This document shows positions 1 to 64,000 of a stretch of DNA of 64,000 nt, piece by piece. The translations under genes were made by a program, and so were the position numbers. The notes below the pieces were generated by a model. That model did not search any database and was not told the DNA's origin. It saw only the letters and a list, made by a program, of their open reading frames with translations. The stretch comes from Bradyrhizobium ottawaense (GTDB taxonomy: Bacteria; Pseudomonadota; Alphaproteobacteria; Rhizobiales; Xanthobacteraceae). Each line of letters starts with the position of its first letter. The first letter of the stretch is position 1. The stretch is from positions 5,157,001 through 5,221,000 of the forward strand of contig NZ_LT629693.1 of the NCBI RefSeq assembly GCF_900099825.1, given 5' to 3'.

Positions 1-1
1 C

Positions 2-1870
2 ATCAACATAACTGGCGCGCTGGTTGGCAACTCGACCGTCAACAACGCTGCGGGCGCGACGATTAATATCAACAATCAGTCGTTCACCGGAAACACCACC
101 TACACCAACGACGGAACCACCAATCTCGGCGGCGGGGGCGCCGGCACGCTCGGCGTGACCTCGCTCGTCAACACGGCGAACGGAACCTTCAACAGTTCTG
201 GCACTACGGGTACTGTCACAGCGACCTCGATCACCAACAGCGGCACGTTCCTCAACAATGGCACGACCACCGGCACGTTCACGATGGCGGCGGGCAACCT
301 GATCGGTACCGGCAACACCCAGAGCCTCACCGTCAATGGCGGCACCTTCGCCCCGGGCAACGGCACGGCGGGCACCTCGATGACCGTCACCGGCAGCCTC
401 GTGTTGCAAGCGGCGGCGACATACCTGGTGCAGATCAACCCGACGACGGCGTCGTTCACGAACGTCACCGGTGCGGCGTCGCTGGGCGGCGCCAGCGTAA
501 GCGCCAATTTCGCCGCCGGCAGCTACATCTCGAAGCGCTACACCATCGTCACGGCAGCAGGTGGCAGGATCGGCACCTTTGGCGCACTGGTCACGACCGG
601 CCAGCCGGCGAGCATGAACTCGACGCTCAGCTACGATGCCAACAATGCCTATCTCAACCTGAACCTGAGCTTCGGCCTGCCAGGCACGCTGAACCAGAAC
701 CAGCAGAATGTCGGCAACGCGCTGACCGGCTTCTTCAACCGCACCGGCGGCATCCCGGCAGCCTTCGCGTCATTGAACGCGGGGCAGCTTACTCAGGCGG
801 ACGGCGAGACGGCAACTGGTTCGCAGCAGTCGACCTTCAACGCCATGAACCAGTTCATGGGCGTGATGACCGATCCGTTCGTTGCCGGACGCGGCGATCC
901 GGTTTCGGCCGGCGGCGGCGCGACGGGATATGCCGACGAACAGGCGATGGCGTATGCGGCGAAGCGCAATCCAAACGATGCGCTGGCCGCGATCTATACC
1001 AAGGCGCCGCCAGTGGTATCGTTCCAGCAGCGCTGGAGCGTGTGGGCGGCGGGCTATGGCGGGTCGCAGACCACCAGCGGCAACGCAGTGCTCGGCTCCA
1101 ACAACACCAGCAGCAACCTTTATGGCGTGGCCGTCGGCGCCGACTACCGCTTCTCGCCGGATACGCTGGCGGGCTTCGCACTCGCCGGCGGCGGCACCAA
1201 TTTCAGCGTCGCCAACAATCTTGGTTCGGGCCGTTCCGACCTGTTCCAGGCCGGTGCATTCATCCGGCACAACATGGGTGCGGCCTATCTCTCCGGCGCA
1301 CTGGCCTATGGCTGGCAGGACATCACCACCAACCGCACGCTGACGATTGCCGGCGTCGACCAGTTGCAGGCGAAGTTCAATGCCAACGCCTGGTCGGGCC
1401 GGGTCGAGGGCGGCTACCGCTTCGTGACGCAGGGGATCGGGATTACGCCCTACGCCGCGGGCCAGTTCACGACCTTCGACCTGCCGGCCTATGTCGAACA
1501 GGCGATATCCGGCGCCAACACCTTTGCGCTGGCTTACGGCGCGAAGAGCGTGACGGCGACGCGCAGCGAACTCGGTCTGCGCACGGATAAATCATTCGCG
1601 ATGGAAGACGGGGTGTTCACGCTGCGCGGCCGGGCGGCCTGGGCGCACGACTACAACCCTGATCGGGCCATCGGCGCCACCTTCCAGACGCTGCCGGGCG
1701 CATCCTTTGTCGTCAACGGCGCCAGGCAGGCCAGCGATACCGTGCTGCTGACGGCGTCCGCCGAAAAGAAGTGGCTGAACGGCTGGTCGGCCGCCGGCAC
1801 CTTCGAGGGCGAGTTCTCCAGCGTCACCACCAGCTATGCCGGCAAGGGCGTGGTGCGGTACGCTTGGTAA
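2..1870 (+). CDS. Autotransporter outer-membrane beta-barrel protein (5' end outside window)
   Basis: The reading frame is open from base 2, so the start lies upstream. The first ~330 visible residues are a low-complexity Gly/Thr/Asn/Ser passenger with repeated NSGTF/NNGTT-like units, typical of a beta-helix passenger of a type V secreted protein. The last ~280 residues, from about WSVWAAGYGG, alternate hydrophobic and polar residues and end in VRYAW; a terminal aromatic residue is the usual signal for outer-membrane barrel assembly. The passenger's function cannot be told from the visible part. It could be an adhesin or an enzyme carrier. It converges with the cus operon, from which a hairpin separates it. 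Confidence 0.88.
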   Translation: MNITGALVGNSTVNNAAGATININNQSFTGNTTYTNDGTTNLGGGGAGTLGVTSLVNTANGTFNSSGTTGTVTATSITNSGTFLNNGTTTGTFTMAAGNLIGTGNTQSLTVNGGTFAPGNGTAGTSMTVTGSLVLQAAATYLVQINPTTASFTNVTGAASLGGASVSANFAAGSYISKRYTIVTAAGGRIGTFGALVTTGQPASMNSTLSYDANNAYLNLNLSFGLPGTLNQNQQNVGNALTGFFNRTGGIPAAFASLNAGQLTQADGETATGSQQSTFNAMNQFMGVMTDPFVAGRGDPVSAGGGATGYADEQAMAYAAKRNPNDALAAIYTKAPPVVSFQQRWSVWAAGYGGSQTTSGNAVLGSNNTSSNLYGVAVGADYRFSPDTLAGFALAGGGTNFSVANNLGSGRSDLFQAGAFIRHNMGAAYLSGALAYGWQDITTNRTLTIAGVDQLQAKFNANAWSGRVEGGYRFVTQGIGITPYAAGQFTTFDLPAYVEQAISGANTFALAYGAKSVTATRSELGLRTDKSFAMEDGVFTLRGRAAWAHDYNPDRAIGATFQTLPGASFVVNGARQASDTVLLTASAEKKWLNGWSAAGTFEGEFSSVTTSYAGKGVVRYAW

Positions 1871-1883
1871 GGGTGCAGCCGCC

Positions 1884-1901
1884 CAGGGCTGAATAGCCCT
1901 G
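1884..1901. terminator. Hairpin between convergent genes, possible bidirectional terminator
   Basis: A perfect 7-bp inverted repeat, CAGGGCT / AGCCCTG with a 4-base loop GAAT, lies 14 bp after the autotransporter stop and 23 bp before the cusA stop. There is no clear T-run, so Rho-independent termination is only an inference from the position and symmetry. Confidence 0.45.
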
Positions 1902-1924
1902 CGGGTTGGTTTCTCCGCCTGATA

Positions 1925-4900
1925 TCATGGTTCGGCCGGCATCGCGGTTTTCGGGACGGTGGCCGTAGTCTCCCGCGACAGCGACCAGCCCTTCACCAGG
2001 CCGAACACCGCCGGGATCACGATCAGCGTCAGCAGTGTCGAGGACACCATGCCGCCGATCATCGGCACCGCGATGCGCTGCATGATTTCGGAGCCGGTAC
2101 CGCTGCTCCACATGATCGGCAACAGGCCGGCCATGATCGCGACCACCGTCATCATCTTCGGGCGCACGCGCTCGACTGCGCCTTCCATGATGGCGTCGTA
2201 GAGATCGCCGCGCGTTACGGCGCGGCCCTCCATGGCGCGTTGCGCCGCGATGCGGGCCAGCGCCTGGTTCAGGTACATCAGCATGACGACGCCGGTTTCC
2301 GCGGCGACGCCGGCAAGCGCAATGAATCCGACGGCCACCGCCATCGACAGGTTGAAGCCGAGCCACCACATCAGCCAGAGGCCCCCGACCAGCGCAAACG
2401 GCAGCGACAGCATCACGATCATGGTCTCGACGATCGAGCGGAAGTTCAGATACAGCAGCAGGAAGATGATCAGCAGCGTCACCGGAATGACGATTTGGAG
2501 CCGCGCGGTGGCGCGTTCCAGATATTCGTACTGGCCGCTCCACATCACGTAATAGCCCGGCGGAAACTGGATGCCGGCCTGCACCGCCTGCCGCGCTTCG
2601 GCGACGTAGCCGCCGAGATCGCGGTCGCGAATGTCGACGTAGATGTAGGTCGCGAGCTGGCCGTTCTCGGTCCGGATCGTGGTCGGCCCGCGCGCCGGCG
2701 TCACCGTGGCGACCTCGCCGAGCGGCACCGCGCCGCCCGCCGGCATCGGCACCAGCACCTCGCTGGCGATAGCTTCCGGATTGTCGCGGAGGTCGCGGGG
2801 ATAGCGCATGTTGACGGTGAAGCGCTGGCGGCCTTCCACCGTCGTGGTCACGGTCTGGCCGCCGAGCGCGGTCGCCACCGTGTCCTGCACATCCTGGACC
2901 GCAATGCCGTAGCGCGCCAGCGCCGTGCGGTCCGGCGTCACGTCGAGATAGTAGCCGCCGATGCCGCGCTCGGCATAGGCCGACGAGGTGCCGGGCACGG
3001 CCTTGATGATCTGCTCGATCTGTTTGGCGAGCCGGTCGATCTCGACCAGATCGGTGCCGATCACCTTGACGCCAATGGGCGTCCGGATGCCGGTCGACAG
3101 CATGTCGATGCGGGCCTTGATCGGCATGGTCCAGGCGTTCGACACGCCGGGAAACTGCAGCGCCTTGTCCATCTCGGCGATCAGGCCATCGACCGAAAGG
3201 CCGGCGCGCCACTGCTCCTTCGGCTTGAGATTGACCACGGTCTCGAACATTTCGGAGGGCGCCGGGTCGGTCGCGGTGGCGGCGCGTCCGGCCTTGCCAT
3301 AGACGGAAGCGACTTCCGGAAACGAACGGATGATGCGGTCCTGCATCTGCAGCAACTCGCCGGCCTTGGTGACGGAAATTCCCGGCAGCGTCGTCGGCAT
3401 GTAGAGCAGGGTGCCTTCGTTCAGGTTCGGCATGAATTCGGTGCCGAGCTGCCGCGCCGGCCAGACGCTGACCGCGAGGGTAGCCAGCGCGAGCACAATG
3501 ACGAGAGTCTTGGCGCGCATCACACCCTTGATCACGGGCCGGTAGACCCAGATCAGGAAGCGGTTGATCGGATTCTTGTGCTCCGGAACGATCTTTCCGC
3601 GCACGAAGATCACCATCAGCGCCGGGACCAGCGTCACCGACAACAGCGCCGCCGCCGCCATCGAGAAGGTCTTTGTGAAAGCCAGCGGACTGAACAGCCG
3701 CCCCTCCTGCGACTCCAGCGTGAAGATCGGCATGAAGGAGACGGTGATAATGAGCAGGCTGAAGAACAGCGCCGGCCCGACCTCGGAAGCGGCCTCGATC
3801 AGGACCTCGATACGCGACTTGCCGGGCTTCGCCCGCTCCAGGTGCTTGTGGGCGTTCTCGATCATCACGATCGCGGCGTCGACCATGGCGCCGATCGCAA
3901 TCGCGATGCCGCCGAGGCTCATGATGTTGGAGCCGAGGCCCAGCAGCTTCATGGCGCCGAACGCCATCAGCACGCCGACCGGCAGCATCAGGATCGCCAC
4001 CAAAGCGCTGCGGACATGGAGCAGGAACACGATGCAGACCAGCGCGACCACGACGCTTTCCTCGAACAGCGTGTGCTTGAGGGTTTCGATCGCCGCCTTG
4101 ATCAGGTTCGAGCGGTCATAGACCGGCACGATCTCGACCGATTTCGGCAGGCTGGAGGCGATTTCCGCAAACCGCTTCTTGACGTTGTCGATGACGTCGA
4201 GGGCGTTGACGCCGAAGCGCTGCAGCACGATGCCGCTCGCTACCTCGCCTTCACCGTTGAGTTCGGTGATGCCGCGCCGCTCGTCGGGACCGAGTTCGAC
4301 GCGGGCGACGTCGCGCAACAGCACCGGCGTGCCGCCGCTCGACTTGAGCACGATGTTGCCGAGATCGTTGATGCCTTTCAGATAGCCCTTGCCGCGGATC
4401 ACATATTCGAATTCGGAGAGTTCGATGGTGCGGCCGCCGACGTCGGAATTGCTGGCGCGGATCGCCTCGCGCATTTTTGCCATGGTGACGCCGCGGTCGC
4501 GCATGCGCTGCGGGTCGAGGACGACGTTGTATTGCCGGACGAAGCCGCCGACGCTGGCCACTTCGGCGACGCCTTCGGCCTTTGCCAGCGCGAATTTCAG
4601 ATTCCAGTCCTGGATGGTGCGGGTATCGGCGAGGTTCAATTCCTTTGACATCACCGCATACTGGTACACCCAGCCGACCCCGGTCGCGTCGGGCCCCATC
4701 GTCGGCGTCACGCCCGACGGCAGGCGCGACGCCGCGCCGTTGAGGAATTCGAGCACGCGCGACCGCGCCCAGTAGATGTCGGTGCCGTCCTCGAAGATGA
4801 CGTAGACGAAAGAGACTCCGAAGAACGAGAAGCCGCGGACGACTTTGGATCGGGGCACCGTCAGCATCGCTGTTGTCAGTGGGTAGGTGACCTGGTCCTC

Positions 4901-5083
4901 GATCACCTGCGGCGCCTGGCCGGGATATTCGGTGTAGACGATCACTTGCGTGTCGGAGAGGTCCGGAATGGCATCGAGCGGCAGGTGGACGAGGGCGTAG
5001 ATGCCGGCCGCGGCCGCAAAGCCGGTGCCGAACAAGACCAGCAGCAGGTTACGCGCCGACCAGGCGATCAGACGCGCGATCAT
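1925..5083 (-). CDS. cusA: Copper/silver efflux RND permease CusA
   Basis: Protein of 1052 aa, the usual length of heavy-metal-efflux RND pumps. It would take Cu(I)/Ag(I) from the periplasm and CusB and drive it outward with the proton gradient. The sequence shows the first membrane helix (MIARLIAWSARNLLLVLF), the periplasmic DAIPDLSDTQVIVYTEYPG segment, the charged TM4 motif GAMVDAAIVMIEN and the GVAAETGVVML motif in the second half. The metal-site segments SEMFETVV and ARIDMLSTGI keep the methionines found in CusA, which favours monovalent-metal CusA over CzcA. The start at 5083 was chosen because it overlaps the cusB stop by ATGA; longer upstream reading is inside cusB. No outer-membrane CusC-type factor is present in the window. 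Confidence 0.93.
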   Translation of the reverse strand: MIARLIAWSARNLLLVLFGTGFAAAAGIYALVHLPLDAIPDLSDTQVIVYTEYPGQAPQVIEDQVTYPLTTAMLTVPRSKVVRGFSFFGVSFVYVIFEDGTDIYWARSRVLEFLNGAASRLPSGVTPTMGPDATGVGWVYQYAVMSKELNLADTRTIQDWNLKFALAKAEGVAEVASVGGFVRQYNVVLDPQRMRDRGVTMAKMREAIRASNSDVGGRTIELSEFEYVIRGKGYLKGINDLGNIVLKSSGGTPVLLRDVARVELGPDERRGITELNGEGEVASGIVLQRFGVNALDVIDNVKKRFAEIASSLPKSVEIVPVYDRSNLIKAAIETLKHTLFEESVVVALVCIVFLLHVRSALVAILMLPVGVLMAFGAMKLLGLGSNIMSLGGIAIAIGAMVDAAIVMIENAHKHLERAKPGKSRIEVLIEAASEVGPALFFSLLIITVSFMPIFTLESQEGRLFSPLAFTKTFSMAAAALLSVTLVPALMVIFVRGKIVPEHKNPINRFLIWVYRPVIKGVMRAKTLVIVLALATLAVSVWPARQLGTEFMPNLNEGTLLYMPTTLPGISVTKAGELLQMQDRIIRSFPEVASVYGKAGRAATATDPAPSEMFETVVNLKPKEQWRAGLSVDGLIAEMDKALQFPGVSNAWTMPIKARIDMLSTGIRTPIGVKVIGTDLVEIDRLAKQIEQIIKAVPGTSSAYAERGIGGYYLDVTPDRTALARYGIAVQDVQDTVATALGGQTVTTTVEGRQRFTVNMRYPRDLRDNPEAIASEVLVPMPAGGAVPLGEVATVTPARGPTTIRTENGQLATYIYVDIRDRDLGGYVAEARQAVQAGIQFPPGYYVMWSGQYEYLERATARLQIVIPVTLLIIFLLLYLNFRSIVETMIVMLSLPFALVGGLWLMWWLGFNLSMAVAVGFIALAGVAAETGVVMLMYLNQALARIAAQRAMEGRAVTRGDLYDAIMEGAVERVRPKMMTVVAIMAGLLPIMWSSGTGSEIMQRIAVPMIGGMVSSTLLTLIVIPAVFGLVKGWSLSRETTATVPKTAMPAEP

Positions 5084-6480
5084 GGCTTTGACCCTTCCGA
5101 AAAGCCCTTCAGTGCGGCCTTCAGGTTGCTTTCGGCATCGACCAGGAAATTGGCCGAGACCACCACGGGCTCGCCTTCGGCAACGCCCTCTCGTATCTCG
5201 ACATAGCCGTCGCCGCGCTGACCGAGTTTGACGTCGCGCGGCTCCAGCCGGCCCTGCCCCTTGTCGACGAACACGGCCTGCCGGCTGCCGGTGTCCATGA
5301 CGGCGCTCTCGGGAACGGTGAGCACCGCAGCACTGCTGCCGATCGTGATCTCGGCGTCGACATACATGTCGTGCAGCAGCAACTCTTCGGGATTGGGCAG
5401 CACGACGCGGAGCCGTGCGGTTCGCGTCTCCTTGTTGATCTCGGGATAGACGACCTCGATCCGGCCTGTGAATTCGCGGCCGGGAAAACTGCGGGCCCTG
5501 ACGGTGGCCGATTGGCCGAGGCGGATGGCGCCGAGATCGCGCTCGGCGATGTCGATCAATGCCCAGACCACCGTGTGATCGGCGATCCGGAACAGCACGC
5601 CGCCCGGCTGCACCCGCATCCCTTCGATGGCGCCGCGCTCCAGCACGATGCCGTCGCGCGGGGAGTCCCATTCGACCGAGGTCGGAACGTTGCGGGTTTT
5701 CTCGATCGCGGCAATCGCGGCGTCGGGCATATCGAGGTTGATCAACCGCTGCCGCGAACCGCGGCCGTACAGGCCGTCGCCTGCGGTGGTCTTCGAACTG
5801 ATGGTGGCGATGTATTCGGCGGCGGCGGACGAAATCGCCGGGCTGTAGATTTCCATCAGGCGCTGGCCCTTGGCGACGTGCGATCCCGTCGTGACATTGG
5901 CGACATTGAGCACAAAACTTTCCGACCGCATCGCGATCACGGAAACCCGCCGTTCGTCGAGCTGGATGGTGCCGGGGGCGCGGATCACGCTGCGGATCGC
6001 GCGCCGCACGGCGGGTTCGGATTTGACGCCGGTGCGCTGGATCTTGCCGGGCGACAGTTTGACGGTATCGTCGTCGGGTTCGTCTCCGTCGAACACCGCG
6101 ATGTAGTCCATTCCCATCGAGTCCTTCTTCGGCACCGGCGAGGTGTCGGGAAGGCCCATCGGGTTGCGGTAGTATTTGATCTTGCGGTTGCCGCCGTTGC
6201 CGCCGCCCGCGACCGAGGCCGCGGGGGTCTTGTCGACGCGAACGTCGTCATCCGCCGAAACCGGGCGGTAGTCGCGTCCGTCCGGGGTCTTCTTCGGGAC
6301 CGGCGAGTAGTCGGGCTTGCCGTCGGGATCCTGGTAATAGATCGGCGGTTGGTTTGCTTCGGCCGCCGCGGAAGTGACGTCGGCGCGCGCCGGCGACCGG
6401 CCGGCGCCGGTCGCGACGAGCCCCGCACCGGCCGCCGCGATCAACGCGACGCCGGCGCATGCGAGAACGGCGCGGTTCAT
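5080..6480 (-). CDS. cusB: CusB-type periplasmic adaptor with duplicated degenerate metal-binding domain
   Basis: Protein of 466 aa, the membrane-fusion subunit of a CusBA efflux pump. An N-terminal hydrophobic leader (MNRAVLACAGVALIAAAGAG) is followed by two copies of the ~30-residue heavy-metal-binding-domain pattern, at roughly residues 47-75 (IYYQDPDGKPDYSPVPKK) and 103-131 (KYYRNPMGLPDTSPVPKK). The cysteines of the classical YHS/HMBD form are absent in both. The rest has the barrel-sandwich and beta-barrel pattern of HlyD-like adaptors (GSHVAKGQRLMEIYSP, GMRVQPGGVLFRIAD). ATGA overlaps at both ends couple it to its neighbours. Confidence 0.92.
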   Translation of the reverse strand: MNRAVLACAGVALIAAAGAGLVATGAGRSPARADVTSAAAEANQPPIYYQDPDGKPDYSPVPKKTPDGRDYRPVSADDDVRVDKTPAASVAGGGNGGNRKIKYYRNPMGLPDTSPVPKKDSMGMDYIAVFDGDEPDDDTVKLSPGKIQRTGVKSEPAVRRAIRSVIRAPGTIQLDERRVSVIAMRSESFVLNVANVTTGSHVAKGQRLMEIYSPAISSAAAEYIATISSKTTAGDGLYGRGSRQRLINLDMPDAAIAAIEKTRNVPTSVEWDSPRDGIVLERGAIEGMRVQPGGVLFRIADHTVVWALIDIAERDLGAIRLGQSATVRARSFPGREFTGRIEVVYPEINKETRTARLRVVLPNPEELLLHDMYVDAEITIGSSAAVLTVPESAVMDTGSRQAVFVDKGQGRLEPRDVKLGQRGDGYVEIREGVAEGEPVVVSANFLVDAESNLKAALKGFSEGSKP

Positions 6481-6884
6481 GGCTGCGCCGTGATGACGAG
6501 CTTGTTTTCGAGCGTGCCGGTCTCGCCCTGGATCTTGGCGCCAACGGAAAGTTGCCAGCGGCCGGCCATGCCGAACGTCGCGCGGAACTTGTAGGTGCCG
6601 GGCTCGCCGTCCGGGACCGGCGTGACCTTGGTGACCATTTCCTGCATCGCATCCGGCGCCATGTCGAGCCGGGTCGCGAAGATCACGGCGCCGGGCACCG
6701 GCTTGCCGGTCTTGTGGTTCATCAGCCGGATCGCGATGATCTTGTCGGGGCCGGCCTTGACGGCCTGGTCGACGAGCTCGAACCGGTAATCGCTGATATC
6801 GGCAAGGGCTTGCGTGCTCGCGCAGCCGATGGCCGCAACGATCAGCGCCGCTTGCGCGGTGCGCGTGGTGTTCAACGTCTTCAT
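6477..6884 (-). CDS. FixH/YtkA-like periplasmic protein
   Basis: Protein of 135 aa with a cleavable signal peptide ending near TQALA-D. The mature part (YRFELVDQAVKAG... GTYKFRATFGMAGRW...) resembles the immunoglobulin-like YtkA/FixH domain common beside copper-resistance genes. The start ATG at 6884 was preferred because it leads straight into the signal peptide. The stop overlaps the cusB start by ATGA, so the genes are one operon. A metallochaperone or copper-tolerance role is inferred from context only. Confidence 0.8.
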   Translation of the reverse strand: MKTLNTTRTAQAALIVAAIGCASTQALADISDYRFELVDQAVKAGPDKIIAIRLMNHKTGKPVPGAVIFATRLDMAPDAMQEMVTKVTPVPDGEPGTYKFRATFGMAGRWQLSVGAKIQGETGTLENKLVITAQP

Positions 6885-6966
6885 ATGTTCTGTCCTCGAA
6901 TGTCCTGGGCTGCCGCAAGGCGGCATGCGTCATCCGCGCGCCGGAGCGGCGGCGGCTAAACGTGCG

Positions 6967-7344
6967 TCAGGCCAGGTTTCGAGGTGGTTGGTCGGGAGGG
7001 GGGCGGTTGAGCCCGTCGGCGAAAACGTCGTCACGCAGCGCATGCGTGGTGTGGATCGCATGGCGTACCGGCAAGGCCGAGGTCGCCGGCGGAGCCGCCT
7101 GGGCCGCCGTCAACACGCACATCGCGATCAGCGGACAATCCGTGCACGTCTTGCTCTTCTGTTCGTCGGGACAGCACGTCATATCGGCCGCCATCGACGA
7201 CATGTCGGCAATTGACGACATGTCGGTCATTCCGGCGTCCATGTTGGAGGCCTGCATGGCGGCCGGCGCCGCGACGGGCGCAACGGCCAGTCCGACGACG
7301 ATGGCGATCGCCAGCAACCGGGTTATGAACAGACGGAAAACCAT
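6967..7344 (-). CDS. Small exported Met/Cys-rich protein, putative copper binding
   Basis: Protein of 125 aa starting MVFRLFITRLLAIAIVV, a signal or membrane anchor. It is followed by a Met-rich stretch (MDAGMTDMSSIADMSSMAADM) and a cysteine cluster (TCCPDEQKSKTCTDCP). Such Met/Cys density is usual in periplasmic Cu(I)-binding proteins, and the gene heads the minus-strand cus operon. No named family was recognised. A slightly longer upstream start (7386) is possible but would spoil the signal peptide. Confidence 0.65.
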   Translation of the reverse strand: MVFRLFITRLLAIAIVVGLAVAPVAAPAAMQASNMDAGMTDMSSIADMSSMAADMTCCPDEQKSKTCTDCPLIAMCVLTAAQAAPPATSALPVRHAIHTTHALRDDVFADGLNRPPPDQPPRNLA

Positions 7345-7631
7345 GCCGTATTCTGGCACGGCGACCGGGGCGTGTGGAAGGGGCACCGCTTCACATCCGC
7401 GGCAGACGCCACGCTGATTAACCGTACCGAAGGCGGTTCATTGCACCGATCAGCCGATGATTGCTCCGACAGGAAAGGACAATCGGGGTCGCAGGGCGAC
7501 GCGTGGCGCCAGATCTATTCCATCCAGATCTGCATGCCCAATATCGCGGCAACGTGGCTTGACCCGGAGGCATTCACCTACGATGTTGCGCCGCCGTGGA
7601 AATTCCTTCTCACCTCACCCGAGATTCCGAC

Positions 7632-8849
7632 ATGTTCGTTCCCGATTCGCGCCGGGCATGGACCCGGCTTGCCGTTGCCGTCCTGATCGGCTCGCTCGGC
7701 AGCGTCGGCATGTGGTCCGTCGTGGTCGCGCTCCCGGCGGTGCAGACGGAATTCGGCGCGAGCCGGGGCACCGCGTCGCTGGCCTTTACGTTGGTGATGC
7801 TCGGATTCGGATCCGGCGGGGTGCTGACCGGCAAGATCACCGACCGCTATGGTATCGTCACGGCGATCGGGCTCGGTATCGGCATTCTCGGCCTCGGCTA
7901 TATCGGCGCCGGGCTTTCAACTTCAATATGGCAATTCATCCTGGTGCATTTTGCGATCGGGCTGTCGTCGTCGGCGACGTTCGGTCCGCTGATGGCGGAG
8001 GCCTCGCACTGGTTCAGCCGCTACCGCGGGCTTGCGGTCGCCATCGCAGCCTCCGGCAACTACATCGGCGGCACGATCTGGCCGCCGCTGGTGAACTGGG
8101 GCATGCAGACCTACGGCTGGCGTCACACCCATATCGCGGTCGGCATCTTCACCGCGGTGGCGATGACGCTGGCGCTGATCGGCCTGCGCATGCTGATGGG
8201 TGCCGGGACACAGCGCGACCATGTCAACGCGCCGCCGCCGCGCGTCAATCTGCGGCTCTCCACCAATACGCTGACGGCGATCCTGGCGCTCGCCAGCATC
8301 GCCTGCTGCGTGGCGATGTCGATGCCGCAGGTTCATATCGTCGCCTATTGCGGCGATCTCGGCTACGGCGTGGCGCGCGGCGCCGAGATGCTGTCGCTGA
8401 TGCTGGGCTTCGGCATCATCAGCCGGATCGGCTCGGGATTCCTCGCCGACCGGATCGGCGGCATCCCCACGCTGCTGATCGGCTCGGTCGCACAGGGCTC
8501 GGCGCTGTTGTTCTATCTGTTCTTCGACAGCCTGACCTCGCTCTACATCATCTCCGCGATGTTCGGGCTCTTCCAGGGCGGCATCGTGCCGAGCTATGCG
8601 ATCATCGTGCGCGAGGCGATGCCGGCCTCGGAAGCCGCCACGCGCGTCGGCATCGTGATCTTTGCCTCGGTGTTCGGCATGTCGTTCGGCGGCTGGATCT
8701 CCGGCGTGATCTTCGACGCCACCGGCTCCTACGGCGCGGCGTTCATCAACGGCGTCGCCTGGAATCTGCTCAACGTCACCATCATGGTCTCACTGCTGAT
8801 CCGGGCACGCGGCTATTCGGCCAAAGCGGTCGCGGCTCAGACCGCCTGA
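7632..8849 (+). CDS. MFS transporter
   Basis: Protein of about 405 aa with around 12 hydrophobic segments. The loop GKITDRYGIVTAIGLGIG after the second helix matches the MFS motif G-x-x-x-D-R-x-G, and a matching element (SGFLADRIGGIPT) appears in the second half, as expected for a two-bundle carrier. It resembles oxalate/formate-antiporter-like and monocarboxylate-like bacterial MFS proteins, but the substrate is unknown. ATG at 7632 was chosen over a GTG at 7596; neither has a strong ribosome site. It overlaps the convergent DUF4864 gene by 13 bp. The roughly 290 bp before it show no gene. Confidence 0.85.
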   Translation: MFVPDSRRAWTRLAVAVLIGSLGSVGMWSVVVALPAVQTEFGASRGTASLAFTLVMLGFGSGGVLTGKITDRYGIVTAIGLGIGILGLGYIGAGLSTSIWQFILVHFAIGLSSSATFGPLMAEASHWFSRYRGLAVAIAASGNYIGGTIWPPLVNWGMQTYGWRHTHIAVGIFTAVAMTLALIGLRMLMGAGTQRDHVNAPPPRVNLRLSTNTLTAILALASIACCVAMSMPQVHIVAYCGDLGYGVARGAEMLSLMLGFGIISRIGSGFLADRIGGIPTLLIGSVAQGSALLFYLFFDSLTSLYIISAMFGLFQGGIVPSYAIIVREAMPASEAATRVGIVIFASVFGMSFGGWISGVIFDATGSYGAAFINGVAWNLLNVTIMVSLLIRARGYSAKAVAAQTA

Positions 8850-9244
8850 CCGGCCTTCAACAGCGAACAGCCGGTGATCTTCAGGCTGCCGTCCGGCTGC
8901 GCCTCCAGCGTATAGAGCGCTTCCCAGGCCTCGCCATTCGCGTCGACGATGTGAACGCGCTGCGCGATCTGGCCATTGGCGGCGCGCGCCTCGCCGAACT
9001 CAAGACTCTTGTGGCGGTAGATCGGCGCGTAGCTGTTCTGGACCATGAACATGAAGATGTCGGCCTGCGGAAACAACTGCCGGATCGCCGGCGCCGCATA
9101 GGAATAGGCCGCCGCGGCATCGTCACGGCCGAACGCCTGCTCCTGCGAACGAATGACGCTTTGGGCGGTGGCGACATCGTCGGCGGCGAAGGCCGTAGAA
9201 CCGAGGCCGATCAGGATTGTGGCCAAAAGCACCAGCATGCGCAT
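8837..9244 (-). CDS. DUF4864-type exported protein
   Basis: Protein of 135 aa with a signal peptide (MRMLVLLATILIGLGSTAFAA). The mature part (DVATAQSVIRSQEQAFGRDDAAAAYSYAAPAIRQLFP... ANGEAWEALYTLEAQPDGSLKITGC) fits the small NTF2-like DUF4864 family, a cone-shaped fold usually exported and of unknown function. Start 9244 places the methionine at the signal peptide; an in-frame ATG eight codons upstream is less likely. It overlaps the MFS gene tail-to-tail and is divergent from the CHAT operon. Confidence 0.72.
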   Translation of the reverse strand: MRMLVLLATILIGLGSTAFAADDVATAQSVIRSQEQAFGRDDAAAAYSYAAPAIRQLFPQADIFMFMVQNSYAPIYRHKSLEFGEARAANGQIAQRVHIVDANGEAWEALYTLEAQPDGSLKITGCSLLKAGQAV

Positions 9245-9317
9245 GAAACCTGCCTCATGGTTGACCATTTTGCCGGCATGTCCATGACAGATCCGATGAC
9301 GGGTCGTCGCAGCGTGC

Positions 9318-9346
9318 TTGACCCTCGATCAAGGGCTCATCATAAT
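9318..9346 (+). promoter_or_regulatory. Predicted sigma70-type promoter of the CHAT operon
   Basis: TTGACC (9318-9323) and CATAAT (9341-9346) are separated by exactly 17 bp, 50 bp before the CHAT gene start. The match to TTGACA-N17-TATAAT is good for such GC-rich DNA. A small inverted repeat CTTGA/TCAAG (9317-9333) overlaps the -35 region. Confidence 0.55.
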
Positions 9347-9364
9347 TGTGACGCCTGAATACTA

Positions 9365-9384
9365 TCGAAAAGATTGCTTTTCGA
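9365..9384 (+). promoter_or_regulatory. 5' UTR hairpin just before the CHAT gene ribosome site
   Basis: Perfect 8-bp arms TCGAAAAG / CTTTTCGA with a 4-base loop ATTG end one base before the AAAGGA ribosome site of the gene at 9396. It could be an operator or an RNA stem affecting ribosome access. No function is shown. Confidence 0.4.
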
Positions 9385-9395
9385 AAGGACAAGTT

Positions 9396-12300
9396 ATGAA
9401 GGCAACCGCACGAATTTTCGGCGCGGCTATTTCATTGTCGCTTATTTCGGTTTTTGCTGCGTCGATTGTTACCGCCTCGATTGCTCCCGCGGACGCACTT
9501 GAACTCAACCAGGCGATCGAGAATTGTCGCAACAGCGTAGGCAGGCCGATCGTCATGGGTTGCATGCGCGCCGGCGGTGGCAGCCTGGAGGCTTGCCGCG
9601 AGAAGGCCCACCCCAAAGTCAAAGCTTGCGTGCAAAGTGCGATGGCGGCGTCACGGCCGAAGGCCGACTTGTTCGATCCAGCCAAGGTCTCCAAGGCCAA
9701 GCCTGAAGAAGCGGCGGCGGATGCCGCTGTTGTCGCCAACATGGCGCCGGTCGGTCTGGTTGCGCCACCGCGCACGATTTCCGATATCACCGCCATTCTC
9801 GACCAGCAGAAGCCCGATGCCGGAAGGGTCGCGGAACTCACTGCGACGGCCGATGCGCAGGTCCCTAACGGACTGAAAGGGGCTCAGCTGGCCGATTTCC
9901 ACTACAAGCGCGCTCAGGCGCGCGTGCTGCTCGGCCGATCCGAGGACTCCCTTGCCGACGCGGAAGTGGCGGTCGCCAACATGCAGGGCACCGACTACGT
10001 GAATGTCGGGAGCCGATACGAACAGGTGCTTATTCTACGGCTGCGTGATGCGGGTCAGCACAAGCGCGCCAACGCGCTGATCACCAAGCAGATGACGGCT
10101 TTCGCCAATCAGTCGAAGGGACGTCTGTTCGGGCTGAACTACATCCTCGCGCTCGGTCAGATCAGAAATGGCGATATCAACGCGGCGGAGAGCTACGCGG
10201 GCCGGAATCGGACGCTGCTCGCTGAGGCCAGGCGGTGGCCCAATTTTCCGATCTATGGCGCGAACTGGCAGGCGACGGTCGAGGATTGCAACGCACGCGT
10301 TGCTGAATCCCGGGGCCGCTATGCCGACGCCGAAAGCGGTTACCGCAATGCGGCGCTTCTCTACACGGCCTCGGTGAAGACGCTTCCGCAGTGGCAAAGC
10401 AAACCGCCGGAGGGCCTGATCGAGCGCCAGGCGGATTGGGCTTTGGCGCTGGAGGGGCGCGTCAAGGTCAAGCAAGGCCGCGTCGGCGAAGGCGAGGCCG
10501 ACGTACGGCGGGCGCTGCTGAGCCGCCTCAGCAAGTCCGGAAAATTCCACGCCGACACCGCAGGCGTTCTCGGCGTGCTGGTCTATGTGATCCAGGAGCA
10601 GGGCCGCTACCAGGAGGCAGAACAGCTGCAACGACGGGTGATCGATATCTACCAGGGGCTTGGTTACGGCGTGGACTCCGGTCAGATGGTCGGTGCGCAG
10701 GTGTTCCTGGCCCAAATCCTCAACCTGGAACGGCGCTACGAGGAGGCCGGCAAGCTATACGACCAGGTCGATGTGTGGACGGCGAAGTGGGAGCCGTCGC
10801 GTCGCGAAGCGATCAGCGGCGGACTGGCGCGCGTTTCCGTCATGATGGTTCAGGGCAGCAACGACAACGCGCTCGAGATTGCCCAACGAACCTTTGAGCG
10901 CGAACGTGCCAGATCGGGCGACAAGAGTTTCAATACGGCCGTAGCGCGCGGCTTTTACGCCATTGCTCTCGCGCGCAAAACGAAGCCGTCGGAGGCCTTG
11001 CAGGCGTTCAGGGAATCCCTGCAAGTGCTGCTGACGGCCTCCGGCGGCACCGACGACGACAGCGGCTCGACTGCGGCGGCGCGCGAAGGGCGCGTTCGAT
11101 TCGTCATCGAAGGCTATCTGCGCTTCCTTGCCCTCAACCCCACACTGTTCCCCGGCAATATTGCCGATGAAACCTTTGGTTATGCCGATGTATTGCGCGG
11201 GCAATCGGTTCAGCGCGCGTTGCAGGCCTCGTCCGCCCGGTCGGCGGCCAACAATCCCGAGTTGGCCAAGCTGGTGCGCGCGTCGCAGGACAGCGAGAAG
11301 CAGATCGGCGCGGCCGTCGCCACCTTGAACAACCTGCTGACGCTGGCGCCGTCCGAGCGCGACGAAAAGATTCTTCGGGCAACGCAAGCCGAAATCGACG
11401 CCCTTCAAGCCACGCGGGTGCAAACCCTCAAGGAGATCGCCAGGAAATTTCCCGACTACGGCGATTTGATCAACCCGCCACCGCCGAACGCGGCCGCCCT
11501 GCAGAAGTACCTTGCCGATGACGAGGCGCTGCTCTCGTTCTACTTCGGGCGCTTCGACAGTTTTGTGTGGGTGGTACGCAAGGACAATCCGGTGCAGTTC
11601 GCGCGGATCAAGATGTCCATTGGGGATCTGAACGACAAGGTTACCAAGCTGCGGGAGGCGCTTGAACCGAACGCGGCGATGATTTCGGATATTCCGCCTT
11701 TCGACCTCAAGCTCGCCTCCGAACTCTATGATAAGATACTGAAACCGATCGAGGGCGGCTGGAAGCCGGCAAAAAGCCTGATCGTGGTCACCAATGGCGG
11801 GTTGGGGCTTCTGCCGCTGTCGCTTCTGCCGACGGCGCCGGCGGAAATCGTGACGGACGATGATCCGTTGTTCTCGAGCTACAGAAAGGTACCCTGGCTG
11901 GCGCGGACTCATGCCGTGACCATGGTGCCGTCGGCATCCGCGCTGGAAACCCTGCGCAAGCTGCCGCCCGGAAAGGCTGCCCGCGACGACCTGATTGGCT
12001 TCGGCGATCCCTATTTCAGCAAGGAACAGGCCGACGAGGCGGCAGCCGAGAATGACAAGACGGTTCAACTGGCCAGTGCGCCCGCCGCCACGCGGGGCAT
12101 GCCGCTCAAGCGTCGCAACAGCCCGAAGCTCGAAGGCGCCGACAACGCCGAACTGTCGATGTTGCCGCGCCTGCCGGATACGGCCGACGAACTGAAGTCG
12201 ATCGCGCTGGCGCTGCAGGCGGATCCCTCGAAGGTGCTCAACCTTGGCAAGGACGCCAACGAGAATGCGGTCAAGACCATGGACCTTTCCGGGTTCAAGA

Positions 12301-12791
12301 TCGTCGCTTTCGCCACCCACGGACTGGTGCCTGGTGAGCTTGACGGATTGACACAGCCGGCCCTTGCATTGTCGGCGCCGTCCTTGTCTGGTTCCGAAGG
12401 CGATGGCTTGCTGACGATGGAAGAGATCCTTTCGCTCAAGCTCGACGCCGACTGGGTGGTGTTGTCGGCGTGCAATACCGGTGCCGGCGCCGGCGCGGGA
12501 GCCGAAGCTGCGTCGGGTCTTGGCCGGGCGTTCTTCTATGCCGGTACGCGCGCACTACTGGTCACCAACTGGTCCGTGCATTCGCAGTCAGCAAAGGATC
12601 TCGTGACCGATCTGTTCAAGCGACAGGCGGATGATCCGAAGCTGACGCGCGGTGAAGCGCTGCGGCAGGCGATGATGGCGTTGATGGACGGCAAGGGATT
12701 TACCGACGCTTCGGGCAATACCGAGTTCGCCTATGCCCACCCGCTGTTCTGGGCGCCCTATACCATTATCGGCGATGGCGGCCGGCGTTGA
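9396..12791 (+). CDS. Exported TPR-CHAT caspase-like protease
   Basis: Protein of 1131 aa. A signal peptide (ATARIFGAAISLSLISVFAAS) is followed by a Cys-containing segment of about 60 residues, then TPR-like helical repeats over roughly residues 160-560 (for example DFHYKRAQARVLLGRSEDSL and EQGRYQEAEQLQRRV), and a C-terminal CHAT domain from about residue 690. CHAT is a caspase-fold peptidase family. The catalytic His is visible in FATHG (His975) and the Cys in LSACNTG (Cys1026). The end, HPLFWAPYTIIGDGG, is typical of CHAT proteins. ATG 9396 has an AAAGGA site 6 bp upstream. It heads a four-gene operon. The target and trigger are unknown; export suggests envelope proteins or signals, unlike cytoplasmic CHAT proteases of phage defence. 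Confidence 0.9.
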   Translation: MKATARIFGAAISLSLISVFAASIVTASIAPADALELNQAIENCRNSVGRPIVMGCMRAGGGSLEACREKAHPKVKACVQSAMAASRPKADLFDPAKVSKAKPEEAAADAAVVANMAPVGLVAPPRTISDITAILDQQKPDAGRVAELTATADAQVPNGLKGAQLADFHYKRAQARVLLGRSEDSLADAEVAVANMQGTDYVNVGSRYEQVLILRLRDAGQHKRANALITKQMTAFANQSKGRLFGLNYILALGQIRNGDINAAESYAGRNRTLLAEARRWPNFPIYGANWQATVEDCNARVAESRGRYADAESGYRNAALLYTASVKTLPQWQSKPPEGLIERQADWALALEGRVKVKQGRVGEGEADVRRALLSRLSKSGKFHADTAGVLGVLVYVIQEQGRYQEAEQLQRRVIDIYQGLGYGVDSGQMVGAQVFLAQILNLERRYEEAGKLYDQVDVWTAKWEPSRREAISGGLARVSVMMVQGSNDNALEIAQRTFERERARSGDKSFNTAVARGFYAIALARKTKPSEALQAFRESLQVLLTASGGTDDDSGSTAAAREGRVRFVIEGYLRFLALNPTLFPGNIADETFGYADVLRGQSVQRALQASSARSAANNPELAKLVRASQDSEKQIGAAVATLNNLLTLAPSERDEKILRATQAEIDALQATRVQTLKEIARKFPDYGDLINPPPPNAAALQKYLADDEALLSFYFGRFDSFVWVVRKDNPVQFARIKMSIGDLNDKVTKLREALEPNAAMISDIPPFDLKLASELYDKILKPIEGGWKPAKSLIVVTNGGLGLLPLSLLPTAPAEIVTDDDPLFSSYRKVPWLARTHAVTMVPSASALETLRKLPPGKAARDDLIGFGDPYFSKEQADEAAAENDKTVQLASAPAATRGMPLKRRNSPKLEGADNAELSMLPRLPDTADELKSIALALQADPSKVLNLGKDANENAVKTMDLSGFKIVAFATHGLVPGELDGLTQPALALSAPSLSGSEGDGLLTMEEILSLKLDADWVVLSACNTGAGAGAGAEAASGLGRAFFYAGTRALLVTNWSVHSQSAKDLVTDLFKRQADDPKLTRGEALRQAMMALMDGKGFTDASGNTEFAYAHPLFWAPYTIIGDGGRR

Positions 12792-12859
12792 CCGACATCG
12801 GCGATATTCGTAGCGTTGGCCGCAGGTTGTGCTGTGGATCGGAATGAGCGGAGAGCAGG

Positions 12860-13327
12860 ATGCCCCGACTTCGTGTTGTGTTGACCGGTGCGGCAATTCT
12901 CGCTGCCCTGCTGACGGCGATGCCGTTCCGCGCGTTCGCAGGGCAACTGATTACGGAGGATGAAGCCAAGCTGCCGGCGCAAAAAGGGGCGGTTCCCAAT
13001 TCGGGGCGCGGCATCACGCGGGGGCCGAAGATTCTGGTCCCGGACGGGGAGGCCGCCGTGCAGGCGTCGCCGATCCGATTGCAGCTCAAGTTCCAGACGT
13101 TCGGCGGGTCCAGCGTCGATCTCGATGCGCTGAAGGTGACGTATCTGAAATCGCCGGTGGTCGACCTCACGTCGCGCGTCAAGCCATTTGCGCAACCGAC
13201 GGGCATTGATATGCCGGATGCGCAATTTCCGCCCGGAGAGCACCTGCTGCGGATCGATATCAAGGACTCCGACGGCCGCCCGGCCAGCATCAGTTTCCTG
13301 CTCAAGATAGCGCCTAAAGTGCCTTGA
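12860..13327 (+). CDS. Small exported protein of the CHAT operon
   Basis: Protein of 155 aa with signal peptide MPRLRVVLTGAAILAALLTAMPFRAFA. The mature part is rich in predicted beta strands (PIRLQLKFQTFGGSSVDLDALKVTYLKS... GEHLLRIDIKDSDGRPASISFLLKI) and resembles a compact immunoglobulin-like fold. I recognise no family. It follows the CHAT gene by 68 bp and its stop overlaps the next start (TGATG), so it is translationally coupled. It is a natural candidate partner, substrate or inhibitor of the exported CHAT protease, by context only. Confidence 0.7.
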   Translation: MPRLRVVLTGAAILAALLTAMPFRAFAGQLITEDEAKLPAQKGAVPNSGRGITRGPKILVPDGEAAVQASPIRLQLKFQTFGGSSVDLDALKVTYLKSPVVDLTSRVKPFAQPTGIDMPDAQFPPGEHLLRIDIKDSDGRPASISFLLKIAPKVP

Positions 13328-13533
13328 TGCCGTGTCCGTTCTGCGCTGATGAAAAAGACGAACTGGCTCCGGTTTGCGCGAGCTGCGGTCGCGATACAGC
13401 GATCCCGAAGGCCTTGATCGCGGAGCGGATCGAACTGCTGCAGAAGCGCGATGCCCTGCGGGCGGAGCTTGCCGAGGCCAATGCCCGGCTCGCGGCCCGT
13501 CGCAGGCGCAAACCTCCCGCCAAACCGGCTTGA
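13327..13533 (+). CDS. Zinc-ribbon plus coiled-coil small protein
   Basis: Protein of 68 aa. Residues 1-22 hold two CxxC knuckles (CPFC and CASC), a zinc ribbon. The rest is a charged helix (ALIAERIELLQKRDALRAEL) with heptad-like spacing, ending in a Lys/Arg/Pro tail. The ATG at 13327 overlaps the preceding stop. Its ribbon is similar to that of the next gene, suggesting a pair that arose by duplication or that interact. It has no export signal. Confidence 0.7.
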   Translation: MPCPFCADEKDELAPVCASCGRDTAIPKALIAERIELLQKRDALRAELAEANARLAARRRRKPPAKPA

Positions 13534-13539
13534 TGTCCG

Positions 13540-14307
13540 ATGGAATGTCCCTTTTGCGCTGAAACCATCAAGGATGAGGCGATCGTCTGCAAGCATTGCA
13601 ACCGCGATCTTCGCATCGTGCTGCCTGTCATCAAGGAGATCCACGAGACGGTGCTCGAGCTCGACCGGCTGCAGCGTCACCTCGACCGGGTGAATACGTC
13701 GCTGGCACTGCTCGATCGCCCTGGGCGCTTCCTGTTCCTCAACGGCGGCATCTATGTCTTGCTGCCTTCGCTGCTGCTGCTTGCGGCGCACGTTCTCGTC
13801 ACCGTAACGCTGAACGTGTCGCCGCTCTATTTGAGGATCGCTTCCGTCATTATTCCGCTGCCGTTTGGAATGGCGGCTTTTGCGTTGAGCAAGATTGGTT
13901 ATCGTGGCGCGTTCGGTTTGGGGATCTTGACCGCGATCGTCAGCGTGACCGCGATGTTCGGCGTCGTTGCCTATGTCGACGGCGCATCGATGGTACCCGA
14001 CTCCGCGCGCGAATGGCGCGAGACAGTCGAGTATGGCCTGAGCATTGCGCTGGCCTTCTTGACCGGAAATATCCTGGCGATATTGATCTTGGTGGTGCTG
14101 CCCTCGACGATCGCCTCAGGGGGCAAACCGAATGCCGCCGCCTATCGAATAGCCCGGATGCTCGGCCAGCATGTCGGGCAGGAAACGATGCGGCGGCGTG
14201 CGCGCCGGATCCAGGATTTGATTCGGACGATGGGACCGCTGGCCGGTGTGCTGGTGACCGCCGCAGGCTCCGTCTATACCGGACTCAAGGGCGTGTTCGG
14301 TCATTGA
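13540..14307 (+). CDS. Zinc-ribbon membrane protein
   Basis: Protein of 255 aa. It begins with a zinc ribbon (ECPFCAETIKDEAIVCKHCNRD, cysteines in two CxxC pairs), then a short amphipathic helix (VIKEIHETVLELDRLQRHLD) and about four membrane helices between residues 65 and 190. A basic C-terminal segment (ETMRRRARRIQDLIRTMG) and a weakly hydrophobic end follow. It starts 6 bp after the previous stop. The layout, a cytosolic ribbon on a membrane domain, suggests a sensor or scaffold that could link cytoplasm to the exported CHAT protease. No family name is certain. Confidence 0.72.
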   Translation: MECPFCAETIKDEAIVCKHCNRDLRIVLPVIKEIHETVLELDRLQRHLDRVNTSLALLDRPGRFLFLNGGIYVLLPSLLLLAAHVLVTVTLNVSPLYLRIASVIIPLPFGMAAFALSKIGYRGAFGLGILTAIVSVTAMFGVVAYVDGASMVPDSAREWRETVEYGLSIALAFLTGNILAILILVVLPSTIASGGKPNAAAYRIARMLGQHVGQETMRRRARRIQDLIRTMGPLAGVLVTAAGSVYTGLKGVFGH

Positions 14308-14371
14308 AGCGGACGGTTATTCGCTCAATTGTCCTACGCCGCATCGATTCCCGGAAGCGACCGCGAAGCGG

Positions 14372-14563
14372 CTATTCGCCCAGCGCCAGACGGCGCAGGC
14401 CGGCCGCGGTCAAGCCGAGTTCGCCGAGCCGTCTCACCGCGTAGCCGAGGCCGACCAGACGCTCCCAGTGCAACTGGGGAATCTCCTGCTGCGCTTCGCC
14501 CTTGCCGACCTCGATCAGGGAGGCGAACTCCTCGGCGCTCAAGGCGGGGTTAGCGTCCGTCAT
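14372..14563 (-). CDS. Small hypothetical protein
   Basis: Protein of 63 aa (MTDANPALSAEEFASLIEVG...). It is mostly helical and ends in LTAAGLRRLALGE, resembling a truncated helix-turn-helix-like tail. I do not recognise a family. ATG at 14563 was chosen because the longer upstream reading is Arg-rich and lacks codon bias. It is convergent with the zinc-ribbon membrane gene and divergent from the response regulator. Confidence 0.55.
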   Translation of the reverse strand: MTDANPALSAEEFASLIEVGKGEAQQEIPQLHWERLVGLGYAVRRLGELGLTAAGLRRLALGE

Positions 14564-14886
14564 CGTCGGTCCATACCTTGCTTCTAAGCGCTTGAAGTGG
14601 CTACGAAGCGGGCGAGTACAAGGCTGAGGCTGCCTTGTTCGGTCAAATGCGCGCATTCTGGCTCCTGAGGAGCACCGACTTCCGCTGATTGCGCAAATAT
14701 AAGCCCGCCTCTTGTGGAACTCAGCAGCTTCGGCTTTGTTGCCTACTGATCCCCAAACGCAGCGGGATTGGCGACCCGCCACAGTCAGCAGCCCCACATG
14801 GTCAAATCTCTTGCGGCCCTCGCGATGTCTGCGTTTCTGGGAGTGTCGGTTCGCGAGGCTCGCCTTGTGACCGCGCATCGCGAGCC
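14564..14886. other. Intergenic region between divergent genes
   Basis: About 320 bp between the small hypothetical gene and the response regulator, presumably holding both promoters. I see no convincing gene, RNA or strong palindrome in it. The open frame on the plus strand through it has no plausible start context. Confidence 0.4.
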
Positions 14887-15273
14887 ATGATGCCGCTGGA
14901 TCACATGCTTTTGCCACCCGTCATCCTCGTCGTCGAAGACGAGATGCTGCTGCGCATGCGCGCGGTCGATATGGTCGAGGACGCCGGCTATGCCCCGGTC
15001 GAGGCCGTGGATGCGGACGAAGCGCTCGCCATCCTCCAGTCCAGGTCCGATATCGTCCTGTTGTTCACCGATATTCAGATGCCGGGCAGCATGACCGGCT
15101 TGCAGCTCGCGCTCGCCGTCCATGAGCGCTGGCCACGGATCAAGATCATCCTGGCGTCCGGGCAACTGAAGTTGTCACAGAGCGAGATACCGGAAAACAG
15201 CCGTTTCTTCGGAAAACCGCTGGATTCCGGCGATATGGTCGCGGAAATCCGGGAGATGCTCGGTCATGTCTGA
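14887..15273 (+). CDS. Single-domain response regulator
   Basis: Protein of 128 aa that is only a receiver domain. Acidic residues (VVEDE), the phospho-acceptor Asp in LLFTDIQMPG, the Ser of ILASGQ and the Lys of FFGKPLD are all present. Without an output domain it probably acts by phosphotransfer or protein binding. ATG starts at 14887, 14890 and 14905 are all possible. It lies 108 bp upstream of an HWE kinase gene and probably works with it. Confidence 0.85.
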   Translation: MMPLDHMLLPPVILVVEDEMLLRMRAVDMVEDAGYAPVEAVDADEALAILQSRSDIVLLFTDIQMPGSMTGLQLALAVHERWPRIKIILASGQLKLSQSEIPENSRFFGKPLDSGDMVAEIREMLGHV

Positions 15274-15381
15274 CCTCAGTGGACCCAAAATCGCTATCCC
15301 GGCACGGTCTCCATGCAGCCTGCCCAAATCGTTACCGGAAAGAAATGACCGGAACCGGACAGATGGTGGTATCCATTGTCG

Positions 15382-16149
15382 ATGTTGAAAAGCAGCCATG
15401 ATCTGGTCGGCGGCAGTCTGGCGTCCGATCCGGCGTCTCCGGAGGAGTTGCTGACGGCAGAAAACGTCAGCCTGCGGCTGTTGCTGACGCAGGCCAAGCT
15501 CAGCGCCGAGACGTTGCTGGCGCAAGCCGGTATCGACGCCAAGGAGCGTGAGGCGGCCGACAAGCTTCAGAAACTCATCCTGGAAGAGCTTCATCATCGC
15601 ATCAAGAACACGCTCGCAACGGTCGGCGCTATTGCTTCGCAAAGCCTGCGCAATGCGCCGAACATGCGGGATGCGCAGCACGCGATCGAAGGGCGATTGC
15701 TGGCGCTCGGCCGCGCCCACGACCTGCTGTTGCAGGTGCGCTGGACCGGCGCGGATCTGCGAAAAATCGTCAGCGGCGCGACCGAGCCTTTTGACAACGC
15801 GGATAAGCCAAGATTTTCGATCGACGGCCCTGACGTCGAAATGGCGTCGGGCGCGGTCATCGCGATCGCGATGACCCTCAACGAGCTCTGCACCAACACC
15901 ACGAAATTCGGTGCGTTATCGGTGCCCGATGGTCATGTCGACGTCAGTTGGGTCGTGGATGCGGCGCGATTGCGCTTCACCTGGAAAGAACAGGGCGGAC
16001 CGGCGGTCGCGGCGCCGACCAGGCAGAGTTTTGGCACGCGCCTGATCGAGACGCTCGGCAGGCAACTGAAAGGCGACGTCAAACTCACCTATGCGCCTGA
16101 TGGCTTTGTCTACGTGCTCGACGTTCCCCTGGCTTCTCTCGAATCCTGA
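15382..16149 (+). CDS. HWE-family sensor histidine kinase (soluble)
   Basis: Protein of 255 aa. An N-terminal coiled-coil-like region of ~60 residues precedes the phospho-acceptor H-box LILEELHHRIKNTLATV, an N-box LNELCTNTTKFGALS, and the W-x-E element FTWKEQGGP that defines the HWE class. It lacks membrane helices and PAS/GAF domains, so the sensing mode is unclear. HWE kinases often feed single-domain receivers, matching the gene just upstream. The ATG at 15382 has no strong ribosome site. Confidence 0.85.
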   Translation: MLKSSHDLVGGSLASDPASPEELLTAENVSLRLLLTQAKLSAETLLAQAGIDAKEREAADKLQKLILEELHHRIKNTLATVGAIASQSLRNAPNMRDAQHAIEGRLLALGRAHDLLLQVRWTGADLRKIVSGATEPFDNADKPRFSIDGPDVEMASGAVIAIAMTLNELCTNTTKFGALSVPDGHVDVSWVVDAARLRFTWKEQGGPAVAAPTRQSFGTRLIETLGRQLKGDVKLTYAPDGFVYVLDVPLASLES

Positions 16150-16227
16150 GCGGCTCTCACCGCCGCATTTCGCCGGGATTTTGCCGGCGCTTCCCGCGTC
16201 ATAACTCGGCGGCCTTGCGGTCGCGGT

Positions 16228-16776
16228 TCAAAACGTCGGCGGCGTGCAGGCGCTGATGACTTCGCAGGGTTTGGCGCCGACGCAGCGAAACCGGTGCGGG
16301 CGGCGGCTTTCGAAATAATAGGCGTCGCCGGGATCGAGGATGCGGCGCTCGTCGTCGACGGTGACCTCGAGCCGACCGGAGACCACGATGCCGCCTTCCT
16401 CGCCCTCGTGGGTCAGCGGCACCCGGCCGGTGTCGCTGCCCGGCTCGTAGCGTTCCTTCAGAATCTGCAACGTACGCCCGAACAGGTTGTCGCCGACCTG
16501 GCGGTACGAGATCGGCTTCTTGCCGATTTCGGTCAGTTCGTCGGAGCGGTAGAACGCCTTGCGCGGGCGCTCCGGTTCGATGGCGAAGAATTCCGCCAGC
16601 CCCATCGGAATGCCGTCGAGGATGCGTTTGAGCGCGCCGACCGAGGGGTTCATCTGGTTGGATTCGATCAGCGAGATCGTCGAATTGGTCACGCCCGAGC
16701 GCTTCGCCAGTTCGCGTTGCGACAGCTTGTGACGGCTCCGGACGAACCGCAGTTGCCCACCGATATCGACGCTCAT
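16228..16776 (-). CDS. XRE-family regulator with C-terminal cupin domain
   Basis: Protein of 182 aa. An N-terminal helix-turn-helix (LRFVRSRHKLSQRELAKRSG... NSTISLIESNQ) is followed by a cupin sensor domain (RVPLTHEGEEGGIVVSGRLEVTVDDERRILDPGDAYYF). This layout is that of PuuR and related repressors of amine and amino-acid catabolism. It is divergent from the omega-aminotransferase gene, which it probably controls. ATG 16776 was chosen as the start of the HTH; further upstream residues lack support. Confidence 0.87.
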   Translation of the reverse strand: MSVDIGGQLRFVRSRHKLSQRELAKRSGVTNSTISLIESNQMNPSVGALKRILDGIPMGLAEFFAIEPERPRKAFYRSDELTEIGKKPISYRQVGDNLFGRTLQILKERYEPGSDTGRVPLTHEGEEGGIVVSGRLEVTVDDERRILDPGDAYYFESRRPHRFRCVGAKPCEVISACTPPTF

Positions 16777-16931
16777 CGCAAATCCCTGTTGCAGGTGTTT
16801 CGGATCGAACAAATATGACCTCATGGGATCAACAAAATCAATTGGTTGCAGGAGCGCAGAAAAGGACTTGTTGCGGCTTCCCAACCGTGGTCCGGCTAGC
16901 ATCTGCAAGCTGCCAGCACAGGAGCTAAGCC

Positions 16932-18260
16932 GTGACCCTTCATCAGATTCCGAACACCCTGCAAACCGACGCGTTCTGGATGCCGTTCACGGCCAACCGG
17001 CAGTTCAAGGCCGCTCCCCGCATGTTCGCCTCCGCCGAGGGCATGCACTACACCACCGTCGACGGCCGCAAGGTGATCGACGGCTCGGCCGGGCTGTGGT
17101 GCGTCAACGCCGGCCACGGCCGTCGCCAGATCGCCGCCGCCGTCGAAAAGCAGTTGATGAACCTCGACTTCGCGCCGTCGTTCAATATGGGCCATCCGAT
17201 CGCGTTCGACTTCGCCGAACGGCTCGCGGCGATCGCGCCAAAAGGTCTCGACCGCATCTTCTTCACCAATTCGGGTTCGGAATCGGTCGACACCGCGCTG
17301 AAGATCGCGCTGGCTTATCAGCGCGCCGCCGGTCAGGCGACCCGCACGCGCCTGCTCGGCCGCGAGCGCGGCTATCACGGCGTCGGCTTCGGCGGCATGT
17401 CGGTCGGCGGCATGGTGAACAACCGTCGTGCCTTCGCGACGCATCTGCCCGGCGTCGATCACATCGGCCACACCTACGACCTCGCCCGCAACGCCTTCTC
17501 GAAGGATCTGCCGGCCCATGGCGCCGAACTCGCCGACGATCTCGAACGGCTGGTGAATCTCCATGGCGCGGAAACCATCGCTGCCGTCATCGTCGAACCG
17601 GTGCCGGGCTCGACCGGCGTGCTGCCGCCGCCGCAGGGCTATCTGCAGCGCCTGCGCCAGTTGTGCGACAAGCACGGCATTCTGCTGATCTTCGACGAGG
17701 TCATCACCGGCTTCGGCCGGCTCGGCACGCCGTTCGCCGCCGATTATTTCGGCGTGACGCCCGACCTGATGACGACCGCCAAGGGCATCACCAACGGCAC
17801 CGTGCCGATGGGCGCGGTGTTCTGCAGCCGAAAGGTCCACGACGGGCTGATGGTCGGCCCGGAAAACGCGATGGAGCTGTTCCACGGCTACACGTACTCC
17901 GCGCATCCGGTGGCGTGCGCCGCGGGCCTCGCGACGCTCGACATCTACAAGGACGAGGGGTTGCTGACGCGCGGCGCCTCGATGGCCGAATACTGGCGCG
18001 ACGCGCTGCATCAGCTCAAGGGCCTGCCGAACGTGATCGACATCCGCAACGTCGGCCTGATGGGCGCGGTCGAACTCGCGCCGCGCAAGGATGCGCCCGG
18101 CGCGCGCGGCTATGAACTGATGGTCGATTGCTTCAATCGCGGTCTTTACTTCCGCCAGAGCGGCGATGCCGTCGCGGTGTCGCCGCCCTTGATCGTCGAG
18201 CGCAGCCATATCGACGAAATGGTCTCGATCCTCGGCGACGCCATCAAGCGCGTGGCCTGA
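16932..18260 (+). CDS. Class III omega-amino acid:pyruvate aminotransferase
   Basis: Protein of 442 aa of the PLP-dependent class III aminotransferases, likely moving an amino group from beta-alanine or another omega-amine to pyruvate. Visible features are FWMPFTANRQFK, the cofactor loop NSGSES, the IFDEVITGFGRLG segment with the PLP-binding Asp, and Lys284 in TTAKGITNG. The opening and overall sequence fit beta-alanine/omega-amino acid-pyruvate transaminases better than PuuE or ArgD. The GTG start follows a CACAGGAGC ribosome site. The XRE-cupin gene is divergent, 155 bp away. Confidence 0.87.
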   Translation: MTLHQIPNTLQTDAFWMPFTANRQFKAAPRMFASAEGMHYTTVDGRKVIDGSAGLWCVNAGHGRRQIAAAVEKQLMNLDFAPSFNMGHPIAFDFAERLAAIAPKGLDRIFFTNSGSESVDTALKIALAYQRAAGQATRTRLLGRERGYHGVGFGGMSVGGMVNNRRAFATHLPGVDHIGHTYDLARNAFSKDLPAHGAELADDLERLVNLHGAETIAAVIVEPVPGSTGVLPPPQGYLQRLRQLCDKHGILLIFDEVITGFGRLGTPFAADYFGVTPDLMTTAKGITNGTVPMGAVFCSRKVHDGLMVGPENAMELFHGYTYSAHPVACAAGLATLDIYKDEGLLTRGASMAEYWRDALHQLKGLPNVIDIRNVGLMGAVELAPRKDAPGARGYELMVDCFNRGLYFRQSGDAVAVSPPLIVERSHIDEMVSILGDAIKRVA

Positions 18261-18290
18261 TCCTTGCTCGAAAGGAACCGCCGGGATCCC

Positions 18291-18424
18291 GGTTCTGATT
18301 GAATCAGAACCGGGCTCTGCTCTTTTTGTTTTGACGCGTTTTCTACCGCAGATAAGTCTACGCAATCTGCGTAAACTTGATTGCTTTGCGAACCGGCGTC
18401 CACTTCGCTCGAAAACGCTATTGT
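18291..18424. repeat. Intergenic repeat, copy 1 (with 10-bp-arm palindrome)
   Basis: Starts with the perfect palindrome GGTTCTGATT-G-AATCAGAACC (18291-18311) followed by GGGCTCTGCTCT, TTTGACGCGTTTTCT, AACCGGCGTCCAC and TTCGCTCGAAAACGCT. The same ordered blocks recur at 29064-29179. It directly follows the aminotransferase stop and may also end transcription. Confidence 0.75.
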
Positions 18425-18457
18425 GCCGGCGGTGCTGCAGCGGGAGCCAGGATTATC

Positions 18458-19723
18458 GTGAAGGTCATTGTTCTCGGCAGCGGCGTCATCGGCGTCACCA
18501 CGGCCTATTATCTGGCGCGCTCCGGCCATGAGGTTACGGTCGTCGACCGTCAGCCGAAGCCCGCGCTGGAAACCAGTTTCGCCAATGCCGGCGAAGTCTC
18601 GCCCGGCTATTCCTCGCCCTGGGCCGGCCCCGGCGTGCCGGTCAAGGCCATCAAATGGCTGTTGATGCGGCACGGCCCGCTGGTGATCTGGCCGAAGCTC
18701 GATCCGGTGATGTGGATCTGGATGCTGAAGATGCTGCGCAACTGCACCTCGGCGCGGTACGCCGTCAACAAGAGCCGGATGATCCCGATCGCCGAATACA
18801 GCCGCGATTGCCTGCGCGCGCTGCGTAGCGAGATCGGCATTCACTACGACGAACGCAGCCGCGGCACGCTGCAGCTGTTCCGCAAGCAGGCGCAGCTCGA
18901 CCATACCGGCGGCGACATCGCCGTGCTCAAGCAGTATGGCGTGCCGTACGAGGTGCTCGACCGCGACGGCTGCATTGCCGCCGAGCCCGCGCTCGCCGGC
19001 GTCCGGGAAAAATTCGTCGGCGGCATGCGCCTGCCGCAGGACGAGACCGGCGACTGCCACATGTTCACCGACGCGCTCGCCGCCGAGGCGGCGAAGCTCG
19101 GCGTGCAGTTCAAATTCAATACCGCCATCGAGCGGCTGGAGACGGACGGCGCTGACATAACCGGCGTCGTCACCGGCGCCGGCACGTTGCAGGCGGACGC
19201 CTATGTCGCCGCGCTCGGCAGCTGGTCACCGCGATTGCTCAAGCCGATCGGCGTGTACGTGCCGGTTTATCCGGTGAAGGGCTACTCGATCACGGTGCCG
19301 GTCATCGACGAAGACGGTGCGCCGGTCTCGACCGTGATGGACGAGAGCTACAAGGTCGCGATCACCCGGCTCGGGGATCGTATCCGCGTCGGCGGCACCG
19401 CGGAAATCTCCGGCTATTCGAAGAGTCTTGATCTGGCGCGGCGGGCGACACTCGATCATTCCCTGACCGACATGTTTCCGCGCGGCGGCGATCTTTCCAA
19501 AGCGACGTTTTGGTGTGGCCTGCGGCCGATGACACCGGACGGCCCGCCGGTCATCGGCGCGACGCGCTATGCCAACCTGCATCTCAACACCGGACACGGC
19601 ACGCTGGGCTGGACCATGGCCTGCGGCTCGGCCCGCGTGCTGGCGGATCAGCTGTCCGGCCGCAAGCCCGACATCGACGCGAGCGAACTCACGCTGACCC
19701 GCTACGATCATCGGTTCGGGTAA
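18458..19723 (+). CDS. dadA: D-amino acid dehydrogenase small subunit (DadA type)
   Basis: Protein of 421 aa, close to the 432 aa of E. coli DadA, a membrane-associated flavoprotein oxidising D-amino acids to 2-oxo acids. The FAD-binding N-terminus [20 protein letters not shown] with VTVVDRQP, the block [24 protein letters not shown], and the C-terminal [13 protein letters not shown] are characteristic. The GTG start at 18458 is preceded by GGGAG; translation further upstream would enter the intergenic repeat. The neighbouring aminotransferase suggests an amino-acid use locus. Confidence 0.9.
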
Positions 19724-19730
19724 AGCGATC

Positions 19731-21323
19731 TTACGCTTGCGCCACCGCTTCGCTCCAGGGCTGGAACGGCTCGGTGGCGCCGCTGTTGGTTAAGCCGTCG
19801 CGCAGCACCACGCTGGGGCAGGCGAACTTCATCGGCAGCGTCTGGATGCGCGCTTCCTCGTAGTCGAACCGCGCGCCAAGCTCCTTGCGGACCGGCGCCG
19901 GCAGGCGGACATCGCCGATCACGACCGCGCCCTCGCTGGCGTCGATGCGCGGCGCATGGATCGCGGCATCGAGATCCATGCCGTAATCCATCACGAACGA
20001 CAGCAACTGCGCCACCGCCGGCAGAATGCGACGGCCGCCGGAGGCGCCGATCGCCACGCGCCTGCCGTCGGCGGCCTGCGCCAGCACCGGCGTGTAGTTG
20101 GTGAGACAGCGCTTGTTGGGTGCGAGCGAGTTCGGCGTGCCCGGCGTCGGGTCGAACCACATGATGCCGTTGTTCATGGTGACGCCGGTCTGCGGCGAGA
20201 CGAATTTCGAGCCGAACGTCGAAAGCAAAGTCTGCGTCACCGCCGCCATGTTGCCGTCGCGGTCGACGGCCGAGAAATGCGTGGTACAGGCCGGCGCCAG
20301 CGCCTCGGCGCCGAGCGCACGGCGGCCGTCGGCGTCGCCCATGTCCTTCAGGCGTTCGCGATAGGCCGCTTGGAGCGCCGACGCATAGGCGACATAGGCC
20401 GCCGCATCCGGCTCGCCGCGCGCGGGCTTCAGGCTCTCTTGCAGCAGACCCAGCGTACGCGACAGCGTCGGTCCGGCGGTAAGTTCGGGCGTCGCGAACA
20501 CCTTGCCGCCGCGATAGGGGATCGCCAGTGGCTCGCGCAAATGCGCGCGGAACGGCGCGAGGTCTTCGACCGATAATGCACCGCCGGCGCTCTGGATATC
20601 GGCGGCGAGGCTCTTCGCCAGATCCCCCTCGTAGAAATCGCGCGGGCCGGCGGCGGCCAGTTGCGCCATCGTGGCCTTGAGCCGGTCCTGCGGTAGGCGG
20701 ACCTGGGACTTGATGCCCCATGGCGCGTTCGGCGGCAGGCCGTCGACGAGATAGGCGGCAGCACTTGCGGGATAGCGCCGCAAATCCGCAGCCGAGCTTG
20801 CGATCGTCAGCGTGGTCCACCAATCGACGCCAAGGCCTTCGCTCGCGAGTGCGATGCTCGGCGCTAGTAACTCCTTCCACGGCAGTTTGGCGTGGCGGCG
20901 ATGCGCTTCCTCCATGCCGGCGACGACACCGGGCACCGCGATCGAACCGGGGCCGTGCAGGTTGCGGTCGTCTTTGATCCGCGCCCACGGGAACAGGTCG
21001 GAGGCGGCGCCGTCGCCGGTCAGCGGATAATCCTCGACGCGCAGGCTGCGCGGCGCGCGCATGCCGTAATCGATCACTTCATGGCGGTCCTCGTTCGCGC
21101 GGTAGAGCACCATGGCGCCGCCGCCGCCGAGCCCGCTCATCCACGGCTCCAGCACGCCGAGCGCAAACGTGGTCGCGATCACGGCATCAACGCAGTCGCC
21201 GCCGGCGGCCAGCACCTCGGCGCCGACCTGCGCCGCCTTGCCCGATTGCGCGGCGACGATACCGCCCTTGGAAGTCACCGCGGGTTTGCGGATTTCTTGC
21301 ATGTTGGAGAACTGGTCGCGCAT
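19731..21323 (-). CDS. Gamma-glutamyltransferase family protein
   Basis: Protein of 530 aa, the usual size of an unprocessed GGT, an N-terminal-nucleophile enzyme that cleaves itself and then hydrolyses or transfers gamma-glutamyl groups. The nucleophile Thr347 lies in TTHFSAVD, and substrate-binding elements PWMSGLGGGG and the late SGGRRI (Gly-rich loop) are present. There is no signal peptide, so it is probably cytoplasmic, unlike E. coli GGT. It is convergent with dadA 7 bp away. A ChaC-type gene lies nearby, so a gamma-glutamyl or glutathione role is plausible. Confidence 0.88.
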   Translation of the reverse strand: MRDQFSNMQEIRKPAVTSKGGIVAAQSGKAAQVGAEVLAAGGDCVDAVIATTFALGVLEPWMSGLGGGGAMVLYRANEDRHEVIDYGMRAPRSLRVEDYPLTGDGAASDLFPWARIKDDRNLHGPGSIAVPGVVAGMEEAHRRHAKLPWKELLAPSIALASEGLGVDWWTTLTIASSAADLRRYPASAAAYLVDGLPPNAPWGIKSQVRLPQDRLKATMAQLAAAGPRDFYEGDLAKSLAADIQSAGGALSVEDLAPFRAHLREPLAIPYRGGKVFATPELTAGPTLSRTLGLLQESLKPARGEPDAAAYVAYASALQAAYRERLKDMGDADGRRALGAEALAPACTTHFSAVDRDGNMAAVTQTLLSTFGSKFVSPQTGVTMNNGIMWFDPTPGTPNSLAPNKRCLTNYTPVLAQAADGRRVAIGASGGRRILPAVAQLLSFVMDYGMDLDAAIHAPRIDASEGAVVIGDVRLPAPVRKELGARFDYEEARIQTLPMKFACPSVVLRDGLTNSGATEPFQPWSEAVAQA

Positions 21324-21392
21324 GGGTTCGCTTTCGATATCATTGACGGTGGCGTTGGCCGGCGATTCCGGCAGTTATTCCTTGGGTCTATT

Positions 21393-22268
21393 CTAGCCTT
21401 TTGAGGGAGCCGGCCACCACGGATACTGGCTCGGCATGTCCTGCGACACTTTCCCCGGAAATGACGGCGGGCGCTTTTCGAGAAAAGCCGCAACACCCTC
21501 GCGCACGTCGGCGTGGCCGCCGCGCTCGATCGACATCGGCTTGTCGATATCAAGCAGTTCGAACGGCGCGGGCGCGCCGGCGAAGCGCCACAGCATCTGC
21601 CGCGTCAGTGCAATCGCGACCGCGGAAGTCGCGTCCGTCATCTCGCGCGCGATTTCCTTGGCGCGGTTGAGCAGTTCCGCGGGCTCGACGACTTCGCTGA
21701 CCAGGCCACCTTGCCTGGCTTCATCGGCGTCGAACGTTCGCCCCGACAGGCACCAGCGCAGCGACTGCGACAGGCCCACGAGTTTCGGCAGGAACCAGGC
21801 GCTGCCGGCTTCCGGGACCAGGCCGCGGCGGGCAAAGATGAAGCCGATCTTGGCGCCCTTGGCTGCGATCCGCACGTCCATCGGTAAGGTCATGGTGATG
21901 CCGACGCCGACCGCCGGTCCATTGATCGCCGCGATCGAGGGTTTTCGGCAGTTGAAGATCGCCTCGACAAAGCGGCCGCCGCCAGGCTTCGGAGCGGCAA
22001 AGACACCGGCGCCGTGTTGGCCTGAGGTGTCGAAGCTCGCCGCGCCTCCCGATACATCGGCGCCGGCGCAAAAGGCGCGGCCCGAGCCGGTGACGATGAC
22101 GGCGCGGACGTCGTCGTCGGCATCGGCGCGTTGAAAGGCGTCGGTGATCTCGGCGCCCATCTGGCCGGTATAGGCGTTGAGCTTTTCGGGGCGGTTGAGG
22201 GTGACGACCATGAGCGAGCCGTCGAGATCGCACATGATGTGTTCGTAGTTCACGACAGCGCCTCCCAT
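21393..22268 (-). CDS. Enoyl-CoA hydratase/isomerase family protein
   Basis: Protein of 291 aa, crotonase fold. The oxyanion-hole element AFCAGADVSGG, the CoA-binding VTLNRPEKLNAYT and the active-site segment RRGLVPEAGSAWFLPKLVG (Glu in the catalytic position) are clear. It is somewhat longer than the usual 260 aa, with an insertion after AGADV. GTG codon 6 is an alternative start. It is 69 bp upstream of the GGT gene in the same direction; the link may be only positional. Confidence 0.85.
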   Translation of the reverse strand: MGGAVVNYEHIMCDLDGSLMVVTLNRPEKLNAYTGQMGAEITDAFQRADADDDVRAVIVTGSGRAFCAGADVSGGAASFDTSGQHGAGVFAAPKPGGGRFVEAIFNCRKPSIAAINGPAVGVGITMTLPMDVRIAAKGAKIGFIFARRGLVPEAGSAWFLPKLVGLSQSLRWCLSGRTFDADEARQGGLVSEVVEPAELLNRAKEIAREMTDATSAVAIALTRQMLWRFAGAPAPFELLDIDKPMSIERGGHADVREGVAAFLEKRPPSFPGKVSQDMPSQYPWWPAPSKG

Positions 22269-22461
22269 GTCAGTTTTTTGCTCTTTTTTGCAGCCTGCTG
22301 ATCGATAGCGCCGTCAGGTGCCGGGAACAATGGGGTTGGATGATTTAAAGTCTGGCCTGCCGTGAGTTAAAGTCATGCCGGGGTGGCCATGGTTTGAATT
22401 GGCGTGAGGTGCCAACAATGGCACATTACGAACGTCGGAAGCATCTTGCAAAGGAGCTGGC

Positions 22462-23193
22462 TTGACCGCGGACGCCTTCGTTCACCTGCCTGATTTGCGC
22501 GACCGCGTGACGCAGCCGGCGCAATCGCTGCTGCGGCTGACCCCGGAGATGCTTGCGATGTGGGAGAGCCGCGCCCGCGCCGTTGGCTTGCCGGCAAGCT
22601 GGCGGCTGCCGGATGAAGCGATCGAGGCGTCCCGGCTGGCGCTGCTCGGCGATCACCGAAGCGGCGACGATCTCTGGATCTACTCCTATGGATCGCTGAT
22701 GTGGGACCCCAGTTTTCACTTCGCTGAAGTCCGGCTCGCCGATGTCGAAGGCTATCAGCGCCGCTTCACGCTCAGGATCGATCTCGGCCGCGGGTCGCGC
22801 GACTACCCGGCGCTGATGCTGTCGTTGGAGAAGCAGCGAGGCTGCTGCCGCGGCCTGGCGTTCCGTATCGCCGCCGACGCCGTGCATGCGGAATCGGCGA
22901 TCCTGTGGCGCCGCGAGATGCTGCGCGGCGGCTATGCGCCGGCGATGGTGCCGATGACGACGCCGCAGGGGCCGATCACCGCGCTCGCCTTTGTCTCCAA
23001 CACCGCGCATCCGGGCTATGTCGGCGAACTGCCGTTCGCGGAGACCGCGGCCATAATTGCGCGCGGCAAGGGCGTGCTCGGCACCAACCGCGAATATCTG
23101 GTGCAACTGGCGACACAACTGGAAGCGCTCGACATCCATGACCCGTATGTCGCGCAACTGCACGCGAGCATCAGTGCCGGTGTCGGCGCCTGA
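22462..23193 (+). CDS. ChaC-type gamma-glutamylcyclotransferase
   Basis: Protein of 243 aa. The YGSLMWDPSFHF motif near residue 77 is the gamma-glutamylcyclotransferase substrate loop, and GYQRRFTL, ALMLSLEKQRGCCRGLAF and TNREYLVQLATQLEAL match the glutathione-specific ChaC family, which releases 5-oxoproline and Cys-Gly. The start is a TTG with AAGGAG 5 bp upstream, stronger than any other start. The enzyme would act in the cytoplasm. With the GGT nearby, the region could break down glutathione or other gamma-glutamyl compounds. Confidence 0.87.
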   Translation: MTADAFVHLPDLRDRVTQPAQSLLRLTPEMLAMWESRARAVGLPASWRLPDEAIEASRLALLGDHRSGDDLWIYSYGSLMWDPSFHFAEVRLADVEGYQRRFTLRIDLGRGSRDYPALMLSLEKQRGCCRGLAFRIAADAVHAESAILWRREMLRGGYAPAMVPMTTPQGPITALAFVSNTAHPGYVGELPFAETAAIIARGKGVLGTNREYLVQLATQLEALDIHDPYVAQLHASISAGVGA

Positions 23194-23412
23194 AGCGGCG
23201 GATCCTCTTCCGAGCACCTCATCCCACGAATCCAGCATCGGCGCCCGGGCGCGGACCCGCCTCGAACAGGTGGATCTGCAGCGTTTCGTTTCAAACAATG
23301 TTTTACGGCGGATTTCCCAGGCGCCGATCCCGACATCCTGACGCAAGTGCAAGCGGCGGATTCTTGCTATAACGAGGTACAAAAGCATCCGAAAAGAACA
23401 GGGACCGGTAAC

Positions 23413-25077
23413 ATGACCGAGGAAACCAAGTCGCACCACGAAGTCATCGTGATCGGCGCGGGCGTGGCGGGCATCTACCAGATCAAGCGTTTGGCCGACC
23501 TCGGGGTCGACGCGCTGGTGCTGGATGCCGCCCCCGATCTCGGCGGCACCTGGTACTGGAACCGCTATCCCGGTGCGCGTTTCGATTCCGAAAGCTACAC
23601 CTACGGCTATTCCTTCTCGAAGGAATTGCTCGAGGAGTGGCACTGGAAGGAACGCTTCTCGGCGCAGCCGGAAAATCTGCGCTACCTCAATTACGTCACC
23701 GACAAATTCGATCTGCGCAAATACATGCGGTTCAACTGCAGGGTCGAGAAGGCGCGGTTCGACGAGGCGGAAAATATTTGGCACCTCGCGCTCGCCGACG
23801 GCAGCGAACTGACCTGCCGGTTCGTCGTTCTGGCTGTTGGACTGCTGTCGGTGCCGACGCCGCCGCGGCTGGAAGGGATGGATGCCTTCAAGGGGCGTTC
23901 ATTCCATACCTTCTACTGGCCGCACGAACCGGTGGATCTCACCGGCAAGAGGGTCGCTGTTATCGGCACCGGCGCCACGGCGATCCAGATCATCGGCGAG
24001 ATCGCCGACAAGGTCGGCGAATTGACCGTGTTCCAGCGCCGGCCGAACTGGAGCGCGCCGCTCAACAACAGTCCGATCTCGAACAAGGAGATGGCCGATA
24101 TCCGCGCGCGCTATGACGAGATCTTTGCGGCCTGTGCCCGCACGCCGGGCGGATTTGAGCATGAGCCCGACCGGCGTGGCTTCCATGAAGTCACCCGTGA
24201 GGAGCGATTGGCGCTCTGGGACAAGCTCTATGACGAGCCCGGCTTCGGCATCTGGCTGAGCAACTTCCGCGAGATATTCACCGACGAGGCCGCCAACGCC
24301 GAGTTCTCGGCCTACATCGCCGATCGCATCCGCCGCCGCGTCAAGGATCCCGTGACCGCGGAGAAATTGATCCCGAAAGACCACGGTTTCGGCGTGCAGC
24401 GGGTGCCGCTGGAGACACGCTATTTCGAGGCCTATAACCGCGACAATGTGCATCTCGTCGACATCAGCGAGACGCCGATCGAGCGGGTCACCGAAAAGGG
24501 CCTGCGCACTAGCGCGCGCGACTACGAATTCGATATCATCGTCTATTCCACCGGCTTCGACGCCATCACGGGCGCATTCGACCAGATCGACATCAGCGGC
24601 ATCGGCGGCGAGAAACTGTTCGACAAATGGCGCGACGGTCCGTCGACCTTCCTCGGCATGCTGGTCCACGGTTTTCCGAACCTGCTGATGCCGACGGGAC
24701 CGCAGAGCGGTTCGGCGTCGACGAACTTTCCACGCGGCATCGAGAACGGCGTCAACTGGTGCATGGATCTGCTCCAGCACATGTGGGACCGCGGCCATGT
24801 CAGCGCCGAGCCAACGCTTGCGGCGCAGGAACGCTGGACCGCCCACGTCACCAAGATGTATGCGATCATGCTGATGCGAAAAGCCAAGTCGTGGTTCACC
24901 GGCTACAATTCCAACGTCCCCGGCCATGAGCACGGCAAGGTTCGCTACTTCGTCTACAATGGCGGCACCCCGAAATACGTCGCCGCCATCAATGATGTCA
25001 TGGCGAAGGGATATGAGGGAATCGTGTTCGGCGGAGAGGCGGACAGGCCCGCGGTCAGGTCGAGCGCCGCAGAATAG
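23413..25077 (+). CDS. Flavin-containing Baeyer-Villiger-type monooxygenase
   Basis: Protein of 554 aa. It has an FAD-binding GAGVAG (residues 15-20), the dinucleotide motif GTGATA near residue 185 for NADPH, and between them the type I Baeyer-Villiger fingerprint FKGRSFHTFYWP (~159-170). DLGGTWYWNRYPGARFDSES is typical of cyclohexanone monooxygenase relatives. It would insert oxygen next to a ketone, giving an ester or lactone. An extended -10 (TGCTATAAC, 23365-23373) lies 40 bp before the start. The IS110 transposase gene begins 20 bp past its stop. The last residues look complete, so no truncation is obvious. Confidence 0.9.
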   Translation: MTEETKSHHEVIVIGAGVAGIYQIKRLADLGVDALVLDAAPDLGGTWYWNRYPGARFDSESYTYGYSFSKELLEEWHWKERFSAQPENLRYLNYVTDKFDLRKYMRFNCRVEKARFDEAENIWHLALADGSELTCRFVVLAVGLLSVPTPPRLEGMDAFKGRSFHTFYWPHEPVDLTGKRVAVIGTGATAIQIIGEIADKVGELTVFQRRPNWSAPLNNSPISNKEMADIRARYDEIFAACARTPGGFEHEPDRRGFHEVTREERLALWDKLYDEPGFGIWLSNFREIFTDEAANAEFSAYIADRIRRRVKDPVTAEKLIPKDHGFGVQRVPLETRYFEAYNRDNVHLVDISETPIERVTEKGLRTSARDYEFDIIVYSTGFDAITGAFDQIDISGIGGEKLFDKWRDGPSTFLGMLVHGFPNLLMPTGPQSGSASTNFPRGIENGVNWCMDLLQHMWDRGHVSAEPTLAAQERWTAHVTKMYAIMLMRKAKSWFTGYNSNVPGHEHGKVRYFVYNGGTPKYVAAINDVMAKGYEGIVFGGEADRPAVRSSAAE

Positions 25078-25096
25078 CATGTAGCAACCATTAAAG

Positions 25097-26044
25097 CTAA
25101 GCGGCATTTTCAGTCCACGGGGTGCCGCGCTGGACGACGGTATTTGCGTAGATGAGGAGCTTTCGCGCGCAGGCGATTAGCGCTGCGTTGTGGGCCTTGC
25201 CCTTTGCAGTGAGGCGGGCATAGAGGGCGACCAGAGCCTTGTTCCATCGGAAGGCCGCCGGGAGGGCTGCGGCAAACAGTGAGCGCCGCAGCCGGCTGCG
25301 GCCTCCAGCGATTTTGCGCTGACCTCTGTGCTGTCCGCTATCGGCGGCGAACGGAGCCAGCCCGGCCAGGGCTGCGGCTTCTTCACGGCTGACGCAACCG
25401 AGCTCGGGCATGCGGATGACGATCGCCAGCGCTGTGCGTTCGCCGATACCTGGAATGCTCAGCACCAGCTTTAGCCGCTTGGCCAGATCGCCGTGGCCGC
25501 GAAGACGCTTGGCAATGTCGCGTATCTGCGCCGCCTTGCGTGCTTTCAGCCGGGCTATATCGCTGTTGACGATGCGCCGCAGCGCAGGCTCGTCAATGTG
25601 CTCGAGCCGGTTCTTGAACCGCTTGATGTCTTCCTCGATCTGCTCGAGGAAGGTCAGATAATCGGCCAATTCCGTCAACCGCGGATCCGGTGCGATCTCC
25701 GGTGGATCAACCGCTGCAGCGCAGGCTGCGATCAATATCGCGTCGAGTGCATCATTCTTGGCACGGCGCAAATGTACCCGGCCGAAGGCTTTGACCTGTA
25801 GCGGCTGCAGCAACAGCACGATAAAGCCTGCCGCCCGCAGATGCTCTACCACGCCGCGTTCATAGCCGCCCGTCGCTTCGATGCCGACACGCGTCACGCC
25901 GGACTTGGCGAGGCTAGCCACAAGGGACCGCCAGCCAGCTAAATCGTTGGTGACCTGCCAACGTTCGGCCCGGTCGTGAACCGCGATATCGAGTTTAGCT
26001 TTGGACGTATCGATTCCAGCCGTCGTTATGTTAGACTTTGTCAT
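25097..26044 (-). CDS. IS110-family transposase
   Basis: Protein of 315 aa. The N-terminal DEDD RuvC-like catalytic motif is visible: GIDTSKAKLDIAV (Asp), GIEATGGYE (Glu) and KNDALDAILIA (Asp, Asp). The C-terminal Transposase_20 domain has SIPGIGERTALAI and APFAADSGQHRGQRKI with the conserved serine region. IS110 enzymes recombine without classic inverted ends and are guided by a bridge RNA made from the element. ATG 26044 is preferred over an in-frame start 15 codons upstream. It looks intact. Confidence 0.92.
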   Translation of the reverse strand: MTKSNITTAGIDTSKAKLDIAVHDRAERWQVTNDLAGWRSLVASLAKSGVTRVGIEATGGYERGVVEHLRAAGFIVLLLQPLQVKAFGRVHLRRAKNDALDAILIAACAAAVDPPEIAPDPRLTELADYLTFLEQIEEDIKRFKNRLEHIDEPALRRIVNSDIARLKARKAAQIRDIAKRLRGHGDLAKRLKLVLSIPGIGERTALAIVIRMPELGCVSREEAAALAGLAPFAADSGQHRGQRKIAGGRSRLRRSLFAAALPAAFRWNKALVALYARLTAKGKAHNAALIACARKLLIYANTVVQRGTPWTENAA

Positions 26045-26207
26045 CTTCCTCGACCCTGCCTTGTGAAGCGAACCAAGTTGTTCCGGCAACCATCCGGGTC
26101 CGATGAAGGTGCTGACGCGATCAAGCTACGGGGCAGCCACAAACTGCTCTGGGTGGGTTCGATCCGATCGCCAGCGGCCTGCCGCGGGGTGCAAACCGCG
26201 GCAGGCC
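25097..26207 (-). mobile_element. IS110-family insertion sequence (ends not determined)
   Basis: Minimum extent given: the transposase gene plus about 160 bp of structured DNA upstream of it. The element probably ends between the BVMO stop (25077) and 25097 on one side and before the palindrome at 26254 on the other. IS110 elements lack long inverted repeats, so borders cannot be read without comparing copies or an empty site. Confidence 0.55.
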
Positions 26208-26253
26208 ATTCCTCACGGAACAAGCCGACGATAACTGATTGCGCTATTACAAG
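26045..26253 (-). ncRNA. Candidate IS110 bridge-RNA region
   Basis: About 200 bp of non-coding DNA upstream of the transposase start. Bridge RNAs of the IS110 group come from this position. It holds a perfect 12-bp hairpin, GGCCTGCCGCGG / CCGCGGCAGGCC with an 8-base loop (26176-26207). The RNA itself and its target loops are not shown by the sequence alone. Confidence 0.3.
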
Positions 26254-26279
26254 GGTGGGTTAGCATAGCGTAACCCACC
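26254..26279. repeat. Palindromic intergenic element (REP-like)
   Basis: Perfect 9-bp arms GGTGGGTTA / TAACCCACC around GCATAGCG, a type of intergenic palindrome frequent in Bradyrhizobium and Rhodopseudomonas. A partial relative (GTTGG ... CCAAC, about 26305-26335) follows. The rest of the 26045-26370 gap has no gene. Confidence 0.65.
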
Positions 26280-26370
26280 GTTGGCCTTACGCGGCGCGAT
26301 CAAGTTGGCGGGGTACGGCTTCGCCTAACCAACCCTACGAAACCGGATGAGAAGCAGCGTCGATTCTCGC

Positions 26371-26805
26371 TCAAGCCACCGCCTTCACCGGCGCCAGATG
26401 CAGTTCGCGCCGCCGCGCTATCTCGCAATAGAGCTTTAGAATTTTGCGGTCGAGCTCGATATCGCGGGCCTGTTCGGCGGCTTCATGCAGGCGGATGAGG
26501 AGGCGGCGCAGCCGTGCATTTGCCGCATCGAGCGCGGCCAGCGAATAATCGCCGTCGGATGTTTCCACGGCGTCGCCGGGTGTCACGCCATGCCTCGGTC
26601 CAGCTTCCGCGATCAGCGCACGGAGCGTGGTGTTTTCCCACACCCGCACGGCGGCGCCGTCGGCGCTTTCGAGCGCGACCAGCCTGTTGACGAGGGCGAT
26701 CAGGCGAAGGCGCGCCGCCGAGAACAGGCCGGCGTCCTCCGGCCGTGGTGGGGTCATCAGCGTCAGCATGCAGCCGTTGAGCAGCTCCGGCACCGTCGGC
26801 GTCAT
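26371..26805 (-). CDS. Small helical protein linked to a phosphotransferase
   Basis: Protein of 144 aa, nearly all alpha-helical (AARLRLIALVNRLVALESAD..., LDAANARLRRLLIRLHEAAEQARD), with no membrane segment. I recognise no named domain. Its ATG overlaps the stop of the phosphotransferase gene (ATGA at 26802-26805), so the two are made together and the protein may be an accessory subunit. Confidence 0.7.
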   Translation of the reverse strand: MTPTVPELLNGCMLTLMTPPRPEDAGLFSAARLRLIALVNRLVALESADGAAVRVWENTTLRALIAEAGPRHGVTPGDAVETSDGDYSLAALDAANARLRRLLIRLHEAAEQARDIELDRKILKLYCEIARRRELHLAPVKAVA

Positions 26806-27833
26806 GACCAACCCTCCTCGACCAGCCGCGCCAGGAGGTCCGCCGTGATCCGGTCATGCCGGCGCGCGGTGTAGGTGCCGGTAAATCCCAGCACCAGATC
26901 GTTGCTGGCGACAAATTCTTTTGCCGACGTGGTCCAGATCGCACAGCCCTTCACCGCGCTGAACAGCTTCCACCATGCCAGCACGGATAGATCGACGCGG
27001 AGACCGCTTTCACGCTCCCAGATCGCGATCGCTTCCGCTTCCGGGATCGTCCCGGCGACCCGGCTATCATCGAAATGGCTCCATAACGGGTCGAAGCACC
27101 AGGCGAGGTCTTCGATGGGGTCGCCGAGATGCGCCATCTCCCAGTCGAGCACGGCGATGATCTTTCCCCGTCCGTCGTGCATGAAGTTGCCCGAGCGATA
27201 ATCGCCATGCACCACGGAAATCTTTTGCGCCGGCTTTGGCGGATTGCGGCGCAGCCGGCGGATCGCGGCATGGACGATCGGCTGCGGATGACGTTCGTCG
27301 CGCTCGATCACCTCGCCCCAGTAGTCCAGCGCCACGCGCCAGCAGTTGGCGAGGGCAGGGGCGGCGCAGCAGTCGTTGATCGGCAGCGTTGCCGGATCGC
27401 GGCGGGCGATGCGCCCCAGAATCGCAAACAATTCGCGGCCGATCGCGCCGGCATGTTCGCCATAGGGCTCGAGATTCATCACCGACGGCACCTGACCGCC
27501 ATCGATCCGGCTCATGATGAAGAACGGCCGCTCCAGCGCGCCGCCTTCGGTTTCCAGCACCAGCGGTTCGGGCACCGGAACGCTGCCGTGGAACGACTGG
27601 TAGGCCATGAATTCGGTTTGCCGGTCGGTGTCGATCAGGCCGCCGACGGGATCGCGGCGCAGGATCATCCCCCTGACCTTGCCGCCGACCTCCGCATCGA
27701 AGCGGTAGGTCTCGCGGCTGGCGCCGCCTGGAATGCGCGTGAGATCGTGCACCGCGACGCTTTCGCCCCAGTGCTTGCCGAGATATTGCTCCAGCCGCCG
27801 GCCGAGCGTTTCGCCCGAGGTCGACGAATTCAT
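26802..27833 (-). CDS. APH-family phosphotransferase
   Basis: Protein of 343 aa with the kinase-like fold of aminoglycoside phosphotransferases and ACAD10/11. The catalytic loop VVHGDYRSGNFM and the metal-binding VLDWEMAHLGDPIEDLAW are clear, as is an N-terminal lobe (RIPGGASRETYRFDA). Relatives outside antibiotic resistance phosphorylate small alcohols or hydroxyacyl-CoAs, so this is probably a metabolic kinase of unknown substrate. ATG 27833 overlaps the preceding stop by ATGA. The longer upstream frame is inside the neighbouring gene. Confidence 0.85.
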   Translation of the reverse strand: MNSSTSGETLGRRLEQYLGKHWGESVAVHDLTRIPGGASRETYRFDAEVGGKVRGMILRRDPVGGLIDTDRQTEFMAYQSFHGSVPVPEPLVLETEGGALERPFFIMSRIDGGQVPSVMNLEPYGEHAGAIGRELFAILGRIARRDPATLPINDCCAAPALANCWRVALDYWGEVIERDERHPQPIVHAAIRRLRRNPPKPAQKISVVHGDYRSGNFMHDGRGKIIAVLDWEMAHLGDPIEDLAWCFDPLWSHFDDSRVAGTIPEAEAIAIWERESGLRVDLSVLAWWKLFSAVKGCAIWTTSAKEFVASNDLVLGFTGTYTARRHDRITADLLARLVEEGWS

Positions 27834-28933
27834 GGCGCGAAATCCAGCGTGGACTTGAACCCCGATGGCGCATGCGGGCCGAGCGCCAGTTGCTCCAATA
27901 CGCCGCGCCCGTGATGGACGCGGCCTTGCGCATCGCGGCAGCTCACGTCGCACAGCGCCTGAACGTGGAGATGCTGTTGCTGTCGCACGTCGACATCATC
28001 AAGCACGATGTCTTCGCGCTCGACCGCGAGTTCGCCGTGGTTGAGCCCGTGCGCCCATTTCGGATGCCCATAGCCGAGGCCGAGCATGAAAAAGTTGTAG
28101 ATCGGCGTGAACGTCGCTTCGAGCCGCTGCGAACCTTCTCCGAGCGTGACGGTGGCGGATGTTGCGTGCCGCGTGCCGGATTTCCAATTCAGCTGCGCGG
28201 CGGCGTGTTCGATTTCCTGCAGCGGGGCGTTGTCGGGCGCCCAGACTGCGCGGCGATTCCAGGGCAGGCCGGCGGCGTCGTCGTTGGAGTGGAAGAAAAG
28301 ACTGGCGCTCTCGAAATTGCAGGGCGACCACAGCCAGAAGAATTGCGGCGGTGCCGCGGGCGCGAGCGCCTGCGGATCGCGGAGGCCGACGGGGCGAACG
28401 CCCCACGAGCGGTCGCGCGTGCCGACAAAGCCGTCGACCGGTTCGCGAACGCCGTCGAGTTCGATCCAGCCCTGATAGCGCCCGTTCTGCGTCAACCTGG
28501 TGTAGTCCATCAGGGTGCGCGGGCCGATCCGCCGGATGAAGCGCGGCTCCTCGATCGGGGCGCTGCGGCCGGTGAACACGATATCGGCGGATAGGCCATG
28601 GTCCGGCGCGTCGACGATCATGCGCAATTTGCGCAGGGGCTCGACGACCTCGATGCGGACAGGTCCGACGGCGAGGTCCATCCGCTCCATGTTGAGGCAA
28701 CGCGAGGCATGCAGCGCGGTCTCGACGCCGTTGCGCACCACCACAAAGGCGGCATCCGCAATGTTGAGATGCGGATAGACGCCGAACGCCGCCGCGAAGA
28801 ATGACGTGTTTCCGGGCTCTGTCGAATAGCCATTGAAGAAATAGCGGTCGTAGAAATTGCGGTCGGTCCCCGCATACGCCACCGGTTCCGGTGTCTGGTG
28901 GATCGGGTAATCATCGCCCTTGCTCAGCGCCAA
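27830..28933 (-). CDS. Hydroxyneurosporene-synthase-like (CrtC-like) hypothetical protein
   Basis: Protein of about 367 aa (DDYPIHQTPEPVAYAGTDRNFYDRYFFNGY...). The FYDRYFFNGY element, RSWGVRP and several W/F-rich beta strands recall the lipocalin-like CrtC/DUF7064-7065 proteins often encoded beside phosphotransferases. The function is unknown. The start was set to a TTG at 28933 because a GGGAG ribosome site lies 8 bp upstream; 29014 is a longer alternative. It heads a three-gene operon with ATGA overlaps. Confidence 0.65.
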   Translation of the reverse strand: MALSKGDDYPIHQTPEPVAYAGTDRNFYDRYFFNGYSTEPGNTSFFAAAFGVYPHLNIADAAFVVVRNGVETALHASRCLNMERMDLAVGPVRIEVVEPLRKLRMIVDAPDHGLSADIVFTGRSAPIEEPRFIRRIGPRTLMDYTRLTQNGRYQGWIELDGVREPVDGFVGTRDRSWGVRPVGLRDPQALAPAAPPQFFWLWSPCNFESASLFFHSNDDAAGLPWNRRAVWAPDNAPLQEIEHAAAQLNWKSGTRHATSATVTLGEGSQRLEATFTPIYNFFMLGLGYGHPKWAHGLNHGELAVEREDIVLDDVDVRQQQHLHVQALCDVSCRDAQGRVHHGRGVLEQLALGPHAPSGFKSTLDFAP

Positions 28934-29063
28934 CGCGTTCGCTCCCGGTAAACGTCTGTGGCGTTTTTCGCCATTCTGGGATGCGGAGAGTACTGGCGCG
29001 GGAGGTGAATGCAAGGGGAGGCTCTGGCCGCGCAGCGTGGCGCGAATTCACTGGAGCCTTATC

Positions 29064-29179
29064 GGTTCTGATTGAATCAGAACCGGGCTCTACTCTCCTG
29101 GTTTGACGCGCTTTCTTTACGCGAACCGGCGTCCACCCCCGGATCAAGTCCGAGAGCAAGCTTCGCTCGAAAACGCTCT
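29064..29179. repeat. Intergenic repeat, copy 2 (with 10-bp-arm palindrome)
   Basis: Same ordered blocks as at 18291-18424: palindrome GGTTCTGATT-G-AATCAGAACC (29064-29084), GGGCTCTACTCT, TTTGACGCGCTTTCT, GAACCGGCGTCCAC, then TTCGCTCGAAAACGCT. A short CCCGGATCAAGTCCGAGAGC insert separates the last two blocks. It lies just beyond the P450-DyP stop. Confidence 0.75.
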
Positions 29180-32100
29180 ACGTAGGTTGATGAGCGTCTG
29201 CTTCAGTGGCGTTGTTGACAGGCTTTCTCTTAGAGAGGCAAAGCTGAACGAATTCCGCCAGGAACATCAGCGCCGATCGGCCGGGCAGGAAGAAATAGCC
29301 GCCGCCGTGAACCGTCACGAAGCTCTCGCCGCCCGGTAGCGCCAGCGAGCCGGCCGAGGTCGGGATCGTAAATCGCGTCGATGCACCTGATGGCTTCACC
29401 GCCACGATCGGATCGGGTTCGTTGGTCAGCCCGGCGAAGCTGGTAGAGCCCAGCCAAGATTGCTGGATGAATTCGAACTGGCGTTCGAGATCCGCGCATA
29501 GGCCAATGAACAGAAGGCCCTTTTCGCCTTCCTGTTGATAGGATCTGCCACGCCGCAACAGACGATGCCGGTTGGTGATCATCAGTTGCGAATCGTCTCC
29601 CGGCGCCAGGCTGCCGCGGGGATTGGTTCGGCGGATATGCGCGCCGAACGGACAATAGAGACCCTGGGGGTCATCGACCCCGAAGTTCAGGTCGGTATCG
29701 GTCTCTTCGAGAGAGCCGTCATCGTCCTGCGGCGGCGGAACAGGTCCGATCGGACGGACGATCAGCGGCACGCCGTCATGCCAGCGTCCCATCATCTTGG
29801 CTTCCACCCAGTCCCGTGTCACCGCGCCGCCGATCAGGCCGGTTAGCTGATCCGGGTCTCCCAGCGCCATTACGCAACGATCAGCGTAGGCGTGAAATTC
29901 GTCGACATGCTGTTCGAGTTGCCGGATCGCCAGGAAGGTGCCGTTGCGTCCGAAGTCGCGCACTTGCGGACGCGGATCCTGGAAGGCGGAGAAGCGGGTA
30001 TCGCCCGCTGACGGGACCGATCCAAGCCGGTTGCCGGTGTCGCTTTCGCGGGCGACCACGGGCGTTGGCGGATAGTAGCCCTGGTTACTTTGGTAGCCGA
30101 GCAGGAATTCGCCGGGCGCCATGATGTCGCGGGGCTGTTGCGCACCGCTCGCAAAACGCTGGGTGCCGCGTATCACCGGCTGCGAAATGCCGTCGCGGAA
30201 GCCGAAGTGTTCGTAGCTGATGCCCTTTTCGATGTGGTCGGCGCTCTTTTTGGTCGGCTGAGTATTTAACTCGGTGATCGCAAGACCTGCGCCGGTCAGC
30301 GACGAACGATGCAGCTCGAACAGGGTGTCGCATTCCTCCTGCGATTTTCCATAGACAAAAATCGCCGCGTGAACCGCCTTGTCGGGGTCGGCATCCGACC
30401 AGCGCCATGACGACGGTTCGGATGCAGCATAGTCGCCGAGGATGCGCTGTCGCGACGACATTCCAAGATTGAACGCGGTAGGGAATGTCGACAGCGTGTC
30501 GAACCCGCAATCGTTCGATTCCTTGAGGAGGTGGGACAGGCCTGCCGCCGTAAAGGCGACGCAGGTTGCCGAAGGCTCTTCGCCGATCAGCGGCCGGTCG
30601 CCGAACGTGACCTGCAAACGCTCATCCGGCTCCGGATCTCCGGTACCGTGCGGATCCCATGTGCCGGACACCAGCGATGCCAGCCATCTGGCGCAGACAT
30701 TGCGATCGTCGGGCAGGCGGATGGCAGCGAACTTCATATAGGGAAGCCGCTTGAAGCCGCGGAATACGACGGACTGCACCTCCGGGGTCTCAATCACCGT
30801 ATCGGTCTTCGGCATCGAGCCGAAATAGCTGAGCCATGCACGGGCCTGCGAGTCGGTGGTTGCGCGCGCCAGCTCCCAGGAGATTACAGCGTTGTTGCGC
30901 AGCTGATCTGCGGTCAGATGCGAGAAGTGGTGAAACCAGAATTGCGTCGGCTGCTGCTGGCGACGAACCCATCGCTTGAAGCGATCGCCGTCTTGTGCGC
31001 CGCCTTGGACCAGCCATTTGGTGCGCGGAAAACCGACGGCATTGCTCCAGGCCGCGTTCTGGCCCAGATAGGCCTTGGTGACGAAATCCTCGAGATAACT
31101 TTCCCAACTGCCGTCGTAGTTGGAGAGGAACACCAGGCGCTCCGATCCCGGCGGCCGGAACCAGCGCGCGAAATGGATCGTCCCCATGTTGACGATGTAG
31201 CCGGGGCGGAAGGCGCGGCTCACGACGAGTTCGATCCCCCACAGCGCGACGCCGAGCGTGAGCTTCCGGAACCAGCCGGGTTTGAGCGGCGAGACCGACA
31301 GAAAATGATTCTGCTCGCAGTTGGGATCGTTTTCGCGTTTCGCGATCTCGCGAACCTTCGCGAGATTGGGGTCGAGATCTTCCGGCCGGTCAGTGATGTC
31401 GGCCCAATGCAGTCGTGCGGCAAAGGCGCCGACGAGGATGCCGACCAGCGTCGCGGCGCCGATACATCCCGCGACCAGCGAAATGAGGCATTGCCCGATT
31501 GTCGTCAGAAGATGCGCCGGCGCGAACGACAGCGTGAAATCGTACCATATGAAGCATAAAACGCTGACGATGATCGCGATCGCCGCCAGGATAAAGTAGG
31601 TCGGAAACAGCGTTGGTGAGGACAGCACTGCGGCGAGACGGCTATCCGGCTTTGTCCAGCAGAGGGTCGGCGGTTCCTGGCGGCTTGGGATCGTCAGATA
31701 GCGCCTGAAGGCAGGGCCGCGTTCCAGCAGCGACCTTGTTTTTGGATCGTTCATTGCGCGTAGTCTGGGCTTGTCGTGAATGAGGTCGCGAACGAACTGC
31801 AGGGCATTGGTGGCGTGGCTGCCGATACCGGCATGAACCTCCACGAAATGATCGACGGCTTCGCGGCAGAACTTCGCCAGATCGTCCTGTTGCTGGATGC
31901 TTGCTATCGACTGGCCGGGCAAGCCGAAGAAGCACAATCCGGCCGTTCCCCATGGTCGCGCCTTCAGCTTGATCTCGCTGGCTCTCAGCAATTGGCCGAG
32001 CACCGGACCGGTGCTCGCCGGGACGGGAGTGGTGTCGCCGTTCGCAGCCGATCGGAACAGGCTCAGCAGCCACGGGCTGGCAGAGGCATCGACCGCGTCG

Positions 32101-33674
32101 ATCAGCCTGTCGGAAGTCCCGTCGCCATTCACTTCCAGCAGCAGATACGGCGCCGGGGCAATCGGATCGCCAAGATCGATGACGTTGAGCGAAGCGAAAT
32201 GAACGAGGTTCGTGCGCTGGAGTGCGTCACGCATATTTGGTTGTGGTTGCGCGCCAAGATTCTCGATCGCCTGACGCCAGGCGTTGATGTCAGCTTGTGC
32301 GGTAAGCGGCGCCAGCACGGTGACCATGCTCTGGATTTGCGATCCGTAGGCAGGCTTGAACTCCATGTCGAGGCGGCGGGGAAACACGCCGACCCGGTAG
32401 ATCTGTCCCCACTGATCCTTTCTGACGTGCACCGCGTCCCTGGACAGCAGCGATTCGAAGATCGCGGTGATCTGCGCCATCGCCAGCGTCTTGCCGAGGC
32501 AAGCATGAACGCCGGATCCGAACACCAGTTCATAGCCCCTCGACTGGCGGTCGCGCATCGCCGAGGCGGTTGCGACCAGCAAGACCGATCCGGCGGCAAT
32601 CCGGTGTGAGCCCGACGCTGTCGTGACGGTTGCGTCCTGCGCGGCATAGCGCCATTGCCCCGGGTTGAGCGCCGGGTTGAGCCGTGCCGCCTCGAACAGA
32701 AGTTGCTCCAGCCGGTCGCGCGCCGACGGGTCGTCGCTGCTGCGCGCTTGCTTCGCCGCCGCGGCGACCGCATCCAGTCCGTCTGGTTTCCGCAACAGCT
32801 GCTCGAGGATGTTGCCGGCCGCCAGGGTCGTGGTCGGGATGAATCCCGTGATCATGCCGACCATGATGGCGCGAATTTCAGCTGGCGGCGTTCCGGTGTC
32901 GACGAGGCGTTCAAGGATCGTCTTGCCCAGTCCTTCGGTCGGCATTGGCGGGTCGACCGGGAGCCGCGCCATGGCGGCATCGATCACGGATCGTACCCGC
33001 GCTGCCCCGGCAAGGGCGAGCTTGCGGGTCGCGGGCTTGCCGAACGGATCGGCGAACAGCAACGCCGATATCGACATCGACCATTCGGCGAAAGCGTCGG
33101 GGTCGTCGACGCCGAGCCCGAAGAATTCGGCGCAGGTCTCGGACGCCACCCTGGTGATGAGATCCTTCATGACATCGATACGGCCCTCGGACGCATCGAG
33201 CAGCGTATCGGCGATCTGCCGTGTCCGCTGGATCAGCCATTTCGCGTCCTGTTCGCCGATCAGGTCGCGAATAAGGTCATGTTGGCGCTGCTGCTCGACA
33301 CCTTCGAGGCCGAGGACAAACGTTGCGGCACCGCCGCCGAGCTCCTTCATCTCCGGGCCGTACGGCACGCGGAAGATGTCGTGCTTGGCGAGCACGTCGC
33401 GCACGTCGGCGTCGCGGGTGATGATGACCAGCCGGCCGAATTTCGGGATCGGCCAGCATGCCCGGAAGAAAGCGAACGTTACCCGCAACGACCACAGCCA
33501 AAGCCGTCGGAGAACCGGCGACCAGGACCGATCGGCGCCGAGGTCGTTAAAATCGAATTCATCTTCGTCGGATGCGTTCCCGTTCCCGGATATCGCCTGG
33601 GCTGCGGTAATCTTGTCGAAATATTTCAGCGTCCACCCGGCGAATAGTCCCCCTGCCGCCTTCGCGTCCCCCAT
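29178..33674 (-). CDS. Cytochrome P450 / transmembrane / DyP-type peroxidase fusion
   Basis: One open frame of 1498 aa. The P450 part (~60-480) has the helix-K ExxR (EAAR, Glu328-Arg331) and the heme loop FGSGVHACLG with Cys392. Its I-helix reads TGFIPTTT around residues 276-283, with Pro where most P450s have Asp/Glu. After an unassigned region (~480-690), two to three membrane helices lie at ~690-755. A segment with GTIHFARWFRP and SNYDGSWESYLEDF (~830-960) follows. The DyP peroxidase (~965-1485) has GFRDG (Asp1161), the Arg of FLAIRQLEQ and the proximal-His segment FGAHIRRTNPR (His1346). Two heme centres on one membrane protein suggest coupled oxidation of a lipid or hydrophobic substrate. 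GGGGAAG lies before ATG 33674. It sits 34 bp after the interrupted regulator, in the same direction. Confidence 0.9.
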   Translation of the reverse strand: MGDAKAAGGLFAGWTLKYFDKITAAQAISGNGNASDEDEFDFNDLGADRSWSPVLRRLWLWSLRVTFAFFRACWPIPKFGRLVIITRDADVRDVLAKHDIFRVPYGPEMKELGGGAATFVLGLEGVEQQRQHDLIRDLIGEQDAKWLIQRTRQIADTLLDASEGRIDVMKDLITRVASETCAEFFGLGVDDPDAFAEWSMSISALLFADPFGKPATRKLALAGAARVRSVIDAAMARLPVDPPMPTEGLGKTILERLVDTGTPPAEIRAIMVGMITGFIPTTTLAAGNILEQLLRKPDGLDAVAAAAKQARSSDDPSARDRLEQLLFEAARLNPALNPGQWRYAAQDATVTTASGSHRIAAGSVLLVATASAMRDRQSRGYELVFGSGVHACLGKTLAMAQITAIFESLLSRDAVHVRKDQWGQIYRVGVFPRRLDMEFKPAYGSQIQSMVTVLAPLTAQADINAWRQAIENLGAQPQPNMRDALQRTNLVHFASLNVIDLGDPIAPAPYLLLEVNGDGTSDRLIDAVDASASPWLLSLFRSAANGDTTPVPASTGPVLGQLLRASEIKLKARPWGTAGLCFFGLPGQSIASIQQQDDLAKFCREAVDHFVEVHAGIGSHATNALQFVRDLIHDKPRLRAMNDPKTRSLLERGPAFRRYLTIPSRQEPPTLCWTKPDSRLAAVLSSPTLFPTYFILAAIAIIVSVLCFIWYDFTLSFAPAHLLTTIGQCLISLVAGCIGAATLVGILVGAFAARLHWADITDRPEDLDPNLAKVREIAKRENDPNCEQNHFLSVSPLKPGWFRKLTLGVALWGIELVVSRAFRPGYIVNMGTIHFARWFRPPGSERLVFLSNYDGSWESYLEDFVTKAYLGQNAAWSNAVGFPRTKWLVQGGAQDGDRFKRWVRRQQQPTQFWFHHFSHLTADQLRNNAVISWELARATTDSQARAWLSYFGSMPKTDTVIETPEVQSVVFRGFKRLPYMKFAAIRLPDDRNVCARWLASLVSGTWDPHGTGDPEPDERLQVTFGDRPLIGEEPSATCVAFTAAGLSHLLKESNDCGFDTLSTFPTAFNLGMSSRQRILGDYAASEPSSWRWSDADPDKAVHAAIFVYGKSQEECDTLFELHRSSLTGAGLAITELNTQPTKKSADHIEKGISYEHFGFRDGISQPVIRGTQRFASGAQQPRDIMAPGEFLLGYQSNQGYYPPTPVVARESDTGNRLGSVPSAGDTRFSAFQDPRPQVRDFGRNGTFLAIRQLEQHVDEFHAYADRCVMALGDPDQLTGLIGGAVTRDWVEAKMMGRWHDGVPLIVRPIGPVPPPQDDDGSLEETDTDLNFGVDDPQGLYCPFGAHIRRTNPRGSLAPGDDSQLMITNRHRLLRRGRSYQQEGEKGLLFIGLCADLERQFEFIQQSWLGSTSFAGLTNEPDPIVAVKPSGASTRFTIPTSAGSLALPGGESFVTVHGGGYFFLPGRSALMFLAEFVQLCLSKRKPVNNATEADAHQPT

Positions 33675-33708
33675 AACTTCCCCTTCGTTCTGAAATAACC
33701 TTCGCGCT

Positions 33709-34569
33709 CTAACGTCGTGAATTATTGCCTTCGGTCGCGAGGCGGGTGCGTCCCGCCGAGAGCGAAGCGACCGACTCGACAAACCGATGGTTCACCGAGC
33801 GGTCTTCAAATGGAATCCAGTCAATATACTTGGTCGTAAAGCGCGGCCTGACGGCCCGGAGCTCCTCAAACGCCACCTTGGCCTGCTGCGTTTCGCCCAG
33901 TCTGAAAAGGGCGTCGATCTTGACCATATGGGCGTACCAATATTGTTCCCGCCGGACGATGGCCAGATCCGCATAGGCGATCGCTTCCCGGTAATCCCTG
34001 AGCAGGCTGGACCTCATGGCCAGTTCGCCAAGGACGAAGAACAGATGCACGTCGAACGGACTGAGCCGTCGCGCCAGTTCGAGGTGCCCGCCAGCCTTCT
34101 CATGCCCGCCGGATAGATTCAGGGTGGAGCCGATCTGGGCGTGCGCAATGGCCAGACTCGGCGTCAGTTCGACCGCCTGGTAGAGCAGGTCCAGCGCGGG
34201 TTGCATGTGCCGCAACCAGGTCTCCGCCGTGCCCGCAAGCCAGTAGGCCCGGCCGTCGGACGGATCGGCGCGCATCGAGCGCTGGGCGAGGCCCCGCATT
34301 TCCTGCACCCGATTCCCCGACTCCCGACCGGTCCAGATCGCCCAGGCCAGTCCATGGGTGACGTTGATCAGGGCTTCCGGGGAATGAGGATCGAGTGCAA
34401 GCGCCCTGGCGAACAGCTCCTGCGCCTGATCCGAATCCGCATGATGCAGTCGGTTCAAATGCCAACGACCGCGCCAGAGCAGATCGGTGATGTTCGCGTT
34501 CGACGGCACCCGTTCCCGCGCGCTTGATTGCTCGCCGTGATCGATCTTGGCGCCGAGATGCGCCACTAG
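33709..34569 (-). pseudogene. SARP/TolB/TPR-type transcriptional regulator, 3' half (interrupted by IS701)
   Basis: The C-terminal part of a regulator split by the IS at 34570-36024. It encodes TPR-like repeats (QELFARALALDPHSPEAL, DLLYQAVELTPSLAIAH, GETQQAKVAFEEL). Removing the IS and one CTAG copy restores a single frame with the 5' half: the junction reads CLQEL-VAHLGAKID. The joined gene would encode about 585 aa. The half alone has no natural start or DNA-binding domain. Confidence 0.85.
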
Positions 34570-36024
34570 CACTACTTTGGCAGATTATTGCAATTGATCG
34601 GCGAAACTGGATTCCCGAATCAGATTTTCAATGATTCATGGGTGGTCGGCTTTTGGAGGGCCGACCATGGTGAACACGACACCGAAGTGGGAAGACGAGC
34701 TTGGACGCTGGCTCAAGCCATTCCTGGATCGCTTGGGTCACAAGGCCCGGCGACGGATGTGTCCGCTTTATATCTCGGGACTGATTGGACCAGGCGATCG
34801 CAAGAGCGTCCAGCCGATGGCGGCGCGGCTGGCACCGGGCGACTATGACCAGTTGCATCATTTCATCGCTGATGGTGTCTGGGATGCGGCGCCATTGGAG
34901 TCGGAATTGCTGGTTCAGGCCGATCGCCTCGTTGGCGGCAGTGATGCGGTGCTGGTCATTGACGACACCGCGATGCCGAAGAAGGGCGATCGTTCGGTTG
35001 GTGTGGCTCCTCAATATGCCTCATCTCTCGGCAAGACGGCCAATTGCCAAACGTTGGTGTCGCTGACGCTTGCGCGGGGTGAAGTGCCGGTCATGGTGGC
35101 GTTACGTCTCTTCGTTCCCGAGAGTTGGACGAGCAATCCGGTGCGTTTGAAGCGTGCGGGCGTTCCAGTCGAGCACCGCGCAGCGCGGACCAAGCCAGAG
35201 ATCGCCTTGGCGGAGATCGATCGCGTGATGGCAGCCGGTATGCGCTTTGGCTGCGTGCTGGCGGATGCCGGTTACGGCCTCAGCGCGCCGTTCCGTCAGG
35301 GGCTAACGACACGCGGCCTGGCCTGGGCCGTCGGTATCCCTCGTCACCAGAAGGTTTATCCGGTGGAGGTTAAATTGATCTGGCCGGTCGCCGGTCGAGG
35401 TCGTCCCCGCAAGCGGCACATTCCCGATATCCTGTCGAGGGCAGCCGAAGACATGCTGGCCAATGCTAAGTGGCAAAATGTGAGTTGGCGAAACGGGACC
35501 AAGGGCCGGCTGGAAGCTCGCTTCGCCGCGATTCGCGTGCGGACCGCTGATGGACCTCCGCAGCGGATCAAGGACATGGGCCAGCAGCATCTTCCGGGGG
35601 ACGAAGCCTGGCTTATCGGCGAACACAGGACGTCGGGGGAGAAGAAATATTATCTCGCCAATATGCCGGCCGAGATGAATCTGCGCACGTTAGCTGCCAC
35701 GATCAAAGCTCGATGGATTTGCGAACAGGCCCATCAGCAGTTGAAAGAGGAACTCGGGCTTGATCACTTCGAGGGACGATCCTGGCAGGGCCTTCATCGT
35801 CATGCGCTCATGACCATGATCGCTTACGCATTCCTCCAGCATCGCCGTCTCGCACAAGCGGGGCGGAAAAAAAAGAATCAACGGTCCACCGCCTCAGCCG
35901 AGCCTGCCGGCCGTACGCCAAGCCATCGTCGATCTCATCGTTCAACCACGACCTCAGCGATGCCCGTACTGTAGAAGACAAATCGGCGGAAAGCAGCAGC
36001 GTGAATAAATCTGCCAAAGTAGTG
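34570..36024 (+). mobile_element. IS701-family insertion sequence, complete (1455 bp)
   Basis: Both ends are readable. The 17-bp perfect terminal inverted repeats CACTACTTTGGCAGATT lie at 34570-34586 and, reversed, at 36008-36024. They are flanked by a 4-bp direct repeat CTAG (34566-34569 and 36025-36028), fitting the YTAR target of the IS701 family. The inner bases of the two ends differ (ATTG versus TATTC). The host gene is the SARP-like regulator. The clean duplication and perfect ends suggest a fairly recent insertion. Confidence 0.93.
34667..35974 (+). CDS. IS701-family transposase (frame break near C-terminus)
   Basis: Protein of 435 aa in the uninterrupted frame. The DDE-type elements are visible: VLVIDDTAMPKKGDRSVGV, VLADAGYGLSAPFRQGL, and the late ARWICEQAHQQLKEELGLDHFEGRSW with Glu. 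The start ATG 34667 has TGGAGGG upstream. At an A8 run (35867-35874) the natural C-terminus seems to move to another frame: read as seven A's, it continues INGPPPQPSLPAVRQAIVDL to a Cys-pair end CPYC and stops at 36008, which looks more protein-like than the Ser/Arg-rich tail of the open frame. Confidence 0.88.
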   Translation: MVNTTPKWEDELGRWLKPFLDRLGHKARRRMCPLYISGLIGPGDRKSVQPMAARLAPGDYDQLHHFIADGVWDAAPLESELLVQADRLVGGSDAVLVIDDTAMPKKGDRSVGVAPQYASSLGKTANCQTLVSLTLARGEVPVMVALRLFVPESWTSNPVRLKRAGVPVEHRAARTKPEIALAEIDRVMAAGMRFGCVLADAGYGLSAPFRQGLTTRGLAWAVGIPRHQKVYPVEVKLIWPVAGRGRPRKRHIPDILSRAAEDMLANAKWQNVSWRNGTKGRLEARFAAIRVRTADGPPQRIKDMGQQHLPGDEAWLIGEHRTSGEKKYYLANMPAEMNLRTLAATIKARWICEQAHQQLKEELGLDHFEGRSWQGLHRHALMTMIAYAFLQHRRLAQAGRKKKNQRSTASAEPAGRTPSHRRSHRSTTTSAMPVL

Positions 36025-36925
36025 CTAGCTCCTGCAGACATTCGTCGAACGCGGTCGCAATCACCGATCGGCCGATCTCGATCCGTTTCGACCAGACCGC
36101 CTGAAGCCGCACCGCCTCATAGAGCGTGACGTCGATCCGCATCAGGTCTGCCGCGGTCCGGATCGATCCGTCGAGGAAATATTTGGCGCCGAGCCCTCGC
36201 GCTTCCTGACTGGAGATCGTCGCACCCCGCGGGTCGCCGGAGTCGCCGGCGATCACCGCCAGCCATCGCACGCGCGACAGACGGTTGATCAATTCCTGCT
36301 TGAAGCCCTCGGCAAAATAGGCGTCGTCCGGGTCGCCGGTCAGGTTTGTAAAGCGCAGGATCGCCAGCGAGGGGCCATCGCTTGCGGCCTGTCCCGGCCA
36401 GATCGGGCTGGATACGGAGATGGCGGCCGGGGCCCGCGGCGGTGCGGCCCTGGTCGCAGCGTTATCTGCCGCGGACCTGAGCAGGCGCGCGCGTTGCTCG
36501 CGCAGCCAGTCTTCAAAGGCTTCCTCCCCGGGAATATCGATCCCCTCGAGGAACTCGCCGGACTGACCGGCGCCGTGTGTGCCGGCCTCGTCGTCCGGTT
36601 CGAAAATGTCGACACTGACGATGCTGAGGTCGAGCCGTACCCGGTCCCGCTCGCAGATCAGCGGCGTCCAGGACGGGCGGTTGAGACGCTGGCGCAAGTC
36701 CGACAACTCGCGCCGCAGGCTACCGTTCGCCTCCTTCGGCTCGCGGCTGCCCCACAGTTGGGTCTGGAGCCAGCCGCGGGCCCGCTCGCCGTCCTTGGAA
36801 ACGGCAAGCATTGCAATCAGCGCCGCGCCCTTGCGGCTGGAAATTACAATCCGGCGCCCTTCCGGGTCCACGAAGCTGAATGGACCGAGCAGACGAAGCT
36901 TAAATTTCGACGTCCAAGTCAACAT
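36025..36925 (-). pseudogene. SARP/TolB/TPR-type transcriptional regulator, 5' half (interrupted by IS701)
   Basis: The N-terminal ~300 codons of the split regulator. A winged-helix OmpR/SARP-like DNA-binding domain (LRLLGPFSFVDPEGRRIVISSRKGAALIAML... LRRELSDLRQRL) is followed by a TolB-like region (LAILRFTNLTGDPDDAYFAEGF... LGAKYFLDGSIR). Beyond the IS border the frame runs on into the insertion, adding unrelated residues to a stop at 35954. Its former job was probably to control the P450-DyP gene 34 bp downstream of its stop, possibly also itself. Confidence 0.85.
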
Positions 36926-37346
36926 TCAGCAGCCATCCCCACCTCCGATGATAGCCGACAAACCGCAACTTTCACGCTTTTTTTTCGATTTCTGAACGTT
37001 GCGGTCGCGGCTCGCGCAACGGCGCGATGCCAGGTTTTCAGCGCGCGCTGAATTCGGGGAACTGCGGGCGGCAAGGCCCGTCGGTTTTCCGACATTCACG
37101 CGGGCCGGGTGCGTGGAGATCGATCTCGACGCGCGCACCGCTGCACGATGAATCCGGAAATGTTTCACGCAAGGGTTGCGGATGCTGAGTCCGGTTCGGG
37201 ATGTCAATTCCGGTCGAGGGCGAACTAAAACAGGGGCGCCCTTTCGGCGGACTCAAGCCGCGGCTCGGGGAGTTGCGGCAGGAAAAGATCGGCGGTCGGG
37301 CCAACGCCTGACCCTGCCGCGGGGCCGCATGTCACTTCTGAGCAAT
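36926..37346. other. Intergenic region upstream of the interrupted regulator
   Basis: About 420 bp between the regulator start and the GntR-gene stop. It must hold the regulator's promoter. A T8 run occurs near 36980. I see no convincing gene, RNA or strong palindrome. Confidence 0.4.
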
Positions 37347-38156
37347 TCAGCCCTTCACGCGTCGCATCGTCATCGAATGGCGAAAGCGGGCTGCGGGATG
37401 GGTATTGATCGCGACCTGCGCGATCTTGCCGGTCGCGAGCTTGTAGGTGCGTTGCACCTCGAGCGCCGTGGTGCCGGGCTTGACCTTCAGGCCGCCGGCC
37501 AGTTCCGGCGAAATCAACGCCGCCGCGATATCCTGATGGACTTCCACAATACTCTGGCCGAACAGGTCTTCGATCAGATGAAAGATCGGGCCGGTGTGAC
37601 GCTGCAGCAGGCGGCCGACCGCGGCAAACTCCCGGTTGATGTAAACCTCGGTCCAGCAGATCGGAAATTCATTCCCGTCGGTGTGGCGAAGACCGCGGAC
37701 CGACAGCCATTCTTCGCCGCTGGCGATGCCAAGACGAGCGGCGAGCTTGGCATCGACGACGATCATCTCGATCGCGTCGATCGCAAACCGGACGCCGGTG
37801 GCGAAGGCGACGAGGTCGTTGATCGACATCACCTCGTGGACGAAGGAGTCGGCCGGGCGCGGCGGCACCACGATCGTTCCGGCCCCTTGCCGCGAGGATA
37901 CCAGATTGTCCTCGCGTAACCGTCGCAATGCCTCGCGTACGGTGTAGCGACTGACAGAAAACCGCTCGCACAGTTCTTCCTCGGTCGGAAGCTGCGATCC
38001 GACCGGATGCACGCCGCTGACGATCTCGTCCTTTAGCGCGCGCACGACCTGGAGATAAAGCGGATCGTCGGATTTGACCTCGGCCGGGGCGCGCGTCTGC
38101 GGCCTCACTTTCGGTGAGTTCGCCTTGCGCGTCCTGGTTTCAGTCTTCGATGCCAT
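37347..38156 (-). CDS. GntR/HutC-family transcriptional regulator (UTRA domain)
   Basis: Protein of 269 aa. A basic N-terminal tail of ~28 residues precedes the winged helix (YLQVVRALKDEIVSGVHPVG... LCERFSVSRYTVREALRRLRE) and a C-terminal UTRA effector domain (WLSVRGLRHTDGNEFPICWTEVYINREF... TYKLATGKIAQVAINTHPA). It is the last gene of the minus arm of module A; its start overlaps the MaoC gene by 17 bp. It probably represses the divergent promoter region near 42.13-42.22 kb, where palindromes occur, and senses a pathway intermediate. Confidence 0.9.
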   Translation of the reverse strand: MASKTETRTRKANSPKVRPQTRAPAEVKSDDPLYLQVVRALKDEIVSGVHPVGSQLPTEEELCERFSVSRYTVREALRRLREDNLVSSRQGAGTIVVPPRPADSFVHEVMSINDLVAFATGVRFAIDAIEMIVVDAKLAARLGIASGEEWLSVRGLRHTDGNEFPICWTEVYINREFAAVGRLLQRHTGPIFHLIEDLFGQSIVEVHQDIAAALISPELAGGLKVKPGTTALEVQRTYKLATGKIAQVAINTHPAARFRHSMTMRRVKG

Positions 38157-38643
38157 GGCCTCTCTTGGCGATCAGCGCGGTCCGCTCAAAACTCATGAAG
38201 GGCGTGCCGTCTCCCTTCTTGCCGATCGTTCGTACGGTGACAAGGCCTTGTCCAGGCCGCGATGCTGATTCTCGCTTTGCCAGCACCTCTGATTCGGCGT
38301 AGATCGTATCGCCGACGAACACCGGCGCGGTCAGCTTGATGTCGTTCCAGCCGAGATTGCCGATGGCCTTCTGGCTGATGTCGCTCACGCTCATTCCGAC
38401 CACCATCGACAACGTCAGGCAGCTGTTGACCAGCGGCTGCTTGAACTCGGATTTGGCCGCGTAGACCTTGTCGAAGTGCAGCGGGTGGGTGTTCATCGTC
38501 AGCAAGGTGAACCAGGTGTTGTCGCTTTCGGTGATGGTGCGGCCGGGGCGGTGCTCGTAGACGTCGCCGATATTGAAGTCGTCATAGTAGCGGCCGAAAC
38601 TTTCGCGATAGCGCTGGGGACCGATTTGATCGTGGCCTTGCAT
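38140..38643 (-). CDS. MaoC-family hydratase
   Basis: Protein of 167 aa, a hot-dog fold. The hydratase-2 motif is intact: ITESDNTWFTLLTMNTHPLHFD, with Asp and His in the catalytic places, followed by FKQPLVNSCLTLSMVVGM. It would add water to an enoyl-CoA (probably R-specific). ATG 38643 is 4 bp from the preceding stop. Neighbouring CoA transferases and an acyl-CoA dehydrogenase make a beta-oxidation-like step likely. Confidence 0.88.
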   Translation of the reverse strand: MQGHDQIGPQRYRESFGRYYDDFNIGDVYEHRPGRTITESDNTWFTLLTMNTHPLHFDKVYAAKSEFKQPLVNSCLTLSMVVGMSVSDISQKAIGNLGWNDIKLTAPVFVGDTIYAESEVLAKRESASRPGQGLVTVRTIGKKGDGTPFMSFERTALIAKRGHGIED

Positions 38644-38647
38644 GTCA

Positions 38648-39772
38648 TTACTCCGAAGCTGAAGCATTCCCGAGAAACTGGGTGGTGTGTTCGCCGAGGG
38701 CCGGTTCGTGCAGGTTCGGGCGTGCCGGCTCATGGCTGAAGCGAATGGGAGGACCGATGTGGCGGCGGTCCAGTCCGTCGTGCTGGATCATCCCGCGGGC
38801 CAGCAGGTTCGGATGCGCAAGCGCTTCCGGAAGCGTGTTGACGCAGCCGTAGCAGACATCGAGCGTCGCAAGGTAAGTGTTCCACTCGGCCAGCGGCTTT
38901 CCGCGAAATTCGGCCGCGAGGAATTCCATCACCGGCCGCTGGTGCGGGCCCGGTCCGCGCAGGCACAACTCGGCCAGCTCCGGACGGCCGAAGGCGCCGA
39001 GCAGGTTATGAATGAACTTCGGCTCCTGCCCGGCCAGCACGAGGTAGCGGCCATCCTGCGTCTCGTAAGGACGGTAGAAAGCGGCGCCTCCGGTGGTTCG
39101 CTCGTGCGCGGCGATCGGTTGGCGGTTTTCGGCGAATGCCGGCCCCAGGATGTTCAGCATGCCGCCGACCATGACCTCATGCATGCTGATATCGATGTGG
39201 TCGCCAAGCCCGGTGCGCTCGCGCCGCAGCAGCGCCATCAGCACGCCGGACAGTCCTTGAAGCCCGGCGAGAACGTCGGCGGCGGGGATGCCCGGCATGG
39301 CCGGCTTGCCGTCATTGCCCAGCGTCATGCTGAGCAGTCCACTTTCGGCTTCGAGCGCGAGATCGTGTGCCGGACGGCCACGGAGTTCGCCATCCTGTCC
39401 GAATGCGCTGATCGAGCAGTAGACAATGCGGGGATTGCGGGCGCGCACGGCCTCATATCCGACGCCGAGGCGATCGACCGCCCCCGGGCGAAACGATTCC
39501 ACGAACACGTCGGCGGTCTCGCAGAGGGCGAGCAGGGTGTTGCGTTGCGCGTTGTCCTTGAGATCGAGCACCACGCTCTTCTTGCCGCGATTGAGGTTGC
39601 GGAAGAACACCGTGCTCGGTCCGTCGGAAAGTCCGATGTGCCGGCCGGGATCGCCCTCGCCGGGCGCTTCGATCTTGATCACCTCGGCGCCGTGATCGGC
39701 CATGGCGAGGGTCAGATACGGACCCGGCAGGAACACCGAGAGGTCGATGACGCGGATGCCTTCGAGCTTCAT
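38648..39772 (-). CDS. CaiB/BaiF-family CoA transferase
   Basis: Protein of 374 aa, class III CoA transferase that moves CoA between carboxylic acids. The CoA-binding start EGIRVIDLSVFLPGPYLTLAMADHGAEVIKIE and RGKKSVVLDLKD are typical. At the place of the catalytic Asp the sequence reads IDISMHEVM, with Glu near residue 199. The start overlaps the stop of the upstream CoA-transferase gene (ATGA). The two tandem transferases may form a hetero-oligomer or serve different acids. Confidence 0.88.
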   Translation of the reverse strand: MKLEGIRVIDLSVFLPGPYLTLAMADHGAEVIKIEAPGEGDPGRHIGLSDGPSTVFFRNLNRGKKSVVLDLKDNAQRNTLLALCETADVFVESFRPGAVDRLGVGYEAVRARNPRIVYCSISAFGQDGELRGRPAHDLALEAESGLLSMTLGNDGKPAMPGIPAADVLAGLQGLSGVLMALLRRERTGLGDHIDISMHEVMVGGMLNILGPAFAENRQPIAAHERTTGGAAFYRPYETQDGRYLVLAGQEPKFIHNLLGAFGRPELAELCLRGPGPHQRPVMEFLAAEFRGKPLAEWNTYLATLDVCYGCVNTLPEALAHPNLLARGMIQHDGLDRRHIGPPIRFSHEPARPNLHEPALGEHTTQFLGNASASE

Positions 39773-40938
39773 GAGGAACCCGCAGGTTCGGCGGAACGGA
39801 CCTTGCCGACATAGGCCGCGTTGTCGGCGCCGAATGGCGAGCAGGGCGCCTGGCTGAGACGCTGCCCGTTGATCTTGATCGGGTTCGCCAGCACCCGCAT
39901 CTCGGGCTTGGCGGGGTGCGAGATGACGTTGATCATGTCGGTGGTCTTGAGGAAGGGATTGTCGAGAGCCTGCGCCAGGTCGAGTACCGGTGCGACCGGC
40001 AGCACGCCGTTGAACTTGCCGAGCCAGTAGGCCGTGGTTTGCTTGCTCAGCTCGCGATCGATGATTTCGGTCAGGGCGTCGCGGTTGGCTTGACGCGTCG
40101 TCATGGTCGCAAAGCGCGGATCGGCTAGCAGATCCGCTTTTCCGATCGCGCCGACGAATTCGTTCCAGAACTTGTCGGTCATGCACATGATGAACAGCCA
40201 GCCGTCGGCGGTCGGAAAGGTCTGTACCGGGGCCACTGAATAATGCGCGCTGCGACGCTGGCGCATCGAGACGTGTCCCTCGTTGAGGTACCAGGTGGCG
40301 ACATAGCCGAGTTGATGCAGCGCGACGTCGAGCAGGCAGGTATCGACGTCGCACCCCTTGCCGGACGACCGCGCCTGGATCACCGCGGACAGAAGCCCGA
40401 CGGCCGCGGTCAAGCCCGTGGTCTGATCAATGATCGAGGGGGCGCCGAGGCGGGAGGGCGGCCCGTCAGGCTCGCCGGTGAGGTGCATCAGGCCGGATTC
40501 CGCCTGCATCAGGTAGTCGTAGCCGGGCCACGAGGCGCGCTCGTTGTTGCGGCCGTAAGCCGAAAGATGCACGCATACGAGCCTGGCGTTGACCGCCGAC
40601 ATCGACTTGTAGTCGAGACCGAGCCTGGCGGGCAGATCGCCCCTGAGGTTGTTGAGCAGGGCGTCCGCGGTCGCCGCCAACTCGTTCAGCGCGGCTTTGC
40701 CCTCATCGGTGCGCAGGTCGATGGAAACGCTCTTCTTGTTGATGTTGAACGCCTGATAGTACTCGCTGTCGTTGTCGCCCAGCATGAACGGGCCGGTCTT
40801 GCGCGAAGGATCGCCGCCGATCGCGGCGTTCTCGACCTTGATGACCTCGGCGCCGAGGTCGGCAAGCAGCATGGTCGCGTAGGGTCCTGCGCCGAACTGC
40901 TCCACCGAAACGATTCGCACGCCCTGGAGTGGCTTCAT
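39769..40938 (-). CDS. CaiB/BaiF-family CoA transferase
   Basis: Protein of 389 aa, class III CoA transferase. It starts LQGVRIVSVEQFGAGPYATMLLADLGAEVIKVE and contains NKKSVSIDLRTDEGK. The catalytic Asp is present in VDTCLLDVAL (near residue 204). Its start overlaps the acyl-CoA dehydrogenase stop, and its stop overlaps the next transferase. It most likely activates the acid imported by the divergent ABC transporter, by context. Confidence 0.9.
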   Translation of the reverse strand: MKPLQGVRIVSVEQFGAGPYATMLLADLGAEVIKVENAAIGGDPSRKTGPFMLGDNDSEYYQAFNINKKSVSIDLRTDEGKAALNELAATADALLNNLRGDLPARLGLDYKSMSAVNARLVCVHLSAYGRNNERASWPGYDYLMQAESGLMHLTGEPDGPPSRLGAPSIIDQTTGLTAAVGLLSAVIQARSSGKGCDVDTCLLDVALHQLGYVATWYLNEGHVSMRQRRSAHYSVAPVQTFPTADGWLFIMCMTDKFWNEFVGAIGKADLLADPRFATMTTRQANRDALTEIIDRELSKQTTAYWLGKFNGVLPVAPVLDLAQALDNPFLKTTDMINVISHPAKPEMRVLANPIKINGQRLSQAPCSPFGADNAAYVGKVRSAEPAGSS

Positions 40939-42110
40939 AGCGCGGGGTTCCTTTTGATGTGCTGCTTGGAAATGATGATGCGCTGCATTTCGTTGGTGCC
41001 TTCGCCGATGCAGGTCAGCGGCGCGTCGCGATACAGGCGTTCGATGTCGTATTCGCGCGAATAGCCGTTGGCGCCGTGAATCCGCATGCCCTCGATCGAA
41101 TTCTCCAGCGCCGCCTCGCTGGCGAAATATTTGGCCATGCCGGCTTCCATGTCGCAGCGTTCGCCGCTGTCGAAGGCGCGCGCCGCATCCAGCGTCAGCA
41201 GCCGCGCGGCCCGTGCCCGCGTCGCCATCTCGCCGATCTTGAGCGCAATCGCCTGATGTTCGCAGATCGGCTTGCCGAAGGTCTTGCGGATCTGCGCGTA
41301 TTCGGTCGCCAGCTTGAGGGCGCCTTCCGCGATGCCGACGCCGCGCGAGGCGACATTGATCCGTCCGAGCTCGAGCCCGCCCGTGGTCTGGAAGAAACCC
41401 CGGCCCTCGACGCCGCCGATCAGATGGTCGGCAGGGACGCGATAATCCTCGAAGATCAGCTCGGCCGTATCGATCGACTTGTAGCCGAGCTTCGGCAATT
41501 TGCGGCCGACCTTGAAGCCCTGCATCTTCGGCGTGATGAACAGGCTCATGCCGTTGTAGCGGGGTTTGGCGTCGGGATCGGTCTTGACCAGCATCGCCAG
41601 GCACGACCCCTCGGCGCCGTTGGTGATCCATGTCTTGGTGCCGTTGATGACGTAGTGATCGCCGTCGCGCCGCGCGACCATGCGAATGCCCTGCAGGTCG
41701 GTGCCGGCGTCCGGCTCGGTGAGGGCGAGGCCGCCGCGAATTTCACCGGTCGCAAGCTTGGGCAGCCATCGCGTCTTCTGCTGCGGCGTGCCGAATTTCT
41801 GGATCGCGAGCGCGAGCATCAGGTGCGAGTTGATGATCCCGGTCACCGACATCCAGACCGAGGAAATGCTCATGATGATCTTGGCGTAGGTGGTCGCAGA
41901 CAATCCGAGGCCGCCATATTCCGGGCTGATGATCGCGCCGAACAGTCCCAGCTCCTTCATCTGCTCGACCACATGCGTCGGATAGCGGTCGGCATGATCG
42001 TATTCGCGAACGATCGGTTTGAGCTCGCGGGCGACCCAACGCTCGATGGAATCGAGCATCTGCGTCTCTTCCTCGGTGTCGATTTGCGCGTTTCGGATCG
42101 CATCAGCCAT
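40935..42110 (-). CDS. Acyl-CoA dehydrogenase
   Basis: Protein of 391 aa, FAD enzyme making an alpha,beta double bond in an acyl-CoA. Signature LTEPDAGTDLQGIRM, the flavin segment WITNGAEG, and the C-terminal YRDAPLTCIGEGTNEMQR with the catalytic-type Glu are present. The pattern is close to glutaryl-/short-branched-chain acyl-CoA dehydrogenases, but the substrate is not determined. It is the first gene of the minus arm and starts 18 bp from the palindromic operator at 42128. Confidence 0.9.
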   Translation of the reverse strand: MADAIRNAQIDTEEETQMLDSIERWVARELKPIVREYDHADRYPTHVVEQMKELGLFGAIISPEYGGLGLSATTYAKIIMSISSVWMSVTGIINSHLMLALAIQKFGTPQQKTRWLPKLATGEIRGGLALTEPDAGTDLQGIRMVARRDGDHYVINGTKTWITNGAEGSCLAMLVKTDPDAKPRYNGMSLFITPKMQGFKVGRKLPKLGYKSIDTAELIFEDYRVPADHLIGGVEGRGFFQTTGGLELGRINVASRGVGIAEGALKLATEYAQIRKTFGKPICEHQAIALKIGEMATRARAARLLTLDAARAFDSGERCDMEAGMAKYFASEAALENSIEGMRIHGANGYSREYDIERLYRDAPLTCIGEGTNEMQRIIISKQHIKRNPAL

Positions 42111-42127
42111 CGGCAGAGTCTCACAAG

Positions 42128-42139
42128 TTGTCCGGACAA
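42128..42139. promoter_or_regulatory. Palindromic operator O1 (GntR-type candidate)
   Basis: Perfect 12-bp palindrome TTGTCCGGACAA, between the divergent acyl-CoA dehydrogenase and ABC transporter genes. It has the GT...AC core of GntR-family sites. Confidence 0.6.
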
Positions 42140-42176
42140 ATATTTGGAGGTGCTACAAAACGTCTATAACTCGAGC

Positions 42177-42188
42177 CTTGACGTCAAG
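42177..42188. promoter_or_regulatory. Palindrome covering a -35 element
   Basis: Perfect 12-bp palindrome CTTGACGTCAAG. On the plus strand its TTGACG (42178-42183) could be a -35 box, with a weak TAGTTG -10 (42201-42206) at 17-bp spacing. Confidence 0.4.
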
Positions 42189-42203
42189 TAAAGTCCTCAG
42201 TAG

Positions 42204-42215
42204 TTGTCTGGACAA
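42204..42215. promoter_or_regulatory. Palindromic operator O2 (GntR-type candidate)
   Basis: TTGTCTGGACAA differs from O1 by one base. It overlaps the predicted -10 of the livHMGKF-type operon, a place where a bound repressor would block transcription. Centre-to-centre distance to O1 is 76 bp. Confidence 0.58.
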
Positions 42216-42246
42216 TAGCAAGCGCTGGTCGAGAGGGAGAAATTCA

Positions 42247-42339
42247 ATGTCAGGCGAACGCGCGGGATTTCCGCAGGCAACACCGCCTTCGCGCAAACTC
42301 TCGATTTGCAGCGCGCCGGAATCTGCTTCATGCCGCTGA
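42247..42339 (+). CDS. Possible 30-codon leader ORF upstream of livH-type gene
   Basis: ATG 42247 follows a purine-rich site (GAGAGGGAG, ~42230-42239). The ORF ends in a TGA at 42337-42339, overlapping the permease ATG (42330) by 10 bp. The peptide (MSGERAGFPQATPPSRK...) matches no family I know. It may couple translation to the permease, which has no good ribosome site of its own. Confidence 0.3.
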   Translation: MSGERAGFPQATPPSRKLSICSAPESASCR

Positions 42340-43193
42340 CGGAACTCCTCATCGGCGGAATACTGCTCGGCGGCGTCTATGCGCTGATGGCGTGCGGGCT
42401 CAATCTCATCTTCGGCGTCATGCGCGTGATCAACTTCGCGCATGGGGATATTCTCGCGGTGGCCGCGCTCTCGACGGTTTCCATCGTCGTCGGTTTCAAG
42501 CTGCCGTTCTGGCTGGCCGTGATTCTGGTTCCGACCGGCTGCGCGCTGCTCGGAATATTGATCCATGTGCTTATCCTGCGGCGGATCGAAAGCGCGCCGA
42601 TGATCATGTCGCTGCTCGCGACCTACGCGCTCTCGACCATCCTGGTAAACGTCGCGATCCTGATCTGGGGCGGCGGCTACAGTGGTCTGCCCGGCGTACT
42701 GGGCGGTTCGATCCGGCTTCTTGGGGTCAATGTCTCGGTCTCGCGACTGGTGTCGTTTGTCTGTGCGATCGGCGTCAGCCTGGCCATTTGGTGGCTGTTG
42801 CAGTTCACCCGCTTCGGACGCGCGGTGCGGTCGGCCTCGCAGGCTCCGGAGCTTGCAAGCATTTCCGGCATTGCGGTCGAGCGTGTCAGGCTCGCGACAT
42901 TCGCGCTTGGTTCCGGCATGGCCGGGCTTGCCGGCGTTCTGGTCGCGCCGGCGTTCGCCATTGATCCCCAACTCGGTTCGCGATTCATCATCAAGGCGTT
43001 TGCGGTGATCATCGTCGGCGGCATGGGCAGCTACCCCGGCGCCATGCTGGCCGCGCTGCTGCTCGGCGTGGTCGAGGTCGTGGGCAGCTATTTTGCGGGT
43101 GCCGTGATCGGCTCCGCATTCCTGTTTTTGCTGATGCTCGGCGTTCTCCTGGTCCGGCCGCGCGGGTTGCTTGGTGCGGGAGTTCGGATATGA
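42330..43193 (+). CDS. Liv-type ABC transporter permease (LivH-like)
   Basis: Protein of 287 aa with about eight membrane helices. The opening LTELLIGGILLGGVYALMACGLNLIFGVMRVINFAHGD is the usual LivH start, and the EAA-like loop GIAVERVRLATFALGSGMAG is present. It forms the channel of a branched-chain amino acid/organic acid importer with the next genes. A GATC...ATG at 42330 was chosen; upstream residues up to 42306 are unlikely. It overlaps the LivM-like gene by 4 bp. Confidence 0.9.
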   Translation: MPLTELLIGGILLGGVYALMACGLNLIFGVMRVINFAHGDILAVAALSTVSIVVGFKLPFWLAVILVPTGCALLGILIHVLILRRIESAPMIMSLLATYALSTILVNVAILIWGGGYSGLPGVLGGSIRLLGVNVSVSRLVSFVCAIGVSLAIWWLLQFTRFGRAVRSASQAPELASISGIAVERVRLATFALGSGMAGLAGVLVAPAFAIDPQLGSRFIIKAFAVIIVGGMGSYPGAMLAALLLGVVEVVGSYFAGAVIGSAFLFLLMLGVLLVRPRGLLGAGVRI

Positions 43194-44155
43194 AGCAACT
43201 GGGTCCCTTCGGCGTCTTCGCCATTGCAGCCGTCGCAGCCGGCGTGGTGCCGCTGGTCGGGTCCGACTACGCGGTGTCGTTCTCGATCCAGTTGCTGATC
43301 TTCCTGGTGCTTGCGTATTCCTGGAACCTGATTGGCGGTTACACCGGCTATACCCATTTCGGCCAGGTCGCCTTTTTCGGCATTGGCGCCTATGTCGGCT
43401 CGCTCCTGATCTTTCACTGGAACGTGCCCTGGTATCTGGCCGCGCTGGCTGCCGCGCTGGCCGGGGCAATGACCGCGTTGCCGCTCGGCGGCGCGATGCT
43501 GCGGCTCAAAGGTCCGTTCTTCGCCATCGGCATGTTCGGCCTCGCCCGCGTCCTCGAGGCGTTTGCGCTCGGCTTCGATGGTATCACGCAAGGCGGGACC
43601 GGCATTTATCTGAAGCCGCTCGGCGATCTCAAGCCGCTGTACTACGTCGTCGCCGCGGTGGCTGCGGTGATGATGCTGCTGACCTGGCGGCTCGACAATT
43701 CACGGCTCGGGCTCAAATTGCTGGCGATCCGTGAGGACGAGAATGCCGCCGAGTCGCTCGGTATCCCGACCACGCGTCTCAAGATCGGCGCGTTCGTTGC
43801 GTCCGCGGTGGCGCCGGCCGCGATGGGGTGCCTGTACTCGGTCTATCTCGGCTTCATCGATCCGCCGACCGCATTCGCGTCGAATATCGAACTCACCACC
43901 ATCGCCATGGTGTTGCTGGGCGGCATGGGCACCGTGCTGGGTCCGCTGTTGGGCGCCATCGTGCTCTCCGTCGTCAACGAGGTCCTGTGGGCGAACTATC
44001 CGCAGATCTACCTCGCTTCGGTCGGCGTCATCGTTCTCCTGGCCGTGCTGTTCACGCCGCGCGGGCTCGTCAACATCGGCATGAAGGGCGGATGGCTGGC
44101 GCTCGGCCGGCCTCTGTTCCGGCGGCCCGCCCAACCCGCGAGCCAATCGTCATGA
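43190..44155 (+). CDS. Liv-type ABC transporter permease (LivM-like)
   Basis: Protein of 321 aa with multiple membrane helices. YSWNLIGGYTGYTHFGQVAFFGIGAYVG is the LivM signature, and the later loop LKLLAIREDENAAESLGIPTTRLKIGAF contacts the ATPase. ATGA overlaps tie it to both neighbours. Confidence 0.9.
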   Translation: MKQLGPFGVFAIAAVAAGVVPLVGSDYAVSFSIQLLIFLVLAYSWNLIGGYTGYTHFGQVAFFGIGAYVGSLLIFHWNVPWYLAALAAALAGAMTALPLGGAMLRLKGPFFAIGMFGLARVLEAFALGFDGITQGGTGIYLKPLGDLKPLYYVVAAVAAVMMLLTWRLDNSRLGLKLLAIREDENAAESLGIPTTRLKIGAFVASAVAPAAMGCLYSVYLGFIDPPTAFASNIELTTIAMVLLGGMGTVLGPLLGAIVLSVVNEVLWANYPQIYLASVGVIVLLAVLFTPRGLVNIGMKGGWLALGRPLFRRPAQPASQSS

Positions 44156-44856
44156 CCGACCCGATACTCGTTGTCGAGAACGTGTCGAAGCGGTTCGCCG
44201 GCCGCATTGCGCTGGAGAACGTCAGTATCGACGTCACGCGCGGGTCGATGACCGGGGTGATCGGACCGAACGGTTCGGGCAAATCGACGTTATTCAACAT
44301 CATCGCCGGTACGCTGCGGCCCGATATCGGGCGCGTCATCGTCGGCGGACGTGACATCACGCGGGCAAGCCCGGCGGAAATCTGTGGCCACGGTGTTGCG
44401 CGCACGTTCCAGATCAGCAGGCTGTTTGCGGAAATGACCGTCCTTGAAAACCTCGTTGCGGTCGCGCGGGGCAGGGATGATCGCGCCGCGATCGAGCTTG
44501 CCATGGAACTGCTCGATTTCCTGGAAATCACCGCAATCGCCGACAAGTGGACATCCGAACTTTCCTATGGGCAGCGCAAGCTGGTCGAGATCGCGCGGGC
44601 GCTGATGCTTCAGCCCAAGATACTTCTGCTCGACGAACCGTTCGCCGGCATCAATCCGCGGCTTCAAAACCGCATCGTCGAGCATTTGCACGCGCTTTGC
44701 GCCAGAGGCATCACGGTCTTCTTCATCGATCACGAGATGCGGATCGTGCTGAGCGAGTGCGATCTCGTTTATGTGCTCGCCGAGGGCCACGTCATTTCCA
44801 GAGGCGACACCCAAACGGTCCGTAATGACGCCAGGGTACTTGAGGCTTATTTCTGA
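44152..44856 (+). CDS. Liv-type ABC transporter ATPase (LivG-like)
   Basis: Protein of 234 aa, cytoplasmic ATPase. Walker A GPNGSGKST, signature LSYGQRKLVEIARAL (an LSYGQ form usual in LivG), and Walker B ILLLDEPFAGINP are visible. The final LEAYF is typical of LivG. The ATG overlaps the LivM-like stop. Confidence 0.92.
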   Translation: MTDPILVVENVSKRFAGRIALENVSIDVTRGSMTGVIGPNGSGKSTLFNIIAGTLRPDIGRVIVGGRDITRASPAEICGHGVARTFQISRLFAEMTVLENLVAVARGRDDRAAIELAMELLDFLEITAIADKWTSELSYGQRKLVEIARALMLQPKILLLDEPFAGINPRLQNRIVEHLHALCARGITVFFIDHEMRIVLSECDLVYVLAEGHVISRGDTQTVRNDARVLEAYF

Positions 44857-44893
44857 ACAATCGGCGGCAACGAATCCGCAAAGGGAGGGAAAA

Positions 44894-46063
44894 ATGATCA
44901 GAACAACGATTCTCGCTGCAGTGATGGCCGCGCTGACGTTACCGAATGCGGTAAACGCCGCCGAACCCGTGAAAATCGGCGTGGCGCTGTCGCAGACCGG
45001 CAACCTCGCCGACTCGGCCGCTCCCTATTTCAAGGGGCTCGATCTCTGGCGCGAGCAGGCCAACGCGCGCGGCGGACTGTCCGGCCGGACGATCGAGTTT
45101 GTCGTCTATGACGACCGCTCCGATCCCGCGACCGCCGCGCGGCTCTACGAGCGCCTGATCACCAGCGACAAGGTCGATTTCGTGATTTCGTCGCTCGGTT
45201 CGGCGACGGCCGCAACCGGGTCGGCGGTCGCGGAAAAGCACAAGATGCTGATGATCAATGGCGGCGGCGCCGCGGAAGCCATCCAGCAGCGTGGTTTCAA
45301 ATATGTATTCCAGACCGCGGCCCGGATCTCGTCCTATGCCGACGGCGTCCTGCCCATGATCCAGAAATACGGGGTCAAGAGCATTGCGCTGGTCTCCCGC
45401 GACTATGCTGCGGCGCGCGACATCAGCAAGGCCATCAAGCAGACGATCGACGGCAAGGACGTGAAGGTCGTGATCGACGAATATTTCCCGGCGGGAACGG
45501 CTGACTTCTCGTCGCAGATCGCCAAGGGCCAGCAGCTGAAGCCGGACCTGTGGATCGGGCTGCTCTATCCCAGCGAGGCGATCGAAACCGTTCGGCAGTT
45601 TCATTCGATGAACTACATGCCGAAGCTGTTCGTCGCCAACGGAGTGTCGCAGGATGACTTCATCACGGCGGCGGGCAAGGACGCCGAATATGCCGTTGGC
45701 ATGTCGCTGTACGAACCGTCGCTGCCGAGCGAGGGCAACAAGGAGTTCGTCAAGACCTACCGGGACAAGTTCAGTTCCGACCCCGGCTACTACGCGGCGT
45801 TCGGCTTCGTCGCCGGCACCGTGCTCGAAGCCGCTGTAAAAAAGGCAGGTTCGACCGACACCGAAAAGGTTCGCGAGGTCCTCACCAGCCTGAAGCTCGG
45901 AACCGTCATGGGCAAGCACGAGGTCGACCCCAACACGTACATGCAGATTGGCGTGCGCGGACTTCTCGTTCAGGTCCAGAACGGCAAGCGCGAGGTGATC
46001 TGGCCGGAGGACTACAAGACGACCGAGCCGAAGCTGCCGATACCGGCATGGGACAAGCGGTGA
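44894..46063 (+). CDS. Liv-type ABC transporter substrate-binding protein
   Basis: Protein of 389 aa with a signal peptide (MIRTTILAAVMAALTLPNAVNA). The mature start EPVKIGVALSQTGNLADSAAPYFKGLDLWREQANARGG is typical of periplasmic type I binding proteins. The substrate is not visible in the sequence; relatives bind amino acids, amides, aromatic acids or short organic acids. AAGGGAGGG precedes ATG 44894. Confidence 0.9.
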   Translation: MIRTTILAAVMAALTLPNAVNAAEPVKIGVALSQTGNLADSAAPYFKGLDLWREQANARGGLSGRTIEFVVYDDRSDPATAARLYERLITSDKVDFVISSLGSATAATGSAVAEKHKMLMINGGGAAEAIQQRGFKYVFQTAARISSYADGVLPMIQKYGVKSIALVSRDYAAARDISKAIKQTIDGKDVKVVIDEYFPAGTADFSSQIAKGQQLKPDLWIGLLYPSEAIETVRQFHSMNYMPKLFVANGVSQDDFITAAGKDAEYAVGMSLYEPSLPSEGNKEFVKTYRDKFSSDPGYYAAFGFVAGTVLEAAVKKAGSTDTEKVREVLTSLKLGTVMGKHEVDPNTYMQIGVRGLLVQVQNGKREVIWPEDYKTTEPKLPIPAWDKR

Positions 46064-46070
46064 GGGCGGC

Positions 46071-46835
46071 ATGAAAGACGAGGCTGCGCCGCTCGAGCTT
46101 CGCGATGTGACGTCGGGTTATGGCGACGTTCCGGTGATCCGGCGCGCCAGCATGATCTTTCGCGAACGGCTGATCACGACGATTGTCGGCTCGAACGGGG
46201 CCGGCAAATCCACCGCGATCAAGGTCGCGGCCGGGCTGCTGCGCGCCTGGCAAGGTAGCGTGTCGACGTATGGCACCGATATCACGCGCGAGCCCACCGA
46301 CCGGCGGGTTTATCGCGGCATTGCCTATGTGCCGCAGGGTCGCATCGTGGTTCCAGAGATGACGGTGCGCGACAATCTCATGATCGGCGCCCATATCCTG
46401 GGCAGCGACCGGCGCGCGATCGAGGCGGCAACCGAACGGGTGTTGCAGCTGTTTCCGGCGTTGAAGACGCGCATGAAGCAACACGCCGACACCATGAGCG
46501 GCGGCGAGCAGCAGATGCTGGCGATCGGCCGCGCGCTGATGACGAGCCCGAAGGTCATCATGCTGGACGAGCCTTCGCTCGGGCTTTCGCCAAAATATGT
46601 CGAGATCGTCTTTGAGCGCCTGCTGTCGCTGCGGGACGCCGGCATGACGGTCGTGATGGTTGAGCAGAAGGCCTCGCATGCACTCGGCATGTCGGATCGC
46701 GGTTATGTGATGCACCTCGGACAGGTGGCCTATGAGGGCGCAGCACGGGACTTGCTGGCGAACGACGACGTCAAGCGGCTGTTCCTCGGTGAAATCCCCG
46801 AAAGCCTGAAAGCACTGAATTTTACCGATGCATGA
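46071..46835 (+). CDS. Liv-type ABC transporter ATPase (LivF-like)
   Basis: Protein of 254 aa. Walker A GSNGAGKST, the Q-loop region YVPQGRIVVPEMTVRDNL, signature MSGGEQQMLAIGRAL and Walker B VIMLDEPSLGLSP match LivF. It forms the second ATPase of the importer. It overlaps the nitroreductase start by 8 bp. Confidence 0.92.
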   Translation: MKDEAAPLELRDVTSGYGDVPVIRRASMIFRERLITTIVGSNGAGKSTAIKVAAGLLRAWQGSVSTYGTDITREPTDRRVYRGIAYVPQGRIVVPEMTVRDNLMIGAHILGSDRRAIEAATERVLQLFPALKTRMKQHADTMSGGEQQMLAIGRALMTSPKVIMLDEPSLGLSPKYVEIVFERLLSLRDAGMTVVMVEQKASHALGMSDRGYVMHLGQVAYEGAARDLLANDDVKRLFLGEIPESLKALNFTDA

Positions 46836-47544
46836 TGCTCCGCACCAGATCTCGCGCGAGGCCGCGATCGCCGCCGTGGATGAAGCCATCCAGTCGCGCC
46901 AATCCGTCCGCGCGTTCCTTCCCAAGCCCGTCGGGCGAACCGTGGTCGAGGAACTGCTTCGGCTTGCGAGCCGAAGCGCCAGCGGCAGCAACATTCAACC
47001 GTGGCGTGTCAGGGTGATTGCCGGCGACGCCAAAGCGCGTTTGACCCAAGGCATTTCCGATGCCGTCGCCCGCGACGGTTTCGAACCTTACCAGCGCGAG
47101 TGGAACTACTATCCGGTCCGCTGGCGCGAGCCCTTCCTCGCGCGGCGGCGCCAGATAGGCTGGGACATGTACAGCCTGCTCGGTGTCGCCAAGGGTGACT
47201 TCGAGGGCACCCAGCAGGCCAGGATGCGCAACTACGAATTCTTCGGCGCGCCGGTCGGCATGATCTTCACGCTGGACGAGGATCTCGAAATCGGCAGCTG
47301 GCTCGACCTCGGCATTTTCTTAGGCGCGGTCATGATCGCGGCGCGCGGCCACGGTCTCCACACCTGTCCGCAAGCGGCATTCGCGGATTTTCACAGCGTG
47401 ATCCGGCCGCTGCTCAACATTCCCGAGAACGAGGTTATCATTTGCGGGATGGCGCTCGGCCATATCGATCCGGATGCGCCGGTAAACGCGCTGAAAACCG
47501 CGCGAGCGGATCTGGACGCGTTTGCCACGTTCGACGGTCTCTGA
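46828..47544 (+). CDS. Nitroreductase-family protein
   Basis: Protein of 238 aa of the FMN-dependent nitroreductase fold. SRQSVRAFLPKPVGRTVVEELLRLASRSASGSNIQPW includes the typical R-S-x-R-x-F and S-x-x-N-x-Q-P-W parts for FMN binding, and the late IICGMALGHIDPDAPVN matches the family end. It may reduce a nitro, quinone or enone group of the imported compound. It sits within the transporter/lyase operon, so a direct role in the pathway is possible. Confidence 0.87.
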   Translation: MHDAPHQISREAAIAAVDEAIQSRQSVRAFLPKPVGRTVVEELLRLASRSASGSNIQPWRVRVIAGDAKARLTQGISDAVARDGFEPYQREWNYYPVRWREPFLARRRQIGWDMYSLLGVAKGDFEGTQQARMRNYEFFGAPVGMIFTLDEDLEIGSWLDLGIFLGAVMIAARGHGLHTCPQAAFADFHSVIRPLLNIPENEVIICGMALGHIDPDAPVNALKTARADLDAFATFDGL

Positions 47545-47547
47545 TCC

Positions 47548-48507
47548 ATGGCGCTCAAACTCCCCAAAAACATTGTCATTGCCGAAGTCGGACCGCGCGA
47601 TGGCCTGCAAAGCTTTCCGCGATGGATCGATACCGACACCAAGGTCGCCATCATCGACCGGCTCTCCGATCTCGGGCTGCCCGTTGTCGAGGTTTCCAGC
47701 TTTGCGCACCCGAAGGTCATTCCGCATCTGCGCGACGCCGAAGAGGTTTTCCAGCGCATCAAGCGCCGGCCCGGAACGGTGTACCGCGCCCTGGTCCCCA
47801 ACGCCCGTGGCGCCGAGCGGGCGGCGCTGGCGCGGGTCGACGAGATGCTCGGACTGATCACGATCAGCGCGACCTACACCCGCAAGAACCAGAACATGAC
47901 GATCGATCAGGCGATCGAGCAAAATCTCGAATCGTTCCGGATCGCCGAAGCGCGCCAAATCCCGTTCGTCATGGCACTCGGCATGGCGTTCTGGTGCGCG
48001 TATGAGGGCTCGATTGCGGAAGCTGATGTCATCGCCGTGGTGCGGCGCCTGCATGACGGCGGCATCCGCCGCTTCTATCTTGCCGGCTCGCTGGGGATGG
48101 AAGATCCCGCGCACGTCAACCGGCTGTTCGCGCGACTTGGCGCGTTGTTTCCGGATGCCGGCTTCGGCTTCCACATCCATAATCTCTCGGGCATGGCGAC
48201 CGCTAATATTCTGGCCGCGCTCGACGCCGGCGCCGAATGGCTGGAAGGCGCGATCTGCGGGATCGGCGGCGGAATCGCGATGCCGAACAAGCTCGGCTCC
48301 GTCGGAAATTTTCCGACCGAGGATCTGGTCGCCATGCTGGCGGAGATGGGCATCGAGACCGGGCTCGATCCGGAACGGGTGGTTGCCACATCGCACGCGA
48401 TCGCCGGGATACTCGGCATCGAGCCCCAGAGCCACCGCGGCAACGGCGCAACGCGGAAAGCCGTGATGAACCTCGCGTCCACCAACCCGAACATGAGATA
48501 TTCATGA
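47548..48507 (+). CDS. HMG-CoA-lyase-like aldolase
   Basis: Protein of 319 aa of the DRE-TIM metallolyase family. VIAEVGPRDGLQSFPRWIDTDTKVAIIDRL is the typical N-terminus with the catalytic Arg-Asp, and HIHNLSGMATANILAALDAGAEWLEGAICGIGGG has the metal-ligand HxH and a conserved Cys region. Such enzymes cut a 3-hydroxyacyl-CoA to acetyl-CoA plus a keto product. The active-site loop differs from strict HMG-CoA lyase, so a related substrate is possible. It overlaps the CitE-like gene by ATGA. Confidence 0.87.
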   Translation: MALKLPKNIVIAEVGPRDGLQSFPRWIDTDTKVAIIDRLSDLGLPVVEVSSFAHPKVIPHLRDAEEVFQRIKRRPGTVYRALVPNARGAERAALARVDEMLGLITISATYTRKNQNMTIDQAIEQNLESFRIAEARQIPFVMALGMAFWCAYEGSIAEADVIAVVRRLHDGGIRRFYLAGSLGMEDPAHVNRLFARLGALFPDAGFGFHIHNLSGMATANILAALDAGAEWLEGAICGIGGGIAMPNKLGSVGNFPTEDLVAMLAEMGIETGLDPERVVATSHAIAGILGIEPQSHRGNGATRKAVMNLASTNPNMRYS

Positions 48508-49460
48508 CATCCAGGACATTTCGGTCGCTTCTCGCGGTTCCCGCCACCTCGCCCCGTTTCCTCGAGAAGGCGGCGCAGGGGCCTGCGGATGCCATCTTCA
48601 TCGACCTCGAGGATGCGGTCATCAACGCGCTCAAGCCGAAAGCACGAGCTGAGGCCATTGCAGCGATCAACGGGCTGGACTGGGGCGAGCGCATCGTCGC
48701 GGTGCGCGTCAACGGCCTTGGCACGTCATGGGGCTGCCGCGATATCCTCGACGTGGTCGAGGCCTGTCCGCGGCTCGACTATATCCTGTTGCCGAAATGC
48801 GAATCGCCCGGCGACGTGCATGCCGTCGACGTCATGATCCGGTCCGCCGAGACGGCGGCATCGCGCGATCGCAAGGTCGGGATCATGGGGCTGATCGAGA
48901 CGCCGCGCGGCGTCGCCAATGTCGAGGCGATCGCGCAGGCCGGCGGCGGGCTCCATGCGCTGGTGTTCGGCGGCGGCGATTATCAGCTCGATCTTGGCAG
49001 CTTCCAGCGGGCGGTCGGCGCGCCTTCCGCCGATTACGTGGTGCTGACCGACGATGACGGCCGCAATCCGCGCCAGCGGCACTGGAACGACCTCTGGCAC
49101 TTTGCCACGGCGCGGATCGCCAATGCCTGCCGTGCCTTCGGGCTGCTGCCGATCGACGGTCCATTCTCCGGCATCCGCGATGTCGACGGATTGCGCGCCG
49201 CCGCGTGGCGCGCCAGCGCGCTGGGCTTCGAGGGCAAGATGGCAATCCATCCCTCGCAGATCGAGATCATTCACGAGGTGCTGACACCGGCTGCCGGCCA
49301 GATTGCCTGGGCCAACGAGGTGATCGAAGCGATGGCCGCGGCCGAACGCGAAGGACGCGGTGCGGTCAAGGACAAGAACGGCGAGATGATCGATCTCATG
49401 CACATCAAGGTTGCCAGGAAATTGCTGGACCGGGCCGCCAGCATCGGGGGAAAGCCGTGA
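48504..49460 (+). CDS. CitE-like CoA ester lyase
   Basis: Protein of 318 aa of the HpcH/HpaI-CitE TIM-barrel lyases. SLLAVPATSPRFLEKAAQGPADAIFIDLEDAV has the metal-binding acids, and PKCES, GLIETPRGVANVEAIA and FGGGDYQLDLG the other conserved elements. Family members split citramalyl-CoA, malyl-CoA or beta-methylmalyl-CoA. A second C-C lyase next to an HMG-CoA-lyase-like gene suggests two cleavage steps or alternative substrates. It overlaps the next gene by GTGA. Confidence 0.88.
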   Translation: MTSRTFRSLLAVPATSPRFLEKAAQGPADAIFIDLEDAVINALKPKARAEAIAAINGLDWGERIVAVRVNGLGTSWGCRDILDVVEACPRLDYILLPKCESPGDVHAVDVMIRSAETAASRDRKVGIMGLIETPRGVANVEAIAQAGGGLHALVFGGGDYQLDLGSFQRAVGAPSADYVVLTDDDGRNPRQRHWNDLWHFATARIANACRAFGLLPIDGPFSGIRDVDGLRAAAWRASALGFEGKMAIHPSQIEIIHEVLTPAAGQIAWANEVIEAMAAAEREGRGAVKDKNGEMIDLMHIKVARKLLDRAASIGGKP

Positions 49461-50647
49461 GCGCATTGAAGGGGATTCGAGTTCTCGACCTCGGCACGTT
49501 CATCGCGGGGCCGCATTGCGCCACCATTCTCGGGGAATTCGGCGCCGAGGTCATCAAGGTCGAACCGCCGACGACCGGTGACTCGCTGCGGCGTCTCGGC
49601 ACCAACACCGATTGCGGCGATACGCTGGTGTGGCTCTCCGAGGCTCGCAACAAGAAATGCGTGACGCTGAACCTCGCCAGCGAACGCGGCCGGGAACTGC
49701 TGAAGCAGCTCGCCGCCAAGTGCGACATCATCGTCGAGAATTTTCGGCCCGGCACGCTGGAAAAATGGGGCCTCGGCTATGAGGAACTGAAGAAGATCAA
49801 TCCCGGCGCGATCCTGGTGCGTATCTCGGCTTACGGCCAGGATGGACCGTTGCGGACGCAACCGGGCTTTGCCCGCATCGCGCATGCGTTCTCCGGCCTG
49901 ACCTATCTCGCCGGCGAGCCGGGCGGCATTCCGGTCGTTCCAGGTTCGACCTCGCTGGCCGATTATATGTCAGGCATGTACGGCGCCATCGGCGCACTGG
50001 TCGCGTTGCAGGCCCGTGGGGCGAGCGGCGAGGGCCAATGCGTCGATCTCGCGCTTTACGAATCGGTATTTCGTGTTCTCGACGAGATTGCGCCAGCCTA
50101 TCAGAAGTTCGGATATGTCCGGGAGCGGATGGGCGCGGACACGGTGAATGTCTGCCCGCACAGCCACTACCAGACCAAGGATGGCAAGTGGATCGCGATC
50201 GCCTGCACCAGCGACCAGATGTTCGTGCGGCTGGCGGAAGTGATGGAACAGCCCGAACTTGCCTCGGCCGAACGATACGGCCCTAAGGACCTGCGGCTTG
50301 CGGCGCGCGACGAGGTCAACAGGATCGTCGCGCATTGGGTCGCGTCGCTGGATTGCGAGACGGTACTTGCGCGTTGCAAAACAGGCGGTGTGCCGGCAAG
50401 CCTGATCTTCAGCATTGCCGACATTTTCGAGGACCCGCAATATCGCGCGCGGGGCAATATCAAGATGATGCCATCCCGCGCCGGCGAAATCGCCGTTCCC
50501 GAAGTCGTGCCGCGGCTCTCCGAGACGCCTGGACAGGTGAGCTGGCTCGGCGAAGGGCTTGGCGCGCAGAACGATGAGATCTTCGGCGGTCTGCTTCAAT
50601 TGAGCGGCACCGAAATCCAGGCGCTGCGGGATAACAAGGTCATCTGA
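49457..50647 (+). CDS. CaiB/BaiF-family CoA transferase
   Basis: Protein of 396 aa, class III CoA transferase (LKGIRVLDLGTFIAGPHCATILGEFGAEVIKVE; ARNKKCVTLNLASERG). In the place of the catalytic Asp it reads VDLALYESVF, with Glu near residue 202. The start is a GTG overlapping the previous stop. It is the last gene of the plus operon of module A and may recycle CoA from a product to the imported acid. Confidence 0.88.
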   Translation: MSALKGIRVLDLGTFIAGPHCATILGEFGAEVIKVEPPTTGDSLRRLGTNTDCGDTLVWLSEARNKKCVTLNLASERGRELLKQLAAKCDIIVENFRPGTLEKWGLGYEELKKINPGAILVRISAYGQDGPLRTQPGFARIAHAFSGLTYLAGEPGGIPVVPGSTSLADYMSGMYGAIGALVALQARGASGEGQCVDLALYESVFRVLDEIAPAYQKFGYVRERMGADTVNVCPHSHYQTKDGKWIAIACTSDQMFVRLAEVMEQPELASAERYGPKDLRLAARDEVNRIVAHWVASLDCETVLARCKTGGVPASLIFSIADIFEDPQYRARGNIKMMPSRAGEIAVPEVVPRLSETPGQVSWLGEGLGAQNDEIFGGLLQLSGTEIQALRDNKVI

Positions 50648-50778
50648 AACCCGGAGCCGAGCGCTAGCGACAGCTGCAACGGTCGAATCGACCCATCGAA
50701 GCCCCGACACCGTGCTTGGCAGCTGCCGACGGTGACGCGTTGTTGCGCGTTACATCGCCAGTCGGCCACGCGAGCCGG

Positions 50779-51927
50779 TTAACGCAGCCCCAGGCCGCGC
50801 GCGATGATTCCGCGCAGGATCTCGCGGGCGCCTCCGCGGAGAGAAAACGAGGGGGCGTGCAGCGTGGTGTAGGCCAGCACCGCGGAGAAGTCCGTCGCCG
50901 ATGACGAGGTCGGCTCGGCGCCGACCAGCAGGCGGGCGATTTCCGGAACTTCCTGTTCAAGTACCGCGCCGAGATCCTTCACGATCGCCGCCTGCAGCGT
51001 CGGATCGGACCCCGCCTGCAGCATTCCGGCGACGGATCGGGACATCCGGCGAAGCGTCACGATATGCGCGACGAGGCGACCGACGGCAGCCTTGGCGTGG
51101 TCGGACGGCGAATTTCCCAAGGCGCGGACCATTTCGACCAGCAGTTCGAAGGAAGAAAGAAATCGCTCGGGCCCGCTGCGCTCGTTGGCAAGCTCGGAGG
51201 TGACCTGTTGCCAGCCTTCCCCGACCTTGCCGATTACGCTGTCCGCCGGCAGGAAAACGTCGGTGAAGACGACCTCGTTGAAATGATGCTCGCCGGTCAG
51301 CGCGATGATCGGCCTGACTTCGACACCCGGCGTCTTCATATCGACCAGGAACTGGCTCAGCCCCTGATGCCGCTCGCCGCCGTCACCGGTCCGGCAGAAC
51401 AGCACCATGTAATGGCTGCGATGGCCGTTGGTGGTCCAGATCTTGGTGCCGTTGACGCGGTAACCGCCGTCGACCGGTACCGCCCGCGTTCGCGCCGATG
51501 CCAGGTCGGAGCCGACATCCGGCTCGCTCAACCCGATGCAGACGAAGCAGGTGCCGGCGGCGATGCGCGGCAGGATTTCGAGGCGCTGCTGTTCGGTGCC
51601 CGAACGCAGCAACAGCGGGCCGGATTGCCGGTCGGCGATCCAGTGCGCCGAGACCGGCGCGCCATGCGCCAGCATCTCTTCGAGCACCACATAGCGTTCG
51701 AGCGCACTGCGCTCATGGCCGCCATAGCGCTTCGGCCAGGTCATGCCGATCCAGCCGCGCTCGCCCATTTTGGCGCTGAATTCGGCACTCCAGCCGTTCC
51801 AGCTTTCGGCGCGTTGCAGGGCAGTGGTGCCGGCCAATTCGGTCTTGAGGAAGTCGCGCACCTCGCGCCGCAGTTCTTCGGCCTCGGGCGAACGCGGCGG
51901 CGGCGCAAACGGGAACTGGTTCGTCAT
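50779..51927 (-). CDS. Acyl-CoA dehydrogenase, larger subunit of a pair
   Basis: Protein of 382 aa. GLSEPDVGSDLASARTRA and KIWTTNGHRSHYMVLFCRT are the flavin/substrate elements of the family. At the C-terminus it reads SFSLRGGAREI where many relatives have YEGT-x-EI, so the common catalytic Glu is not there. Such pairs (this gene and the next) can form heteromeric dehydrogenases, as in PimC/PimD-type and steroid side-chain enzymes. ATGA overlap with the upstream subunit. Confidence 0.87.
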   Translation of the reverse strand: MTNQFPFAPPPRSPEAEELRREVRDFLKTELAGTTALQRAESWNGWSAEFSAKMGERGWIGMTWPKRYGGHERSALERYVVLEEMLAHGAPVSAHWIADRQSGPLLLRSGTEQQRLEILPRIAAGTCFVCIGLSEPDVGSDLASARTRAVPVDGGYRVNGTKIWTTNGHRSHYMVLFCRTGDGGERHQGLSQFLVDMKTPGVEVRPIIALTGEHHFNEVVFTDVFLPADSVIGKVGEGWQQVTSELANERSGPERFLSSFELLVEMVRALGNSPSDHAKAAVGRLVAHIVTLRRMSRSVAGMLQAGSDPTLQAAIVKDLGAVLEQEVPEIARLLVGAEPTSSSATDFSAVLAYTTLHAPSFSLRGGAREILRGIIARGLGLR

Positions 51928-52985
51928 CGGGACGCTCCGATATCGGTGATGCCGTACCACAGCCGATCCGGACCGCCCTTGATCATGGCCTGCCCGATGC
52001 GTGTGCTCCATTCGGTCTCGTTGCCGAACTCATCGCGCCAGGACAACAGCCGCCGCGTGTAGAAGTGGAGGCTGTGCTCGTGGGTGAATCCGAACGCGCC
52101 ATGGATCTGATGGGCGATGGCGGAACCGAGGCCTGCCGCTTCGCCGCAGCGGACTTTCGCGCAACCGATCGCCAGCGCCTCGACGCCTTCGTCGGTCACG
52201 GCCTCGGCGGCAAGGTCCGCCGCCGCATTGGCAGCCTCGGTCTGGGTCGCCAGAACCGCCAGACTCTGCTGAATGCTCTGGAATTTTCCGATCGGGCGCC
52301 CGAACTGAACGCGCTCTTCCGCGTAGCGGACGCTCATCGCGATTACCTTCGAAAGCGCACCGGCGATCTGCTGGGTCCGCATCGCCGCACCCATCGCGCG
52401 CAGATCCAGGCGTGAGAATTCGGACGGCGCGATCTCGCCGTCCTTCAACGCCAGGTCGATCGTGAAGCTGTCGCGCGGCTCGCGGGCGACATTGTCGGCG
52501 CAATCCGGCGCCATTCCGTCGGTTGAGATGAGTACGACGTAAGGCCGTTCCTCGAAGTCGGCGACCGCAACGACCGTTTTGACATGCCGCCCCCAGGGAA
52601 CATGGCGCAGGCTGCCCGCCAGCGTCCATCGGCCATCGCTTCGCTTGAGCGCGGCTTGATCCGCCGAGGGCACGCTGATCGGGCCGGACGGGATTGCAAT
52701 GCCTGCTTTCGCCAGCAACAGGCCCGCCAGCATGGTTTCGCCAAGCGGCAGCGGCAATGCGTGCTCGCCCGCGGCGCGCAACACCGAGAAGGCTTCCACC
52801 GGCGAAGCGCCGAAGCCGCCGGCGTCCTCGGGAATGAGCGCGCCCGGCAGTCCGGCCGCTTCGACAGCCGACCACGCCGCATCAGGCCATCGGCCGGTCT
52901 CGGCGTCCGCCAGATCCTTCGGATGGCAGAGGTCGCCGAACAGCCTGCCGGCCATGTCGAACAGTGGATTTTCGGTTTGCGTCAT
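51924..52985 (-). CDS. Acyl-CoA dehydrogenase, smaller subunit of a pair
   Basis: Protein of 353 aa. The middle and C-terminal domains fit the family (AEERVQFGRPIGKFQSIQQSLA, IAHQIHGAFGFTHEHSLHFYTRRL). The N-terminal region and part of the flavin loop are divergent, as seen in the small subunits of heteromeric acyl-CoA dehydrogenases. It starts 39 bp after the TRAP gene stop and overlaps the larger subunit by ATGA. Confidence 0.85.
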   Translation of the reverse strand: MTQTENPLFDMAGRLFGDLCHPKDLADAETGRWPDAAWSAVEAAGLPGALIPEDAGGFGASPVEAFSVLRAAGEHALPLPLGETMLAGLLLAKAGIAIPSGPISVPSADQAALKRSDGRWTLAGSLRHVPWGRHVKTVVAVADFEERPYVVLISTDGMAPDCADNVAREPRDSFTIDLALKDGEIAPSEFSRLDLRAMGAAMRTQQIAGALSKVIAMSVRYAEERVQFGRPIGKFQSIQQSLAVLATQTEAANAAADLAAEAVTDEGVEALAIGCAKVRCGEAAGLGSAIAHQIHGAFGFTHEHSLHFYTRRLLSWRDEFGNETEWSTRIGQAMIKGGPDRLWYGITDIGASR

Positions 52986-53024
52986 CGATGCGTCTTTCGC
53001 GCAGTTGGAAGGGGAAAGCCGCCG

Positions 53025-54308
53025 CTACATTCGCGACGGCAGCCACAGGATGATCGAGGGAAACGCGACGAACACCGCAATGATGAAGAGGTGCGCGATG
53101 AAATGCGGGAAGATGCCATGGAAGACGTCGGCCACCGGACGGTTCGCGTAGCGGGCGACGATAAAGCAATTGAGCCCGATCGGAGGCGTGATCATCCCGA
53201 CTTCGGCGGTCACGATCTTGATCACCCCGAACCAGATCGGATCGAAACCGAGGCTCTTGATCAGCGGCAGCACGATCGGCACCGTCAGCACCAGAATGGC
53301 GATCTGGTCCATGAAGGAGCCGAGGATGATGTAGCCGCAGAGGATGAGCGTGATGATGACCCACCGCGAGACGTCGAGATGGCCGACCCAGTGCACCAGA
53401 TCCTGGGTCGACTGCGTCAGCGTGAAGAAATAGCCGAAGATGCTGGCACCGACGAGGATCATGGTGATCATGCAGGTGCCCTGCGCCGCATGCGTGAATG
53501 CGTGCACGAAGGTCTTGCGATTGATGCGCCCGCGCCAGATCGCCAGCGCGAACGCGCCGGATGCGCCGAAAGCGGAAGCCTCCGTGGGCGTCGCGATGCC
53601 GGTATAGATGACGGTGGTGACGATGCCGAACAAGACCAGCATCGGCCCGACGGCCTTCAGCAGGCGCAGCTTCTCGTGCATCGGCACGTTGGTCAGCGAA
53701 GGTGCCCGCGTCGGATCCTGCCAGACCAGGAAAAGAATGGTCGCCATGATCGTCAGCGTTACCAGGATGGCCGGAATGATGCCGCTGACCAGCAGCTTGC
53801 CGATATTCACCTCGGCCAGCAGGCCGTAGATCACCAGCGCCACGCTGGTCGGCAGCAGCATCGATAGCGTGCCGGAAATCGCGACCACGCCGGCCGCCAT
53901 TTTCGGCTCGTAACCCTGTTTGAGCATCGCCGGCAGGCTGGTCGAGGAAAGCGTGGCTGCGGAAGCGGTGCTGGAGCCGCAGATCGCGCCGAATCCGGCG
54001 CCGGCCAGTGCGGTCGCCATGCCGAGGCCGCCGGGCACGCGCCCGATCCAGGCCGCGGCGGCGCGAAACAGATCGTCGGCGACGCCGCTGACCAGCACCA
54101 TTTCCGCCATCAGCAGGAACATCGGGATCGTCAGCAGTTCATAGGATCCGACCACCGAGAGCGGCGACGTCTGAATAATCCCCGACACCATGTCGGGACC
54201 GCCGATGAGGCAGAGGCCGGCGCCGCCCGCTATTGCCATGGCGAAGCCGACCGGAGTTCCGATGGTGAGAAGGACGAAGAGGCTGAGGATGACGAAAAAG
54301 ACGATCAT
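53025..54308 (-). CDS. dctM: TRAP transporter large permease (DctM)
   Basis: Protein of 427 aa with about 12 membrane helices. TIGTPVGFAMAIAGGAGL, the substrate-loop SGSSTASAATLSSTSLPAMLKQGY and the late KIVTAEVGMITPPIGLNCFI are typical of DctM. It uses a sodium or proton gradient to import an organic acid delivered by DctP. ATGA overlap with dctQ. Confidence 0.92.
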   Translation of the reverse strand: MIVFFVILSLFVLLTIGTPVGFAMAIAGGAGLCLIGGPDMVSGIIQTSPLSVVGSYELLTIPMFLLMAEMVLVSGVADDLFRAAAAWIGRVPGGLGMATALAGAGFGAICGSSTASAATLSSTSLPAMLKQGYEPKMAAGVVAISGTLSMLLPTSVALVIYGLLAEVNIGKLLVSGIIPAILVTLTIMATILFLVWQDPTRAPSLTNVPMHEKLRLLKAVGPMLVLFGIVTTVIYTGIATPTEASAFGASGAFALAIWRGRINRKTFVHAFTHAAQGTCMITMILVGASIFGYFFTLTQSTQDLVHWVGHLDVSRWVIITLILCGYIILGSFMDQIAILVLTVPIVLPLIKSLGFDPIWFGVIKIVTAEVGMITPPIGLNCFIVARYANRPVADVFHGIFPHFIAHLFIIAVFVAFPSIILWLPSRM

Positions 54309-54871
54309 TCGAAGGATCCGCTCTGAATGGCTTGGGCCGATCCGGCGATCGGGGGAAGCGGGATCACTTCGCGTCCGGTCGCCAGCGTGTAGACGTGACA
54401 GACCGTCGACAGGATGAGACGCAGCGTAATCATTCCCGCGCCGAGCGGCACGAACGCCGCCGAGGCCCATGCCGGCCACGCGAATGCGCCGGCCAGAATA
54501 TCGTTGTCGATGTAGTTCTGCCACGCCCGGGCCGCGCCGGCCTGCGTCATCCACGCGAACAGCACCGCAGACAGCAGGCAGATCACCACTTCGCAGGCGC
54601 GCCTTGCCGGCGGATTGAGATAATGATGCAGCAGGTCGACGCTGATATGGCCATTGACGGCGAAGGTTCGCGACAGCGCCAGAAAGAACAGTCCGACGAT
54701 GACGTAGAGCGAGATGAAATCGAACGACCATCCCCAGGGACGATTGAACAGATACCGCAGCGCGACGTCGGTGGCGACGATCGACATGATCATGAACAGC
54801 GCGACCGCCGCCAGGAACGAGGCGGCACGTTCCACGGCGGTCAGCGCGCGATCGAGGCGTTTGAGGATCAT
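54305..54871 (-). CDS. dctQ: TRAP transporter small permease (DctQ)
   Basis: Protein of 188 aa with four membrane helices. SFDFISLYVIVGLFFLALSRTFAVNGHISVDLL is the usual DctQ core. ATG 54871 was chosen because it overlaps the MaoC-like stop and begins the family-like N-terminus (ILKRLDRALTAVERA). Confidence 0.88.
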   Translation of the reverse strand: MILKRLDRALTAVERAASFLAAVALFMIMSIVATDVALRYLFNRPWGWSFDFISLYVIVGLFFLALSRTFAVNGHISVDLLHHYLNPPARRACEVVICLLSAVLFAWMTQAGAARAWQNYIDNDILAGAFAWPAWASAAFVPLGAGMITLRLILSTVCHVYTLATGREVIPLPPIAGSAQAIQSGSFE

Positions 54872-55332
54872 TGCGGCCGTCTCCTCATCAGGCGCAGCGG
54901 CGTATAGATCAGGACGGTGTCGCCGCGCTGGGTCAGGACGCGGCTGGTGCAGCGAACCAGGCCCCGATGTCCTTTGGAGGCTGCGCGAAGTTCGGACACC
55001 TCGCATTCGATGTGAATGGTATCGCCGACCAAGGTCGGCCCCTTCACGTCGAGATCGGCGTGCAGGAAGGCGAGTCCGGTGCCCTGCATGAACGGCGTCA
55101 GCAGGCCCTCGGCGAATGAATAGACCAGCGCCGCCGGCACCACGCGCTCCCTGATCGCCATGTCGTCGCGATCGGCGTCATTGGTGAACAGCTCTTCGGT
55201 GAGCCATGTCAGGTTGACGAAGGCCGACAGGTCCGCGGCGGTGATGGTTCGGCCGGCGGTGTGAAACCAGGATCCAACGGCAAGATCGTCGAAGTAGAGG
55301 CCGCGTCCGAGCAGGGTTCCTTTTTTCGTCAC
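54868..55332 (-). CDS. MaoC-like hot-dog protein lacking the usual catalytic His
   Basis: Protein of 154 aa with the hot-dog fold pattern (YFDDLAVGSWFHTAGRTITAADLSAFVNLT... KGPTLVGDTIHIECEVSEL). In place of the NPxHxD hydratase motif it reads TWLTEELFTND, so the conserved catalytic His is missing at its usual place. It may be a hydratase with a different base, a thioesterase or a structural relative. The start is GTG at 55332, overlapping the CoA-transferase stop. Confidence 0.78.
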   Translation of the reverse strand: MTKKGTLLGRGLYFDDLAVGSWFHTAGRTITAADLSAFVNLTWLTEELFTNDADRDDMAIRERVVPAALVYSFAEGLLTPFMQGTGLAFLHADLDVKGPTLVGDTIHIECEVSELRAASKGHRGLVRCTSRVLTQRGDTVLIYTPLRLMRRRPQ

Positions 55333-56555
55333 GGCGCGATCTCCTCTGGCGCCATGCGCGGTTCCGAGGTGATCCCGGCCGCCACAAGCGCGTCGATGGC
55401 TTCGGTTGCATAGCCCGCAGCGCGCAGGATGTCGCGGCTGTGCTCGCCGAGCCGCGGCGCCGGGCCGCCGATGTCGGCCGGCGATTTCGAAAACATTGTC
55501 GGCACGCCCGGCATTCGCAGCGGGCCCTCGGTGGGATGCTGTTGCATCTGGAAGAAGCCCTTGGCCTGCAGATGCGGATCGTCGACGAGTTGCTCGATGG
55601 TGCGCAGCGGCTCGACCGGAATATCGATGGCGGACAGCAGCTCGACCCATTCCGCCGTGGTCCGCTGCGTCATGTAGGTCGTCACCATCGCGTAGATTTC
55701 GTCGATATGCCTGGAGCGGCTGGTGATGGTGGCGAAGCGGGGATCGCCGGTGAAAACCTCGGGTTCGCCGATCGCCGTGAAGAAGCGGCGCCACTGCCTG
55801 TCGCTGTAGACCAGCGCGCAGACGTAGCCGTCCTTGGTGGGATAGGGCCGGCGGTCATGCGACAGCAAGCGGCCATAGCCCATGTCGCCCAGCGCCGGCT
55901 CGAACAAGCCTCCGCCCATGTGATCGCCGAGCACGAGTTGCGCCATGGTCTCGAACATCGGGATATCGATGCGCTGGCCTTCGCCGTGGCGCTCGCGATG
56001 CCACAGCGCGGCGGTGATGGCGCCGACCGCCCAGATGCCGACCACGCGATCGGCGATCGCCAGCGGCGCGTAGCGCGGCGCGGGATTGCCGGCCCGCTGC
56101 ACCAGGCTCGGGATTCCGGTGCCGCCCTGCATCAAATCGTCATAGGCCGGTCGCGCGGCATAGGGGCCATCCTGGCCGTAGCCGAACAGCCCGGCATAGA
56201 TGATCTTCGGGTTGGCGGCCGCGACGTCGGCATAGCCGAGCATCAGGCGTTCCATCACCTGCGGCCGGAGGTTGTAGACCAGCACGTCCGCGGTCTCGAT
56301 CACCTTCAGCAGCGCCTCACGGCCCTGCTTCTGCTTGAGATCGAGCACGATGCTTCGCTTGCCGCGATTGGCCTGCAGAAATATCGAACCCATGCCGGGG
56401 TTGCGGAACGGTCCGATGCCGCGGACCGAATCGCCTTCGGGAGATTCGATCTTGACCACATCGGCGCCCATATCGCCGAGAATCTGCGTGGTGTAGGGCC
56501 CCATCAGAACGGTGGTCAGATCGAGGATTTTCAGACCGGTGAGGGGGCCTGTCAT
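55329..56555 (-). CDS. CaiB/BaiF-family CoA transferase
   Basis: Protein of 408 aa, class III CoA transferase (LTGLKILDLTTVLMGPYTTQILGDMGADVVKIE; ANRGKRSIVLDLKQKQG). At the catalytic position it reads IDIPMFETMAQ, with Glu near residue 202. It lies between dctP and the MaoC-like gene, so it probably activates the acid imported by the TRAP system. Confidence 0.88.
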   Translation of the reverse strand: MTGPLTGLKILDLTTVLMGPYTTQILGDMGADVVKIESPEGDSVRGIGPFRNPGMGSIFLQANRGKRSIVLDLKQKQGREALLKVIETADVLVYNLRPQVMERLMLGYADVAAANPKIIYAGLFGYGQDGPYAARPAYDDLMQGGTGIPSLVQRAGNPAPRYAPLAIADRVVGIWAVGAITAALWHRERHGEGQRIDIPMFETMAQLVLGDHMGGGLFEPALGDMGYGRLLSHDRRPYPTKDGYVCALVYSDRQWRRFFTAIGEPEVFTGDPRFATITSRSRHIDEIYAMVTTYMTQRTTAEWVELLSAIDIPVEPLRTIEQLVDDPHLQAKGFFQMQQHPTEGPLRMPGVPTMFSKSPADIGGPAPRLGEHSRDILRAAGYATEAIDALVAAGITSEPRMAPEEIAP

Positions 56556-56618
56556 TTGCCAAGCCCTCTCAGCCTGCAGCTGCGATGCGAGAACCGCGGC
56601 AACGATCGGGAAGTCGGT

Positions 56619-57644
56619 TCACTTGAGCGCGCTCTCGAACGCGGCGAGAACTTCCGATCCGGGTTTGCCGCGGCCGTCGAGTTCCTTGGCCCACTCCTTG
56701 CTGACGTCGACCATCTGGGCCTGGATGCGCGCCTTGTCGGCGGGGCTGAAATCGACTTCCAGCACGCCGCGGGCCTTGAGCTTTTCCTGGTCCTGCAGCT
56801 CGTTGCGCTGGGATATTTCGCAGCCGCGCTCGGTGGTCTCGCGGCCGACCCGCTGCATCGCCTCCTGGACATCGGGCGGCAGGGTCTTCCAGCGCTTCTC
56901 CGAAATCACATAGGTGACGACGAAGCTGCCGAAATTGGCGCCGACCGAAGCCGACTTGATCAGGTCCTGCACGTCGTAGGAAAAGATGCTCGAATAGGGA
57001 AACAGCATGCCGTCGATGGTGCCGCGCGACAGCGACTGATAGACGTCGGGAGAGGCGATCTGCAGCGACACGGCGCCGAGTTTCTGAACGGCAAGCTCCT
57101 TGGCCTTGCCGGAGGTGCGGATCTTCAGGCCCTTGAGCGCGTCGATGCCGGGAAACGTCGCGCTACGCAGAAAGATCTGGTAGGGCGGCAGCACGATCGT
57201 GAACAGCAACCTGACGCCGGCCGGTTCCAGTTCCCGCTTGGCGATGATGCCGTCGGTCGCCAGCTTGTAGAAGGCCGCCGTGCCTTCGCACGATGTGGAA
57301 AAGCGCAAGGGAAGTTCGGCGACGACCGAGAGCGGGAGCTTGTCGGTCACGAACGACGGCGCGACGTAACCGATGTCGACGACGCCGGTCTGCGTCAGCG
57401 AGAGCAGGTCCTTGGCTTTTCCGAGCTGCTCGGACGGATAGTATTGAAACGCGATTTTATTGCCGGTCTCCTTGGCGACGCGGTCCATGTACCATTTCGT
57501 GACCTGCTCGCTGATGTAATGTCCGCCGGGAAATGAATCCGCCACGCGAAGGGTGAGCGGATCGGCAGCATGGGACGGTGCGATCGAACCGATTGCGAGC
57601 GGCGCGACCCAGAGCGCGGCAACGATGCCTGACAGTTTCCTCAT
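56619..57644 (-). CDS. dctP: TRAP transporter substrate-binding protein (DctP)
   Basis: Protein of 341 aa. A signal peptide (MRKLSGIVAALWVAPLAIGSIAPSHA) is followed by the TRAP pattern LTLRVADSFPGGHYISEQVTKWYMDRVAKETGNKIAF and the later FLRSATFPGIDALKGLKIRTSG, whose Arg usually binds a carboxylate. It captures an organic acid in the periplasm for DctQM. It follows the IclR gene by 41 bp. Confidence 0.9.
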   Translation of the reverse strand: MRKLSGIVAALWVAPLAIGSIAPSHAADPLTLRVADSFPGGHYISEQVTKWYMDRVAKETGNKIAFQYYPSEQLGKAKDLLSLTQTGVVDIGYVAPSFVTDKLPLSVVAELPLRFSTSCEGTAAFYKLATDGIIAKRELEPAGVRLLFTIVLPPYQIFLRSATFPGIDALKGLKIRTSGKAKELAVQKLGAVSLQIASPDVYQSLSRGTIDGMLFPYSSIFSYDVQDLIKSASVGANFGSFVVTYVISEKRWKTLPPDVQEAMQRVGRETTERGCEISQRNELQDQEKLKARGVLEVDFSPADKARIQAQMVDVSKEWAKELDGRGKPGSEVLAAFESALK

Positions 57645-57685
57645 TAACGTTCTCCCGTTTTCTTATTGCTTGGTTGCCCGGAAAT

Positions 57686-58414
57686 TCAGCCGGCATCGGC
57701 GATCGAGCGGCAGGCGCGCTGCAACTGACCGGCCCTGGCGGCGATCTCGTCCTTCATGCGGTAGCGCGGCCCTGCCAGCGCGACCGCAAAATGTTCGTCG
57801 TTGATCTTCATGGCGACGGCGACGCCCATCACGTCCGCGACGCTCTCGCCATCATTGAGGCAATAGCCGCGCTTCAGCGACTTGGCGATGTCGGTCGCGT
57901 AGGCGGCGGCCGATGGCAGCGTCTGCTTGGTGTATTTGGTGAATTTCAGCCTCGAGATGACGGCTTTGCGCTCCGCCTCGGGAAGCTGGCCGAGCAGGGC
58001 CTTGCCCATCGAATTGGCGTGCAGGTCGCGGATTTCGCCGACCTCGGCCGAATAGCGGATCCGGTGCGACGACTCGAATATTTCCATGTACACGACCTTG
58101 TCGCCGCTGCGCTTTGCCAGCACGACGGTTTCGCCGGTCGTGTCGCGCAGTTCCGACAGCGCATGGGAAACGCGCGTGCCGATCGGGTCGTGCTGCGCGA
58201 TCGTGGTGACGAGCTGCAGCATCCGCTTGGTCGGATACAACCCGCGGCGCGATCCCAGCGAATAGAGGAATCCGCGGGCTTCGAAGGTGCGAACCAGGTT
58301 GAAACAGGTCGAGACCGGCATCTTCATCTGGCGGGCGAGGTCGGACAGCGTGATCGGCGCCTGGATGCGCGCAAACGTCTCGAAAAGGTCAAAGGTGCGC
58401 GACGCCGATTTCAT
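57686..58414 (-). CDS. IclR-family transcriptional regulator
   Basis: Protein of 242 aa. The winged helix (FETFARIQAPITLSDLARQMKMPVSTCFNLVRTFEARGFL) and the IclR effector domain (DLHANSMGKALLGQLPEAERKAVI... GYCLNDGESVADVMGVAV) are complete. It is the first gene of the TRAP/CoA-transferase operon and likely controls it. A palindrome lies 5 bp upstream of its start. Confidence 0.92.
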   Translation of the reverse strand: MKSASRTFDLFETFARIQAPITLSDLARQMKMPVSTCFNLVRTFEARGFLYSLGSRRGLYPTKRMLQLVTTIAQHDPIGTRVSHALSELRDTTGETVVLAKRSGDKVVYMEIFESSHRIRYSAEVGEIRDLHANSMGKALLGQLPEAERKAVISRLKFTKYTKQTLPSAAAYATDIAKSLKRGYCLNDGESVADVMGVAVAMKINDEHFAVALAGPRYRMKDEIAARAGQLQRACRSIADAG

Positions 58415-58418
58415 CTGT

Positions 58419-58434
58419 TTTCACTATTGTGAAA
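58419..58434. promoter_or_regulatory. Candidate IclR operator
   Basis: Inverted repeat TTTCAC-TATT-GTGAAA immediately before the IclR gene start, in the position expected for autoregulation of the operon. Confidence 0.42.
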
Positions 58435-58568
58435 GATCATTCATCAGTTGGAATAAGGTAAAGCGCGTGCGCCGTGGAGAGTCAAGGAGGGTTTCCGCAA
58501 TGCCGGATGCGCGCCGCCGCGACGCGATCCTGCAACCGTTAGCGGCGCCGGGTACCGCCGCCTCGAGC

Positions 58569-59699
58569 TTATTTCGTGGTCAGCGCAATGGCTTTGGTCG
58601 CGGCGAACCCGTCGATGTCGGAGTCGGAAAATCCCCATTCCAGCAGCGCCTCGCGGGTGCCGGCGCCGGGTGTTTCCGGAGGCCGCGGCAAAGCGGGCTT
58701 GGTCCTTCCGAACCGCGGCGCGGGCGCGGGCTGGACCACGCCGTCGATGTCGACGAAGGTCTGACGCAGCTTGTTGTGGGGATGATGCGGCGCCTCGGCC
58801 ATGGTCAGCACCGGGGCAAAACAGGCGTCGCTGCCCTCGAGCGTTGCGCACCACTGATCCCGGGTGCGGGTCTTGAACGCCGCTGCAATCCGCGCCCGCA
58901 GTTCCGGTCCGTCATTGCCGGGCTCGATGCCGAGCAGGCGGAACAGATCTGCCCGGAACTTCATCTCGATCGCGGCAACCGACACGTAGAGGCCGTCGGC
59001 GCAGGGATACACCCCGTAGATCGCGGATCCGCCATCGAGAATGTTGGTGCCGCGGTCCAGGCTGTACAAGCCCGCGGCGTGCATGCCGAAGAACATCGTC
59101 ATCAGCGATGATGCGCCATCGGTCATGGCGGCATCGACGACCTGTCCCTGGCCGGAATGCCTGGCTTCCAGCAACGCGCACGCCATGCCGAAAGCGAGGT
59201 AGAGTGCGCCGCCGCCGAAGTCGCCGACCAGGTTGAGCGGCGCAACCGGCGCTTCGCCGGCGTTCCCGATCGCCGACAGCGCGCCGGTCAGCGCGATATA
59301 GTTGAGGTCGTGCCCGGCGGCCTGCGCCAGCGGCCCTTCCTGGCCCCAGCCCGTCATCCGGCCGTACACCAGCCGCGGGTTACGCGCGAGCGCCACCTCC
59401 GGTCCCAATCCCAACCGCTCCATGGTGCCGGGGCGAAAGCCTTCGATCGAAGCGTCCGCACGTGCCACCAGTTGCAAGGCGAGATCGATGCCGGACGGCT
59501 GCTTGAGATCGATGGCGATCGAGCGCCGTCCGCGCATCAAGAGGTCGAACCGGGCTGGCTTGTGGACCCCGAGATCGCTCGGTGCGGTTCGATCGAGACG
59601 CACCACCGTCGCCCCCATGTCGGCCAGCAGCATCGCGGCCATCGGCCCCGGACCGATGCCTGCGAACTCGACCACGCGTATTCCCGCCAGCGGTCCCAT
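58569..59699 (-). CDS. Alpha-methylacyl-CoA racemase-type CaiB/BaiF protein
   Basis: Protein of 376 aa. [36 protein letters not shown] and especially [17 protein letters not shown] with [16 protein letters not shown] match the racemase branch (AMACR/MCR) rather than the CoA transferases. The catalytic Asp is in [10 protein letters not shown]. It would invert the 2-methyl centre of an acyl-CoA before dehydrogenation. ATG 59699 was chosen; a TTG 5 codons upstream is less likely. Confidence 0.88.
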
Positions 59700-59727
59700 T
59701 GTCTTAACTCCCAAACGTTATCCGCGG

Positions 59728-60522
59728 TTAGCGGTTGTTCCTGAAATCAGGCTTGCGCTTGGCGTGAAAGGCGTTGACGCCTTCGGCGAATTCCTTGCTG
59801 CCGAAGGCCACGGCCTGGGCCATCGCTTCGGTGGCAAAGAAATCGTTGATCGGCCCGTAGGCATTGTTGAGCAGCATCTTGGTCAGGCCGAAGGAGGTCG
59901 CGGGCCCGGCGGCCAACTCGCTCGCGAGCTGCATGGCGTCAGCGAGAAGTGCTGCGGCGGGAACCACGCGTTTGGCAATGCCAATCGCGACGGCCTCGGC
60001 AGCCTCGATGCGGCGATTGGTCAGCAGAATATCCTTGGCGCGGGCGCTGCCGATGCTGCGCGGCAGTGTCAGCGCGAGCCCGAGATCCGGAACCGCGCCG
60101 AGGCCCGGAAAGGCCGCGCGAAAGTAGGCGTTGTCCGCGACGATTGCGATGTCGCACAATAGCGCGAGCGAAAAGCCGGCTCCCGCTGCTGCGCCGTTGA
60201 CCGCTGCCACGACGGGCTTTTCGCCGGTCAGAATGCGTTGCGACCATGCGTAGGTCTGATACATGCGGGCCCGCACCGACGGCGCACCGCGATCGTTCAT
60301 GTTGTTGATGTCGCCGCCGGCGCAGAAGGCTTCTTCGGAGCCGGTGATCACCAGGCAGCGCACGGCGCTGTCGTCCATCAGGGTGGGGATCGCCGCTTCG
60401 AGACCCGCCTTGATGTCGGGACCGAGGGCGTTGCGGCTGCGCGGCCGGTTGAGGCGCACCAAAGCGACGTCGTCATGACGTTCGACAGTGACCGCGTCTG
60501 TCTTGTTATCCTGAGCTGCCAT
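59728..60522 (-). CDS. Enoyl-CoA hydratase/isomerase family protein
   Basis: Protein of 264 aa, crotonase fold. VALVRLNRPRSRNALGPDIKAGLE, the oxyanion-hole AFCAGGDINNM and GLGAVPDLGLALTLPRSIG are present; Asp rather than Glu occupies one catalytic position, as in the PaaG/PaaB-like group. ATG 60522 has a GGGAGGAAGAG ribosome site. It is 28 bp upstream of the racemase gene in the same direction. Confidence 0.88.
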   Translation of the reverse strand: MAAQDNKTDAVTVERHDDVALVRLNRPRSRNALGPDIKAGLEAAIPTLMDDSAVRCLVITGSEEAFCAGGDINNMNDRGAPSVRARMYQTYAWSQRILTGEKPVVAAVNGAAAGAGFSLALLCDIAIVADNAYFRAAFPGLGAVPDLGLALTLPRSIGSARAKDILLTNRRIEAAEAVAIGIAKRVVPAAALLADAMQLASELAAGPATSFGLTKMLLNNAYGPINDFFATEAMAQAVAFGSKEFAEGVNAFHAKRKPDFRNNR

Positions 60523-60609
60523 CTCTTCCTCCCGCCGGGTGCAAGTTTCCGGATTGTTGTGAATTTCGACCTCGTCGAGCACGATTAGAACGAAACCGCG
60601 AAAAATGAA

Positions 60610-60630
60610 ACTCAATTTCGCATATTGAGT
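60610..60630. promoter_or_regulatory. Inverted repeat in a divergent promoter region
   Basis: Perfect 7-bp arms ACTCAAT / ATTGAGT around TTCGCAT, between the divergent hydratase and ligase genes. It may be a regulator-binding site. Confidence 0.42.
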
Positions 60631-60686
60631 CCGGCCGTCGGCATGTATACGATGACCGCCAAATAATCGGCAATATCGGGGAAACG

Positions 60687-62243
60687 ATGAACCTGACGAT
60701 GGGCCTTCGAAAGGCAATCGCATTCGGCGGTGACGCCGAGGCGCTGGTATGCGGCGATGTGCGTCTCGACCATCGCACCTTTGTCGATCGGGTTGCGCGC
60801 CTTGCCGCGGCCTTGCGCGGACTCGGGATGGGCGATGGCGACCGGGTGGCGATGCTGGCGGCCAACGGCCAGCATTATATCGAGTATTATTTTGGCGTGT
60901 TGTGGGGCGGCGGCGTGATCGTCCCGATCAACTCGCGGTTTGCGCTTCCGGAAATGATCGAGCAGATCCGTGACGCCGGTCCCACGGTTCTGATCGTGGA
61001 CGCGAATTTTGCCGAGACCGGCGCGCAACTGGCCGAAGCCGCGCTGTCGGTCAAGGCGTTGCTGTATGCGGGTGCCGGCAAGGCGCCCGGGAACGCATTG
61101 GATTACGAAGCCGTGCTCGCGGGCGCGCGTCCGTGCGAGGATGCGCTCAGGGGCGGCGATGACCTTGCGTGTATTTTCTACACCGGGGGGACCACCGGCC
61201 GTTCGAAAGGCGTGATGCTCAGCCATCGCAACCTGTGGGCCAATGTCGCGGTGACGGCCGGGCGCCTCGGTTTGGACGAGAGCATTGTCAGCCTGCACGC
61301 CGGGCCGTTGTTTCATCTCGCCGCCGGTGCGCGGGTGTTCACGACCGCCATGCTTGGCGGCAAGCATGTTGTGATACCGCGCTTCACGCCGGCTGACGTG
61401 CTCAATGCCATCGCGCGCGACAAGGTCACCGTGGCGACCTTCGTGCCGACCATGCTGTCGAGGCTGCTCGAACTTCCTGATCTTGCTTCCTACGACCTGT
61501 CGAGCCTGCGAATGATCACTTACGGCGCCTCGCCGATGCCGGAAGCGTTGCTGATCGAATGCATGAAGCGCTTTCCCGCCGTCCGGTTTGCGCAGTCCTA
61601 CGGCATGACCGAACTGTCACCGGTTGCGACAATGCTCGGGCCGGACGACCACCTGCCCGATGCGCCGAAACGACATCTTCGATCGGCCGGGCGTCCGATC
61701 TGGTCGGCCGAGGTGAAGGTCGTCGATGAAAAGGATTGCGAACTGCCGTTCGGGAAGGTCGGCGAGATCGTTGTGCGTGGCCCGATGGTGATGCAGGGTT
61801 ACTGGAACAAGCCCGAACTCACCGCGGAAACCTTGCGGGGCGGCTGGATGCACACCGGGGACTCCGGATATTTCGAACCGGATGGCTACCTCTATATCGC
61901 CGACCGGATCAAGGACATGATCATATCTGGCGGCGAGAACGTCTATTCGACCGAGGTTGAGAATGCGATCTGTTCGCATCCCGACGTGCTGCAATGTGCC
62001 GTGATCGGGATTCCCGATGCCCGCTGGGGCGAAGCCGTCCACGCCGTGGTGGTTCGGCGGCCGGCGGCCGCGCTGACCGGCGCGGATATCATCGCTCACT
62101 GTCGCGGACTGATTGCCGGCTACAAATGTCCGCGCAGCGTGGATGTCCGGGATGAGGCGCTGCCGCTGTCGAGCGTCAACAAGATCAACAAGGTCGAACT
62201 GCGCGAGCCGTTCTGGAGCGCGCATGCACGGCAGGTCAATTGA
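60687..62243 (+). CDS. Acyl-CoA synthetase (AMP-forming ligase)
   Basis: Protein of 518 aa. The AMP-binding loop YTGGTTGRSKGVMLSH (~residues 165-180), the adenine-binding YGMTELSP, TGDSGYFEPDGYLYIADR, IKDMIISGGENVYSTEVE and the C-terminal Lys region SSVNKINKVELR are all in place. It activates a carboxylic acid with ATP and CoA. It is divergent from the hydratase/racemase pair, and the frameshifted binding-protein gene follows, so it may take the imported acid. Confidence 0.92.
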   Translation: MNLTMGLRKAIAFGGDAEALVCGDVRLDHRTFVDRVARLAAALRGLGMGDGDRVAMLAANGQHYIEYYFGVLWGGGVIVPINSRFALPEMIEQIRDAGPTVLIVDANFAETGAQLAEAALSVKALLYAGAGKAPGNALDYEAVLAGARPCEDALRGGDDLACIFYTGGTTGRSKGVMLSHRNLWANVAVTAGRLGLDESIVSLHAGPLFHLAAGARVFTTAMLGGKHVVIPRFTPADVLNAIARDKVTVATFVPTMLSRLLELPDLASYDLSSLRMITYGASPMPEALLIECMKRFPAVRFAQSYGMTELSPVATMLGPDDHLPDAPKRHLRSAGRPIWSAEVKVVDEKDCELPFGKVGEIVVRGPMVMQGYWNKPELTAETLRGGWMHTGDSGYFEPDGYLYIADRIKDMIISGGENVYSTEVENAICSHPDVLQCAVIGIPDARWGEAVHAVVVRRPAAALTGADIIAHCRGLIAGYKCPRSVDVRDEALPLSSVNKINKVELREPFWSAHARQVN

Positions 62244-62302
62244 CCGATGCGCAACCGGTCATCACCGTGCCTGCCACAGGACGTAGCCGACAGGGGAGGC
62301 AA

Positions 62303-63504
62303 ATGAAGTTGAAATTCATGATACCGGTACTGACCGGGATATTTGCGATCGCAGTGTTGTTTTCAGCAGATGCCGCGGAAAAAAATACAGCGTTGGCGCG
62401 TCCGACACGGAAATCAAGATCGGTCATACGACCGCCTACAGTGGTCCGGTATCCGCATTCGGAGCAGGCGGACGTACCCTGGTGGCCTATTTCAAGATGG
62501 TCAACGAGGCGGGTGGAATCAACGGTCGCCGCGTCAACGTCATTTCCCTGGACGACGCATACAGCCCGCCAAAGACGGTAGAGCAAACGCGGAAGCTGGT
62601 TGAAGATCAGGAGGTGCTGCTGATCTACGGCGTATCCGGAACGCCGACCAATTCCGCCACTCAGAGATACCTCAACGGCAAGGGCGTACCGCAAATTCTC
62701 ATTGCTACGGGGGCGTCGAAATTCAACAACCCCAAAGACTTTCCGTGGACGATGCCATTCTGGCCTTCCAATGGCCTCGAGCAGAAAATCTATGTCGATT
62801 ATATTCTCAAGATAAAGCCGGAAGCGAAGATTGCGGTTCTTTATGCAAACGACGATTACGGAAAAGACCATCTCGACGGCATCAAGGCTGCGCTGGGCGC
62901 GAACCCGGGCTCCAAAGCTTCGATTGTCGCCGAACTGAGCTACGAAACGTCGGATCCGACGATCGATTCCCAAATTGTAAATCTCAAGGCGTCAGGCGCC
63001 GATGTGTTCATCTGCGCCAGCACGGGGAAATTTGCAGCCCAGGCCATCCGCAAGGCGCACGAGATCGGGTGGTCGCCCCTGAAGTTTTTGACCAATGCTT
63101 CAAGCTCGGTCAGCGCCGTACTCAAGCCCGCGGGCCTTGAGAATTCGGTGGGTGTCATGACCGCGGCCTTTCTCAAGGCGCCCAACGATCCGGTCTGGGC
63201 GAACGACAAAGACGTCAAGGACTACGTCGAGTTCATGAAGAAGTGGAATTCGCAAGACAACCCGAACGACTTCTATGCAACGGTTGCTTACGTCAACGCG
63301 GCGATGCTGCGCCACGTGCTTGAGAGCAGCGGCGACGACCTGACGCGGGACAATGTTATGAAACAGGTAGCGAATATCCATGATGTTCGTCTGCCGTTGC
63401 ACCTGCCGCACGTGGTGCTGAAAACAACTCCGCAGGATTTTAACGCGTTCAGATCGCTCCAGTTGCAGCGATTCGACGGCGAAAAATGGACTGATGTCGA
63501 TTAG
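62303..63504 (+). pseudogene. Liv-type ABC transporter substrate-binding protein, frameshifted near N-terminus
   Basis: ATG 62303 (GGGGAGG ribosome site) gives a signal peptide MKLKFMIPVLTGIFAIAVLFSADAAEK. The frame then leaves the protein at an A7 run (62379-62385). Read in the -1 frame from TAC at 62386, the sequence continues YSVGASDTEIKIGHTTAYSGPVS and on to a complete binding protein ending at 63504. With eight A's it would be a normal ~400-aa gene. This may be a real mutation, slippage or a sequencing error. Confidence 0.82.
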
Positions 63505-63555
63505 GCATGGCCGGGCAGAGCCTGTCCTTGGGTGAGCCTCAAGGAGTACCGTTCT

Positions 63556-64000
63556 CTAGATATTGGAGCCTCCGAGCGAAGCGCTTATCTTCTTCGCCGC
63601 GGCGGCTATCGCCGGGCCGTATTCGTGATCGAGCTGATCCTGCGACACCTGATACGCCGGCCCGCCGACGCTCAGCGCATAGATGCTTCCAGCGTTAGGT
63701 GTGATGATCGGAGCTCCTACGGCATTAATGTCTTTGCGCCATTCCCCGGCGGACGTGCAGAATCCGCGTTCCGCAACATCACGGATCGACTCCTCGACGG
63801 ATCGCGTGATCAGCGGCCAGTCATCGCCGTGCTGCTTGCGGATGGCGTCGAGAATGCTTTTTCGTTCGCTGTCAGGGGCCACGGCGAGATAAGCCTTACC
63901 GACCGCAGTGACGGCAATCGGAATCCGCGAACCCGGCGCCAGCCGAAGGCCGACCAGGCCGTGGCCTTCGCAGGTTTCGACGTTAAGCATCATCAGCCTG
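63556..64000 (-). CDS. IclR-family regulator, C-terminal part (5' end outside window)
   Basis: Reads leftward from the window edge with no start inside; the frame is open to base 64000. The visible part is the IclR effector domain (LRLAPGSRIPIAVTAVGKAYLAVAPDSERKSIL... ERGFCTSAGEWRKDINAVGAPII). The DNA-binding domain would be outside. It is convergent with the binding-protein gene and probably regulates module C. Confidence 0.85.
   Translation of the reverse strand, partial: RLMMLNVETCEGHGLVGLRLAPGSRIPIAVTAVGKAYLAVAPDSERKSILDAIRKQHGDDWPLITRSVEESIRDVAERGFCTSAGEWRKDINAVGAPIITPNAGSIYALSVGGPAYQVSQDQLDHEYGPAIAAAAKKISASLGGSNI

Follow-up and report, generated by a model that had tools for sequence, protein, structure and literature searches.

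A single-chain P450–Mid–DyP protein of Bradyrhizobium ottawaense is the fused form of a three-part bacterial system

Analysis of the window, the whole 64,000-nucleotide stretch of Bradyrhizobium ottawaense DNA considered here, showed that a single open frame (29178..33674; coordinates written with two dots are on the minus strand unless stated) encodes a 1498-residue protein in which a cytochrome P450, a middle module that we named Mid and a DyP peroxidase follow one another. Comparison with relatives showed that this protein unites in one chain what other phyla carry as separate genes, a three-part system of P450, Mid and DyP. It is a real, conserved variant on the theme of joining a P450 to a peroxidase and, as far as we searched, is undescribed in the open-licence literature. 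New findings are that the three parts lie side by side as separate genes in Bacteroidota and Actinomycetota, and that a DyP–P450 fusion in reverse order exists. Tentatively, and with less than even confidence, we read the protein as a diheme enzyme bound to the membrane, with a P450 that uses up a (hydro)peroxide; it would work in the manner of the fungal linoleate diol synthases, although its peroxidase part is not related to theirs. The evidence for this reading comes mostly from relatives.

The AlphaFold model of the window protein contained both a P450 fold (residues 55-443; 32346..33512) and a DyP fold (residues 955-1479; 29238..30812), and residues 440-955, the Mid module, proved to be more than a plain linker. 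Within Mid, the model predicted a strand-helix-strand-strand-helix-strand order twice, in a first ferredoxin-like unit (residues 448-583; 31926..32333) and in a well-conserved second one (residues 788-915; 30930..31313). Between the units lie long helices (687-710 and 719-761), which we read as membrane helices from the model and from hydropathy (residues 683-756; 31407..31628). The first-pass annotation had asked for a structure prediction and had proposed membrane helices at about 690-755; the prediction resolved the P450, Mid and DyP parts and the helices were present, but the middle is also a two-unit alpha/beta module that elsewhere forms a separate gene. A Pfam scan (E ≤ 1) detected no reductase domain in the chain, unlike in the self-sufficient P450s CYP102 and CYP116B, and no animal-peroxidase (COX-like) domain, the peroxidase part being DyP. 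The idea that two genes were joined into this frame by assembly or annotation is refuted, and we give this explanation practically no weight: we found no point in its favour, the genome is a single contig, 105 of the 120 homologs listed align to 95% or more of the query length, and the complete fusion recurs in 46 of 102 loci.

A predicted-protein search scored 7989 candidates, among which 492 relatives were found at E ≤ 1e-10. Matches at E ≤ 1e-100 occurred in 9 of 242 sampled genomes of the window's genus, and the Mid profile was matched at E ≤ 1e-8 in 22 of 299 sampled Pseudomonadota genomes, the window's own genome being included in both counts. Occurrence outside Pseudomonadota rests on the best 80 of 107 relatives from a contig scan, which represent 78 distinct loci. 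With 24 loci from other searches these make up the 102 loci, which were chosen by similarity, are related and may count some genomes twice; they were classed with home-made profiles on gene calls that were longest-frame picks and missed overlapping genes. The 46 loci with P450–Mid–DyP in a single frame answer the first-pass proposal to look for the same architecture in other genomes. Another 20 loci carried a P450 of the family: as a separate gene in 17, in what resemble split fusions in L026 and L044, and in a reversed DyP–P450 fusion in L159, where Pfam matched both domains. At L073 and L143 the separate P450 gene adjoins a Mid–DyP fusion, whereas P450, Mid and DyP are neighbouring genes in Bacteroidota (L076, L078, L079), in Actinomycetota (L082, L084, L088) and in L087, L131 and L133; L160 has its P450 on the opposite strand. 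Sixteen further loci (Novosphingobium and kin) are not P450-less, as Pfam and phmmer revealed a second, divergent P450 lineage, upstream or fused (15 loci by phmmer, L072 by a Pfam match below the cut-off). L162, possibly half-Mid–DyP–P450, has a C-terminal P450 by eye and no Pfam match. With the truncated loci L052, L067, L075 and L161 left out, the resulting table of 98 loci holds 83 with a P450, L162 among them, and 15 without. Because distant relatives carry the three parts as neighbouring genes, P450, Mid and DyP look like one working unit, and this three-part unit is well supported.

The kinship of the P450s was assessed with a profile of the fused ones. This profile scored 145-280 bits against 16 separate neighbour P450s, whereas no other P450 from the window's genome exceeded 68 bits and the best PDB chain reached 108.5 bits; the L143 P450 scored 496 but is itself included in the profile (as L005). 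The P450 of L159 (91 bits) and those of the Novosphingobium type (17-46 bits) scored no better than unrelated P450s, so their kinship rests on position and not on score. Trees were built for 40 loci, comprising 22 of the 46 fused ones and 18 others with an unfused or reverse-fused P450. In the P450 tree, the fused P450s and L143 formed one group with all others, including L159, outside it; in the DyP tree, L073 and L143 fell among the fused ones. The L073 P450 grouped with Actinomycetota, whereas its DyP grouped with the fused proteins. P450 and DyP distances were correlated across the 18 unfused or reverse-fused loci (Mantel r 0.42, p 0.0005) and across all 40 (r 0.59). These results indicate that P450 and DyP have for the most part stayed paired through evolution, apart from one or more apparent swaps (L073).

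In sequence searches, Mid matched described families weakly at best. Pfam gave weak matches for ten Mid members, the best being DUF4131 (E 0.003, in four of the ten); no sequence relative was found in the PDB at E ≤ 1, and the matches listed by a fold search of Mid inside larger models were all P450 or DyP. Five loci (L135, L137, L140, L141, L146) carry paired adjacent half-Mid genes of about 200-390 residues each, and a half-Mid protein profile scored 40 bits against the second unit of the window Mid and 8 bits against the first. The paired genes and the profile fit, and do not prove, the idea that Mid may have arisen by duplication. Mid is an uncharacterised conserved module with its own gene in other bacteria. 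Five proteins of about 540-630 residues (P0122, P0123, P0124, P0134, P0137), which align with 92-98% of the Mid query and for which no Pfam domain was precomputed, are possible products of stand-alone Mid genes. The window's own genome holds two more DyP genes (L144, L145), each adjoining a Mid-like gene, with no P450 found there; in another locus from a genome of this genus, a gene with a RoxA-like cytochrome c domain (L142, 3388-4806) adjoins a DyP/half-Mid pair.

The active sites were compared in an alignment of 36 full-length sequences, the window protein and 35 homologs. The P450 part has the FxxGxHxCxG loop that marks the superfamily, with the heme-ligating Cys392 (FGSGVHACLG; 32499..32501), and the ExxR pair Glu328-Arg331 (32682..32693), each of these residues being present in 36 of 36 rows. 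In a wider alignment of 78 rows, Cys392, Pro280 and Thr281 were invariant and Glu328 and Arg331 nearly so; the fused sequences L021 and L124 lack a complete ExxR. In the DyP part, the proximal His1346 (29637..29639) was found in 36 of 36 rows and the distal Asp1161 of the GxxDG motif (30192..30194) in 35, with one Glu. Arg1375 (RRG..Y; 29550..29552), also in 36 of 36, is the probable distal Arg, a role that we take from the DyP motif. The full P450 heme site and the full DyP that had been read in one frame were thus both confirmed. The DyP domain shares its fold and active-site residues with DyPs of the D. radiodurans and fungal types, of which the solved ones stand alone whereas that of the window is fused. 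DyPs are not known as fatty-acid dioxygenases, which counts against the lipid reading given below.

The I helix of the P450 (TGFIPTT, residues 276-282; 32829..32849) departs from that of O2-activating enzymes, in which an acid–alcohol pair carries protons (PMC9112060, in the text available). Pro280 occupies the usual acid position and Thr281 is kept, both in 36 of 36 rows, and the Pro-Thr combination was found in all 22 fused P450s compared. Among 18 other P450s, Glu/Asp-Thr occurred in seven (L073, L078, L079, L082, L084, L087, L158), Glu-Pro in L076 and L088, Pro-Thr in L139, L140, L141, L143 and L146, and none of these in L131, L133, L159 and L160. The separate P450s of Actinomycetota and Bacteroidota kept the acid in six of six cases, the following Thr being missing in two, so the P450–DyP partnership does not need the loss of the acid. 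P450 peroxygenases, CYP152 among them, also do without the acid–alcohol pair (PMC10988616, available portion). Together with Pro280, this makes a peroxide-driven reaction more likely, although not certain, for the fused enzyme, as judged from its residues. One form that such chemistry could take is a peroxygenase pair, in which both hemes use H2O2, the P450 inserts oxygen and radicals made by the DyP crosslink or polymerise some component of the membrane or cell surface. The proline in place of the acid, the intact DyP active-site residues and the membrane helices suit this explanation, which we nevertheless hold to be rather improbable: where CYP152 peroxygenases would be expected to have an Arg-Pro pair in the I helix, the window protein reads Ile279-Pro280.

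A different explanation, unlikely in our estimate but deserving serious weight, is a conventional P450 monooxygenase served by a separate ferredoxin and reductase, with the DyP removing H2O2 from uncoupling or oxidising a hydrophobic secondary metabolite (terpenoid, steroid or other) again. The invariance of Thr281 (36 of 36) and the acid often kept by separate P450s of the family agree with it; the solved P450s closest in sequence include the erythromycin, mycinamicin and vitamin D hydroxylases, and other parts of the window contain an FMO-like gene (BVMO-like by eye) and a MaoC hydratase. However, no ferredoxin or ferredoxin-reductase family was named among the ten window neighbours scanned, the chain itself has no reductase domain, the acid is missing in 22 of 22 fused P450s, and a catalase-related gene seems to substitute for the P450 in some relatives.

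This catalase-related gene, which seems to replace the P450 at Mid/DyP loci, was present in 8 of 15 untruncated P450-less loci (L129, L130, L134, L135, L136, L138, L145, L163), directly beside Mid/DyP each time, compared with 0 of 83 loci with a P450; it was absent from the other 7 of the 15. Flanks of at least 2 kb on both sides were available for 14 of the 15 and 65 of the 83, and the profile used drew its sequences from seven of the eight loci it detects. If L162 is recounted as P450-less, the count becomes 8 of 16. In a subset of 23 untruncated loci, the gene occurred in 0 of 11 with a P450 (L162 included) and in 8 of 12 without (Fisher p 0.0013), two of the 12 coming from the window's own genome; since the genomes are related, p values serve as a guide only. 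Among the seven of these proteins scanned, Pfam gave a catalase label above cut-off in L135 and L136 only and below it in L138 and L145, and gave no catalase match for the L129, L130 and L134 proteins; the L134 protein alone matched no PDB chain at E ≤ 0.01. Searched against the PDB, a profile of seven of the proteins matched the small protein 3e4w (1.1e-14), catalases and the coral allene oxide synthase 1u5u (3.8e-8). By eye, L129 and L130 have Asn where the distal His is usual. Distant relatives of 1u5u and 3e4w adjoin Mid/DyP where the P450 is missing; proteins of this type are not homologous to P450s, and the bacterial ones are known here from sequence. Fatty-acid hydroperoxides are turned into allene oxides by P450s in plants and by catalase-related proteins in corals. 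One possibility, which we regard as doubtful, is a bacterial pathway of the oxylipin type with a DyP held at the membrane as its core: Mid and DyP would make or handle a lipid hydroperoxide, the second step would fall to a P450 or to the unrelated catalase-related protein, and the window enzyme would be the version in one chain. If true, such a pathway would repeat in bacteria the parallel between plant P450s and coral catalase-related proteins in allene oxide formation.

In the diheme membrane enzyme that we prefer, the Mid helices would anchor the protein at the membrane, leaving the two heme domains on one side, probably that of the cytoplasm, and the alpha/beta units of Mid may bind a hydrophobic substrate or hand it on. 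With peroxide, the DyP domain would oxidise a lipid-like substrate, and the P450 domain, lacking the O2-activation acid and a reductase, would act on a (hydro)peroxide instead of using O2 and NAD(P)H, so that two linked heme steps might give an oxygenated, oxylipin-like product. CYP74, CYP5A1 and CYP8A1 are hydroperoxide-rearranging P450s that use peroxides; like CYP152, they would be expected to differ from the window P450 in the I-helix motif, and they stand alone, whereas the window P450 is fused. Lipid-related genes adjoin several relatives: the order at L141 is half-Mid, half-Mid, DyP, patatin, P450, FadL, a patatin occurs at L159 and an LCAT-like hydrolase at L158, and GST genes lie beside L073, L084, L088 and L146 (by Pfam for L088 and L146). 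These neighbours were selected genes scanned at few loci with no background rate, so the link is suggestive. An animal-type heme peroxidase was noticed by eye near L053 and a distant relative of it near L050. No lipid genes flank the window's copy. The oxylipin-type idea raised in the first-pass annotation has thus gained indirect evidence from relatives (the catalase-related gene in place of the P450, patatin, FadL, GST), but of the ten window neighbour frames compared, those other than the two halves of a split regulator have no counterpart in the 102 loci.

This regulator lies directly upstream of the fusion. Its 5' part (35957..36925) is 44% identical to residues 7-299 of the L031 regulator and has relatives in 40 of 102 loci; its 3' part (33712..34572), with TPR repeats, is 51% identical to residues 299-565 and has relatives in 45 of 102. 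The two are split by an insertion sequence (34566..36028, strand undefined) with terminal inverted repeats, CTAG at both edges and a DDE_5 transposase (34631-35974, plus strand), although the fusion frame itself is intact. Regulators of this family, with TPR repeats by Pfam for L031 and a DNA-binding start by eye, stand immediately upstream, in the same orientation, in 39 of 78 loci, while in the 16 Novosphingobium-type loci their place is taken by a gene of about 1000 residues that by eye encodes a cyclase/AAA/TPR protein. Such neighbours would fit a stress or signalling device, with peroxide or lipid sensed by the heme domains and the signal passed through the conserved upstream regulator. 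We consider this very unlikely, as almost every catalytic residue of the two enzymes is invariant, beyond the need of a sensor, and the regulators may simply control the gene. When the ten window neighbour frames were compared with the 102 loci (blastp, E ≤ 1e-10), relatives were found only for the two regulator halves, and a conserved operon was rejected. A phage or defence role was likewise rejected, with no PHROGs or PADLOC match. An IS110-type transposase (25100-26089) separates the FMO-like gene from the genes that lie downstream of the fusion. In other loci (L054 14316-16846, L031 15638-16231), an S8 peptidase was found by Pfam downstream of the fusion at L054, one of seven loci with that cluster; beside it in the seven loci is a small gene, by eye an anti-sigma factor, and in six of them, also by eye, an ECF sigma factor.

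Like the window protein, the fungal linoleate diol synthases (Ppo; DOX–CYP, CYP6001-6005) combine a heme peroxidase-type domain and a P450 in a single polypeptide. We know of no Mid module in these enzymes or in oomycete CYP5619. The fungal proteins join a heme dioxygenase of the peroxidase-COX superfamily to a reductase-independent P450 that transforms hydroperoxy fatty acids (PMC13049297), and the peroxidase precedes the P450 (PMC5919972; available text in both cases). The window protein has a DyP rather than a COX-like part and an N-terminal P450, so it does differ from Ppo in peroxidase fold and order, as had been claimed; the relative with the peroxidase first is the reverse fusion of L159. 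Oomycete CYP5619 has the P450 first and the heme peroxidase/dioxygenase last (PMC5919972, same portion), which is the order of the window, with a eukaryotic peroxidase/dioxygenase of the fungal DOX kind. The P450–peroxidase fusions in print, as far as the open-licence literature searched extends, are fungal or oomycete and have another peroxidase fold. No P450–DyP fusion was found among the open-licence PMC matches listed, and the words 'fusion', 'fused' and 'peroxidase' are absent from the main text of two surveys of proteobacterial P450s (PMC8197338, PMC9148083). The earlier view that this order of domains is undescribed therefore stands for P450 with DyP among those matches, but P450-first/peroxidase-last is known, with another fold, from CYP5619.

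A bacterial pairing of P450 and DyP, found in two fusion orders and with its parts associated in distant phyla, would have arisen by convergence with these eukaryotic enzymes. A P450–Mid–DyP system would also mean a defined partner for DyPs and, perhaps, a substrate that they meet in the cell.
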